Part shown: positions 1-42,444 of the stretch, piece by piece | How positions within the stretch are numbered: the stretch's first letter is position 1 | Layout of the letters: each line of letters opens with the position of its first letter | Virus record (IMG/VR): IMGVR_UViG_3300046167_000059 | Span: 1-42,444 of that record | Source: a virus | Length of the DNA: 42,444 bases | Reading direction: 5' to 3' (one strand) | The notes under the pieces: generated by a model | Database searches by the model: none | The model's input: the letters and a program-made list of their open reading frames with translations, nothing else | Told to the model about the DNA's origin: nothing | Translations under genes and position numbers: made by a program

Positions 1-45
1 TACTCTTTCAAATCTACCTTCTTGGGTGTTCTCTGCAGAATCCAT
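1..45 (-). CDS. N-terminal end of the scaffold/head protein (gene continues at 42444)
   Basis: An ATG at 45 preceded by a GGAG ribosome binding site opens a frame reading MDSAENTQEGRFERV up to base 1. The frame does not stop inside the window. The opposite edge of the window starts with the in-frame residues EGSAEDAANHILNMW of the acidic protein at 41457-42444, and the position (directly after portal and the 86-residue gene, directly before the capsid gene) is where a scaffold gene belongs. I infer that the two pieces are one gene broken by linearising a circular sequence. Joined end to end the frame is off by one base, explained by one duplicated T at the junction (…CTTCT|TACTC…). Confidence 0.7.
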   Translation of the reverse strand, partial: MDSAENTQEGRFERV

Positions 46-57
46 AGGTTGTCTCCT

Positions 58-318
58 CTATTCAGTTAAAAATTGTTCTTGCTCCCTTTCAGCAAGTTTG
101 CCTGTCTCAAGCACTGAAGTTATGTGTTGATTAACTAAATCCAGTGCTTTGATTGTTATATATAATCTATCTCTTTCCACTTCCTCGGCAACTTTGGTAT
201 CAAGTAAGTATTGTACTAATGCTTCTTTGACTGTGGCTAGAGCCTCTACATATAGAGGATGTTCTAAAATTTGTTTAGCTTGGTCTGCCCTTGCTATCTC
301 TTCTCCCTTGTTCCCCAT
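58..318 (-). CDS. Small alpha-helical protein between portal and scaffold
   Basis: An 86-residue protein of unknown function. It is charged, rich in Ala, Glu and Leu, lacks cysteine and membrane segments, and is predicted by eye to be almost entirely helical. It starts with MGNKGEEIARADQAK one base after the portal stop and ends 12 bases before the scaffold start, so it is translated within the packaging/head block. A head-assembly role is inferred from position only. No motif is visible that would separate a minor head protein from an assembly factor. Confidence 0.7.
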   Translation of the reverse strand: MGNKGEEIARADQAKQILEHPLYVEALATVKEALVQYLLDTKVAEEVERDRLYITIKALDLVNQHITSVLETGKLAEREQEQFLTE

Positions 319-319
319 G

Positions 320-2365
320 TTAAGTTCCTATTTTAACAGCTCGTTCTTGTTGTCTTTCTAGTTCAAGCTCTTGTTGCTTAAGTGCAAGTTCTGCTTTCTT
401 AATCTCAAGTTCTTGTGCTTTAATTTGCATGTCCACACTAGCTTCTTGTTGTTTAAGTTCCAAATCCTGCTGTGATATCTGTGCATCAAGCTGCATCTCT
501 TGTTGTTTAAGCTGAGCTTCTGCTTGTATTTTTTGTACTTTAACTTGTAGCTCTTGTTGTTTAAGCTGTGCTTCTTGCATTTTAGCTTGTTCTTCTGGGC
601 TAGGGCCTTGTTGTTGTTGAACGTCTTGGTCCCCGGGATTTGTAATAAAGTCATCTACATTCTTCATGCCCATAGCTTTTATCTGCTCAGCTACTAGGTT
701 ATATACATTTTTAGGCTTAAGTAACATACCTGCTGCTGGGTGTTGTGCAATCATTTGTATTGTTTGTGACAACCTGCCTAAATGCATTAGGTTCATATCT
801 TTGTTACCAAACCCAAGACCAACTTGTGCAGTACAATCCATCTTAGTTTTCCACTCATGTGGATATAAAGTAGTCCATTCGTTGTTTAGCCTGACTAGTT
901 TTTCAGGCTTTTCAAATTTCTGTACTAACATATATACAGATTGTGCTAGGTCTTTCATTCCTGTTTCAGCAAATATTCTAGCTATTAATTCTATTTTCTG
1001 CTGTGCAGCAGTCATAACTTGACCGACACCTGTAGCAGTTTGGTGCGACTTTAACGCACCCTCAGATAGACCCATTGAGTTCTTGCTAACACCAGTTCGT
1101 TCTTCTCTAATACTATCTAAATACCCTAGCATGTTAAAAGAGTTCTGGTCTAGTTGTGGTGTTCCCAGAGGGTTGACAGCACCCGGTGTGCGTACTCTTA
1201 CAATACCACCCGGTCTAGAAGTCATTAGGTCATCTAAATTCGCTTGACCTTCCACTACCTCGTATCGCCCATTATTTGTTAGATACATATTGTCTAACAA
1301 GTTACGCATTAGTGTAGTCTTAATGAGTTGAAGGTCGGAGATTAAGTCATAAATACTCAGACCGTAAAACTTATGAGGCATTGGTATAGGTGTAAGGGAG
1401 GAGAAGGGAACACTATCCACAGCCTCATTATCTAACAGTTCATCTCCAACCTTCGTTACTTTTCTTAGTTCAGCAATGCCATCGTTGTCAAAGTCAACAC
1501 GCATGTAACATTCTGTAACCCAAATTCCATCGTCAATGTCACCTTCTGGTGCATTGTCTTGTTCTTGTGAAAATCTAGATAGTCTTTCAGCTTTGTAATC
1601 TGCTTCATCATTACTAAATACATTCTCTATTTTACTCTTAGGGTAGCCTTGTTCTATTAGTTCAGACTTAGTTCTTTTTACCCTGTGTCCTACAAAACGA
1701 GCATCCTCTATTGTCTTGGCATACTTGTTTATTAAAAATTCTTCTGGTGGTACAGCTTCTATTCTAACTTGACCATCATCATATGTTCTACTGACTACAA
1801 CATCATGTGTTACTTGTTGTGGCTGTAACGAAATAACATCACTATCTTCTAAATTACTAGGAGTATGTTCTAATACTTCTACATTATCTTCTAATAATAG
1901 TGCAGTAAATTCTTCTTCAGTAAGATTTTTATATTCTTCTCTTAATGTTTCGCTAGTATCATCCCAGTAGTGTTTTACTATACCATTCTTTTGTAGCAGT
2001 GCATCCTTAAACCATTGATATATAATAGAAAATCCTGGGTTTTGTCTCATAATGACATGGTTCACATAATCTGTGGACTGCTTTGCCATGGTAACATCTT
2101 CAGGCCCCTGTGGTTCAAACTGTACTACCTTATCGCCCGAAGTAAATATCTTCATAAGGCTAGGCATAATCCATTCGATTACATCGGCTACATCTCTTGT
2201 GACAATCTGTGAACGACCTTCTTGCTCATTACCATACTTTTTGCCATAGTAACGGTCTAACGCATCAGAGCGTTGTTCTGTCAGCTTTCCGTCTTTGTAC
2301 CCTAAAGCTGAGTTAATCTCTTGCTCTAGGTGAGCAGATAGCTCACGCTTTGTCATTTTAGCCAT
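320..2365 (-). CDS. Portal protein (head-tail connector)
   Basis: A 681-residue protein that forms the dodecameric DNA-entry ring at one capsid vertex and docks the terminase. Family features seen: an N-terminal region with RSQIVTRDVADVIEWIMPSL (about residues 51-70), typical of podoviral portals that begin with a helical DVAD(V/T) segment, a long mixed wing/stem region with GVSKNSMGLSEGALKS (about 430-445), and a C-terminal tail from about residue 575 made of repeated Lys/Gln/Glu/Leu heptads (LKQQELQ-type), a long coiled coil like those forming portal barrels. It starts with ATG 4 bases after the stop of the 45-residue gene, downstream of terL. Length suits podoviral portals. No frameshift is seen in this gene. 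Confidence 0.9.
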   Translation of the reverse strand: MAKMTKRELSAHLEQEINSALGYKDGKLTEQRSDALDRYYGKKYGNEQEGRSQIVTRDVADVIEWIMPSLMKIFTSGDKVVQFEPQGPEDVTMAKQSTDYVNHVIMRQNPGFSIIYQWFKDALLQKNGIVKHYWDDTSETLREEYKNLTEEEFTALLLEDNVEVLEHTPSNLEDSDVISLQPQQVTHDVVVSRTYDDGQVRIEAVPPEEFLINKYAKTIEDARFVGHRVKRTKSELIEQGYPKSKIENVFSNDEADYKAERLSRFSQEQDNAPEGDIDDGIWVTECYMRVDFDNDGIAELRKVTKVGDELLDNEAVDSVPFSSLTPIPMPHKFYGLSIYDLISDLQLIKTTLMRNLLDNMYLTNNGRYEVVEGQANLDDLMTSRPGGIVRVRTPGAVNPLGTPQLDQNSFNMLGYLDSIREERTGVSKNSMGLSEGALKSHQTATGVGQVMTAAQQKIELIARIFAETGMKDLAQSVYMLVQKFEKPEKLVRLNNEWTTLYPHEWKTKMDCTAQVGLGFGNKDMNLMHLGRLSQTIQMIAQHPAAGMLLKPKNVYNLVAEQIKAMGMKNVDDFITNPGDQDVQQQQGPSPEEQAKMQEAQLKQQELQVKVQKIQAEAQLKQQEMQLDAQISQQDLELKQQEASVDMQIKAQELEIKKAELALKQQELELERQQERAVKIGT

Positions 2366-2368
2366 AAA

Positions 2369-2506
2369 TTATTTACCTTTATTTATAGGGTATTTTGTTT
2401 CTTTAGGTGGTGGCGTGGACATACTGACTGTTTTCATAATGTGTTTGAGGTCTTTAATGTCCTGTGCCATTTCTAATATTTTATTTTCTAACCATTTCGG
2501 ATTCAT
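2369..2506 (-). CDS. 45-residue protein between terL and portal
   Basis: A short gene with a strong AAGGAGA ribosome binding site 6 bases before the ATG at 2506, ending at TAA 2371-2369, 4 bases before the portal start. The product begins MNPKWLENKILEMAQDIKDL, then has a hydrophilic tail containing three consecutive prolines (TPPPKET). It looks like one short amphipathic helix. The spacing (10 bases after terL, 3 bases before portal) and the good Shine-Dalgarno sequence support a real gene. Function unknown; small proteins are common at this place in podovirus packaging operons. Confidence 0.7.
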   Translation of the reverse strand: MNPKWLENKILEMAQDIKDLKHIMKTVSMSTPPPKETKYPINKGK

Positions 2507-2516
2507 ATACTTCTCC

Positions 2517-3808
2517 TTATATTATCCAACTTAAATCAGTCTCAGGGAGTTCCCTTCCCCAGACACTATCATTACCTGTGAACACTACATCTGTTATACA
2601 CAAGTACCTAAAAGCATCGCTGGCGTGTGATGTCCAGTCATGCACTGGTCGTTGTGACCATATCTTTTTCTTGTCATCATAACTACTTCTATATTGTAGT
2701 AATGCTTCCAATCCTTTCTTGGTAGTGCTTTCATCAAACCAGCACTTGTTTAAATAAGTTCTAGTTGTATCAATACCATCCATAACTTTTAACTTTGGTG
2801 CTACTTGAAAGTCTATTCCTAGGTCAAATGCTAGGTCTCGTCTTGACTTACCAGTAGAAAATTCTCTAACTACTATATCGTGCGGTGCTATGTGTGCACC
2901 ATAATGATAACCCTTCCTGTTTAGTACCTCTATATAGTGAGGCAATCCTTCGTTAGAGTTTTCATAATAATCTATAACTGTGTACTGCTTTACCAACAAA
3001 TTGTACAAACCATATACTGGTTGCGTCTGAGACTCCAAGGTCCCATGCTGTTACTACTTGTTTAGACGGGTCATAAGGGACTTTCCCCACTCGGTCTTCT
3101 TCATAAGCAGTTTCAATCTCTTTAGCATAATACGCACCTCTAAGTGCAGCAGACCAAGAACACTCGTATTCTTGTTCAAATTCAGTCTCTGCCATATCCT
3201 GTTTCGCAAGCTCGAGTTCCTCATCATCTAATATCCCTGTTTCACTCGCCTTGTATAAGAATCTAGCCCATCCCTTCTTCTCTGGGGCAGAGTGGTATAA
3301 ATCATAAAATTCGTTTTTCCCTTTAGGTGTGCCAATAAATATGGCATAACCTTTCCTATCTGAGAGTGCCGGTCTTATAACCTCTGAGAACATCTTAGGG
3401 TTCATCTGGGCATACTCATCTAATACTACACCGTCAAGATAAATTCCACGGAGAGTGTCATAGTTATCAGCTCCGTACAGTTGTATCCTAGCTCCCATGA
3501 AGTCAGCTCTTAGTTCCGCTTCATTAAACTTAACCTCAGGGAATACAGCACATAGTCTTTTTAATTCATCCCAAGCAACTGTCTTAGCCTGCTTAAATAG
3601 TGGTGCTATGTACGCATATCTAGGTTGTCTCTTACCAGCTTGTATATCTTCTACAGAACTTTTGATTAACTGGTTTATAGCAAATACAGTCTTACCAAAC
3701 CTTCTGTGACATACAACTACATTAAATCTATCTAGATTAGTATGTAAGTGTTTCTGTAAATCCCTAGGTGTATAAGGGAATTACTATAGATTTCCTCTCC
3801 TCTTGCAT
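2517..3808 (-). CDS. terL: Terminase large subunit, broken by two one-base frameshifts
   Basis: The ATPase/nuclease motor that packages DNA into the prohead; reconstructed length about 430 residues. ATG at 3808 gives MQEERKSIVIP, then the frame must shift at CCC (3778-3776) to read YTPRDLQKHLHTNL. The ATPase domain follows with the Walker A-type CHRRFGKT and Walker B GVVLDEYAQM. The nuclease domain starts at TAWDLGVSDATS, and a second shift is needed at AAA (2991-2989) to pass from FVQFVGK to QYTVIDYYENSN. The C-terminal acidic residue lies in HDWTSHASDAFRYLC. Both shifts need one base removed, as expected if CC became CCC and AA became AAA. It starts 5 bases after terS. The protein is unmistakable; whether the breaks exist in the living phage is doubtful. 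Confidence 0.88.
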
Positions 3809-3813
3809 AAATA

Positions 3814-4401
3814 CTAGTGTATCTTGCCTTCCTTATTCTTTAGTAATTGATTAGCGTCTGCAATGTCAGCCTCATCGTTGGCCCATTGTATATCAAACTG
3901 TCTATCCTCTACAACAACATGGTGTTTAGGGGACCATCCGGCCTGAGTCTTTAACCAAAAGGTAGTCATGCTAGGAGATTCCCCACTGACCGCCATTTCA
4001 TAGGCTACACCTGCTACTCGGGCGGTGCGTTTTTCCTTACCTACTAATAAATTATGAGAATAATATTTAGTTAGGGTGGCATTACTTACACCCATTATCT
4101 TAGCTATAGTATGTTGGTCTAACCCTATACATACCATCTCCTCTACCTTAGAATAATCGTCATCTGTAGGTTTATACGTCTGTCCTCTTTTGATTCTAGA
4201 CTTTTTACCTCCAGCTTTCTTAGATTCTGCACTAAGACCACCAGTAGGTCGACCTCGCTTACGCTCAATTTTTAATACAGCATCTGCTGGTACTATACCT
4301 TTAGATGATGCTACTGCATATCTTAGTTCTTCTTCTAGTTCTTTTTCTATTTCTCTAATCTCATCTTCTGAGTCTACAGAAATTTCACCTTTATTTGCCA
4401 T
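3814..4401 (-). CDS. terS: Terminase small subunit (DNA-recognition)
   Basis: A 195-residue protein. It has an acidic N-terminal helix (residues 8-26), a basic AT-hook-like patch KRKRGRPTGG followed by Lys/Arg-rich sequence (residues 47-75), and a helix-turn-helix QHTIAKIMGVSNATLTKYY (about 97-115). Small terminases bind the packaging site and regulate the large subunit; the HTH, the size and the direct fusion to terL support this. It is the first gene of the leftward unit. A TGGTATAAT element places the predicted transcript start about 2 bases before the ATG, with no ribosome binding site between them, so the proximal transcript would be leaderless; a second promoter-like copy 137 bases upstream would give a leader. 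Confidence 0.8.
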   Translation of the reverse strand: MANKGEISVDSEDEIREIEKELEEELRYAVASSKGIVPADAVLKIERKRGRPTGGLSAESKKAGGKKSRIKRGQTYKPTDDDYSKVEEMVCIGLDQHTIAKIMGVSNATLTKYYSHNLLVGKEKRTARVAGVAYEMAVSGESPSMTTFWLKTQAGWSPKHHVVVEDRQFDIQWANDEADIADANQLLKNKEGKIH

Positions 4402-4409
4402 ATACTAAT

Positions 4410-4418
4410 ATTATACCA
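4410..4418 (-). promoter_or_regulatory. Extended -10 promoter for terS and the leftward unit (proximal)
   Basis: On the minus strand the sequence reads TTTATGGTATAATATTAG: a perfect TATAAT with a TGG extension just upstream, the pattern of an extended -10 promoter that can work without a good -35 hexamer; none is seen. The start of transcription would fall near 4403, two bases before the terS ATG. Confidence 0.6.
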
Positions 4419-4546
4419 TAAAATTGCTTATTGTATTCCTAGAATATACACAAAGTTATTCTATTTATTTAGAATGTTGTTGGTAGTTGGTTCAATGTGT
4501 GTTTATATGTGTGGTTCTAGGTATATTACTTTAAAATATAAGCAAT

Positions 4547-4555
4547 ATTATACCA
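4547..4555 (-). promoter_or_regulatory. Extended -10 promoter for the leftward unit (distal copy)
   Basis: The minus strand repeats the proximal promoter almost exactly: TTTATGGTATAATATT occurs at both places. No convincing -35 hexamer. A transcript from here would have a leader of about 140 bases before terS. The duplication itself argues that the motif is functional. Confidence 0.55.
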
Positions 4556-4720
4556 TAAATTTCTTAGTCTGTGTAAGTATTTATTCATTGTGCCCGAATT
4601 CTGGGTATCTGTGCGGGGAATTACTCAAAAAATAATAATTTTACATGGAGGTTAGATTCTGTGTGTGGGCACACGCACGATTGGGGTGTCTGGGGGGGCG
4701 ACTTTCGGGGTTTTTCTAAA

Positions 4721-4864
4721 TGAGAATGATTATCATTTGCATTCTTACTTGCGACTGACTCGCAAATGCGAATAATTACCATCTACGCTTAATGCGAATG
4801 ATTCTCATCTAGGAATAATTCTTAATTGCGAATGGTTCTCAGTAGCATATGATAGATGTTCTCA
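4721..4864. promoter_or_regulatory. Cluster of Fur-box-like palindromic operators
   Basis: Six 15-base elements of 7-1-7 form start at 4721, 4767, 4793, 4810, 4827 and 4850. The first, TGAGAATGATTATCA, matches 13 of 14 fixed positions of the classical Fur site TGATAATNATTATCA. The others (TGCGAATAATTACCA, TGCGAATGATTCTCA, TAGGAATAATTCTTA, TGCGAATGGTTCTCA, TGATAGATGTTCTCA) are weaker and fit TGMGAATNATTCTCA. Between the first two lies another inverted repeat, TTGCGA-CTGAC-TCGCAA. The cluster ends about 47 bases upstream of the early -35 box. Binding by host Fur, by a phage regulator, or by a replication initiator would all fit; Fur is the best-known protein with this site. Confidence 0.55.
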
Positions 4865-4910
4865 TTAATATATTTATATGCAATAGTTTTAAATTAATTA
4901 AAGAAAGTGC

Positions 4911-4938
4911 TTGACTTTTCTAGCAGGGTGTGTATTAT
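4911..4938 (+). promoter_or_regulatory. Sigma70-type early promoter
   Basis: TTGACT (4911-4916), 16 bases, TATTAT (4933-4938); each hexamer differs from consensus at one position. It lies just downstream of the palindrome cluster and an A+T-rich tract that could act as an UP element, and 169 bases upstream of the first early gene. It is the obvious source of the rightward unit, read by host RNA polymerase since no phage polymerase gene is present. Confidence 0.75.
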
Positions 4939-4975
4939 GTAGGTATTAAATGCGTGTGTTTTCCTGTCCATGTGT

Positions 4976-4993
4976 TGCTCTTTAAAAATCTGG
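4976..4993 (+). promoter_or_regulatory. boxA-like antitermination element in the early leader
   Basis: TGCTCTTTAAAAATCTGG in the 5' leader, about 30 bases after the predicted transcription start. It is very close to the rRNA-operon boxA (TGCTCTTTAACAA), the RNA site bound by NusB/S10 that makes RNA polymerase resist termination. Lambdoid phages use boxA in nut sites. Here it would help the early transcript read through the hairpins that precede each early gene. Assignment is by sequence similarity only. Confidence 0.5.
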
Positions 4994-5046
4994 TTAGCGT
5001 TACAAGTGGGGCAATAAATCCTAGCTTGTACTTAGTTTAAAAGTTG

Positions 5047-5092
5047 TAAGGCATACATGTTTTATGCGTGTGCCTTATTGCGTTTAAACTAG
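5047..5092 (+). repeat. Early-gene hairpin element, copy 1
   Basis: TAAGGCATAC (5047-5056) pairs with GTGTGCCTTA (5068-5077), 10 pairs including one G-U. It is followed by GCGTTTAAACTAG, similar to the CTCTTTTAACTAG box of the later copies, and then the AAGGAG ribosome binding site of the gene at 5107. The arrangement hairpin, box, ribosome site, start codon is the same in all seven copies. Confidence 0.65.
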
Positions 5093-5106
5093 CAAGGAGA
5101 TACCAA

Positions 5107-5274
5107 ATGGAGAAGAAACATTTTCACATAGGCTTTGACATCATTACCAATCATTGGGAACATATCGAGGCATTCACAGAGAAAGAGGCTGAACTCATAC
5201 TTATCAAACAAGCCTCAGATGAACACCATGTTCCCGAATCTCAAATATTGATACATTGTATTGATGAGGACTAG
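5107..5274 (+). CDS. Early protein of unknown function (55 residues)
   Basis: First gene of the rightward unit. The ATG at 5107 is chosen because AAGGAG stands 7 bases upstream; the longer reading frame to 5068 would start inside the hairpin. The product begins MEKKHFHIGFDIITNHWEHI and is rich in His, Glu and Ile, with no membrane segment or cysteine pair. Its middle (FTEKEAELILIKQA) looks like an amphipathic helix. First early genes of virulent phages often encode small host-takeover proteins; nothing in the sequence identifies a target. Confidence 0.75.
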   Translation: MEKKHFHIGFDIITNHWEHIEAFTEKEAELILIKQASDEHHVPESQILIHCIDED

Positions 5275-5283
5275 CTAAAAAAC

Positions 5284-5321
5284 TTGGGGCATTCATAGAG
5301 TGCCTCAACTCTTTTAACTAG
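5284..5321 (+). repeat. Early-gene hairpin element, copy 2
   Basis: TTGGGGCATTC-ATA-GAGTGCCTCAA (5284-5308) folds into an 11-pair stem with two G-U pairs and a 3-base loop, followed by CTCTTTTAACTAG (5309-5321) and AAAGGAG before the ATG at 5336. An A tract precedes the stem. Confidence 0.75.
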
Positions 5322-5335
5322 AAAGGAGATGTTAA

Positions 5336-5584
5336 ATGATGCCCGATACATATAAGGCAATGACCGACCAAACAAAACCACTTCACCCTTTCTTGAAATT
5401 GCATGTCTATAATTGGCTGATGCAATTGAGAGATACAGGCGAAGTTAATATGTTTGGTGTTCGTGATGACTTGAAACATGAATGGAGTATAACTGAGCAA
5501 CAAGCAACGGAATTGCTCTCCATGTTTCATAGTGGGGAACTTGAGAAACACTATCAAGAATACTACCCACAAAAAGAAAGTTAG
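5336..5584 (+). CDS. Early protein of unknown function (82 residues)
   Basis: Starts at tandem ATG codons (5336, 5339) after an AAAGGAG site. The product (MMPDTYKAMTDQTKPLHPFL onwards) contains HVYNWLMQLRDTGEVNMFG and WSITEQQATELLSMFHSGE, two helical segments. Nothing typical of an enzyme or membrane protein is visible. Small early proteins with a WLMxLRDSGxTNMFG-like segment are familiar from other marine phage genomes, but I know of no assigned function. Flanked on both sides by the hairpin element, so translated as an independent cistron. Confidence 0.75.
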   Translation: MMPDTYKAMTDQTKPLHPFLKLHVYNWLMQLRDTGEVNMFGVRDDLKHEWSITEQQATELLSMFHSGELEKHYQEYYPQKES

Positions 5585-5590
5585 AAAAAC

Positions 5591-5630
5591 TTGGGGCATT
5601 CTTCGGAGTGCCTCAACTCTTTTTAACTAG
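5591..5630 (+). repeat. Early-gene hairpin element, copy 3 (UUCG loop)
   Basis: TTGGGGCATTC-TTCG-GAGTGCCTCAA (5591-5616) has the same stem as copy 2 but a C(UUCG)G tetraloop, one of the most stable RNA loops. CTCTTTTTAACTAG follows (5617-5630), then AAGGAG and the ATG at 5645. Confidence 0.78.
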
Positions 5631-5644
5631 CAAGGAGATATAAA

Positions 5645-5989
5645 ATGGAGTTGAGCGAAGTCATAAAGATAAGGAGAGAGTCGGAAGAAGAGGCAAGACT
5701 AGATATACTCTCTCACATTATCGGTAATGAGTATATTGACTCGTACACAATGAGAGATATCATTGACATGTACAACATAGAGCCTCAAGAACTCAAGGAA
5801 TATTGCTTAAAGTATTTTGAAGATACACACGAATACTTCAAAGAGTTATGGGAAGAACTTGGGTTGCTTTGCTCAGAGTGTGAACATGAACTTGATGATG
5901 AGAGTTTATGTTCTAATACTGAGTGTGATGAGTGTGATGATTCATACTTAACAGAGGAACAACTCGAAGAGAAATACAAAGAGAGTTAG
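5645..5989 (+). CDS. Acidic early protein with a C-terminal cysteine cluster
   Basis: A 114-residue, strongly acidic protein (MELSEVIKIRRESEEEARL onwards). Residues 75-98 contain CSECEHEL, then CSNTECDECDD, giving a Cys-x2-Cys ... Cys-x4-Cys-x2-Cys spacing compatible with a zinc ribbon. The N-terminal two thirds look helical. The excess of negative charge resembles DNA-mimic or protein-binding early proteins, but that is only a possibility. It has its own hairpin element and ribosome binding site. Not recognised as a member of a named family. Confidence 0.75.
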   Translation: MELSEVIKIRRESEEEARLDILSHIIGNEYIDSYTMRDIIDMYNIEPQELKEYCLKYFEDTHEYFKELWEELGLLCSECEHELDDESLCSNTECDECDDSYLTEEQLEEKYKES

Positions 5990-5995
5990 AAAAAC

Positions 5996-6034
5996 TTGGG
6001 GCATTCATAGAGTGCCTCAATTCTTTTTAACTAG
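5996..6034 (+). repeat. Early-gene hairpin element, copy 4
   Basis: The stem-loop TTGGGGCATTC-ATA-GAGTGCCTCAA at 5996-6020 is identical to copy 2; the box reads TTCTTTTTAACTAG (6021-6034), and the GGAG that follows serves the ATG at 6045. Confidence 0.75.
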
Positions 6035-6044
6035 GAGAAATAAA

Positions 6045-6350
6045 ATGGAAAGAGATGTTAAATACATAGCAACAATTAAAAAATGGTTTGACAATGTCAA
6101 CGGGAACACATATCATAGTGCTAGAATTTTAAGACTCAAAGATGACGAGGAAATAAAAGTCAAATGGCAATATGGATATGAAGAACAGTACAAGCAATCA
6201 TGCTTTGAAGAAATGCAAAAACAAGCATGGATTGTAAAAACTGATAAGTATTCCGTTAATTTTTGGCAAAGAAAGAACAATTACCCAATTAAATGGATAG
6301 ATACAGGTCATGGTTTAAAGCGTGATATGGTTTCATGGGGTGGTGAATAA
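6045..6350 (+). CDS. Early protein of unknown function (101 residues)
   Basis: Starts at ATG 6045 after TAGGAG. A longer frame reaches back to 6012, but that would begin inside the hairpin and lacks a ribosome site. The product begins MERDVKYIATIKKWFDNVNG and continues NTYHSARILRLKDDEEIKV; the alternation of beta-like and polar segments suggests a small single-domain beta-rich fold. It carries one Cys and many Trp/Tyr/Lys. No catalytic motif seen. Function unknown; preceded and followed by hairpin elements. Confidence 0.72.
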   Translation: MERDVKYIATIKKWFDNVNGNTYHSARILRLKDDEEIKVKWQYGYEEQYKQSCFEEMQKQAWIVKTDKYSVNFWQRKNNYPIKWIDTGHGLKRDMVSWGGE

Positions 6351-6361
6351 GTTATAAAAAC

Positions 6362-6404
6362 TTTGGGCAATATCGAGGGCTATTGTCCAAACTCTTTATA
6401 ACTA
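6362..6404 (+). repeat. Early-gene hairpin element, copy 5 (diverged)
   Basis: TTTGGGCAATA (6362-6372) pairs with TATTGTCCAAA (6381-6391). The sequence differs from copies 2-4 at many stem positions yet pairing is kept (11 pairs, one G-U), which is evidence for selection on RNA structure. ACTCTTTATAACTAAAGGAG follows, then the ATG at 6418. Confidence 0.75.
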
Positions 6405-6417
6405 AAGGAGAAACAAA

Positions 6418-6636
6418 ATGGAAAGATGTACTAATGAAGTAGAATACTTTGTTGATACTGGCATTGATTATAAGCCAGTATTAACTAAGTGTGGTTATAC
6501 AAATCCTTATGGTAGATTAGCAATTTGTGATGATTGCGAAAACAATAAGGAAAAGATGAGAAGTATTAGAAACCATGAGGCAAATGTCAAGGCAGATAAT
6601 GATTGGCTAACCTCTGCGGGTTGGGGAGAAATATAA
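6418..6636 (+). CDS. Small cysteine-containing early protein (72 residues)
   Basis: Begins MERCTNEVEYFVDTGIDYKP after AAAGGAG. Cysteines at residues 4, 24, 37 and 40 (ERC, TKCGY, ICDDC) could bind one zinc ion, as in small zinc-finger proteins. The remainder is polar. The stop TAA (6634-6636) overlaps the ATG of the next gene, so the two are translationally coupled. Function unknown. Confidence 0.7.
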   Translation: MERCTNEVEYFVDTGIDYKPVLTKCGYTNPYGRLAICDDCENNKEKMRSIRNHEANVKADNDWLTSAGWGEI

Positions 6637-6809
6637 TGAGAAAGAATAAAAGAACTTGGCTAAGACCTAGCCAAAAAGAGATGATTGCTAAAGTATTAGT
6701 TTGGGTTGGTTTCTTCGGGATAATATTTAATAGTGCTGTATTGATATGGCAAGTACAAGTATTTATCCAGTTGAACAATCAATTCAACTTCTTTTCTAAA
6801 TTAATATAG
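6636..6809 (+). CDS. Small membrane protein (57 residues)
   Basis: Starts at ATG 6636 in a TAATG overlap with the previous gene, with GGGGAG 7 bases upstream; the longer frame from 6603 lies wholly inside the upstream gene. The product has a basic N-terminus (MRKNKRTWLRPSQKEMIAK) and one clear transmembrane segment, VLVWVGFFGIIFNSAVLIWQ (residues 20-39). The positive-inside rule puts the N-terminus in the cytoplasm. It might be an early membrane protein that alters the host envelope. It is the last gene before the structured non-coding stretch. Confidence 0.65.
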   Translation: MRKNKRTWLRPSQKEMIAKVLVWVGFFGIIFNSAVLIWQVQVFIQLNNQFNFFSKLI

Positions 6810-7207
6810 GAATATCTCCGAGTCCTGAGTATGACTTACTAAACTGCTCACTTATTAAGCATGATTACCCAATCGCCATTACGAGGGTAGTTAGTGAAGT
6901 TTGCGATTAATGAACTAGCCATGCTTTCTTACAAGACCTGAGTAAGTCTAGGTGGAAGTCCTAAAAACTACGACTGGAATGTCCTGAGTATGACAAATGC
7001 AACAGCATGGTAAAAACTGCTCACTTGTTTATACTAAGCAGAAAAATTTAAAGGGATGAGGTTATAAAAGGCAGTACATAAGTATGCGAACCAAGTCAAG
7101 TTACATAACCGAAGTAAGTATAAATTAGTTGTTAGAAATATAGGCTATTGCTATTAACTCATGAGGGCGATAGTCTATACTCCTATTAACTAAGAAAAGG
7201 AAAAAAT
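6810..7207 (+). ncRNA. Candidate structured RNA, two tandem units
   Basis: About 400 bases without a plausible gene but full of complementary segments in the sense direction. Hairpins with the same 7-base loop start occur three times: AGTC[CTGAGTAT]GACT (6821-6836), AGAC[CTGAGTAA]GTCT (6934-6949), TGTC[CTGAGTAT]GACA (6980-6995); the stems change in a compensatory way while the loop is kept. Units 1 and 2 also share AAACTGCTCACTT (from 6841 and 7014), whose TGCTCA can pair with the loop TGAGTA as a pseudoknot. Long-range helices: GACTTACT/AGTAAGTC (6833-6840/6941-6948), AAGCATG/CATGCTT (6857-6863/6920-6926), AATCGC/GCGATT (6871-6876/6903-6908), TTTATACT/AGTATAAA (7028-7035/7117-7124), GGTTAT/ATAACC (7060-7065/7105-7110). 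I do not recognise the family. Confidence 0.6.
7140..7194 (+). repeat. Early-gene hairpin element, copy 6 (long stem)
   Basis: ATAGGCTATTGC (7140-7151) pairs with GCGATAGTCTAT (7167-7178): 12 pairs, two of them G-U, loop of 15. It is followed by ACTCCTATTAACTAAG (7179-7194) and AAAGG before the ATG at 7208. The stem is unrelated in sequence to copies 2-4 but the layout is the same. Confidence 0.65.
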
Positions 7208-7606
7208 ATGGGATTAGATATGTATGCGTGGAAAACTAAGGCGAAAGACATTGAAGATGGTCAAGAGCCTTTAGCCGATTGGAGAAAACACAACAGGCTT
7301 CATGGCTATATGGAAATGCTTTGGGAAAGTAAAGGCAAACCATTAGATACTGATGCACAAAATCCAATGGGTAGTAACTTTAATTGTATACCTTTAGAAC
7401 TTGATGAAGATGACTTGAAAAAGTTAAAGATAACCATCAAGTCTAACGACTTGCCCGATACTCAAGGCTTCTTCTTTGGTCATGATAGTTATGACTACGA
7501 CACAGAAGAAGTCAAAGAGCAGAGGGAGTATGACCTTGAGTTTGTTAAGAATGGACTCAAGGCAATTAAAGATGGGTACAAGGTTGTGTATTCTTCTTGG
7601 TGGTAA
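7208..7606 (+). CDS. Conserved phage protein starting MGLDMY
   Basis: A 132-residue protein. The start MGLDMYAWKTKAKD, the segment WRKHNRLHGYMEMLWESKG (about residues 26-44) and the very end YSSWW mark a family met in many phages and some bacteria, sometimes labelled phosphoglycerate kinase in databases; nothing here supports kinase activity. The conserved Trp/His/Asp residues may bind a ligand or metal. It is acidic, cytoplasmic and has no membrane segment. It has its own hairpin element and AAAGG ribosome site. Function unknown. Confidence 0.78.
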   Translation: MGLDMYAWKTKAKDIEDGQEPLADWRKHNRLHGYMEMLWESKGKPLDTDAQNPMGSNFNCIPLELDEDDLKKLKITIKSNDLPDTQGFFFGHDSYDYDTEEVKEQREYDLEFVKNGLKAIKDGYKVVYSSWW

Positions 7607-7610
7607 AAAC

Positions 7611-7653
7611 TTAGGGCATTCTTCGGAGTGTCCTAACTCTTTATAACTAAAGG
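7611..7653 (+). repeat. Early-gene hairpin element, copy 7 (UUCG loop)
   Basis: TTAGGGCATTC-TTCG-GAGTGTCCTAA (7611-7636). Compared with copy 3 the stem has changed on both sides (TTGGGGCA/TGCCTCAA to TTAGGGCA/TGTCCTAA) and still pairs, with the same C(UUCG)G loop. CTCTTTATAACTAAAGG follows, then the ATG at 7661. Confidence 0.78.
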
Positions 7654-7660
7654 AAATAAA

Positions 7661-7936
7661 ATGTACAAAGAAAAAGTAAAATTAGCACCCAAAGGTTTGG
7701 GTTTTTATAATGTAACCATAACTAAATCAACAACATTTGAAGATACCTTTGCATACAGTCAAGAAGAAGCAGAGGAATTAGCACTTAGTAGTTTTTATGG
7801 TGGTGGTGGTCAAGGTGCATTAGATGGTGTATCTGCCGAGGCAGAAGCAGAATTGCAAACTGACGATAGAGCAGAAGTACAAGAGATGTATGAAGCATGT
7901 TGGAATGAAGAACCTATTGCCGAGCCGAGAGGTTAA
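7661..7936 (+). CDS. Early protein of unknown function (91 residues)
   Basis: Starts MYKEKVKLAPKGLGFYNVTI after AAAGG and the seventh hairpin. The first third is beta-like; then TFAYSQEEAEELALSSFYGG gives a helix and a glycine run, and the C-terminal third is acidic (AEAEAELQTDDRAEVQEMYE). The repeat-like pattern resembles small phage proteins in which each Glu-Ala-rich helix follows a strand, but no family is recognised. It is the last gene to have the hairpin element; the following intergenic region has a different inverted repeat. Confidence 0.7.
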   Translation: MYKEKVKLAPKGLGFYNVTITKSTTFEDTFAYSQEEAEELALSSFYGGGGQGALDGVSAEAEAELQTDDRAEVQEMYEACWNEEPIAEPRG

Positions 7937-7976
7937 GTTTTGAATGAGAATACAAAGCTAAAGGTAGAAGAAACTG

Positions 7977-8015
7977 TGTTGACATTTAGTACAATGTGTT
8001 ATCTAAGTGTCAACA
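7977..8015 (+). promoter_or_regulatory. Perfect 8-bp inverted repeat between early gene blocks
   Basis: TGTTGACA (7977-7984) and TGTCAACA (8008-8015) form a perfect inverted repeat with a 23-base spacer, followed 16 bases later by a run of seven T (8031-8037 region). It contains TTGACA, a perfect -35 hexamer, but no good -10 at normal spacing. It could be an operator, a weak terminator, or a stabilising RNA hairpin in the leader of the gene at 8050. Confidence 0.4.
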
Positions 8016-8049
8016 TACTTGTTTGGTTATATTTTTTTGGAGTATTAGA

Positions 8050-8280
8050 ATGAATCCTAATAACAATAAGAACTTTAATGACGAGGCACTAAGAATTAAT
8101 CGTCAATTAAAGAGAGATAATGACGCACTCAAAGAAGAAATTAAAAGTCTTTGGGCAGATATTAGTGAGCTTGAGCAGAAATTAGCTTGGCACACTGATA
8201 ATGATGCTCACTTGGTTGAGGATGAGTACGCTGACAAAGGTATGAGTCGTAGTGATTTCATAGACAAGGAGTACACATGA
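8050..8280 (+). CDS. Coiled-coil early protein (76 residues)
   Basis: The ATG at 8050 follows TTGGAG; a longer frame to 7996 covers the inverted-repeat leader and would begin with an unlikely hydrophobic stretch. The product is MNPNNNKNFNDEALRINRQL, then a heptad-patterned coiled coil (about residues 15-45, IKSLWADISELEQKL), then an acidic tail ending in FIDKEYT. The stop codon overlaps the start of the next gene (ATGA). Function unknown; the coiled coil suggests oligomerisation or partner binding. Confidence 0.68.
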   Translation: MNPNNNKNFNDEALRINRQLKRDNDALKEEIKSLWADISELEQKLAWHTDNDAHLVEDEYADKGMSRSDFIDKEYT

Positions 8281-8504
8281 AAGGTGCAACAGAAAGTAAC
8301 GAATGGTTACAAGAACTTGAGAAAGAACTGACTAGGAAGAACAAAGTCAAGAAGAAACTCAGAAAAGAAATCAATGACCGCATAGAAAAGATTAGGCTCA
8401 TTGAAGAAGATACTGAGGAGATACTTAAAAAATATCTTGGTGGTAGCACACCATCAAGGGAAGATGTTGAGTTTGATTTGATGTATAATAGACTCAATGA
8501 TTGA
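8277..8504 (+). CDS. Charged coiled-coil early protein (75 residues)
   Basis: Starts at the ATG within ATGA, overlapping the preceding stop, with AAGGAG 8 bases upstream inside the previous gene, so coupled translation is likely. The product is almost entirely charged helix: WLQELEKELTRKNKVKKKLR, then EINDRIEKIRLIEEDTEEIL. This is a Lys/Glu-rich coiled coil with few hydrophobic residues. It may pair with the coiled coil of the gene before. Function unknown. Confidence 0.68.
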   Translation: MKGATESNEWLQELEKELTRKNKVKKKLRKEINDRIEKIRLIEEDTEEILKKYLGGSTPSREDVEFDLMYNRLND

Positions 8505-8694
8505 TATGACAGGTAGAAATTGGGAAGTTGAGCATAAGCTATTGGATTGTGCAGTCGAGTATAAAAGGCTACACAATCTATACTTAGATGCTGACTTCGA
8601 GGATAGACTTAGTGATGCTCTGTTTTACAAAGGTAAGGCAGAGCATTTTAAGTCTTTAGTGGATAGAGGCATAGAGTTTGAGCCTCAATTTTAG
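8497..8694 (+). CDS. Small early protein (65 residues)
   Basis: Starts at ATG 8497 (MIDMTGRNWEVEHKLLDCAV), overlapping the last codons of the preceding gene; a second ATG at 8506 could also be used, since the ribosome site is unclear. The rest (YKRLHNLYLDADFEDRLSDA) is helical with a tyrosine/leucine-rich stripe. Function unknown. It ends 9 bases before the next gene. Confidence 0.62.
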   Translation: MIDMTGRNWEVEHKLLDCAVEYKRLHNLYLDADFEDRLSDALFYKGKAEHFKSLVDRGIEFEPQF

Positions 8695-8703
8695 GGAGTA
8701 AAA

Positions 8704-8943
8704 ATGAGTGGAATTAAAAGATATATTAGTTGGTGCGAAGATAACGGACATGTTAACGAATATGGTGAGGTCGAGAGCATGGATTTTGTAGACGAATACT
8801 TAAAGACTAAGGAGTTTGAAAGGGAACAGAGAGAACAAGCCTTAAAAGTAGCTTTAAGCGAGGCTGACGAGGACTCCTTGTTTGGTATGATGCACAAGTT
8901 AGGATACTTAGTGCAAAGGCATGAAGATTTGAAGAAAAGCTAG
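8704..8943 (+). CDS. Small early protein before a strong terminator (79 residues)
   Basis: Starts MSGIKRYISWCEDNGHVNEY after TAGGGAG. The product is polar and helical; its stop codon TAG (8941-8943) runs directly into the stem of the intrinsic terminator at 8942-8965, so it closes the early operon. The N-terminal YxSWCEDxGHV segment is distinctive but I cannot assign it. Function unknown. Confidence 0.72.
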   Translation: MSGIKRYISWCEDNGHVNEYGEVESMDFVDEYLKTKEFEREQREQALKVALSEADEDSLFGMMHKLGYLVQRHEDLKKS

Positions 8944-8965
8944 GGCAGAAATGCCCTCTTTTTTT
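8942..8965 (+). terminator. Strong intrinsic terminator at the end of the early block
   Basis: AGGGCA-GAAA-TGCCCT (8942-8957) is a 6-pair stem with a GNRA-type loop, followed by C and seven T. This is the clearest rho-independent terminator in the window and separates early from replication genes. Confidence 0.9.
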
Positions 8966-9013
8966 GTCCGTTGTTTTCTTAAATAATATTTATAAATTCA
9001 TTGACTATTAGCA

Positions 9014-9042
9014 TTGACAAACCATTTGATACGTGCTACAAT
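9014..9042 (+). promoter_or_regulatory. Sigma70 promoter of the replication unit
   Basis: Perfect TTGACA (9014-9019), 17 bases, TACAAT (9037-9042). It follows the early-block terminator and precedes the ssDNA-binding protein gene by about 185 bases, so the replication genes can be transcribed independently of the early promoter. Confidence 0.85.
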
Positions 9043-9119
9043 AACCCCATTCTAAGAAAGAAATACATTGCACCCACCACCACCAACATTCCAAATGTTA
9101 AGATGAGTCAATGTTAATA

Positions 9120-9194
9120 CTTAGTATTACTAAGAGTGTAGTAGTTTTTACTTCCATTTTTTCTACTACACTTTTAGTAGTATTATTACTGCTA
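9120..9194 (+). promoter_or_regulatory. Palindrome-rich leader of the replication unit
   Basis: Three inverted repeats follow one another between the promoter and the first gene: CTTAGTA-T-TACTAAG (9120-9134, perfect), AGTGTAGTAG/CTACTACACT (9135-9144/9163-9172, ten perfect pairs, then TTT), and TAGTAGTATTATTACTGCTA (9175-9194, one mismatch). As DNA they could be operators; as RNA the second could be an attenuator or a stabiliser. They share the TAGTA/TACTA core, which favours a DNA-binding protein. Confidence 0.5.
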
Positions 9195-9232
9195 GATGTA
9201 AAATTAAATGTTAACTATAAGGAGATGTAGAG

Positions 9233-9619
9233 ATGAGTGATTATATATCATTGACAGGTGAAGTTGTGTTTAACAAGATAACACAGCCTGATGTGTACAA
9301 AAATCAAAGTAAATATACTATGACAATATCTTTGGACAAGTCAGGTATCAAACAAGCAGAGAAGAATGGCTTAGTGACTAAGGAGTATGAGGGTAAGACT
9401 CAAATTACTTCTAAGCGTAAGGTAGACTTTGGTCAGCCTAAGATTTACAATGCAGATAAGGATGAGGTAGATGCTACTCATCTATCTTTGTTTGGAGATA
9501 AGGTAACTATGCTTGTTAAGAAAGGTAAAGAGCCTTATGATGGGTACACTTACTTAGAGCGTGTAAGGGTAGATGAGAAGGCAGATGGAGTAGATGAGTA
9601 CGACCCTTCTGAATTTTAA
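9233..9619 (+). CDS. Probable single-stranded DNA-binding protein (T7 gp2.5/DUF2815-like role)
   Basis: A 128-residue protein with an AAGGAG site 12 bases before the ATG. It starts MSDYISLTGEVVFNKITQPD and continues with strand-rich sequence (YTMTISLDKSG) and an acidic C-terminal tail ending DEYDPSEF. Phage ssDNA-binding proteins of the OB-fold type have this plan: a small basic/aromatic beta barrel and an acidic, aromatic-ended tail that contacts the polymerase and helicase. The place directly before primase-helicase and DNA polymerase agrees. It would coat the displaced strand at the fork. A specific family cannot be proved by eye, but the role is likely. Confidence 0.75.
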   Translation: MSDYISLTGEVVFNKITQPDVYKNQSKYTMTISLDKSGIKQAEKNGLVTKEYEGKTQITSKRKVDFGQPKIYNADKDEVDATHLSLFGDKVTMLVKKGKEPYDGYTYLERVRVDEKADGVDEYDPSEF

Positions 9620-9620
9620 T

Positions 9621-9649
9621 TTTACTTTTAAAATAATCTAGGCTATAAT
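9621..9649 (+). promoter_or_regulatory. Putative promoter whose start lies inside a terminator
   Basis: TTTACT (9621-9626), 17 bases, perfect TATAAT (9644-9649). The predicted start (about 9656) lies inside the upstream arm of the terminator hairpin at 9652-9669, so RNAs begun here would lack part of the stem and escape termination, while RNAs from upstream would be terminated. It would supply the primase-helicase gene. Confidence 0.5.
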
Positions 9650-9650
9650 A

Positions 9651-9674
9651 GGGGCAACTTCGGTTGCCCTTTTA
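9651..9674 (+). terminator. Intrinsic terminator after the ssDNA-binding protein gene
   Basis: GGGCAAC-TTCG-GTTGCCC (9652-9669) is a 7-pair stem with a UUCG loop followed by TTTTAATTTA. It should reduce transcription from the strong upstream promoter into the primase-helicase gene, leaving the ssDNA-binding protein the most expressed product, which fits its need in large amounts. Confidence 0.85.
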
Positions 9675-9691
9675 ATTTATTGAGGAGAAAG

Positions 9692-11346
9692 ATGGAAAAG
9701 AATACATTAGTAAAGAAAGAACAATGCCCTAACTGTGCCAAGCTAGGCAAGGACAAGAGCAAAGATAATTTAGCAGTATATTCAGATGGACAGACACACT
9801 GTTTCTCCTGTGGAGAGCATGGCTTTGTCGAGCATACTAACAAACCTATACAAATTACAGAGAAAGAGGATGACTCTTGGAAGCATGAGTACAGGGGTGG
9901 GTATTACACATTACATGACAGAAAGCTAAGAGCCGAAACTTTAGAGAGGTACAAAGTTAAGTGTGAGAAGGATGCTAAAGGCAAAGTAATTAAGCACCAC
10001 TACCCTTACTACAATCAGAAGAACAACATGGTTGGTATGAAAACTAGGATGGTGGCAAGTAAGTCTTTCTTTGGTAAGGGAGATACTACTAATCAGAATA
10101 TGTTATTTGGACAGAGTTTGTTTCAAGGTGGTGGTAAGTTTGTCACAGTGTGTGAGGGAGAGTTGGATGCTATGTCAGTCTATGAAATGTTTGGTATGCG
10201 TTACGCTTCTGTATCAGTTAACAATGGTGTACATGCTACTGCTAACATTAAAGCTAACCTTGAATGGCTTGACTCGTTTGAAACTGTAGTCCTATGTTTT
10301 GACAATGACCAAGCCGGTAGAGAGGCAGTCGAAAAGGTAGCACCAATACTTGGACCAAACAAATGTAAAGTACTAACACTAGCCAAGCACAAGGATGCTA
10401 GTGATTACTTGAAACATGGTGATGGTAAAGAATTTTTAGAGGAGTGGTGGAATTATTCAAAAGACTACACAGTTAGTGGTGTTGCTACAGTTGAGGACAT
10501 GCGAGAGGCCATGCTTAACTACAAGAACACAGAACTTGTGCCACTGCCTGACTCTTTGGAGAGTTAAACCACATGATGAGGGGCGGTATAGCAAAGGGAG
10601 AACTGGTATCAATCATAGCACACACCAGTATTGGTAAGACTACTATACTTAATGAACTCATCTATCACTTTGCCACAGAAACAGAGGAGAAGATAGGTTG
10701 TTTCATGGTAGAGGATAACATTGATGAGACAATCAGGAAGGTGGTGAGTGTACATACATCAGAGAACTTACAACTAGTTAAACCAACAGAGCTTAATGTA
10801 GACAACATCATGGACAAGGCCATCGAGATAGGATTCGGCACAAAGATACAGTTACATAATGATGGTGGCGGTAGTATTGACCTTGAGGAAATGTTTTCTA
10901 AGATAAGATACTTTGTAAAAGGATTAGGTTGTAGTATAATATTGGTAGACCCATTGCATACTGCAATTAAAAACCTAAGTAATGAGAACATTGAGGAAGT
11001 TATGGATAGGTTTATTAAACTATGTAAAGAAACTAAGTGTGCAGTTATACTGAGTACACATACAAGGAAGCCTGATGATGGCTCTCATCCTCATAAGATT
11101 AGTGAGTATGATGTTAAAGGTAGTGGTGCTATACCACAAGCCTGTCACACCAACATACTATTCTCAAGAGATAAGTTAGCAGAGGATGATTATACTAAGA
11201 ACTCAACACGCATTAGAGTACCCAAGCTAAGAAGGACAGGTCAGACAGGAGAAGCCGGTTGGACATACTTCAATCCTGAGACAGCTAGGCTAGAGAAAGG
11301 TGTTAACCCTGATGTGGGCGGATGGAATAATGATGCAGACTTTTAG
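9692..11346 (+). CDS. Primase-helicase (T7 gp4-like), broken by one frameshift
   Basis: A bifunctional replication enzyme that makes primers and unwinds DNA at the fork; about 551 residues reconstructed. The ATG at 9692 follows GAGGAG. The N-terminal zinc domain shows CPNC and CFSCGEHG (about residues 11-48). The TOPRIM domain shows VCEGELDAMSVYEMFG and VVLCFDNDQAGREAV. The RecA-type helicase domain has Walker A IIAHTSIGKTT, Walker B SIILVDPLHT and ILSTHTRKP. The frame breaks at TTT (10555-10557): PLPDS is followed by LES-stop, while the next frame continues FGELNHMMRGGIAKGE. One missing T (TTTT read as TTT) restores one protein. Otherwise two separate proteins, primase (to 10567) and helicase (from 10573), would result. 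Confidence 0.9.
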
Positions 11347-13050
11347 TTGTGACATAGAAACTGATGGTATAGAAGCCACTAAGGTGTGGTGTGTTGCAGT
11401 ACAGATGTATACACTGAGGAAACCAAAGTGTTTTACAAGTCTGAGGAATTTGGTGAGTGGTTAGATGAGCAGACTCTAGTGTTTCACAATGGTATAGCCT
11501 TTGATGTCCCTGTCTTAGAAGAGATTTGGGGCATAGACTTTACTAACATAACTATAGAGGACACTCTTATAATGAGTCAGCTTGATAGTCCACGCAGAGA
11601 GGGTGGTCACTCACTAGCTAACTGGGGTGAGTACCTTGGCTATCCTAAGGGAGACCATGAGGACTGGTCAAAGCTAACCCAAGACATGGTAGATTATTGT
11701 ATTAGAGACACAGAGATAACTAGCAAAGTCTTTAAGATACTTAGGCAGAAAGGACTGAGTCAAGATGCTAAAGAGTTGGAGTATGCAATCAAGAGACAAT
11801 GCACTATCCAAGAGAAGAATGGTTGGCTCTTTGATGAGCGAGGTGCAATAGAAATACTACAACAAGTTAACAATGACTTGCGAAATGCAGAGGAAGAAGT
11901 GCATAAGACATTCAAGCCTCTGCCTGTATGGAAAAGCAAGACACCAGTTAAGAATAGATTTAAGAAAGACTTTACTAGGACAAAAGGATACCAAGCAGAG
12001 GTAGAACTGGAGTGCCATACCAATGAAGAAGGTGACTATGGTTACTGGGCATACCCCGAACTAAACTTAGGTAGCAGACAACAGGTCGGCAGACATCTTA
12101 TGCACTATGGTTGGAAGCCTGAGGTGTTTACTGAAACTGGCAGACCTAAGGTTGATGAGTCCACACTCAAGGATGTAGACATACCTGAGGCACAACTCAT
12201 TGGAAGATACCTTATGTTACAGAAAAGACAAGGTCAGATTAACTCATGGCTTGATGCATTGGATGAGAGAACTGGTAGGATACACAGTAGAGTACACACC
12301 ATGGGAACTGTGACTCACAGGATGAGCAGTAGTAATCCTAACCTACAACAAGTAACCGCTAGTGGCAAAGAGTATGGCTCTGAGATGAGGGCATTGTTTA
12401 CTGTACCTGAGGACAAGGTGTTAGTAGGTGCTGACCTTAGTGGACTAGAACTTAGATGCCTCGCCCACTACATGAGAGATGAGAACTACACAAAGGAACT
12501 ACTCACAGGTGACATACATACTGCTAACCAAAAGTCAGCCGGATTAGATACAAGAGATAAGGCTAAGACATTTATCTATGCATTCCTTTATGGTGCAGGT
12601 GACAAGAAGATAGGTAGCATAGCAGGTGGTGGTGTAGAAGAAGGCAAGAGACTTAAAGAAAACTTCCTGAACAACACACCGGCATTAAAGAAACTAAGAG
12701 AGAGGGTAGGCAAGGCATCAGACAAAGGATACCTCAAGGCATTAGATGGCAGACACATTAGAGTTAGGAGTGAACATGCATCACTCAACTTCTTACTGCA
12801 AAGTGCCGGTGCTATAATAAGTAAGAGAGCATGGGAGATATTCCATAACATGGCAGAGTACGAGGGATTTAAATACAAACAACTGGGTGTCATACATGAT
12901 GAGATACAGATTGAGTGCAGTCCTGATGATGCAGAGGCAATCGGCTACCTGATTGTAGATGCTATGGAAATGACAACAGAGTATTACAAACTCAACTGTC
13001 CAATCACAGGAGATTTTAAGATAGGGAGAAGTTGGAATGACACACACTAA
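11330..13050 (+). CDS. polA: Family A DNA polymerase (T7-like), broken by one frameshift
   Basis: Replicative polymerase with proofreading, about 573 residues. ATG 11330 or 11333 overlaps the helicase end. Exonuclease motifs: CDIETDG (Exo I), FHNGIAFDVPVLEE (Exo II), YCIRDTEI (Exo III). Polymerase motif A: GADLSGLELRCLAHYM; motif B: KTFIYAFLYGAG; motif C: GVIHDEIQIE. The residue matching position 762 of E. coli Pol I is Tyr (K-T-F-I-Y), as in T7. The N-terminal part up to WCVAVQ and the rest from DVYTEETKVF are in different frames; one missing G after CAG (11402-11404) explains it. Without repair, translation from a GTG at 11386 would lack the Exo I motif. Confidence 0.9.
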
Positions 13051-13282
13051 CGAAATTAAAGTGCAATGGAATGAGAACAGAAAGAAAGACAACATCAATC
13101 CGGAGCATTACACACAAGGGATAGAGTGCATTGATTATATCACTTCAAAAAACATGAGTTTTCTCGAAGGCAATGTGATAAAATATGTAACTCGATACAA
13201 AATGAAGAATGGTTTAGAAGATTTAAAGAAAGCACAATGGTATTTAAATCGGCTAATAGAAATTACAACAAGAGAGGAGTAA
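13037..13282 (+). CDS. DUF3310-type protein (T7 gp1.7-like)
   Basis: An 81-residue protein that overlaps the end of the polymerase gene by 14 bases. It contains the family pattern INPEHYTQGIECIDYI, then EGNVIKYVTRYKMKNGLEDL, then KKAQWYLNRLIE. DUF3310 members include T7 gp1.7, described as a nucleotide kinase that renders phage sensitive to dideoxythymidine; most members are uncharacterised. The location among polymerase, nuclease and RNR genes agrees with a role in nucleotide metabolism. Its length is typical for stand-alone DUF3310 domains. Confidence 0.85.
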   Translation: MTHTNEIKVQWNENRKKDNINPEHYTQGIECIDYITSKNMSFLEGNVIKYVTRYKMKNGLEDLKKAQWYLNRLIEITTREE

Positions 13283-13286
13283 GAAA

Positions 13287-14096
13287 GTGGAAAAGAGTAT
13301 AAATACTATAATACCTGATGTGTACGAGGTGATGAAGTCTAAGGATTATTCCGGAGACCTAGACACTATTGCTATGCAATGTGGTAGAGAGGTTGAACAG
13401 GCAATTAAGAATGCCTTTGAGCCTTATGAACAAAAGAAAGACCTGAGAATGTCTAGCATTGGTCGTTGTGAAAGGGCACAGTGGTATACTGTGAAGGGGT
13501 ACACACCGGAGGAGATAGATGGGAGTGTGTACCTTACCTTTCTACAAGGTCATGTGCTAGAAGCCATGCTCGTGGCTCTGATTAAACTATCAGGACACGC
13601 AGTAACAGACCAACAAAAGAAACATACAGTCGAGGGTGTCAATGGCTCACAGGACTGTACAATTGATGGTGAGTTAGTAGACATTAAGACTGCTAGTGCA
13701 TGGTCTTGGGATAATAAGTTTACTGAGGAGGGTATCAAGGATGATGGCTTCGGCTACATCAAACAACTATCAGCCTATGGTAAGGGAGACAACAGAAAGC
13801 ATGGCTACTTCCTTGCTTTAAATAAAAACAAATCAACTCTCAAGTTGTGCAAACAGGAACTTGAACAAGATGTGGATACTTTTATTGTTGACCTGAAAGA
13901 TAAAATGGAATCAGATACACCGCCTATGAGAATAGCTAACGCTACTACCATGACTAAGTCAGGAGAGGAGAAGCTATGCATGACCTGTGCATTTTGTGGA
14001 TTCAAAGAGGACTGTTATGGTAGCCTAGAAGCTAGACCTATTCCTTCAGGCAAGATAACCAATTATTTTGTTGACAATAAAGGAGCAAGTTTTTGA
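13287..14096 (+). CDS. PD-(D/E)XK exonuclease, Cas4/RecB-like with cysteine cluster
   Basis: A 269-residue protein with a GTG start 6 bases after GAGGAG. Nuclease motifs: FLQGHVLEAML (conserved Glu), TIDGELVDIKTAS (Asp ... Asp-x-Lys), IKQLSAYG (motif QxxxY). Near the N-terminus is GRCERAQWY, and near the C-terminus CMTCAFCGFKEDC; together these give four or more cysteines arranged as in the iron-sulphur cluster of Cas4/AddB-type nucleases. Likely job: resecting DNA ends for recombination or degrading host DNA. It sits between replication and nucleotide genes, the place of the T7 gp6-type exonuclease in other podoviruses. Whether a cluster is bound cannot be seen. Confidence 0.85.
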   Translation: MEKSINTIIPDVYEVMKSKDYSGDLDTIAMQCGREVEQAIKNAFEPYEQKKDLRMSSIGRCERAQWYTVKGYTPEEIDGSVYLTFLQGHVLEAMLVALIKLSGHAVTDQQKKHTVEGVNGSQDCTIDGELVDIKTASAWSWDNKFTEEGIKDDGFGYIKQLSAYGKGDNRKHGYFLALNKNKSTLKLCKQELEQDVDTFIVDLKDKMESDTPPMRIANATTMTKSGEEKLCMTCAFCGFKEDCYGSLEARPIPSGKITNYFVDNKGASF

Positions 14097-14266
14097 AGCT
14101 ACTACCGGAACTAAAGGCTTTTATCTCTGCCACTTATGACACCTGTTTAATATGTGATGAGTTAGAGATAGAGCCTGATGAGTTACTTGATGCATTTGAA
14201 GGTAAACTTATTGAAAAGAAAGATAGATTTTTAGAGCATTTCGAGGAGACAGAATGGAATACATAG
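14093..14266 (+). CDS. 57-residue protein with TTG start
   Basis: The frame opens with TTG at 14093, 8 bases after AAAGGAG, overlapping the last codons of the nuclease gene, and ends at TAG 14264-14266 inside the next gene. The product reads LKLLPELKAFISATYDTCLI and continues CDELEIEPDELLDAFEGKLI, an acidic helical protein with two cysteines. The good ribosome site, tight overlaps and codon use support it. A helix-turn-helix-like centre (DTCLICDELEIEPDELLDAF) is possible. Function unknown. Confidence 0.65.
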   Translation: MKLLPELKAFISATYDTCLICDELEIEPDELLDAFEGKLIEKKDRFLEHFEETEWNT

Positions 14267-14457
14267 AAATAAGTCTTGCTTTTATGTTACTAGGTGCTGT
14301 TGCTATATACTTTACACACAAGAGAGCATATGATAAAGGTATAACAACAGCAATATTATTGCATAGAAATGGAAGATTAAAGTACAAAGATTATTATGAT
14401 GAGAATGGCGATAAGATGGTTGACATTGAAATCGCACCACTAGAGGATGAAGAATGA
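14254..14457 (+). CDS. Small single-pass membrane protein (67 residues)
   Basis: ATG 14254 follows GAGGAG. The product has a hydrophobic N-terminal helix, ISLAFMLLGAVAIYFTH (residues 5-21), then a polar acidic C-terminal domain (YYDENGDKMVDIEIAPLEDE). The C-terminal region is presumably cytoplasmic given the Lys/Arg after the helix (HKRAYDKG). Its stop overlaps the RNR start (ATGA). Small membrane proteins next to RNR genes are frequent in marine phages; role unknown. Confidence 0.7.
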   Translation: MEYIEISLAFMLLGAVAIYFTHKRAYDKGITTAILLHRNGRLKYKDYYDENGDKMVDIEIAPLEDEE

Positions 14458-16419
14458 ACACACTACCAAATGACTACCAAAACTTTATAGCACTAAGCAG
14501 ATATGCAAGGTGGCTACCTGATAAGAACAGAAGAGAGACATGGCAAGAGACAGTTGCTAGATACTTTGACTTCATGGAAGAACATCTAAAAGAGAACTGT
14601 GACCATGAGTTATTACCTAAGACTAGGAAGATACTTGAAGATGCTGTACTTAACTTAGAAGTTATGCCAAGCATGAGAGCATTGATGACCTCAGGCAAGG
14701 CACTCAAGGACAACAACATAGCCGGATACAACTGTGCCTATCTAAGTGTTGACCATCCCAAGGCATTTGATGAGTGCCTCTATGTACTTATGCATGGTAC
14801 TGGTGTAGGCTTTAGTGTAGAGAGACAGTTTATTTCTAAGCTACCTGAAGTGCCTGAGGAGATGATTGATGTTGAGGACACAGTAGTGGTACAAGACAGC
14901 AAGGAAGGATGGCAGTCTGCGTTTAGAAAACTTATTACTTACTTATACAATGGTGAAATGCCTAAGTGGGATTTCTCTAAGATTAGACCCAAAGGCTCTA
15001 GGTTAGCCACCTTTGGAGGCAGAGCAAGTGGTCCTGAACCACTGCTTGATTTATTTAACTTCGCTACTAACCTATTCAAAGAGTCAGTAGGAAGAAAGCT
15101 AACAAGTTATGAGTGTCATAGAATGATGTGTAAGATAGCAGAGGTGGTAGTCGTAGGTGGTGTGCGTAGGTCAGCACTTATATCTCTATCAAACTTAACT
15201 GATGAGCGTATGCGTAACGCTAAGTCAGGTCAGTGGTGGTCAGACACACCGGAAATGGCACTCAGTAACAACAGTGTATGCTATACAGAGAAGCCTGACA
15301 TGGGTATATTCATGAAGGAATGGACTTCTCTTTATGAGTCTAAGTCAGGTGAGCGTGGCATCTTCAACAGAGAAGCGGCTATCAAACAAGTAGCATCCAT
15401 AGGTAGGAGAGATACAGAGCATGACTTTGGTTGTAATCCATGTAGTGAAATAATCCTAAGAGATGGTCAATTTTGTAACTTAACTGAGGTAGTCATACGA
15501 GCAACAGACACACAGAAAGATATGCTCCGTAAGGTAAGATTAGCCACTATACTGGGCACATTTCAGGCAAGTCTTACTAACATTAAAAGACTTAGACCGA
15601 AATGGGTTAAAAATACAGAAGAAGAAGCCTTGCTTGGAGTGTCATTAACTGGTATAATGGACAATAGTTTTATGAATGGTAGCAGTGAAGATAGAGGCTA
15701 CTATGGTAAAAGAAGTTTACCTGACTTTCTCAGTGACCTTAGAAAAGAAACAGTTAAGACTAACGAGCATTGGTCAGAACTGCTAGGTATCAGTCAAGCC
15801 ACTGCAACAACAGCGATTAAACCTAGTGGCACAGTCAGTCAATTAGTAGATAGTGCAAGTGGTATACACACTAGGCACAATGACTACTATTTCCGTAGAG
15901 TAAGAGCAGACGCTAAAGACCCTATCGCTCAACTCATGGAGGACCAAGGCATACCTTGTGAGGCTGATGTAATGAAACCCTAATAGCGTTAAAGTCTTTA
16001 CCTTCCCAATGAAAGCACCCGAAGGTGCTATACTCAGGAACGACAGGACTGCTATCGAACAGCTAGAACTATGGCTCACTTATCAAAGATATTATTGTGA
16101 ACATAAGCCTAGTGTGACCGTAAGTGTAAGAGAGCATGAGTGGATGGAAGTAGGTGCGTGGGTATACAAGCACTTTGATGAGGTCAGTGGTGTTAGTTTC
16201 CTGCCACACTCTGACCACTCCTACCAACAAGCACCTTATGAAGACTGTACTAAAGCAGAGTACACCAAACTAGCTAAGAAGATGCCTAAGTCAGTAGACT
16301 GGGATTTGATTAGCCAGTACGAGTTGACAGATATGACAGTAGGTACTAAATCATTAGCATGTACTGGTAGTGTATGTGAACTTGTTGACTTAGTTGAAGA
16401 AGAGAGGGATGTAGAATGA
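14454..16419 (+). CDS. Class II ribonucleotide reductase (adenosylcobalamin-dependent), with +1 frameshift
   Basis: Converts ribonucleotides to deoxyribonucleotides for phage DNA synthesis using vitamin B12; monomeric RTPR-like type, about 655 residues reconstructed. Visible: first active-site Cys in GYNCAYLSVD, catalytic NPCSEIILRDGQFCNLTEV (Asn-x-Cys-x-Glu plus second redox Cys), IKPSGTVSQLVDSASG, and the C-terminal redox pair ACTGSVCELV. ATG at 14454 overlaps the previous gene. The frame ends at MKP-stop (15983), whereas the other frame continues NSVKVFTFPMKAPEGAILR. Skipping one T after CCC (15978-15980), or assuming CC became CCC, joins them. The second half contains an essential barrel part and the C-terminal cysteines, so the first half alone would be inactive. 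Confidence 0.9.
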
Positions 16420-16478
16420 TAGAAACAGCATTACTTATCTTAGCACTTCAACTAATCATTATAAAAATGTTAGACTAA
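16416..16478 (+). CDS. Possible 20-residue hydrophobic peptide
   Basis: ATG within ATGA at the RNR stop opens MIETALLILALQLIIIKMLD. It is a single hydrophobic helix. Coupled translation from the RNR stop would explain expression without its own ribosome site, although GAGAGGG lies about 7 bases upstream. It could be a small membrane peptide or chance; short length limits certainty. Confidence 0.4.
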   Translation: MIETALLILALQLIIIKMLD

Positions 16479-16492
16479 TAAAGGAGTAAAAT

Positions 16493-16735
16493 ATGTTAGA
16501 TAAGATAAAGAATGGTGCTGATGGAGCAATAGATGTTGGCATCAAACTGATAAGCCTTTCAATTATATTACAGATTATCTTTGGACCAAAGGTAGCCTTC
16601 CTTACAGGAGATGTAATTGGCTCTATACTAGGCATAGTTTGGACTTTAGGAAACGGTGGACTGGCTGGCATTATCGCAGCTGTCATCATATGGAGATTAC
16701 TCGACAAAGATATAGTCGATGAACTTAAAGACTAA
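16493..16735 (+). CDS. Two-helix membrane protein (80 residues)
   Basis: Starts MLDKIKNGADGAIDVGIKLI after AAAGGAG. Two hydrophobic segments are visible: LISLSIILQIIFGPKVAFL (about residues 19-37) and ILGIVWTLGNGGLAGIIAAV (about 45-64), ending with a charged tail LLDKDIVDELKD. A hairpin topology with both ends inside is likely. Size and topology fit a class II holin, but it lies in the replication unit away from the late genes, so a different envelope role is as likely. The next gene overlaps its end. Confidence 0.72.
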   Translation: MLDKIKNGADGAIDVGIKLISLSIILQIIFGPKVAFLTGDVIGSILGIVWTLGNGGLAGIIAAVIIWRLLDKDIVDELKD

Positions 16736-16853
16736 GTCTAAAAACTCTTGGGGTCTTGTCCGCATGGATGAGACTTCCAAGTTATACCTCACACTCAAGC
16801 AACAAAAAAGAAAAGCAAACCCAAGACTTTGGAAATCAGACTGGAGAAAGTAA
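16719..16853 (+). CDS. 44-residue basic protein
   Basis: Starts at ATG 16719 inside the end of the membrane-protein gene and stops at TAA 16851-16853, which overlaps the ATG of the RusA-like gene. The product reads MNLKTKSKNSWGLVRMDETS and ends KQQKRKANPRLWKSDWRK; it is strongly basic with aromatic residues near the end. An internal ATG (16764) is an alternative start. The tight nested arrangement supports a real gene. Function unknown; perhaps DNA-binding. Confidence 0.6.
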   Translation: MNLKTKSKNSWGLVRMDETSKLYLTLKQQKRKANPRLWKSDWRK

Positions 16854-17260
16854 TGAAGAACAAAGGGATACTACCTTTGCCTGTATTCACAAGAGGCAGA
16901 GGTGAAAAGAAAAGGGAACACTTAGTTAGTTTAAACAACTTCTTTCCTATGCACTACATACAAAAGAACAATGTTAAACGAGCCTATCACGATACTGTAA
17001 TGGAATGGGTACTAACACTACCTAAATACAAAACAATACAGCCACACTATAAGTTATACTTTAAAACAAAACACAAAAGAGATTTAGATAACTACACATT
17101 TACTATGCATAAGTTTCTTATGGATGCGTTAGTCGAAGGTGGTGTTATTGAGGATGACCATTTTGAAATAGTAACTAAGGTTACTACAGAGATAGGTGGA
17201 CTAGATGATGACAACTATGTTGTTGTTGAAATAAAAGGAGAGGAACTTGTCACTAAATAA
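16853..17260 (+). CDS. rusA: RusA-like Holliday junction resolvase
   Basis: ATG 16853 overlaps the previous stop (TAATG) and follows GGAG; a frame extending to 16829 has no ribosome site. The 135-residue product shows the RusA signature: KRDLDNYTFTMHKFLMDALV (conserved Asp pair and Asn) followed by EGGVIEDDHFEIVTKVTTEI (the second acidic group). RusA proteins are dimeric endonucleases that cut four-way junctions; in phages they clear branched DNA before packaging. The first third (MKNKGILPLPVFTRGRGEKK) is less conserved. It precedes another nuclease gene. Confidence 0.88.
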   Translation: MKNKGILPLPVFTRGRGEKKREHLVSLNNFFPMHYIQKNNVKRAYHDTVMEWVLTLPKYKTIQPHYKLYFKTKHKRDLDNYTFTMHKFLMDALVEGGVIEDDHFEIVTKVTTEIGGLDDDNYVVVEIKGEELVTK

Positions 17261-17645
17261 AAGCAAGGACATAAAAGAATTAAAGAAGTTTGATGTAGAC
17301 TTAGAGTTTGGTCAGCAATGGGAGAAGCACATAGATGAGATGTTCTCAGGTGCTAAGAAGTGTGAAGTTAAAACAGAGAGGGATAAGTGGGCAACTACAG
17401 GTAACATCTGTATTGAGACTGAAAGCTATGGTAAGCCATCAGGATTAACTAGCACAGAGGCTGAGTTGTGGGTACACAATTTAGTTAAGGATGGAGAGTT
17501 GTGTTGTAGCCTAGTATTTAACACTGACAAACTACGAAAGACAATGGAAGAAATGAAGCCTTATCAAATCATGGGTGGAGATAACAAAGCATCTAAGATG
17601 TACTTAGTTAATATAGCTAAGTTACTTAACGCAGTTAGTCAATAA
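17247..17645 (+). CDS. Putative PD-(D/E)XK endonuclease
   Basis: A 132-residue protein with a TTG start 7 bases after AAAGGAG, overlapping the RusA-like gene by 14 bases. The segment FSGAKKCEVKTERDKWATTG followed by NICIETES contains the core E-V-K with a preceding acidic residue and a downstream Glu, as in small PD-(D/E)XK nucleases of phages. A role in recombination or host-DNA breakdown fits the neighbours. It is the last gene of the rightward unit; its stop codon overlaps the stop of the convergent gene at 17635. Confidence 0.7.
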   Translation: MSLNKSKDIKELKKFDVDLEFGQQWEKHIDEMFSGAKKCEVKTERDKWATTGNICIETESYGKPSGLTSTEAELWVHNLVKDGELCCSLVFNTDKLRKTMEEMKPYQIMGGDNKASKMYLVNIAKLLNAVSQ

Positions 17646-17841
17646 ATCTTTCGTTAGTTTTTGCCCAGTCTACTATAATAGGCTTGTTAGTTTTTACAGC
17701 CTTATTAATCTCAGAAACATAAAAAGGAACTAAATGTAGTTTTGGAAACTTGTGACCAAATTCAGGGTAATCATCAAACTTTTCTGCATACATTGTCATT
17801 GCTTTTGATAGCAACGCTCTTTGTTCATCTTCTATATCCAT
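17635..17841 (-). CDS. 68-residue protein at the end of the leftward unit
   Basis: The last gene of the leftward unit, ending 11 bases into the convergent nuclease gene. It has GGAG 6 bases before the ATG and its own promoter-like element (17864-17872). The product begins MDIEDEQRALLSKAMTMYAE and is soluble, helical at the N-terminus and beta-like later. Function unknown. Having its own promoter at the far end of a 29-kb unit suggests it is expressed at a different time. Confidence 0.65.
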   Translation of the reverse strand: MDIEDEQRALLSKAMTMYAEKFDDYPEFGHKFPKLHLVPFYVSEINKAVKTNKPIIVDWAKTNERFID

Positions 17842-17863
17842 AAAATCTCCAAGTAAAATCTAC

Positions 17864-17872
17864 ATTATACCA
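17864..17872 (-). promoter_or_regulatory. Extended -10 promoter before the last leftward gene
   Basis: The minus strand reads ATGTGGTATAATGTAG, sharing TGGTATAAT with the two promoter copies before terS. It overlaps the end of the upstream gene. Predicted start near 17857, 16 bases before the ATG at 17841 and just before its GGAG site. No -35 hexamer. Confidence 0.5.
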
Positions 17873-17874
17873 CA

Positions 17875-19200
17875 TTATGTGTGTCTGTGGAACTTACTAT
17901 CATCTATAACACTTTGAGGTATAGCCATTAATCTTTGCAATGCTGTTTCAAATGCTTTATAAGTTTCAGGCATTGTTTTCTTAGCATGCTCTAGGATTTG
18001 AGTATTCTTAGTTTTACCACCATCGTGTGCATAAAATAAAAAAAGCTGTGCCCATACCTCTGCTCTTCTGTACTCCATAATTGTGTCCATGTTATGGTTT
18101 CTTACAGAACCGGCAGTTGTTTGTCTACCACTATAATATCCATGAGGATGCACACCATAGCTACCTAATTTATATATGTTCTGAGACATCTCTGCTCTCT
18201 CTCTATCATATATTTCACCACCACTTATAGCATCTATAATGTCTGTAAAAGCACCAATATGGTCACTCATTCCAGTCGCATCATAATCAGGCATAGATTT
18301 TTTCATTTGCTTGCTTATTGCCACTAACCCTTTTACAAAATCTTGAGCATCTTTTTGTCTCTTAGTATCTGCATCAAATACTGCGTTAATCTTTTTAGCT
18401 TCATCCTTCGCCCTTCTAATTTTAACAGGGTCTTTTGATAAATTAGCTTTGTTTAAATCCTTTTTAACTTGGGTAACTAAGTATTCTAAAATTCTGAATC
18501 TATCTCCCGGTTTCATTTTACTTTCGGCTTCAGCCTTGCTACTTCCTTTAGCAATATTCATTTTTCTATTGCCTTTAATAACAAAGTGCAATCCATTTTT
18601 TTCTATGTAATCATACATAGCAGAATCATTAATTATCCACCCTAGCTTTACACCATCTTTTTGCATACCATCTAACAATTCCATTGAAGTTTCTTTTAAT
18701 GGATTCTTAGAATCATTCTCTAACATACCACCTATGTGGTCTATAGCATGACCATACTCATGATATAAAACATGAATGTCATAACCACCATATCCCTTCG
18801 GTGTTTGAATACGACCCCAATTACCTTTACCAGTAAAAGGACTATAGCTACCTAAGTCTTTACTACCGCCTTGTATTGTAGGACTAGGAAATAAATTTAT
18901 TAATTTTCTTACTGGCTGTATAGCATACCTATTAAACAAAGTGTCCCAATAAGAGCCTGTTGTATTTACAGGGTCAGGCATGCTAGGGTCAAGAGGCTCT
19001 GGTGGTTTAGGCTCAACTCTGGGTATATCACCCGGTATAATTGTAGGCTCTGTTTGTGGTTTAGGCAAATCATAACCCCAGTCAATATTCTTAGGGTCTC
19101 CACTGTGTCCTGCTAGTCCTCTATCAATAGCTTGTTGCATTTGTGGTGCATAGATATTTTGAAATCCCGGTTGGCTTTCTAAGTCAATACACTTTCTCAT
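17875..19200 (-). CDS. Virion-block protein with an HExxH zinc-protease motif
   Basis: A 441-residue protein. Around residues 146-156 it has YHEYGHAIDHIGG, i.e. HEYGH, the zinc-binding and catalytic motif of gluzincin/metzincin-like metalloproteases; an acidic residue later (for instance in the DHIGAFTDIIDAISGG region or RAEVWAQLF) could be the third ligand. The N-terminal 90 residues are proline-rich linker. It overlaps the end of the giant internal protein gene by one base, as the last large gene of the virion block. It may be an ejected protease acting on host proteins or a virion maturation factor. No signal peptide. A peptidase rather than a cell-wall hydrolase is inferred from the motif only. 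Confidence 0.65.
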   Translation of the reverse strand: MRKCIDLESQPGFQNIYAPQMQQAIDRGLAGHSGDPKNIDWGYDLPKPQTEPTIIPGDIPRVEPKPPEPLDPSMPDPVNTTGSYWDTLFNRYAIQPVRKLINLFPSPTIQGGSKDLGSYSPFTGKGNWGRIQTPKGYGGYDIHVLYHEYGHAIDHIGGMLENDSKNPLKETSMELLDGMQKDGVKLGWIINDSAMYDYIEKNGLHFVIKGNRKMNIAKGSSKAEAESKMKPGDRFRILEYLVTQVKKDLNKANLSKDPVKIRRAKDEAKKINAVFDADTKRQKDAQDFVKGLVAISKQMKKSMPDYDATGMSDHIGAFTDIIDAISGGEIYDRERAEMSQNIYKLGSYGVHPHGYYSGRQTTAGSVRNHNMDTIMEYRRAEVWAQLFLFYAHDGGKTKNTQILEHAKKTMPETYKAFETALQRLMAIPQSVIDDSKFHRHT

Positions 19201-22200
19201 TACCTGTCTCCTAAAAATGCTTCTGAACCAATCCTTCCTGTCGTAGCATTTAACATTACCTTAAATATTTCTTCTGTTGTGTCACCTAAGAAATTATCTC
19301 CCAACAAACTTCTCATAAAATTATCTACTAATGCAGGTCCCGGACCTACTACATAACCACCTATTTGTGAATCAGATATTTCTCCAATCAATGGAACACC
19401 CACAGCACTAACAGTTTCTATTACCCCTCTATCTTCTTCCACTCCTTTAATAGCATCTTTAACTGCCATAGCTAACGCAGCCATTCCTATAGCAGCACTA
19501 ATAGCAGATATTGTTCCTAGCTTACCAACGAAATCAGCCGAGCAAAACTGAGGATTCATTTTAGCATTCAACCTTCTAGCGATAGTATTACCAAATAATA
19601 TAGGGAAAGATTTAAGCTGTGCTAATAACATAAGATTAGGATTAGACATCCATAATGGTCTGTTACCAGCAGTAGGTTCAAGTGCTACATCAGTAGTTAT
19701 CTTACGCATCCATGGAATTAGCACATCTCTTACAGTTACAGTTTCTCCTTCTGAATTAGTAAATGTGCTTTCTAGATAATTATCATCCAAGATAGCTGAC
19801 TCAATATTACCATTAGCAAGAGCACCTAACTTTCTAAAATCTTCTAAAGTTAAACCATTTTCTAACAACTCCTGCTCTAACAGTTTCTTGTTGTTAGCAC
19901 TCATAGTGTCTATTTTGTTGTGTTGCTCTTGTATCATTTTAAGTCCAGCCACAGAAGTCCACACCCTAACAAAGTTAGTATACTGTGTTAACCACATAGC
20001 AGCCGGTGTACGGAAGAAGTAATTTAATATAATGTTTCTGTCACCTGCCATAAGTTTGTCTATTCTTTCAGCCATAGCGGGATTAGTAGCCATACCCATA
20101 ACTCTTAACAAATCTCTACCAAATGATGACATAGCTTTTTGACCTTCACCGCCTGCATAAACAGAACGCATCATTCCTTTTAAAGCATACCCTGCTACAG
20201 TTGGTGCAGCCTTTAACATATTATACCAGCCATTTCTTTGAGGTATCCACAACGGTTCAGTCCAAGAACTTATTGTAGCTAATCCCAAATAACTAACAGC
20301 AGTTACTGTAGTTAATCCTTTCATGCCCTGTACTAATGCTCTTTGCTCAGTTGTTCTAGGTTTTTTATAAACATTGTGATAAGCATCATACATACCCCAC
20401 AACTTTTCAGTCTGTGCATCATTAAGAGCACCTGTACTTTTTAATCTTTTTATTGCATCATTATATTTATTAGCACCATTAGCACCAAATGCTTCAGCAG
20501 ATGCTATTCTTGATACAGCACTAAGCAAATAATTTTCTATTGATTGTAATGTATCTTTGTTTCTAAACTTAGTGTCTAAATTATCCCATCTACCATCTCT
20601 AATTATTTCAAAAGAAGATGGACCTAGTCCTTGTTGTTGGTCAATGCCTGCTCTAATTTGTTCAGAAGTGTATACGTTAGCATCTACATCATTTAATATG
20701 TTTTCTAGTACTTGATTAGCTTCTTCTCTAGGCAAACCAACATCATTAATTAAACTTTCTAAAAACTCTTGCTGATTTTTTTCGTTTCTTTTAATAAAAT
20801 TAGTATCAATACTACGAGTTAAATATCCTTTTTGATGCCCAATAGTTAACCCATCTTTTCCTAGCACTTTGTATAACTCTGCCCAAATCTCTTCTTGTAT
20901 TTGTGCAATTTCTACAATGCTTTCATCTAACAATGCTTTTTTATCAGCACCAATTAAAGTTAACACTTCAGACTCAGCTTGTGCTAAGTTGTATAAAGGC
21001 TTTTTATTTTTTTCTTCTAACTTAGCAGCTATGTATCTGTTAACCGCAGGTCTAACACTACCACCCATTTCACCCATAAACGGTATTTTTCTAACCCATG
21101 TGTCTCTTATACGTTCAAACCTATTTACATACTTGCCAATTAAAAGATGTCTACGAGTGTCATAAGATTTAGTAATACCTTGCTTTTCTCCACTACCAGT
21201 AGACACATCAGCAAGAGCACCTGCTATGTCCATGTAAGCAGCCATATCTTTACCAGTCTTAACATCTTTACGAATGTCAGTTAATTCATCAGTAGAACGC
21301 TTTAATGCTAACTCTGAAAGACCACTTAATATATTAGAAAGCAGCCCTTTAGTTTCTTCAGGGGCATTATATAAGTTAGGTATAATGTCTGCAACATTTC
21401 TTTCTACATCAAATTTAGGTGGGCGAATTTTACCCATTCCAGTTTCAACATCAAATGGTTTTTTAGTTCCCGGCAATGCTTCAAACTTTTTAATTAAATC
21501 TGCATTTGGTTTTTTACCAAGATTTACATCCTTAACAATACTATCATATTCTTTTACTAACTTATCAAAATCTTTAGTGTATGCTTTTACATCTGCCTTA
21601 TAACGCTCACCAGCTTTTACTTTAGCCTGTACGTCAGCAAAATCTAGTAATTTTTTATCTGCTTTACGACTTCTATTAACATCAGTAGCTGCACTTATAG
21701 ATGCAGGAGTACCATACAGACCACCACCTGCTGCACCTACAGCAAAATCTGTCAACATAGACTCAGGATTTATACCTTCAACTCCTAACACTGATGTACG
21801 CATCATGTTGGCTTGTTGTGCAGACTCAATGCTGCCTTCTATTAATGCAGAGTTTAATGTTTGCTTTGCTCCTTTATAGAGCATAGAACCAATCTTTTCT
21901 TTATCAGTTGTTTTTAAATTATTAGCTAATTCTTTTAATGATTTTTTAGCAGGCAATCCTGATTTTTTCATAGACCTTGCCCATATTCCCGGAAGAATAA
22001 AATCTAAACCAGCATTCTGTATTGCTGTAAAACTAGCATTACCTATTTCGCTTTCACTTAAATCATCTACAGTTTTACCAGCTGCTGCTGCATGAGTTTC
22101 TACTGCTTCATCTAACAGCATTAAATAATTAAAGCCAGCAGTTGCACCTGTAATACCAGCACCTACTAACTTACTAACACCCGGACCTTTCATTAACGAT

Positions 22201-22622
22201 TGCCCTAATGTAAGACCAAACATAGTAATACCCATAGCAGTAGCATTTTCTGCTAGTTTCTCACCTAAGAATCCGGGCACATCTTTTAAACTTTGTTGTG
22301 TTATTTCTCCCTTGTATTCTGGAGCATAGTCTTGCATTCCAGTTTCACCAGCTTCTTGCAACTTAGCAGAATAATCTTGTATACCCTGTGGTACATTTAA
22401 ACCCATGCGTGGCAATAGCTCCGATAGTCCACGACCACCAGCTTTCATTGCTCTATCAAAAGAATATCCTAATGAATCAGAATCTTTGCCAGAAAAATCA
22501 ACAGATGCGAAATTAAAATCCTCAAAAGGATTCTCTATTTCTTCGTAACTTACACTACCAAAATCAAAATCAGCAAAAGGATTTTCTTCTTCCTCTTCTT
22601 TTACAAATGGATTAACAGCCAT
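19200..22622 (-). CDS. Giant internal virion protein (1140 residues)
   Basis: The largest gene. It starts with an acidic, repeated segment (ENPFADFDFGSVSYEEIENP, then FEDFNFASVDF), followed by long helical regions. Hydrophobic glycine-rich segments are seen near residues 130-150 (MGITMFGLTLGQSLM), 750-765 (GLTTVTAVSYLGLATISSW) and 1040-1060. Podoviruses carry one or more proteins of this size inside the capsid (T7 gp16, P22-like ejection proteins) that leave first and form a channel through the envelope. I see no lysozyme or transglycosylase active site. The acidic ENPF(A/E)DFxF repeat at the N-terminus is odd and might be a packaging signal. Confidence 0.75.
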   Translation of the reverse strand: MAVNPFVKEEEEENPFADFDFGSVSYEEIENPFEDFNFASVDFSGKDSDSLGYSFDRAMKAGGRGLSELLPRMGLNVPQGIQDYSAKLQEAGETGMQDYAPEYKGEITQQSLKDVPGFLGEKLAENATAMGITMFGLTLGQSLMKGPGVSKLVGAGITGATAGFNYLMLLDEAVETHAAAAGKTVDDLSESEIGNASFTAIQNAGLDFILPGIWARSMKKSGLPAKKSLKELANNLKTTDKEKIGSMLYKGAKQTLNSALIEGSIESAQQANMMRTSVLGVEGINPESMLTDFAVGAAGGGLYGTPASISAATDVNRSRKADKKLLDFADVQAKVKAGERYKADVKAYTKDFDKLVKEYDSIVKDVNLGKKPNADLIKKFEALPGTKKPFDVETGMGKIRPPKFDVERNVADIIPNLYNAPEETKGLLSNILSGLSELALKRSTDELTDIRKDVKTGKDMAAYMDIAGALADVSTGSGEKQGITKSYDTRRHLLIGKYVNRFERIRDTWVRKIPFMGEMGGSVRPAVNRYIAAKLEEKNKKPLYNLAQAESEVLTLIGADKKALLDESIVEIAQIQEEIWAELYKVLGKDGLTIGHQKGYLTRSIDTNFIKRNEKNQQEFLESLINDVGLPREEANQVLENILNDVDANVYTSEQIRAGIDQQQGLGPSSFEIIRDGRWDNLDTKFRNKDTLQSIENYLLSAVSRIASAEAFGANGANKYNDAIKRLKSTGALNDAQTEKLWGMYDAYHNVYKKPRTTEQRALVQGMKGLTTVTAVSYLGLATISSWTEPLWIPQRNGWYNMLKAAPTVAGYALKGMMRSVYAGGEGQKAMSSFGRDLLRVMGMATNPAMAERIDKLMAGDRNIILNYFFRTPAAMWLTQYTNFVRVWTSVAGLKMIQEQHNKIDTMSANNKKLLEQELLENGLTLEDFRKLGALANGNIESAILDDNYLESTFTNSEGETVTVRDVLIPWMRKITTDVALEPTAGNRPLWMSNPNLMLLAQLKSFPILFGNTIARRLNAKMNPQFCSADFVGKLGTISAISAAIGMAALAMAVKDAIKGVEEDRGVIETVSAVGVPLIGEISDSQIGGYVVGPGPALVDNFMRSLLGDNFLGDTTEEIFKVMLNATTGRIGSEAFLGDR

Positions 22623-22631
22623 TGTTTACCT

Positions 22632-23834
22632 CTATGCTTTTTTACCGTATTCTTCTTCAAGCAGTGCCATTACTGTTTTATCATCTGCCGGCAAACCAGC
22701 AGCAAGTAATTGTGCTTGCAAACTTCTATATACTCCAACCATGTAAGTTGCTTTTTTCTTTCTCTTTTCTTCACTGTCTCCAAAGAAACTTATAAATGAT
22801 TTGCTATCAGTAAATCTATCCATTAAAGCAGATTCTGATAACTTAGTTGCATTAAACAATGATGCACTAGGGCCACTAGCAGATGCTGCTGCTTTAGCTA
22901 ATCCCATTTGCATTTCGCCTAACTGATTTCCTCCTCGTTTATTTCCACCTATGTCTCTTAATCCAGCACCAAACAAAGCAGCAGTTGTAGGGTCTTTTAT
23001 TCCTAACTTAAATTTATCAAAGAAACTCATGTTATCTATTTCATTTTGTTTCTTAATTGCTAATTGTTCAGCTGCTTTTGTTGCATCGTCTTGTGATTTT
23101 ATTGCATCAATTTGTTCTATTGCAGGCATCATAGAAGCATTAGCTTCTTCTTGAGCTATAGCTTTTGCTTGTTCAGTCATAGGATATAAATTCCTATCTA
23201 CACCATACGCACCAGCTCCAAGAGCAGTTCCTGTAAGAGCTAGTCTGCCCGGAGCAAATGCTGTACCTGCTGGTATACCCGGTATAGCTGCTGTTCTATT
23301 TATAGGATTTGCAAGAGGTCTAGCAAAAGTTCCTTGTCTTGGAGTAGTAATAACTTTTCCTGCATTTGGTGCATTAATAGGATAAGATGGTACTTTAGTT
23401 TGAACAGGAGTAGGAAGACCAGTCTTAGGATTTATAGGCACACCTGTAGGTTTAGTAAAAGTACCTGTGCCTGAAAAAGTAGAAGAAGCCGGTGTTCCCG
23501 GAACAGCATCAGTAGGTTTTCTAAAAGTCTTTTTAAATATGTTTGCCATTTTACCTGCACCCGTTATTCCTTTAAGAGCAATTCCACCGGGCACTGCTAA
23601 CATAGCTGCATCAAAAGCTAATTTATAAGGGTCTTCTTCAAACCTTCTTTCTACATATTCTGTAAACTTTTCAGGCTTGTCTTCATCCCATAAACTGGCA
23701 ACTGCATCTACAAATCCTCCAGTTGGTTCAGCACTTGTATCTTCTTCTACCCATTTAACTCCAGCTTTTACACTGGGATTACAAAACTCTTTAGTGCCGG
23801 GTATTTTTTGTCCGTTATATGTACAATAACCCAT
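22632..23834 (-). CDS. Probable internal virion protein (400 residues)
   Basis: Starts MGYCTYNGQKIPGTKEFCNP. The middle is rich in Pro, Gly, Ala and Thr (about residues 105-215), with a possible hydrophobic segment AMLAVPGGIALKGITGAGKM near 75-95, and the C-terminal third is helical with many Met and Gln. A similar composition is typical of the smaller ejection proteins of podoviruses. It lies 9 bases upstream of the giant protein gene and 19 bases after the previous one, so the three form one assembly module. No enzymatic motif seen. Confidence 0.65.
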   Translation of the reverse strand: MGYCTYNGQKIPGTKEFCNPSVKAGVKWVEEDTSAEPTGGFVDAVASLWDEDKPEKFTEYVERRFEEDPYKLAFDAAMLAVPGGIALKGITGAGKMANIFKKTFRKPTDAVPGTPASSTFSGTGTFTKPTGVPINPKTGLPTPVQTKVPSYPINAPNAGKVITTPRQGTFARPLANPINRTAAIPGIPAGTAFAPGRLALTGTALGAGAYGVDRNLYPMTEQAKAIAQEEANASMMPAIEQIDAIKSQDDATKAAEQLAIKKQNEIDNMSFFDKFKLGIKDPTTAALFGAGLRDIGGNKRGGNQLGEMQMGLAKAAASASGPSASLFNATKLSESALMDRFTDSKSFISFFGDSEEKRKKKATYMVGVYRSLQAQLLAAGLPADDKTVMALLEEEYGKKA

Positions 23835-23853
23835 TATCTTTCTCCTTTATTCA

Positions 23854-26247
23854 TTATCTTCCAAACCTAAACGGACTAGAACTTCCATATCTTTTATCTA
23901 ATCCTGAGTCTCTCATAACTGGAACAGTCATGTTATTTTGTGTCCTAGCTACCATTGGTTTAATTTGTGCCATGTTAGGTGGCCCAGCAGGTGGACTAAA
24001 TATACTTGCTACATTTGCAGGTGTTACACGAGGAGGTGGTGGCGGAGGATTTCTTCGTGCTTCTGCTGCTGCTGCTGCTTTTTCTGCTGCTCGTGATTCT
24101 GCTGCTGCTTGTGCTTGTGCTGCTGCTACTTGAGCAGCTTGAGCTTCTGCTTGCATAACAACCCTATCAATAGGATTAAACACACTTAAAGGTATGTCTT
24201 CAGCTACATTTTGAAATAAACTTTCTCCCATATCAGTGCCTTCTTGCTCTCTAGCATATTCAGGTATGTAAGAAGTAGCGTTAGCTTGTCTCATGCTTTG
24301 TTGTTCTCTTGCTAAAGCAGCATTTTCTCTACCAGCATTACTGCCAAATGCATTTAAATTAGCATTTAACACTTCAACAAGTTTAGCTTGCTGACTAGTA
24401 TTTGTTTCACTACCTTCGTATTTAGCATCAATAGCATCGTATGCATTATCTAAGTATACCATTCTATTACTTGTTAATTCTTCTGTTCCTTCTCTTTCAT
24501 AAGCAGACCTGCCATCATAAGCTGTTCTACCTGCTTGACCAAACGTCATATCGTTGTCTGGTCTAGGTGGTTGAAAAGGCTCTATTCTAGGCAATACAGT
24601 AGAAGATTCAACTAAAGGTTGTGTACCTAAATCATCTTCCATGCTAAAAAAATTACCTGTTACATCTTGGTAAAAATCTTCACCTTCTACACCTTCAGGT
24701 CTAAACGGTGGAGTTGGTATGTCTATTTCATCAGCTTTAAATATACTTCTTTCTGGACCAAGCTCTACCGGTATTCCATCTATACCACCATATATAGGCT
24801 TGTATTCTCTTTTATCTTGAGGATTTAATATAGCATCTTGAAATATCTGTCTTGGGTCTCCTTCATCAAATATAGTAATACCCCCAACTGTTCTGTTATT
24901 GTTTGCAGCATAGTCCATTATTTCGGCTGTTCTATCTGTTATACCTCTAGCTTCAAAATCATCTAAGTATCTTTGCATGTCTGTTGGCACACGAGACATA
25001 CCCGCCTCTATGTCAGCAGTATCATCCATAGTTGTGCCACGCTGTGAAGTAAGCATACCTCTTTCTATATCAGCAGTATCATCCATTGCAGGAGCACCAA
25101 CAACAGTACTAGCCGGATATCCTAATCTATCACCCATAGCTAAATTTGCTGCTGCTTGGTTATCCATCATACTGTTATCAGGAGAACCAGCAATATTACC
25201 AGCTACAGTATTTTGTACGTTAGCTGTAGCTTGTCCCGGACTAGGAAATAGTGTACTAGGAGGTGGGTTGTTAGGTCCAAAAATTCCCATCTCATCTATT
25301 GTTTGTTGATATGTTAAATCTCCAGCAGAGTTAGGTGGTCTAGGTGTAATACCATTAAATGCAGGCATACTAACATCAGCACTTATTTCTGTAGGAGTTA
25401 CTGGTTGTACACCTTCTGGCAACTCAACTGCTGGCATATTTATTGCAGCATCCGCAGGTCCTTGAGGCTGTTTAAATTGTCCTGAAAAATATGGATTAGC
25501 TATGTTAGCTGGTGAACCAAATATACTGTAGTCTGCACCATCTGTGCGTAATCCTTGTCCATAAGTATACTCAGCTAAACCACCCGGTCCAGCGTAATTA
25601 AATAAAGACGAATCATTGTATGCAGACAAATCCGGTGCATATACACTGCCTGATGGTGTGCGTGAGGTAAAAGGAAATCTACGAGTTCTTAGTACAGGTG
25701 CTGATGGAACTGCATTAGCTACAGCAGTACCTCCACCACTATTGCCACTACCACTGCTTGCAGTAGAAGCCCCCGCACTTGGTCTATAAGGTACACCATC
25801 AATACCAATAGCTTCACCCGGATACAAATACATAGCTGGCTCTGTCATCATACCATCTGCTGAAGTTACACCTGCTGGATTAATTTGCTGATAGTAGTTA
25901 GGATAGCCAGCTGCCTCGTTCATAGGACTAGTATCGTTTGCAAAAGTTGACGGGTCATATAATTCGTTTGGATTTTTATTAATAACTACAGGAGGCAAAC
26001 TACTTATACCATCAAACTCTGGAACTTCACTACCACCATATGTTAAATCCATATTGTCTGACATAAAAGTATCGTCAAATAAATTACTAGGTGTTGAAAA
26101 AGAATTTACAAAATTAGAACCTGCTGATGCATTTGCATCATAATTTGAACCACTTGTAAGAAAATTTCCTATAGGTGTAATAACAGGAGATGCAAAATCC
26201 AATAAAGGCTTAATAGACATATTATAACTATCTTTTAAATATCCCAT
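23854..26247 (-). CDS. Large low-complexity virion protein (797 residues)
   Basis: Composition is dominated by Pro, Ala, Ser, Asn and Gly, with many extended segments. A direct duplication, MDDTADIERGM and MDDTADIEAGM, occurs about 16 residues apart near residues 390-420. Near the end is an alanine/glutamine coiled-coil-like run (QAEAQAAQVAAAQAQ) followed by PPPPPP and a positively charged tail. Such unstructured proteins before the internal virion genes probably take part in ejection or tail assembly. No match to a known domain is evident. It has a poly-Ala GCA/GCT-rich stretch at 24056-24130 that stands out in base composition. Confidence 0.65.
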   Translation of the reverse strand: MGYLKDSYNMSIKPLLDFASPVITPIGNFLTSGSNYDANASAGSNFVNSFSTPSNLFDDTFMSDNMDLTYGGSEVPEFDGISSLPPVVINKNPNELYDPSTFANDTSPMNEAAGYPNYYQQINPAGVTSADGMMTEPAMYLYPGEAIGIDGVPYRPSAGASTASSGSGNSGGGTAVANAVPSAPVLRTRRFPFTSRTPSGSVYAPDLSAYNDSSLFNYAGPGGLAEYTYGQGLRTDGADYSIFGSPANIANPYFSGQFKQPQGPADAAINMPAVELPEGVQPVTPTEISADVSMPAFNGITPRPPNSAGDLTYQQTIDEMGIFGPNNPPPSTLFPSPGQATANVQNTVAGNIAGSPDNSMMDNQAAANLAMGDRLGYPASTVVGAPAMDDTADIERGMLTSQRGTTMDDTADIEAGMSRVPTDMQRYLDDFEARGITDRTAEIMDYAANNNRTVGGITIFDEGDPRQIFQDAILNPQDKREYKPIYGGIDGIPVELGPERSIFKADEIDIPTPPFRPEGVEGEDFYQDVTGNFFSMEDDLGTQPLVESSTVLPRIEPFQPPRPDNDMTFGQAGRTAYDGRSAYEREGTEELTSNRMVYLDNAYDAIDAKYEGSETNTSQQAKLVEVLNANLNAFGSNAGRENAALAREQQSMRQANATSYIPEYAREQEGTDMGESLFQNVAEDIPLSVFNPIDRVVMQAEAQAAQVAAAQAQAAAESRAAEKAAAAAEARRNPPPPPPRVTPANVASIFSPPAGPPNMAQIKPMVARTQNNMTVPVMRDSGLDKRYGSSSPFRFGR

Positions 26248-26257
26248 ATACTACTCC

Positions 26258-27052
26258 TTAAAATAAACCATACAATGAAGCTAAAGTACCCATGTTTTCT
26301 AATGGTGTTCTACCCGGAGTTGTACTAACTTTTTGACCAGCTCCTCCAACAAGACTTGCATAAGGAGTAATACCTGCTTGATATTGTTGTAGTTGTTGGT
26401 AAGGTAAGTTTTGTTCAAACTCTTGTTGAGCCATAGCATCTTGTATAAGTGATTGTTCTCTTTGTTGCTGTTGTTGACCAGATGCACCTAAAGCACCATA
26501 AGGTTGAAAACCTGCACCCATAAGACTTCCTGTCATGCCTAATGTATTAGCTTGATGTCCTAATCCCTGACCATATGCATTGCTATATACTTGTGCTGCT
26601 GCTTGGTTAGCTGCATCGGCTGCTCCTGCTATAGCATTGCCTTCTGCAATACCTTGTCTACCGCCACCATAACCACCTGACATAATAGCACCACCTCTAA
26701 TATCAGCTAAGTTGTCTTGTACACCTGCCATTGCTCTATCTGCTGCTACTTGTGCCATGTCATTAACATATGGATTGTTAGCCACATCTAGCATATTAGC
26801 ACTAGTACCTTGTTGGTACGCACTTAATGCAGGATTCATTATACTAGGAGCACCTTGAGTTGCAAAATCTCTAATGCCCTGCTGTGCTGTTAGTTGGTCT
26901 GGTGTAAACCCAGCTTGTGTTTGTCCAGTGTAATATTGTGGGGTGTTATTATTATATAAATTAGCAGCTTCTTTAAAACCGCTTTCTATATAAGGTACAG
27001 CAACATCCCAAGGGTCTGCATTTACTGAACTTTGATTGTCACCTTTAGACAT
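26258..27052 (-). CDS. Glycine/glutamine-rich tail or internal protein (264 residues)
   Basis: Starts MSKGDNQSSVNADPWDVAVP and continues with YIESGFKEAANLYNNNTPQY; then a helical alanine/glycine-rich centre (AGAADAANQAAAQVYSNAYG) and a Gln-rich part (SGQQQQQREQSLIQDAMAQQ) before a glycine-containing end. Proteins with this profile lie next to the internal virion genes in many marine podoviruses. It ends 10 bases before the next gene. Probably a virion component, perhaps one of the ejected set; no enzymatic feature. Confidence 0.65.
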   Translation of the reverse strand: MSKGDNQSSVNADPWDVAVPYIESGFKEAANLYNNNTPQYYTGQTQAGFTPDQLTAQQGIRDFATQGAPSIMNPALSAYQQGTSANMLDVANNPYVNDMAQVAADRAMAGVQDNLADIRGGAIMSGGYGGGRQGIAEGNAIAGAADAANQAAAQVYSNAYGQGLGHQANTLGMTGSLMGAGFQPYGALGASGQQQQQREQSLIQDAMAQQEFEQNLPYQQLQQYQAGITPYASLVGGAGQKVSTTPGRTPLENMGTLASLYGLF

Positions 27053-27458
27053 TATTTATCTCCTTTGCAAATAATCTTGTTTGTTCTTTATAGTTAATAT
27101 CCTTAAGCATCTTTCCCCATCCTTTACGACCAAATAGTTCTACATACTCACAGTTGTTTTCTTTTCCAAATGCGTTTAAGAGTGCATCTGCTTCATCTCT
27201 CCATCTCATAAATTCTTTTCCACCTAATAATAATACACATAATATGTTTTTCTGTGGATACTTACTAATCTTTGTAACAAAAGCACCTTCTACATGCGTA
27301 CCTATTTTTACCCAAAGCTGCATATTCTTTGATTTACAGGCACTTTTTATGTCACTAGTACTATACTCGCCTAAACCATGTTTCAGGGCTGCATTCAAGT
27401 ATTCTTCAACGAGAGGCCACCAAGCCTCTACACTCTCTCCCTTAATCCCTTCAATCAA
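27045..27458 (-). CDS. Protein of unknown function, possibly acetyltransferase-like (137 residues)
   Basis: Begins MIEGIKGESVEAWWPLVEEY. The centre has alternating strands (MQLWVKIGTHVEGAFVTKIS, then KNILCVLLLGGKEFMRWRDE) and a helix, with ENNCEYVELFGRKGWGKMLK near the end, a layout that recalls the GNAT fold of T7 gp13-like virion assembly proteins. The similarity is only in outline. It overlaps both neighbours by a few bases, so it belongs to the tail/internal protein operon. Confidence 0.6.
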   Translation of the reverse strand: MIEGIKGESVEAWWPLVEEYLNAALKHGLGEYSTSDIKSACKSKNMQLWVKIGTHVEGAFVTKISKYPQKNILCVLLLGGKEFMRWRDEADALLNAFGKENNCEYVELFGRKGWGKMLKDINYKEQTRLFAKEINNV

Positions 27459-27703
27459 AGTTTACTCCACGCTCCTGTGCTCAAGTATAAATACAACCCC
27501 TCACCGCTACCCGGATTCCAGTTAGTACCATCTGCGTATCTAACATCTCCAGCTCTTGGCTTTGATGGAACTGCATTAGATTCATCATAATGTCCATCAG
27601 CTATGTTACTTATTATAGCAGACATTCTAGAAAACTCTTGTCTTAAATATGCAGGTAAATCCTTTGCATCATCAGGTACTGGTGCAGGAGAATAACGAAT
27701 CAT
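27455..27703 (-). CDS. Small tail-associated protein (82 residues)
   Basis: Starts at ATG overlapping the stop of the preceding tail gene (ATGA). The N-terminal half is helical (YLRQEFSRMSAIISNIADGH); the C-terminal half, VPSKPRAGDVRYADGTNWNP followed by a Gly-Tyr-Leu strand end, resembles the short beta pattern at the end of phage tail-spike/fibre attachment proteins (x-G-x-V-x-Y-A-D-G-x-N-W-x-P). Likely a small tail component. Function unproven. Confidence 0.65.
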   Translation of the reverse strand: MIRYSPAPVPDDAKDLPAYLRQEFSRMSAIISNIADGHYDESNAVPSKPRAGDVRYADGTNWNPGSGEGLYLYLSTGAWSKL

Positions 27704-29249
27704 ACTCCCTTACCTCTATTTCCTGACGGACTCCAATGTACTTCTAAGTTAGCTAATGCCCATGTGTTTGCATCAGTAGACTCTGCTCTAATACCTACAT
27801 AGTTTCCTGTGGCTCTTACTGGTATCTCTGAATGTACACCACTAGTAAATGTATATGGTCCTTTCCATGTCGTGCCCTTCGTGTGGCATCATCTCTTGAC
27901 CTACATAAAAATCTACTGAACCTGTACCACTTATTCTTGGTACAATCTTTTGTATAGTCTTAGTACCCGGATACCCTAAATTCATATGTTCCTTTTCTAC
28001 ATATGCTCTAAAACTTGTTCCTGCATTTTGATTACTACCTAATACATACAATTTAGTAGCACTTGTGGCAGCTAGTAATAAACTAGGCTTAAGTGGTGAA
28101 TCCCAAGACTCACTGTCTGTGTCCCAGTCTCCTGACTCTGACCAGTCACTCGTACTTACTGTGTCTACAATACCCCAAGAAATATAACTTACATAAGGCA
28201 AATCTCTCTTAGACCAGCTGTTGTTTCTAAAGTTGTATACATATGCTGTGTCTGCAAATGCATTTGTGTCATTAGTGTTAGATACAAAACATACCCACAT
28301 CTCATTCTTTTCTCTGTCCGCAGCTACAAAAGTTCTTGTCTTGTAGTCTGGATGCATAGAGTTAAACTAGCTCGTCTCTAATTTGCTGGTCTACAATTGA
28401 CTGCTTAGTCTGACCATCATGTACATATACATCATCCTCAGAGACCACAAAATGCTTGTTATCGAAACTTTTTGCACAGTGCCTACCTAGTATACCAACA
28501 TCATCAAATAGCTGCCTAAATCCAAATATAGACTGTCCGCCTTCAAATGCCATAGACCAGATTGAGTCTTGCTTGTATACAATATTAACGTCACCTAATG
28601 GCAAGCAATCAATTACATAACCATTAGACTGTGATAAATCTACATAACCAGCATCTTTGGTTGCATCTGCTGGGTCCCAAGTAGTAGGTACTGTACCACC
28701 CTCTGCTGGATGTGACCACTTAACTCTAAAAGGGTAGCGTGTACTTGACTCTGTTGTGTCTAGTGCTACTAAGAATCTTTTAAATGGTCTAATAACTTGA
28801 CAGCTTGTATTACTTGGCCAGTTAGTTAAGTCAGCAAAAGCAGATGATGATGTGCCTAACATTTGTGGGTCATCAACACCGTTGTTAAGTATAGCTACAC
28901 CACCTAAAACTCCACCGTTCCATCCTTTAGCAGCAGTAGCTGAATAGTCACCACCACTAGAGCGTGTTACATCAGCGTGAGTTGTTGTAGTTCCAGATGT
29001 GCTTACTCTGTATATTTTAGTTAAGCTAGGGTAAATCCAATAGTCAGTAGTTGTAGTGTTAAAAGGTAATAACCAGTAAGGCGCTACCGTGGGTGTACCA
29101 AATACTTGTTGTTGTCCTAATACCTTGGCAGTTTTGTCATTGTCAAATTGTATATTATTACCATCAGACCATTGCGTCTCTGGTAGTTCATACGAGTCAA
29201 TGTCTCTATTAATACCTGTAGGATTTAATACTGTTATTTGTGCCGGCAT
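27700..29249 (-). CDS. Structural tail protein, broken by two frameshifts
   Basis: Three consecutive frames together give one protein of about 515 residues: MPAQITVLNPTGINRDIDSY to QIRDEL (29249-28370), then FNSMHPDYKTRTFVAADREK to VGQEMMPHEG (to about 27878), then TTWKGPYTFTSGVHSEIPVR to SPSGNRGKGV-stop (27700). The second break fits GG read as GGG at 27877-27875; the first needs one base removed in CTAGTTTAAC (28370-28361) and is not in an obvious homopolymer. Strand-rich repeats (for instance SWSKRDLPYVSYISWG) suggest a beta-propeller-like fold, as in tail hub or tube proteins of podoviruses (compare the roles of T7 gp12 and P22 gp10). The exact counterpart is not certain. Confidence 0.72.
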
Positions 29250-29252
29250 TTA

Positions 29253-29873
29253 TTAGCTCATGTTTAAACCATCAACAACTGCGTACCAGTTAGCACCGTT
29301 GTCAATCGTTTCAAATGTAAGAATGTCTATTCCGCTTGTTGTTAGTGTAGGTGTAGTTCCACCAGCAAACTTGACACTGCTTGGCCAAGGGTCTGCTACC
29401 GTACCACCGTTAGTTAGTATTAATTTAAACTTACCGTATATGCCAGATGTTGGTGCGTTAGTAATTGTAAACGCTCCTCCACTTGCAAGTACAGCAGTTA
29501 CTACGTTGCCTAGTGCAAAGTTAATTGCTGTTGAGGTACTGACTGTACCTACTGCATTAACAATCTCTGTTTGCTTCTTGGTCTTTAAATTAGTTGTTGT
29601 TCCTACAGCATCAGCAGTCACAGTTCTTGATGCCTCTACTGTTCCTAGCGTTGGTACATCATTGTAGTTTAGCTCTGCTGTTGTTCCAGTGTAGCCATCT
29701 ATCTTATTTATTTCTGTGTGCGTAGCTGTTACAGCACCAGCAATGTTGGGAAAGGTAGCAGCCACTGCTGACTTAACTAGTCTTATGTGGTCATCTCCTT
29801 GACTCCTTGGGTCTGTACCGGTAGGGTTTGTTGCTACTAACCCGTCTATGTATGTTGTGGATTCTAGTGCCAT
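29253..29873 (-). CDS. Tail-fibre-like protein (206 residues), paralogue of the N-terminus at 38611
   Basis: N-terminal module TYIDGLVATNPTGTDPRSQG followed by DDHIRLVKSAVAATFPNIAG and TATHTEINKIDG; this closely matches the start of the protein at 38057-38611. The remaining sequence is strand-rich Thr/Gly/Val and ends with FETIDNGANWYAVVDGLNMS, a common end of fibre-like proteins. The module occurs at the attachment end of many marine phage tail proteins. Likely a trimeric fibre or a tail appendage. It starts directly downstream of the holin-like gene. Confidence 0.75.
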   Translation of the reverse strand: MALESTTYIDGLVATNPTGTDPRSQGDDHIRLVKSAVAATFPNIAGAVTATHTEINKIDGYTGTTAELNYNDVPTLGTVEASRTVTADAVGTTTNLKTKKQTEIVNAVGTVSTSTAINFALGNVVTAVLASGGAFTITNAPTSGIYGKFKLILTNGGTVADPWPSSVKFAGGTTPTLTTSGIDILTFETIDNGANWYAVVDGLNMS

Positions 29874-29874
29874 G

Positions 29875-30312
29875 TTATTTTCCTTTTGCTAATTGTGCTC
29901 CAAAGTAGAACTCTATTATCATCGTAGCCCAGCCAAAAATTTCATCCATCTTCAATACTGAACCAGCTTGTATTTCTATATACTCCACTATGTCTGGTGT
30001 AAACTGTATACCAAAAAAACTAAATCCTTCTATAGTGTTAGGTATTACTGTTGGTACATTAAAGAACACTGGAGCTACTTGTGTAAATATAATTAAAGCC
30101 AGTATGACAAATATAATTACACGTCTGTTAAGTGCAGCCATTGGACTTTCTTTGTCTGCTCTGTCTCTTGCTTGGTTAATAGAATCATTGCGTGCTTGCA
30201 AGTTCTGTATCATTAACTTTTGATTTTCTGCTGCTGCTTGACTCTTAAGTGCAAACAATTTAGCAACAAAGCCTAGTGCTATTGGTGCTACGTTTGTTAA
30301 AAATGCTATCAT
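29875..30312 (-). CDS. Membrane protein resembling three-helix holins
   Basis: Chosen start ATG 30312 (MIAFLTNVAPIALGFVAKLF) with GAGG 8 bases upstream; the longer frame to 30387 lies in the previous gene. The 145-residue product has a first hydrophobic segment (residues 2-18), a charged helical linker with Gln/Asp/Arg repeats, a strong second segment RVIIFVILALIIFTQVAPVF (about 63-82), and a third amphipathic/hydrophobic region near the C-terminus (FGWATMIIEFYFGAQLAKGK). This resembles 3TM phage holins, which form the pores that time lysis, but the link is structural only. It follows another small membrane protein. Confidence 0.65.
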   Translation of the reverse strand: MIAFLTNVAPIALGFVAKLFALKSQAAAENQKLMIQNLQARNDSINQARDRADKESPMAALNRRVIIFVILALIIFTQVAPVFFNVPTVIPNTIEGFSFFGIQFTPDIVEYIEIQAGSVLKMDEIFGWATMIIEFYFGAQLAKGK

Positions 30313-30518
30313 ATTGCTAACCTCATTGCCTCTATAATCCCTACTTGTCCTATGATGTACCAAGCAAATGCACCAAACACTCCCCATTTAATCTGAAGTA
30401 ATGAAGTGTTAATCTTTTGTATACACAAATTAGTGTCATCAATCTTGCTAAACAGCTTTGCTATTTGCCCAGAGTGTTTGTCTAATTGTAATTGCATTCT
30501 ATTAAGCTCATCATTCAT
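30309..30518 (-). CDS. Small membrane/coiled-coil protein (69 residues)
   Basis: Starts at ATG overlapping the stop of the preceding basic gene (TGAATGATG region). The N-terminal 40 residues form a coiled coil (LQLDKHSGQIAKLFSKIDDT); the C-terminal part is one membrane helix, KWGVFGAFAWYIIGQVGIIE (residues 44-63). This is the design of T7 gp6.7-/holin-regulator-like or spanin-like small proteins, but it is not specific. It overlaps the start of the holin-like gene, so the two may be partners in lysis. Confidence 0.62.
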   Translation of the reverse strand: MNDELNRMQLQLDKHSGQIAKLFSKIDDTNLCIQKINTSLLQIKWGVFGAFAWYIIGQVGIIEAMRLAI

Positions 30519-30643
30519 TTCTTTTTGAATCCTTTTTTCATATTAGCATAGGCTTTTTTACTGATAGTAGAATTCTTTTTACTTCTACTTGTGCCAGCTT
30601 TTTTCCTAGCATTTATGTTTGCGTACAATCCTCGTCTAGCCAT
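30515..30643 (-). CDS. 42-residue very basic protein
   Basis: ATG 30643 overlaps the stop of the 86-residue gene (TAATG), and the TGA stop overlaps the next ATG. Product: MARRGLYANINARKKAGTSR, then SKKNSTISKKAYANMKKGFK. More than a third Lys/Arg. The MARRGLYANI start is a pattern seen in small phage proteins of late regions. Possibly binds DNA or is a small virion component. Function unknown. Confidence 0.65.
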   Translation of the reverse strand: MARRGLYANINARKKAGTSRSKKNSTISKKAYANMKKGFKKK

Positions 30644-30903
30644 TACCACTTCACCTTGTTAGCCCAGTAAGCAGCAGACATCTTACCTTTTTTTATATTC
30701 TTAGCGTGTCTCGCTTTAAATGATGCTGACCTTTTGGTAGCGGTTCTGTCACCAGAAACTCCTTGTTGTCCAAATCTAATAGTTTTTACTTTACCACCTT
30801 CTTTGGCTACAACAACATGGCTTTTAGTTTTGTGACTAGGTGTACGCTTTGGTTTGTTGTATGCAGAGACCCCAGCTCTGGTTAGTCTTGAGTCTTTAGC
30901 CAT
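30643..30903 (-). CDS. Basic conserved phage protein (DUF6321-like, 86 residues)
   Basis: Starts MAKDSRLTRAGVSAYNKPKR, continues with KSHVVVAKEGGKVKTIRFGQ and GVSGDRTATKRSASFKARHA, and ends MSAAYWANKVKW. The sequence, with the RFGQQGVSG and SFKARHAKNI blocks, matches a family that recurs among marine phages (I recall it as DUF6321); its function is not known. The gene is translationally coupled on both sides (TAATG at each end) with two other very basic proteins. Confidence 0.78.
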   Translation of the reverse strand: MAKDSRLTRAGVSAYNKPKRTPSHKTKSHVVVAKEGGKVKTIRFGQQGVSGDRTATKRSASFKARHAKNIKKGKMSAAYWANKVKW

Positions 30904-31010
30904 TACTTTTTCTTCATGTGTGGTCGTTTAGTCATAGCTTTTTTCTTACCAGTTTTTTTAACAGGTGGTCTACCTCTTTTACTTCCGTATGTTCCGGGTC
31001 CGTATGGCAT
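30903..31010 (-). CDS. 35-residue basic protein
   Basis: ATG 31010 with GGAG 7 bases upstream; stop TAA overlaps the next ATG. Product: MPYGPGTYGSKRGRPPVKKT, then GKKKAMTKRPHMKKK. It has an AT-hook-like KRGRPPVKK, which in other proteins inserts into the minor groove of A+T-rich DNA. It is the first of three consecutive small, very basic proteins. Confidence 0.68.
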   Translation of the reverse strand: MPYGPGTYGSKRGRPPVKKTGKKKAMTKRPHMKKK

Positions 31011-31019
31011 ATTATTCTC

Positions 31020-31571
31020 CTAATTTGCTAGTGGGTTATCTAAAGCTCTTTGTAGTCTTGTGTTAAGTCTTTCTTCTACTTCTTTAATCTTTCTATCCGT
31101 ATCAGAATAAAGAGCATCTCTTCTTTGGTCAAACCTTGTGTCAGCGTTGTCAATCATTGTTGCTAAGTTTTCTTTTTGTTTCTGCAACTTAGTTTCTACA
31201 TCATTAACAATACTTTCAAGGTGTCTCATGTCTTCTCTAACATCCTTTTTTACTTCTTTTACATATGTAATTTGTTCATCAACATTTGCTTTAATCAAGT
31301 CCAGTTCTTCTTTAAACAAATCAATCTCTTTACTGACAAACTCCATATGTGTATTTACTGTAGACATATGTTCGTTTATAACTGCTAAGTCTTTTTCTAT
31401 GCCTGACAAATCGGGTGCAATGTAGGAATCTATTTTGGCTTCCATGTCTAGGTATCTTTGGTACACTTCAAATCCGCCCCAAGCACCACCTAATACTGTA
31501 CCAATTAAAGGAATGATTAATAGTAACTTACTACCACCTACTTTAATCCCACCGTATTCTACTTCTGCCAT
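31020..31571 (-). CDS. Membrane-anchored long coiled-coil protein (183 residues)
   Basis: The N-terminus has one membrane helix, LLLIIPLIGTVLGGAWGGFE (residues 16-35), and nearly all the remaining 145 residues form a heptad-patterned coiled coil (INEHMSTVNTHMEFVSKEID, VKEVKKDVREDMRHLESIVN). The C-terminus has RNase-E-like charged sequence only. Such proteins may span the periplasm (spanin-like, connecting inner and outer membranes) or act as a tail/virion tether. It overlaps the end of the exported protein at 31559. Confidence 0.68.
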   Translation of the reverse strand: MAEVEYGGIKVGGSKLLLIIPLIGTVLGGAWGGFEVYQRYLDMEAKIDSYIAPDLSGIEKDLAVINEHMSTVNTHMEFVSKEIDLFKEELDLIKANVDEQITYVKEVKKDVREDMRHLESIVNDVETKLQKQKENLATMIDNADTRFDQRRDALYSDTDRKIKEVEERLNTRLQRALDNPLAN

Positions 31572-33028
31572 TGCAAATCCATTAATTTATTATGTAGTAT
31601 TTCGTTAGCCAAACCGTTTCTTAATCCTTTTTGATTGTCTGGTATATCCTTGTCTAAATATATACCTTTGTCTTTATAAAACACACCATCAATAAGTAGT
31701 TGTGTGTTGTAGCTGTTGAATCCAGCATTAAAGTTTAAGAGTGCAAGTATTAGGCTTTGTAGTTTTTGTTGTTCTTCTAGTGATGCAGCTTCGCCCATTT
31801 CTACTGCAAGATTTTTTAGCTTGTTACCTATAATCTCACGCATCTTTTCTTTCTTACTAGCCTCTTTCTTTTTCTGTACTAGCTTGGGCTCTTCTACAAC
31901 TTCTACTACCGCCTCTTGTTCTGGCTCTTCTTCTGTTTGTTCTTCTTGTACGGTATCTTCTTCTGGCTCTGGCTCATCAAGTTCCTCTTCTATTGGTTCT
32001 TCTAAAGGTTCTTCTTCTAACTCTGGCTCTAGGAATTCTTCTAACTCTGCTTCTATTTCTTCTATTAATTCTTCTTGTGCTATTTCCTCAAACAAGTCTT
32101 CCATCTCTGGTATGGCTTCTTCTATGGTTGTGGAAATTAATGTGTAGTCATCCAACGGTTCTATTTCTATTACTTGAAAAACCTCTGGCTCTTCCAAGAC
32201 GTATATTGATTCAGTATCTTCCTCATCAGCTTCCCAAACTTCTGGTACATCTTCCTCAACATATTCATCTATGTAAGCATCACTCCATCCATCACAACCG
32301 TAATCGTACAAAGGGTCCAATGCACATTGTTGATTATACACATTATCAGCATAGACTTGTGGGTAGTATAAACAACTGATATGACTGTCGGGTATTACGC
32401 TGCATATACTCTCTCCGTTTGCTATTTCTACTGGGTCATCTTCTTGACTGTTCCAAAAGATTGCTCCGTTAGTAGGGTGGTTATAGAACCATTGTTCATA
32501 CTCACCTAAACTTAAATCTCCAACTACTGCTACTGTTACTGCGTGGTTATTTATTTGTACCTGCTCATAGTTTACTTCTATGTTACCCATTGGGTATATT
32601 GTCAGGTCAAATGTGTTACTTGTGTTTCTGTCGTAATACTCTGATAAGTTTTCCCACATATACTTTTGGAAAGTCTCATCACCTTGTGTATAAAATTTAC
32701 CTATACCTGTGTCTATTAAATCTGTGTTCCAAGGCATTATAGTGTAATTAAATCTTACACCTGTAAATGAACTTAGGTCCTGTCCGTGACAACACAACCC
32801 ATCATATACAATGCCAGTACCGGGTACATCAAGAGGGTCAAGAAACCCCACAACACCGTTACTAAACATAAAGCTAGTGACATAACTATTTCCATAAAAA
32901 GGAAAAGTAAAGTCAAGAGGTACTTCCACCCAGCCATCATCTGCAATCTGATGCTCAATTATCTCCGGGTCAGACCACGAGGATAGCGAGCAAGATAACA
33001 CCAAGAATGCCACTAACCAACTTTTCAA
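31559..33028 (-). CDS. Exported protein with a nidogen-like N-terminal domain and acidic tail
   Basis: A 489-residue protein with a signal peptide (MKSWLVAFLVLSCSLSSWSD; the Cys13 context could even be a lipobox-like site, though not canonical). Residues 35-190 contain VPLDFTFPFYGNSYVTSFMF, SNGVVGFLDP and later paired strands, like the NIDO/adhesin domain found in extracellular proteins. Cysteines (CC, several single ones) suggest disulphides outside the cytoplasm. Residues about 260-400 are extremely acidic (LEEPIEEELDEPEPEEDTVQ-type repeats), then a Lys-rich helix and a helical C-terminus. A secreted protein among fibre and lysis genes is unusual; it could act in host surface modification or as a virion adhesin. 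Confidence 0.6.
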   Translation of the reverse strand: MKSWLVAFLVLSCSLSSWSDPEIIEHQIADDGWVEVPLDFTFPFYGNSYVTSFMFSNGVVGFLDPLDVPGTGIVYDGLCCHGQDLSSFTGVRFNYTIMPWNTDLIDTGIGKFYTQGDETFQKYMWENLSEYYDRNTSNTFDLTIYPMGNIEVNYEQVQINNHAVTVAVVGDLSLGEYEQWFYNHPTNGAIFWNSQEDDPVEIANGESICSVIPDSHISCLYYPQVYADNVYNQQCALDPLYDYGCDGWSDAYIDEYVEEDVPEVWEADEEDTESIYVLEEPEVFQVIEIEPLDDYTLISTTIEEAIPEMEDLFEEIAQEELIEEIEAELEEFLEPELEEEPLEEPIEEELDEPEPEEDTVQEEQTEEEPEQEAVVEVVEEPKLVQKKKEASKKEKMREIIGNKLKNLAVEMGEAASLEEQQKLQSLILALLNFNAGFNSYNTQLLIDGVFYKDKGIYLDKDIPDNQKGLRNGLANEILHNKLMDLQWQK

Positions 33029-33563
33029 GAAATACTCCTCTATCCATATTTGCTGTCTGTTGTTTCTTTGGAATCTTCTTAGGATTCAATCTCCATTCTG
33101 CTGTAGCTTCTTGTCCTATTAGCCCCTCACCTGTAGTGGGCGAGTTTATCGGGCAGGGAGTCCCGGCAAATTTCATTGCGTCAAAAACCGACCTCGTTTG
33201 GCACATTAAAGCAACTGCTGCTACCTTCATACCCATATCATAGAGTACCTTTGCATTCTTTAATCTCATACAGTTCTCATCTGAGTAAGCCTGTCCTGTA
33301 CTGATACCTAGTATCTGTGTCTGTACTGCTCCACTAACTCCTACCATACATAAGTCACTATTACTTGCGTTAATGCTCGGACTAATTGCACTAGGTGGGT
33401 TTGTCCTTATTGTACTCTTAGCATCTGTACTTGTAGTTACTGTGCTATTACTTGTACTGTTTGTAACGATAGGGTCAGCAGCCATTACTGGCAATACAAA
33501 CACTATCCAAAAAGCTACAACTATAAACCCAGCTATTACATTGTTACGCAGTCTGTCAGACAT
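32970..33563 (-). CDS. Exported or membrane protein with N- and C-terminal hydrophobic segments
   Basis: A 197-residue protein. It begins MSDRLRNNVIAGFIVVAFWI and VFVLPVMAADP, a signal peptide with an AxA-like cleavage site; then a Ser/Thr/Asn-rich stretch (NSTSNSTVTTSTDAKST), a middle with four cysteines (DLCMVG, ENCMRL, LMCQTR, TPCPIN), a charged segment (NPKKIPKKQQTANM) and a final membrane helix (LVSGILGVILLAILVV). It overlaps the exported 489-residue protein by about 59 bases, so both are probably co-translated and may act together in the envelope. Function unknown. Confidence 0.6.
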   Translation of the reverse strand: MSDRLRNNVIAGFIVVAFWIVFVLPVMAADPIVTNSTSNSTVTTSTDAKSTIRTNPPSAISPSINASNSDLCMVGVSGAVQTQILGISTGQAYSDENCMRLKNAKVLYDMGMKVAAVALMCQTRSVFDAMKFAGTPCPINSPTTGEGLIGQEATAEWRLNPKKIPKKQQTANMDRGVFLEKLVSGILGVILLAILVV

Positions 33564-33793
33564 TAGGCTTCTACTGTTGCAGCCTTTAACTCATCAGTAG
33601 TAGTCATACTATCTACTTGATTTGTAATATCTCTGAGCCTTTGCTTCTCTGTCACAATAGCAGAAGTATCTGAGCCAGCTTCCTGTGCCTTCATAAACAG
33701 AATGTCTTGTGCTTCTAACAGAGGTTTTCTGTCTGCCCTAAGTCTGTCTTTAGTGATGACTTTAGCTTTGTTTATGTCTACAGTAATTGGCAT
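33563..33793 (-). CDS. Small helical protein (76 residues)
   Basis: Starts MPITVDINKAKVITKDRLRA one base from its neighbour. The first strand and then a long helix (LEAQDILFMKAQEAGSDTSA, VTEKQRLRDITNQVDSMTTT) match a widespread small protein found beside tail-fibre genes, where it resembles fibre-assembly factors. ATG overlaps the preceding stop. Function inferred from position only. Confidence 0.68.
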   Translation of the reverse strand: MPITVDINKAKVITKDRLRADRKPLLEAQDILFMKAQEAGSDTSAIVTEKQRLRDITNQVDSMTTTDELKAATVEA

Positions 33794-34071
33794 TACTTAT
33801 TCTCCTTCATATTGTATTTAGCTAAGTCATCTGCACTTAAATCTGCTGAAGTCTTTTCATCAGAACCAGCAGTATAAGTCCAAGCATTTCTGAATGTTCT
33901 GTCAGATAAGTCAACTGAGTCAGCTATAATTTCGTACTTAGTGCCTGTAGGCAAATCTTTATTAGCAAGATGAATCATTTTTTCTTCATCTGTACCTGTT
34001 AAGGTATCTAAGAATTTTGGAGCTGGTATAAGAACTGAGGCTCTACCATTTTTGTCATAAATTATTCTCAT
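33793..34071 (-). CDS. Small tail-fibre-associated protein (92 residues)
   Basis: Starts MRIIYDKNGRASVLIPAPKF; the remainder (HLANKDLPTGTKYEIIADSV, DLSDRTFRNAWTYTAGSDEK) suggests a compact alpha/beta domain. It lies between a fibre-like protein gene and the 76-residue gene, and similar small proteins accompany fibre genes in marine phages; an assembly-chaperone role is possible. No definite motif. Confidence 0.68.
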   Translation of the reverse strand: MRIIYDKNGRASVLIPAPKFLDTLTGTDEEKMIHLANKDLPTGTKYEIIADSVDLSDRTFRNAWTYTAGSDEKTSADLSADDLAKYNMKENK

Positions 34072-34085
34072 TCACTAATCTCCTA

Positions 34086-34835
34086 TTAATCGCTAAATAC
34101 AGCAACAGTTAAATACACAGGGTCTTCCATATTACCTCCATCATTCCTAACATCAGATTCCCAATTATTTTGGTCTAATGTATAAGTTGCTACATAAGCA
34201 CCACGATATGCCATAGCTAATGGACAGTAATTGTGCTGATTACCTAAAGCGTGTTGCCAGTTAAATACTATTTGACCTGTGCCTGAATCCGAAATACTGC
34301 TTACATTATGACTATCTCGTATAGCTGCTGTTCCTGTGGCATTTACATTACACCAAGCCTTTGCAGTAAACTGTGACAAGCCTCTACCATCTGACAAAAC
34401 TTGTAATCTTGAAGTTCCACCATTACTTCTAAAGTCTGCTATAGGTGTTGTGTTTGTACTAGCTGATTGGAAAATTGCTCCATACTCACCACTTACAGTA
34501 GCACGAGCAGTAAACGCTGTTTCACTTCCAGCTTCTACTTCTAGTTTTGCACTAGGAGTTGTGTCACCAATTCCAATTCTTTCGGCTGAAGTAATAGTCA
34601 TAGCAGTAGCATCTGCACTAGACGAAATACCAGAAACTCCAACTCCTGTTAAAGCAGCTCCCGATATGGCTGGTAACGCTCCTGTTAATTTGGTTGCATC
34701 AATCGTAGTAGAAGTAAACGCACCGCTAGAGCTGATACTCGCTTTCTCTACTCCGTTGGCTTGGAACTTTATGTCCTTAGAAGAACCATCAGCGTTTAGT
34801 GTTAGATGCTCGTCACTTGATTTTATTGTACTCAT
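34086..34835 (-). CDS. Tail-fibre-like protein (249 residues)
   Basis: The first 30 residues, STIKSSDEHLTLNADGSSKD and IKFQANGVEKASISSSG, are a repeat-like fibre motif (x-GSSKDIKFQANGVEKA), continuing with SGAFTSTTIDATKLTGALPA and later IGIGDTTPSAKLEVEAGS, both typical of phage fibres with triple-beta helices. The C-terminal 100 residues (DSHNVSSISDSGTGQIVFNW, then HALGNQHNYCPLAMAYRGAY) probably form the binding tip. Overlaps the next fibre gene by 4 bases (ATGA). Confidence 0.78.
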   Translation of the reverse strand: MSTIKSSDEHLTLNADGSSKDIKFQANGVEKASISSSGAFTSTTIDATKLTGALPAISGAALTGVGVSGISSSADATAMTITSAERIGIGDTTPSAKLEVEAGSETAFTARATVSGEYGAIFQSASTNTTPIADFRSNGGTSRLQVLSDGRGLSQFTAKAWCNVNATGTAAIRDSHNVSSISDSGTGQIVFNWQHALGNQHNYCPLAMAYRGAYVATYTLDQNNWESDVRNDGGNMEDPVYLTVAVFSD

Positions 34836-35368
34836 CCCGCTATCTCCATTGCTGTAAGTGAACTGTTACCATCTAAATCGTGATAATGGTGACCAGCATT
34901 TTGCCTAAAATAAACTCTATATCTAAGACTAGATGTCGAACTTGGTGAGTCTAAATGCTGGATTCCTTTATTCCAACCCATATCATTAAAAGTCATACTG
35001 TGAGCATACATACCACCAAATCCAGCACTACTATCACCTAAGTTTGTACTATCTCTAAATATAGAATATTTAACATAAAAATTTGTTTGTGTTTCTGCAT
35101 AACAAGTAGCACTTTGAAAACTTACTAAAATTTTTGAGCTTGTAGCTGATGGTGTTATGTCGATGTAGTGATTGGTAGAAATCCAAGTGTCAGCTGTTGT
35201 AGAACTTGTGTAATTTCTTTCTGTTTTTGAAACAACTTGTAACACACTACCCGTAGGCATTACCAATTTTGAACCAGCAATAGCAGCACTACTATTTATG
35301 TCAGCATTGACAATCGTGTTGTCTTGTATCTTGTTGACTCCCGTTGAGCCACTAATTTCTGTTGGCAT
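34832..35368 (-). CDS. Tail-fibre tip-like protein, paralogue 3 (178 residues)
   Basis: Begins MPTEISGSTGVNKIQDNTIV and contains MPTGSVLQVVSKTERNYTSS, DITPSATSSKILVSFQS, DSPSSTSSLRYRVYFRQNAG and the end SSLTAMEIAG. The same blocks occur in the genes at 35726 and 36242. These small proteins look like variable host-binding tips sharing a conserved frame. Middle part differs strongly between the paralogues. Confidence 0.75.
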   Translation of the reverse strand: MPTEISGSTGVNKIQDNTIVNADINSSAAIAGSKLVMPTGSVLQVVSKTERNYTSSTTADTWISTNHYIDITPSATSSKILVSFQSATCYAETQTNFYVKYSIFRDSTNLGDSSAGFGGMYAHSMTFNDMGWNKGIQHLDSPSSTSSLRYRVYFRQNAGHHYHDLDGNSSLTAMEIAG

Positions 35369-35377
35369 TTACTACTC

Positions 35378-35695
35378 CTATGGTTTAGGGTTTGCGTCTT
35401 TTACAGCTTTAATTGCTTTGTGCCATTCACCTGTTGCGTCTAACTTACCAGCAGTCATATCGTGGTACAGTTGGTCTAACTGCTCCTTGATTTCTGCATA
35501 GGCTGTTGCCCTTTTTCTTTGGTATGCGTTACCATCATAGACACCTTGCAGTCTTGTAACTTCTGCTTTAAGTTCGTCTGCTGTGGGTTCAGTTTGTTTA
35601 CTGTCCAACCACTCTAATTCGTCACCTCTCAATACCCATTCAGCTTTTGGCTTTAAAGATTGAAGGGCATCGACTGTTGTCATCTCATTTGCCAT
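35378..35695 (-). CDS. Tail-fibre assembly-type protein (105 residues)
   Basis: Contains VDALQSLKPKAEWVLRGDEL, YQRKRATAYAEIKEQLDQLY and HDMTAGKLDATGEWHKAIKA, ending VKDANPKP. This C-terminal pattern (RxxxYxxIxEQLDxLYHD) is common in small proteins associated with phage tail fibres (XkdW/DUF4376-like). The gene at 37044 is a relative with the same plan (AR-KAKYDALNQF, ending KSEFPKP). Probably a fibre-assembly factor. It separates two of the paralogous fibre genes. Confidence 0.72.
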   Translation of the reverse strand: MANEMTTVDALQSLKPKAEWVLRGDELEWLDSKQTEPTADELKAEVTRLQGVYDGNAYQRKRATAYAEIKEQLDQLYHDMTAGKLDATGEWHKAIKAVKDANPKP

Positions 35696-35725
35696 TTCTT
35701 ACTCCTGTTAAAATTAAATTAAAAA

Positions 35726-36238
35726 TCATCCCGCTATTTCCATTAGTGTCATTGAGCCTATTGCACCTGTGTCGTTTAAAATAAACGAATTACTAGCATT
35801 GGTTCTTACATATATAGCATAAGTTATTTGTGAAGTAGTGCTAGGACTGTCTAAAACTTGATGTGCAAAAGCAGAAAATTTATTATCGTCATTATGATAA
35901 CCCCACCACCAATTTAAAATTTTGTGAGATGAGCCATTTTTATATAAAACAATTTTTAAGCCATCTGTATCCGAAGTGTTATTTTTTCTTAAAGGAAAAG
36001 CAACATTAATTAAAATTTTTGATGATGTTGCAGATGGGGTTATGTTTAAAGTGTACCCCGTAACAGTTTCTGTTTGTGTAGTAATGTTAGTTTCAGTACT
36101 ATATTCTACATTTTTAACTTGCAACACACTACCCGTAGGCATACTTGCACTTGCTAATCCGCTCAACTGATTCTGTAAGGCTATAGTGCCTGTGCCATCT
36201 GCGGTTTCTAATTGGTCTACTTTAATTTTTGATGCCAT
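35726..36238 (-). CDS. Tail-fibre tip-like protein, paralogue 2 (170 residues)
   Basis: MASKIKVDQLETADGTGTIA start, then ASMPTGSVLQVKNVEYSTET, NITPSATSSKILINVAFPLR, LDSPSTTSQITYAIYVRTNA and the end GSMTLMEIAG. These four conserved blocks are shared with the neighbours, and the segments in between are unique. The N-terminal SKIKVDQLETADGTGTI motif is a fibre attachment motif in marine phages. Confidence 0.75.
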   Translation of the reverse strand: MASKIKVDQLETADGTGTIALQNQLSGLASASMPTGSVLQVKNVEYSTETNITTQTETVTGYTLNITPSATSSKILINVAFPLRKNNTSDTDGLKIVLYKNGSSHKILNWWWGYHNDDNKFSAFAHQVLDSPSTTSQITYAIYVRTNASNSFILNDTGAIGSMTLMEIAG

Positions 36239-36241
36239 AAT

Positions 36242-36781
36242 TTACCCCGCTATTTCCATAAGTATCAATTTAGTTGGTAATTGAAGTCCAAGACTTGCAC
36301 CACCACTATTGCTTATTTGTATCTTGTAAGTTGTTGCTGATGTAGTGCTTGGAGAATCTAATTTCATTAATGGAACTGACATCCACCAATTTGTAACAGT
36401 AGTTGCATCAGCGTAGTGCCAATATGTTCCTTCAATTTGTGTAGAACCTCTAAAAATTTTGTACTGTGAATTTGAACCATTTGATGAATTACCTTGCTTA
36501 TAATAACTCGACATAAAATTAATTAAAATCTTACTGCTAGTTGAAGAAGGTGTAATTGAAGCTGAAATAACATCAGTCATACCAGTTCCCGCACTTATAG
36601 TTACAACACTACTGTTGTCTACATTAACAACCTGTAACACACTACCAGTAGGCATTTTGTTAGAAGGTATAGTAGGTAGTATTACTGTTCCTTGTGAATT
36701 AAGGTCTAGCGTTTCACCAGCAGCTATTTTTAAATCAAAACCAGTAGGTGCTTCTAATTCTTTAACTGTAATCTTACTCAT
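36242..36781 (-). CDS. Tail-fibre tip-like protein, paralogue 1 (179 residues)
   Basis: MSKITVKELEAPTGFDLKIA start, then KMPTGSVLQVVNVDNSSVVT, ASITPSSTSSKILINFMSSY, LDSPSTTSATTYKIQISNSG and the end LPTKLILMEIAG. Same block order as the two following paralogues. The ATG overlaps the stop of the broken gene upstream (36778). Three such paralogues in tandem suggest duplication followed by divergence in the binding region. Confidence 0.75.
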   Translation of the reverse strand: MSKITVKELEAPTGFDLKIAAGETLDLNSQGTVILPTIPSNKMPTGSVLQVVNVDNSSVVTISAGTGMTDVISASITPSSTSSKILINFMSSYYKQGNSSNGSNSQYKIFRGSTQIEGTYWHYADATTVTNWWMSVPLMKLDSPSTTSATTYKIQISNSGGASLGLQLPTKLILMEIAG

Positions 36782-37033
36782 ACCACACTCCAGTTTCCGT
36801 TGACTGTGACTGTGTAGCCATCAGCGATTGTTATAGGCCCCGCGCTCATCCCATTAGATGTACTAGGAATGGTGATGTTCTCGCTTATTGTTTGGGCATT
36901 AGGTTCTAATTACACTCGAAGTACCTAGACTTGGACCACCTAACTCTACTGCTGAGTTAATGTCACTAGCAGTAATTGTGTTGTCTAGTATTTCGTTGGT
37001 TGTGATTCCACCGCCACTAATTGTTATTGCCAT
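36778..37033 (-). CDS. Short fibre protein, broken by one frameshift
   Basis: ATG 37033 opens MAITISGGGITTNEILDNTI and TASDINSAVELGGPSLGTSS, and the frame stops at VIRT-stop. The next frame continues NAQTISENITIPSTSNGMSA and GPITIADGYTVTVNGNWSVV-stop, whose end is homologous to the end of the protein at 38057 (NNAMTAGPITINSGVSVTIP). Removing one base at ACCTAAT (36906-36900; AC read as ACC) restores an 84-residue protein. This gene is easy to miss because neither part is long. Its stop overlaps the ATG of the next gene. Confidence 0.62.
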
Positions 37034-37043
37034 CTAGTTACTC

Positions 37044-37322
37044 CTATGGTTTTGGAAACTCAGACTTAATTGCTACTATGGCATCCTTGTGTGTAGTCGT
37101 GCCATTAATAGCATCATCGCTGATTAATTCAAATTGATTTAACGCATCGTATTTAGCTTTGCGTTTTCTTGCGTATTCAGTTTTTGCTGTGTAATCTGCA
37201 AGACTGCTAAAAACAACAGCTCCTTCAGGAATATCAGTAACAACTTCAAATGTGTTTCCATTTTCAGATTCTGTTATGCTTTGATATTCTGTATCGTTTA
37301 ATGGATAAATTTTTGTAGCCAT
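37044..37322 (-). CDS. Tail-fibre assembly-type protein (92 residues)
   Basis: Starts MATKIYPLNDTEYQSITESE; the C-terminal half has YARKRKAKYDALNQFELISD and DAINGTTTHKDAIVAIKSEF-PKP, the same plan as the protein at 35378 (a basic helix with Y-A-x-x-R, then a short helix and a PKP end). Probably a fibre-assembly factor for the neighbouring fibre genes. Function by analogy. Confidence 0.68.
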   Translation of the reverse strand: MATKIYPLNDTEYQSITESENGNTFEVVTDIPEGAVVFSSLADYTAKTEYARKRKAKYDALNQFELISDDAINGTTTHKDAIVAIKSEFPKP

Positions 37323-37334
37323 AATAATAAATTC

Positions 37335-38057
37335 CTATCTTAATTTAATTACTCTGTATTGGTAAACAAGGCTTGAGCCAAATCCACAAGTTACTTGAAT
37401 ATTAGAGCCTGAGCCTGTTACTGTTGTGTTGTAAGAACCACTTAAATTAGTAATTCTCATAGTGCTTGTAGAAGTTCCTATACTAACAAGTGCAACTACA
37501 TTAGTTATAGAACTATTTGCTGATGCAGTAACTAAATATGTAGTGTGTGTGCCTGTGACTGCATATACAGTAGCTGATGCTGTGCCATCGTGTGATAATG
37601 CTGCCGTAGCACCTGAAGCCACTTCCTCAACCAAATTATCAGCACCATCCACAGAACCAGTTACAGTTACACCAGCAGAAGTTGTATTAAATTTTTCAAC
37701 ACCATTATGAAAAAGTTGTACCTCTCCATCTGCATCACCTTTTATTAAAGCCTCATTATTAGCTTGGTTATACATCCTTAACGCATCTGTTCTTATTACT
37801 AAATCACCAGTTTTACTATCAATAGTGTTATGCCCTCCACTATGATAAAGTTGTAAATCACCATTAGTACCAGAGCCAATTTCTAAAGATACATCATCAC
37901 CAAGTATTAAATCTCCAGTCATTGTGCCACCAGCAGTTGAAAGCAATTCCCCTGTAGAATCAGGTAGTGTAATCGTTCTGTCTGTACTCGTATTCGGAGC
38001 AGTTACAGTTAGTACCCCTGTGCCTGATGCGTTACCTTGTATTTTAACTTTACTCAT
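37335..38057 (-). CDS. Tail-fibre-like protein (240 residues)
   Basis: The start is ATG 38057 (MSKVKIQGNASGTGVLTVTA) in a TAATG overlap with the gene upstream; a longer frame begins with TTG inside that gene. Fibre motifs: NTSTDRTITLPDSTGELLST, AGGTMTGDLILGDDVSLEIG and GDADGEVQLFHNGVEKFNTT, all common in triple-beta fibres of marine phages; the end is a small domain with SGSYNTTVTGSGSNIQVTCG. Probably a fibre shaft. Confidence 0.78.
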   Translation of the reverse strand: MSKVKIQGNASGTGVLTVTAPNTSTDRTITLPDSTGELLSTAGGTMTGDLILGDDVSLEIGSGTNGDLQLYHSGGHNTIDSKTGDLVIRTDALRMYNQANNEALIKGDADGEVQLFHNGVEKFNTTSAGVTVTGSVDGADNLVEEVASGATAALSHDGTASATVYAVTGTHTTYLVTASANSSITNVVALVSIGTSTSTMRITNLSGSYNTTVTGSGSNIQVTCGFGSSLVYQYRVIKLR

Positions 38058-38611
38058 TATGCTATCACCCAAGTTGAACCCGTTGGAATCGTAACTGATA
38101 CCCCTGAGTTAATTGTAATCGGACCAGCAGTCATAGCGTTGTTGCCACTTGTTATGCTATAGTTAGCTGCTATGGTGTGTGCGTGTTCGTACAAACCTTT
38201 GTCTGTAGTGTTACCACCGCCTACTGGACTCCAAGCTGAACCATCGTAAATCTCAGCACTGGTATCTGTTGTGTTAAATCTAATAAATCCAGCAGAAGGT
38301 GAGCCATCTCTCTGTGCTGTTGTACCTGCTGGCAGAGCACCTGACCCTGTGGCTGATGTCTTAGTTACTACCGCAGTCGTTGCTGCCTTAGTATCTATCT
38401 GAGTTTGAATAGCAGAGGTAACACCATCTACATAGTTAAGCTCAGTATCTGTTGCAGTTATTGCACCATCAATGCTGGGGAATGTAGTCTTCAGTACATT
38501 CTTGATTCCTCGTATATGGTCATCACCCTCAGAGACATTATCGCCTGCTGCTGGGTTAGTCGCTACGAGGTCATCTATGTACTTAGTACCTGTTAAATCC
38601 TCTAAAGCCAT
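38057..38611 (-). CDS. Tail-fibre-like protein with shared N- and C-terminal modules (184 residues)
   Basis: The N-terminus, YIDDLVATNPAAGDNVSEGD, then DHIRGIKNVLKTTFPSIDGA and TATDTELNYVDGVTSAIQTQ, is the module also found at 29873. The centre PAGTTAQRDGSPSAGFIRFN and TTDTSAEIYDGSAWSPVGGG is a widespread fibre motif. The end NNAMTAGPITINSGVSVTIP-TGSTWVIA is shared with the gene at 36778. The gene is therefore a mosaic of modules used elsewhere in the same genome. Confidence 0.78.
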   Translation of the reverse strand: MALEDLTGTKYIDDLVATNPAAGDNVSEGDDHIRGIKNVLKTTFPSIDGAITATDTELNYVDGVTSAIQTQIDTKAATTAVVTKTSATGSGALPAGTTAQRDGSPSAGFIRFNTTDTSAEIYDGSAWSPVGGGNTTDKGLYEHAHTIAANYSITSGNNAMTAGPITINSGVSVTIPTGSTWVIA

Positions 38612-38622
38612 TCTCTACTCCT

Positions 38623-39114
38623 TTATGCTGAAGCAGCTGTTACTGTTACCGTTACCTGTAGTGTGTCACCAGAGATTACTGCTCTTGAAGAACTAAAGTC
38701 AACTACACCGTATAGTGTACCTGCTGTTCCTGTCGCTGCTGTGTTTAGAAAAGCACCAGCAATTGTAGCTGTTGCGTTAATTGTAAAGTCCACGCTAGAA
38801 CTGTTAGTCATACTACCGCCTGACGCTGCACCTTCTGTCCATTCTTTTCTGTTACCAGAATAGCCAGTGAGTTCTGCCCAGCTTGAGTGTGATGCCATAG
38901 TGTCTGCTGCTACTGGAGTACCAGCTCCTTTCAGTCCTATGTACCAAGTTGTGTTCTGTGTACTTGCGTGAAATTGTGTATCTAGAATATGGTTTAAACC
39001 TACTGTAGTAATGAGGTTCTTTTTATTCTCTTCCCATTTGACGTTTCCGTCTTTGTCAAGACAAGTAACTTTCCAATAGTTAGCAAGCCCTATGTTTACA
39101 TTTTCTAATGCCAT
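38623..39114 (-). CDS. Structural tail protein (163 residues)
   Basis: Starts MALENVNIGLANYWKVTCLD and KDGNVKWEENKKNLITTVGL; this opening, followed by an NHILDTQFHASTQNTTWYIG segment, is found in a family of phage structural proteins with a beta-sandwich. Ends with a Thr/Ser/Ala-rich beta stretch. Probably a tail or capsid-decoration component. Located between adaptor/decoration genes and fibre genes. Confidence 0.72.
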   Translation of the reverse strand: MALENVNIGLANYWKVTCLDKDGNVKWEENKKNLITTVGLNHILDTQFHASTQNTTWYIGLKGAGTPVAADTMASHSSWAELTGYSGNRKEWTEGAASGGSMTNSSSVDFTINATATIAGAFLNTAATGTAGTLYGVVDFSSSRAVISGDTLQVTVTVTAASA

Positions 39115-39129
39115 TATTTACTCCTGTTA

Positions 39130-39561
39130 TTATTCATCTGGGTCACTTATCTTTGTCCAAAGTGTATCCGTGTCTTCCGCTACATCGTTCCATAAGAAGG
39201 TATTGTTACTTGAGGCAGAACCTGTCATACCCATCGTTCCACTCTCTTCAAAGTTTACGTTGTTCTTTATGTTACTTGTTCCTGACAGAGTTCCACTAAC
39301 TGGAAGCTGTGCTGTCTGACTGTTAGCTACTGCACTAGTACCTTCTAGTGTAGCTGATGCTGGCATAACGTGTGCTGTTGTGCCTGACATTCCATAGTTA
39401 CTGCCCATAGACAAAGACCTAGGGAATACTGTATCTTCTAGACCACTCTTAGATAATATGGTCTGTGTCATTGTTGCTGTTACTTGGTATGTGCTGTTAT
39501 TCCATATGTAGGAATTGCCTGACCAAGTTGATGAGTCTGCTGACCAAGTGCTAGAAGCCAT
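39130..39561 (-). CDS. Trp/Ser-rich virion protein (143 residues)
   Basis: The N-terminus has a tryptophan repeat: STWSADSSTWSGNSYIWNNS. The rest has many short Ser/Gly/Thr strands (GSNYGMSGTTAHVMPASATL, LPVSGTLSGTSNIKNNVNFE). Ends acidic (DVAEDTDTLWTKISDPDE). It begins directly after the adaptor gene. Likely a tail or capsid accessory protein. Not recognised as a named family. Confidence 0.65.
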   Translation of the reverse strand: MASSTWSADSSTWSGNSYIWNNSTYQVTATMTQTILSKSGLEDTVFPRSLSMGSNYGMSGTTAHVMPASATLEGTSAVANSQTAQLPVSGTLSGTSNIKNNVNFEESGTMGMTGSASSNNTFLWNDVAEDTDTLWTKISDPDE

Positions 39562-40206
39562 TAACCTTCAACTCCAGAGTATATGTTTCTTACTCTCATT
39601 GCAGAGCCAGAGTGTCTATCTCTTTGGTCTGCCTTTTGTAGTTTGTCTATTGCGTTACTGTAGCCATTAAGCCATACTGGTATACGCTCATCGTTCTTAA
39701 TGAAAGGCTCCTGCTTCCATAAGAGCACCATATAACAATACGTCTGGTGCATTTGCAGTCAACCAGTTGTTTGTGACTGTACCTGATGTGCCATCTCCTA
39801 ACGGGGTAAATTTCTCGTAGAAAGCCATTTCTATCTGGTAGGCTGAGTCAGGTATTGGTGCTAGTTGAATCTCGTCTCCAATCAAAGTATAGGCCCTTGG
39901 CTTGCCTGTTGTAGTGCTACCATATAACCTATCTAACATCTCTGGTGTAATGTACTCAAGAGGTGTCGTTGGATTTGTGTTTAGTTGTATGTTACGCATT
40001 TGAATGTAACCACCGGGTAGGTTAAAGTATTGTTGGTCTACTGTAGCATACATTGTACTTCTTACTTCCATAGGGCGAATGCGTAGCTCCCTATTAATCC
40101 TAGCTTCTGCTAGTGCAATAAAGTCTGGTATCCTTGCGGTCAAGTCTGACCTATCTAACCAGTCTGCTATTGCATCTTTTAATTCTGTAAATGTACCTAA
40201 TGCCAT
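39561..40206 (-). CDS. Head-tail adaptor (T7 gp11/gp8-adjacent type), broken by one frameshift
   Basis: The family pattern of podoviral adaptor proteins is clear: IPDFIALAEARINRELRIRP, YFNLPGGYIQMRNIQLNTNP, LEYITPEMLDRLYGSTTTGK and PRAYTLIGDEIQLAPIPDSA, then WLTANAPDVLLYGALMEAGA. The frame then stops (FH-stop), while the other frame continues FIKNDERIPVWLNGYSNAID and KLQKADQRDRHSGSAMRVRN. One surplus T in TTT (39705-39703) accounts for the break and gives about 214 residues, the normal length. The protein bridges portal and tail. It follows the 97-residue gene after the capsid gene. Confidence 0.82.
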
Positions 40207-40499
40207 TATACTTTTCCTTTAGTAGTTCTCCAAGGAGCGTTGTCTGGGTGGTTTAGCCACTCTCTCATTCTTTCTTTGTTTCCCCACACACCTTCTCTCA
40301 TCATTTTTTCTACTACAATCAGGGGTATTCTTGCTACTCGGTGTGAAAACTGTGAGTCACCTTTGTACTTGTCATTGCTAGTTTTGAATTTATCTTGCTT
40401 GTTAAAGTCAGCTACTTTTTTAACTGCTCTATCATCTTGACCACTAGCAACCGTAAGGCTTCCATCTAAATTTGTTATGATTTTTGTTTCTACTGCCAT
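40206..40499 (-). CDS. Protein of unknown function after the capsid gene (97 residues)
   Basis: Start chosen at ATG 40499 (MAVETKIITNLDGSLTVASG); a longer frame begins with GTG inside the hairpin arm. The remainder, KTSNDKYKGDSQFSHRVARI and PLIVVEKMMREGVWGNKERM, ends REWLNHPDNAPWRTTKGKV. This REWLNxPDNxPWRT ending is a pattern seen in many marine phages. A ribosome-binding-like GGGGTGG lies in the hairpin stem before it, so folding could limit its translation. Located between capsid and adaptor, it is likely a minor virion or connector protein. Confidence 0.7.
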   Translation of the reverse strand: MAVETKIITNLDGSLTVASGQDDRAVKKVADFNKQDKFKTSNDKYKGDSQFSHRVARIPLIVVEKMMREGVWGNKERMREWLNHPDNAPWRTTKGKV

Positions 40500-40506
40500 A
40501 ATGTAA

Positions 40507-40530
40507 ACCACCCCAGTTGCCTAGGGTGGT
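40507..40530 (-). terminator. Stem-loop after the major capsid gene
   Basis: ACCACCC (40530-40524 on the minus strand) pairs perfectly with GGGTGGT (40513-40507), loop of 10, followed by TTACATT. Seven strong pairs but only a weak T tract, so it is a leaky terminator or an RNA processing/stabilising hairpin. It would make capsid transcripts more abundant than those of later genes. Its 3' arm covers the probable ribosome site of the next gene. Confidence 0.55.
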
Positions 40531-40541
40531 AGTTGGTTATA

Positions 40542-41444
40542 TTAACCTGTAGTGTATCTAATCTTACCGTTAGCAGCTTCGTTGCCACAACGTAGACCGT
40601 ACTCAACTAGAAGCATCTTCTTCTCTGAGTCACCTTCTTTAGCGATGTCCACAGTTTGGAAATCACGAAGGTAATCAACTGACCACATATCGTGGTCTAG
40701 GAAGTAGATTACGTCTTGGTCGCAGTATCTGTCAAGAGTGATGTTGAATGTACCAAAGTCTGATACATATACATCTACCGCATTGTAAATTGACATATTC
40801 TCATCTGATACTGAACGTACTGCATCAGCACGACCTGACATAGCTGTTACTAACTTCTTGTTAGTAGCACCAAGCAACATAGTTGAAGGCTCTCCGCCAG
40901 CATTCCAAGTAGCTTCTGCTACTGCAATGATGTCAGCTTCAACAACCGCAGCGTGTGTACTAGAAGTACCAGCGTCAGTTACGTTAGTTGCAATCCAGTT
41001 AGCAGCACCACGAGTCTCACGAGCTGTAGTTGCGTTACCCGCAGCAGCAGCGTTGTCAGCTAGTAGTGAACCTTCCATATCACGCTTAAGCTCTTTAGAA
41101 GCCTTTGCGAGTTGGTGAGCCATCTCAGATTTTTTACCAGCGTTGTTTACAGTCTCGTGAGTACCAGTAACCTCAACAACCTTTTTAGAGATTTGTGTTT
41201 GGTTAGTGACACGAGTTGTAGCAGTAGTTGCAGCTGTACCAGCAGCAGCTCCTTCAACGTGGTAGTTATTAATTACAGCAGCAGCGAGTGCGTCTGTTTG
41301 CCACTCAAATAGAGTGTTAGATACTGAACCCTTGCCAGCAATGCTGGACATAAATGGAGTATCTGTTGGTGAAATATCGTAGATAACATCAGACAAGTCC
41401 TCACGGATTGCTGTTGCATCGTACGTTTTAAATTGCGTAGGCAT
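40542..41444 (-). CDS. Major capsid protein, HK97-fold (DUF5309-like)
   Basis: A 300-residue protein that builds the icosahedral head. Family features: the start PTQFKTYDATAIREDLSDVI followed by DISPTDTPFMSSIAGKGSVS, then LFEWQTDALAAAVINNYHVE (N-arm and E-loop region), a central helix AHQLAKASKELKRDMEGSLL (spine helix), GEPSTMLLGATNKKLVTAMS, and the end YGLRCGNEAANGKIRYTTG. These match the DUF5309-type capsid proteins of marine podoviruses as I remember them. Strong GGAG ribosome site before ATG 41444. Codon use is more G+C-rich and biased than in its neighbours, as expected for the most expressed gene. Confidence 0.88.
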   Translation of the reverse strand: MPTQFKTYDATAIREDLSDVIYDISPTDTPFMSSIAGKGSVSNTLFEWQTDALAAAVINNYHVEGAAAGTAATTATTRVTNQTQISKKVVEVTGTHETVNNAGKKSEMAHQLAKASKELKRDMEGSLLADNAAAAGNATTARETRGAANWIATNVTDAGTSSTHAAVVEADIIAVAEATWNAGGEPSTMLLGATNKKLVTAMSGRADAVRSVSDENMSIYNAVDVYVSDFGTFNITLDRYCDQDVIYFLDHDMWSVDYLRDFQTVDIAKEGDSEKKMLLVEYGLRCGNEAANGKIRYTTG

Positions 41445-41456
41445 TATCCTATCTCC

Positions 41457-42444
41457 TTAAAGCATATCATAAAATATAGAAGCGGCATCATCTTGCTTGC
41501 CTGACTTCTGTAACCTTGCACGCTTTTTCTTAATAGTTTCAGCAGCTACATCTTCCTTTGAATTTCCTCTTCCAGACTTTTGTACTTTAGGAACTTTCTT
41601 GACTGCTTTCTTTTTAGGAGCAACCTTTTTTGTTAGCTTGTCATACTCCATAGCTTTCTTAATTACAAGAATACTACGGTGGTCAGCTAATTGGCTAACT
41701 TCCTCTGGAAGAAATCCAGAAGAAATAGCATAGTCTTGTACATCTTTTTTAATTGTAGACTTGCTATCATTCCATTCAGGTAAGGCTGCTACTAATCTGC
41801 TGTACTCTTGTTGAACAAAATGTGCTCTTGCTTGTTGAGCTTGTTGAGCTTGTTCTTGCTGAACAGCTTGTTGTTCTTGTACAAGATTAGTAATCCTTTC
41901 CTGTGCATCTCGGTACTCATCTTTCTTTATCATGTATTGATAGGGGTCTTCTGCTTTTAATGCTTCCCAATCAACACTATCAAAGTCTTTCAGTTTTGCA
42001 TTCTGTTGCTCTTGCAACATCTGTAAACCATTTGCGTACATTTGCCTCTCTTGCTCTAGCCTTTGACGCTCGGACTGGATTTGTTCCGTCTCCTTACGCT
42101 GCTCTGCTAATGCCTGAGACTTACGAGTGTAGTCAGCTTGCCTTTGGTATCCGTTCTTAAGTTCTTCAATACCAACCTCTAGTTCTTCTCCGTCTACCTT
42201 AATGGTGTACTTTAAATCTTCTTCGGCTACTATTTCAGTTTCTTCTTCCTCTTCTACCTCTTCTTCGGTTTCTTCTTCAGCTTGTCCTTCTTCTTCAGGG
42301 GCTTCTTCTTCTACCTCTTCAGCTTCCTCTGTTTCCTCTACCACTTCCTCGTCAACAGGGGTATCGGTTTCCTCGCTTGCGGTTTGCTCTTCTGAGTCCC
42401 ACATATTAAGGATATGGTTTGCAGCATCTTCTGCTGAACCTTCT
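41457..42444 (-). CDS. Scaffold protein, main part (start at 45 across the sequence join)
   Basis: Continues in frame from the window edge (EGSAEDAANHILNMWDSEEQ) to the stop at 41457. The first 80 residues are extremely acidic (repeats of Glu-Glu-x, EEVVEETEEAEEVEEEAPEE), then a segment DLKYTIKVDGEELEVGIEEL, a long coiled coil (residues about 95-190, RLEQERQMYANGLQMLQEQQ with heptads rich in Gln/Glu), and a basic C-terminus KKVAPKKKAVKKVPKVQKSG. Scaffold proteins of T7-like phages (gp9) have an acidic, helical body and a basic C-terminal helix-loop-helix that binds the capsid. It lies 12 bases upstream of the capsid gene. Internal ATG 42404 is not the real start. Confidence 0.82.
   Translation of the reverse strand, partial: EGSAEDAANHILNMWDSEEQTASEETDTPVDEEVVEETEEAEEVEEEAPEEEGQAEEETEEEVEEEEETEIVAEEDLKYTIKVDGEELEVGIEELKNGYQRQADYTRKSQALAEQRKETEQIQSERQRLEQERQMYANGLQMLQEQQNAKLKDFDSVDWEALKAEDPYQYMIKKDEYRDAQERITNLVQEQQAVQQEQAQQAQQARAHFVQQEYSRLVAALPEWNDSKSTIKKDVQDYAISSGFLPEEVSQLADHRSILVIKKAMEYDKLTKKVAPKKKAVKKVPKVQKSGRGNSKEDVAAETIKKKRARLQKSGKQDDAASIFYDML

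Follow-up and report, generated by a model that had tools for sequence, protein, structure and literature searches.

A short H-type pseudoknot RNA family placed behind stop codons in phages

The nearest described RNAs to the element reported here are the STAXI motif and the L17 downstream element (PMC2864571). The STAXI motif (RF01728; Weinberg et al. 2010, PMC2864571) is a small, often tandem pseudoknot found near SSB, antirestriction and other DNA-protein genes, and its 153-position model covers two to three repeats in which UUCG tetraloops are frequent (PMC2864571). The L17 downstream element (RF01708) is a structured RNA of bacterial 3′ UTRs that was called highly unusual by its finders (PMC2864571). 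The likeness of our unit to STAXI lies in the small, often tandem pseudoknot near SSB, antirestriction and other DNA-protein genes, but the present unit has no tetraloop, is mostly single and is tied to stop codons. At E ≤ 0.001 the STAXI model matched 0 of 19 carriers of the unit and nothing in the window, by which we mean the whole 42,444-nt stretch of viral DNA analysed (IMG/VR record IMGVR_UViG_3300046167_000059); this search had no positive control, two plasmids tried having carried no copy. The L17 downstream element is alike in being a structured RNA in a bacterial 3′ UTR, but it is bound to one ribosomal protein gene, whereas the present unit has no Rfam match.

ToxI, the type III antitoxin RNA of ToxIN, consists of tandem H-type pseudoknots of ~35 nt and has also been borrowed by phages. 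Our copies are H-type pseudoknots of similar size but are mostly single and lie behind unrelated genes; a ToxN-family toxin (PF13958) was detected in 0 of 22 carriers, with control genomes equally silent. The frameshift and read-through pseudoknots of BWYV and MLV are likewise H-type, with a C in L1, an A-rich L3 and a short spacer to the ribosomal A site. The present unit resembles them in build and spacing but has no frame to shift or read into.

The earlier note on this DNA had proposed a structured RNA with repeated CUGAGUA hairpins and named no family with this loop. Consistent with this, the Rfam 15 covariance models gave no match in the window at their gathering thresholds, and at E ≤ 10 in the region 6500-7300 only osmY and NPPA-AS1_3 appeared, both at E ≥ 1 and neither covering the pseudoknots. 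In 13 other loci only tRNAs matched Rfam. The literature searched on phage pseudoknots yielded no description of this element, and searches with the motif strings returned unrelated papers only.

Architecture and covariation of the pseudoknot unit

The recurring unit is an H-type pseudoknot RNA of about 30 nt, formed by one hairpin and its tail: two crossing helices, each with compensatory changes. It is laid out as an upper helix S1 (NNNNC/GNNNN), loop L1 (C), helix S2 (UGAGYA/URCUCA), loop L2 (U) and a loop L3 with AAAC at its end. The closing C-G pair of S1, the L1 C, the L2 U and the AAAC make up its invariant part, although the search patterns prescribed L1 = C, AAAC and CTT, so that the conservation of L1 and AAAC is partly imposed by the search. 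The sequence of S1 is unconstrained, yet its arms are nearly always paired, and S2 covaries too. Among the covariance-model matches AAAC is nearly universal and the CUU tail variable; in the flank profile, G is rare in the 4 nt 3′ of CUU, and U is slightly enriched behind CUU. By analogy with small viral frameshift pseudoknots, the conserved L1 C and the A-rich L3 suggest that a triplex tightens the knot and makes it mechanically stiff.

The window contains two pseudoknot copies and one degenerate hairpin, all on the + strand. The three CTGAGTA hairpins and two downstream AAACTGCTCACTT strings reported earlier are all present, with CCTGAGTATGAC at 6824 and 6983, CCTGAGTAAGTC at 6937 and AAACTGCTCACTT at 6841 and 7014. 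Copy 1 (6820-6853; 37.3 bits, E = 8.8e-9) lies just downstream of a short ORF, and its S1 starts 10-11 nt after the TAG stop codon of that ORF (6807-6809, + strand). S1 pairs AGTC (6821-6824) with GACT (6833-6836), G6820-T6837 being a possible fifth, wobble pair, and S2 pairs TGAGTA (6826-6831) with TGCTCA (6845-6850). The loops are C6825 (L1), T6832 (L2) and 6837-6844 (L3, ending in AAAC), and the tail is CTT. Copy 2 (6979-7026) has S1 arms TGTC (6980-6983) and GACA (6992-6995) and S2 arms TGAGTA (6985-6990) and TGCTCA (7018-7023). Its L3 is enlarged by a 4-bp hairpin (ATGC 6997-7000 / GCAT 7005-7008) followed by AAAAAC, and because of this insert the covariance model matched it in two pieces; an enlarged L3 is also found in several relatives of the window phage. 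The degenerate copy 3 (6934-6949) is a hairpin, AGAC-C-TGAGTA-A-GTCT, without a good S2 partner: the best candidate, UACGAC at 6969-6974, makes 3 pairs, and the homologue in locus L040 has the S2 partner AAAACTACTTC with 5 of 6 pairs. The pattern CTGAGTAN-N{5,30}-CTGCTCACTT has two matches in the window, against none in 100 shuffles.

The earlier note had set its RNA reading against a conserved coding frame; no ORF of at least 60 aa lies on the + strand between 6810 and 7207. Of the computational checks it had suggested, energy folding was uninformative and covariation in homologues was positive. Nested minimum-energy folding gave z = +0.81 on the + strand and −0.66 on the − strand, no better than shuffles, since the actual fold is a small pseudoknot.

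A search of IMG/VR with both S1 arms left free returned 85 stretches representing 64 distinct copies. The arms were complementary throughout these 64 (one requires a loop larger by 1 nt and one is truncated by a contig end), with the variants GTC/GAC, TTC/GAA, CTC/GAG, ATC/GAT, ACC/GGT, GAC/GTC and CAC/GTG. When S2 was freed three pairs at a time in separate searches, at least 5 of 6 S2 pairs formed in 54/55 and 102/103 of the copies among the matches listed, where the variants were TGAGCA/TGCTCA, TGAGTA/TACTCA, TGGGTA/TGCCCA, TAAGTA/TGCTTA, TGAACA/TGTTCA and TGATCA/TGATCA. A flexible finder recovered 252 matches versus 3 in Markov-shuffled loci. Across 116 distinct copies, 91.1% of the cells were paired and covariation reached 0.451, versus 0.161 in shuffled and at most 0.075 in slid versions; four of the five S1 pairs and four of the six S2 pairs had changed on both sides. 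These compensatory changes bear out the loop-to-tail pairing that had been read from the window alone.

Replacement of C-G by U.G is frequent in S2 (50/116 at one pair) and C.A is rare; therefore, the folded strand is the coding (sense) strand. A DNA-level site was rejected as the main reading, as the element contains U.G pairs and is always read in the sense of the gene before it.

Position behind stop codons and distribution among carriers

The unit is typically found just behind stop codons. In 54% of 177 non-redundant copies, the stop codon of an ORF of at least 50 codons lies no more than 20 nt upstream, with a mode of 5-6 nt; the corresponding share was 1-8% when positions were shifted and 4.5% for the opposite strand. 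In the annotated isolates Labelle, ParMal1, Molivia, JNU_P7, NatCom_3357 and S-EIVl, the match begins about 6-7 nt after the end of the upstream CDS, and each of the seven S-EIVl copies follows a stop codon by 4-11 nt. We regard both the RNA family and its placement behind stop codons as virtually certain. For a minority of copies the nearest long ORF is 30-190 nt away. One copy in L078 follows a terminator, that is, it sits in a leader.

The genes upstream are unrelated and include DUF932, class II RNR, Gp2.5-like SSB, Hsp20, DnaB and glucosyltransferase genes. Downstream, some loci have a tRNA 0-13 nt on, several tRNA 5′ ends being only 0-8 nt away, and some have a promoter-like sequence. 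An ordinary terminator comes next in L215 and L254, the ribosome-binding site and start of the next gene follow after 10-35 nt in other loci, and in the window another structured RNA comes next. UGA stops are depleted before the element (5/84, versus 76/399 for spaced ORFs in these loci; p = 0.002), a modest effect that could reflect junction type.

Virus records of 20-190 kb carry one to seven copies. Isolate carriers include the cyanophages S-SM2, S-RIM4, S-H35 and S-EIVl of Synechococcus and NMeng1 of Nostoc; Roseobacter phage SIO1 and its relatives, Celeribacter phage P12053L and Paracoccus phage ParMal1 among the phages of Proteobacteria; and Mycobacterium phage Labelle, Arthrobacter phage Molivia and Lactobacillus phage JNU_P7. 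Gut phages, one of them crAss-like, also carry it, and phiEcoM-GJ1 and Erwinia phage Berlingot have an element with a weak S1. Among bacteria, 22 of 195 Saccharibacteria genomes of the class carry the element at E ≤ 0.001. One deltaproteobacterial MAG also has it, and many bacterial copies may be mobile DNA. Two of seven pattern matches in bacterial contigs, in Terrilactibacillus and Billgrantia, were not upheld by the covariance model.

On the Saccharibacteria contigs the gene before the pseudoknot is often a small one whose product has the motif YNGWSNRETW, its stop codon lying 8-12 nt upstream of the knot (loci L263-L266, L271, L273, L274, L277 and L281), and several copies there have an extra conserved sequence, GCTATGCTGTACGGAA, downstream. 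Locus L254 has three pseudoknots in immediate tandem (2949-3044), with a stop codon on one side and an ordinary terminator on the other.

Most copies outside the window are single. Tandem aptamers, as the repeats had first been read, are thus not borne out, the copies elsewhere lying mostly alone, behind stop codons and beside neighbours without a common pathway. The suggested likeness to large phage ncRNAs does not hold for a unit of only about 30 nt. Judged by pathway and 5′-UTR position, a riboswitch is likewise unsupported, given the diverse neighbours and the stop-anchored position.

A second RNA module and other features of the window

Between copies 1 and 2 lies a second RNA module (6857-6926, + strand), composed of a closing helix and three interleaved helices: P0 AAGCATG/CATGCTT (closing), P1 TACCC/GGGTA, P2 AATCGC/GCGATT and P3 GTTAG/CTAGC. 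Further perfect complementary segments, among them AAGCATG/CATGCTT and AATCGC/GCGATT, are part of this module. Across ten sequences, 98.1% of the cells in P1-P2-P3 are paired and six pairs carry changes on both sides, and the closing helix is compensatory by eye (AAGCATG/CATGCTT, TAGTAAT/ATTACTA, CTAAA/TTTAG). The module recurs in L001, L004, L040, L077, L078, L080, L159, L304 and L305, so far only in the phage group of the window. The alternative helix GACTTACT/AGTAAGTC, on which a two-state switch had been proposed, exists in the window; the switch is unsupported because this helix is not conserved in relatives, L077 having GACTTAAT and L006, L021, L054 and L156 lacking the middle hairpin.

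A long imperfect hairpin precedes the next gene (7125-7193, + strand; arms 7125-7151 / 7167-7193) and is also found in L006, L019, L021, L054, L077, L156 and L159, which otherwise differ downstream. The non-coding modules form mosaics with junctions at pseudoknot copies (L001, L006, L019, L054, L078, L080, L084, L156 and L159). Because the junctions of modules between knots fall at these copies, the sequences suggest that recombination may occur at pseudoknot repeats in the phage group of the window. Similar hairpins are present at 6364-6403 and 7612-7645 (TTTGGGCAA..TTGTCCAAA and TTAGGGCA..TGTCCTAA), each followed by an identical CTCTTTATAACTAAAGGA before a gene start, a repeated leader module. 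The window phage encodes portal, scaffold, primase/helicase, DNA polymerase, Cas4-type exonuclease and RNR proteins. At the BLASTP threshold used, ten of the ORFs have a match in Lentibacter phage ICBM1.

Possible roles of the pseudoknot

Our preferred reading, a tentative one, is that of a post-stop roadblock or insulator that would act with host machinery, namely the terminating ribosome and/or exonucleases. A knot 5-6 nt behind the stop codon would sit where the mRNA enters the terminating ribosome. Frameshift pseudoknots have the same spacing, a distance that lies within the ribosomal footprint when the stop codon occupies the A site. A stiff knot would bound the mRNA directly behind the ORF and stop ribosomes from running on into a tRNA, a structured RNA or a leader that comes next; it could also block 3′→5′ exonucleases after downstream processing, either by RNase P at an adjoining tRNA or by an endonuclease in the A/U-rich, G-poor spacer. 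Shielding of the 3′ end and containment of ribosomes would be two outputs of this roadblock, inseparable with the present data. A message bounded in this way is consistent with what adjoins the knots, be it a tRNA, another RNA, a promoter or a leader.

The roadblock would rely on universal host machinery. No protein common to six carriers from distant phages was found by BLASTP (two of the carriers were compared only in part), and the partner is therefore probably universal: the ribosome, RNases, polymerase or a common metabolite. Against the roadblock, intergenic elements in compact phage genomes tend to sit near stop codons anyway, the minority of distant copies and the L078 leader copy do not follow the rule, and exonuclease protection needs no such short distance from the stop. 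The broader proposal is more doubtful: a widespread, so far undescribed class of termination-coupled pseudoknots in phages of many bacterial phyla, which would use the ribosome itself, and no phage protein, to influence termination, recycling or what becomes of the mRNA end.

Aptamers such as preQ1-I typically combine invariant unpaired residues with neighbouring stems that covary freely. The same pattern here, together with a broad host range that suggests a universal partner, could mean that the invariant S1/S2 junction (C-G, L1 C, L2 U, AAAC) forms a pocket for a small ligand or a host RNA-binding protein, making the element a 3′-UTR sensor or anchor. We consider this unlikely: the neighbouring genes have no common pathway, the element is tied to the stop codon and not to a start or terminator, and the search patterns contribute to the AAAC and L1 conservation.

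The position between gene and gene, gene and tRNA, or gene and structured RNA, at times directly before a tRNA 5′ end, might instead point to an RNA-processing signal that separates cistrons and tRNAs, the element being cleaved by or guiding an endoribonuclease, or cleaving itself. There is no obvious cleavage site, because no residues are conserved 5′ of S1 and the CUU tail is not kept in multi-copy genomes; with no protein common to the carriers, this reading seems rather improbable.

A transcription element, whether a pseudoknot attenuator or terminator or a put-like antiterminator modifying RNA polymerase, would suit the terminator-like position, the promoter-like sequences directly behind some copies and the slight U enrichment after CUU. 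It is a poor candidate, as there is no consistent U-tract, tRNAs or ribosome-binding sites within 0-30 nt leave no room for a promoter, and ordinary terminators come after the element in L254 and L215. An intrinsic terminator was rejected on the absence of a U-tract from the flank profile and the tRNA directly behind some copies.

Finally, stimulation of stop-codon read-through, as by the pseudoknot that follows the gag stop codon of murine leukaemia virus, shares the geometry of stop, short spacer and H-type pseudoknot but is very hard to credit and was rejected along with frameshifting, since no open frame continues past the stop (the three frames extend by a median of 7, 5 and 7 codons, n = 95) and UGA, the leakiest stop, is avoided before the element.

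The unit is a cis-acting pseudoknot RNA family absent from Rfam 15 and from the literature searched; its small size and pseudoknotted fold are probably why it was overlooked until now. Few structured elements occur in bacterial 3′ UTRs, and one fixed to the stop codon is, as far as could be found, undescribed; its placement looks unprecedented. As carriers infect laboratory hosts such as Mycobacterium smegmatis and Arthrobacter, the role of the element is directly testable. A strongly covarying RNA of ~30 nt is common to unrelated phages of cyanobacteria, Proteobacteria, Actinobacteria and Firmicutes, to gut phages and to some Saccharibacteria.
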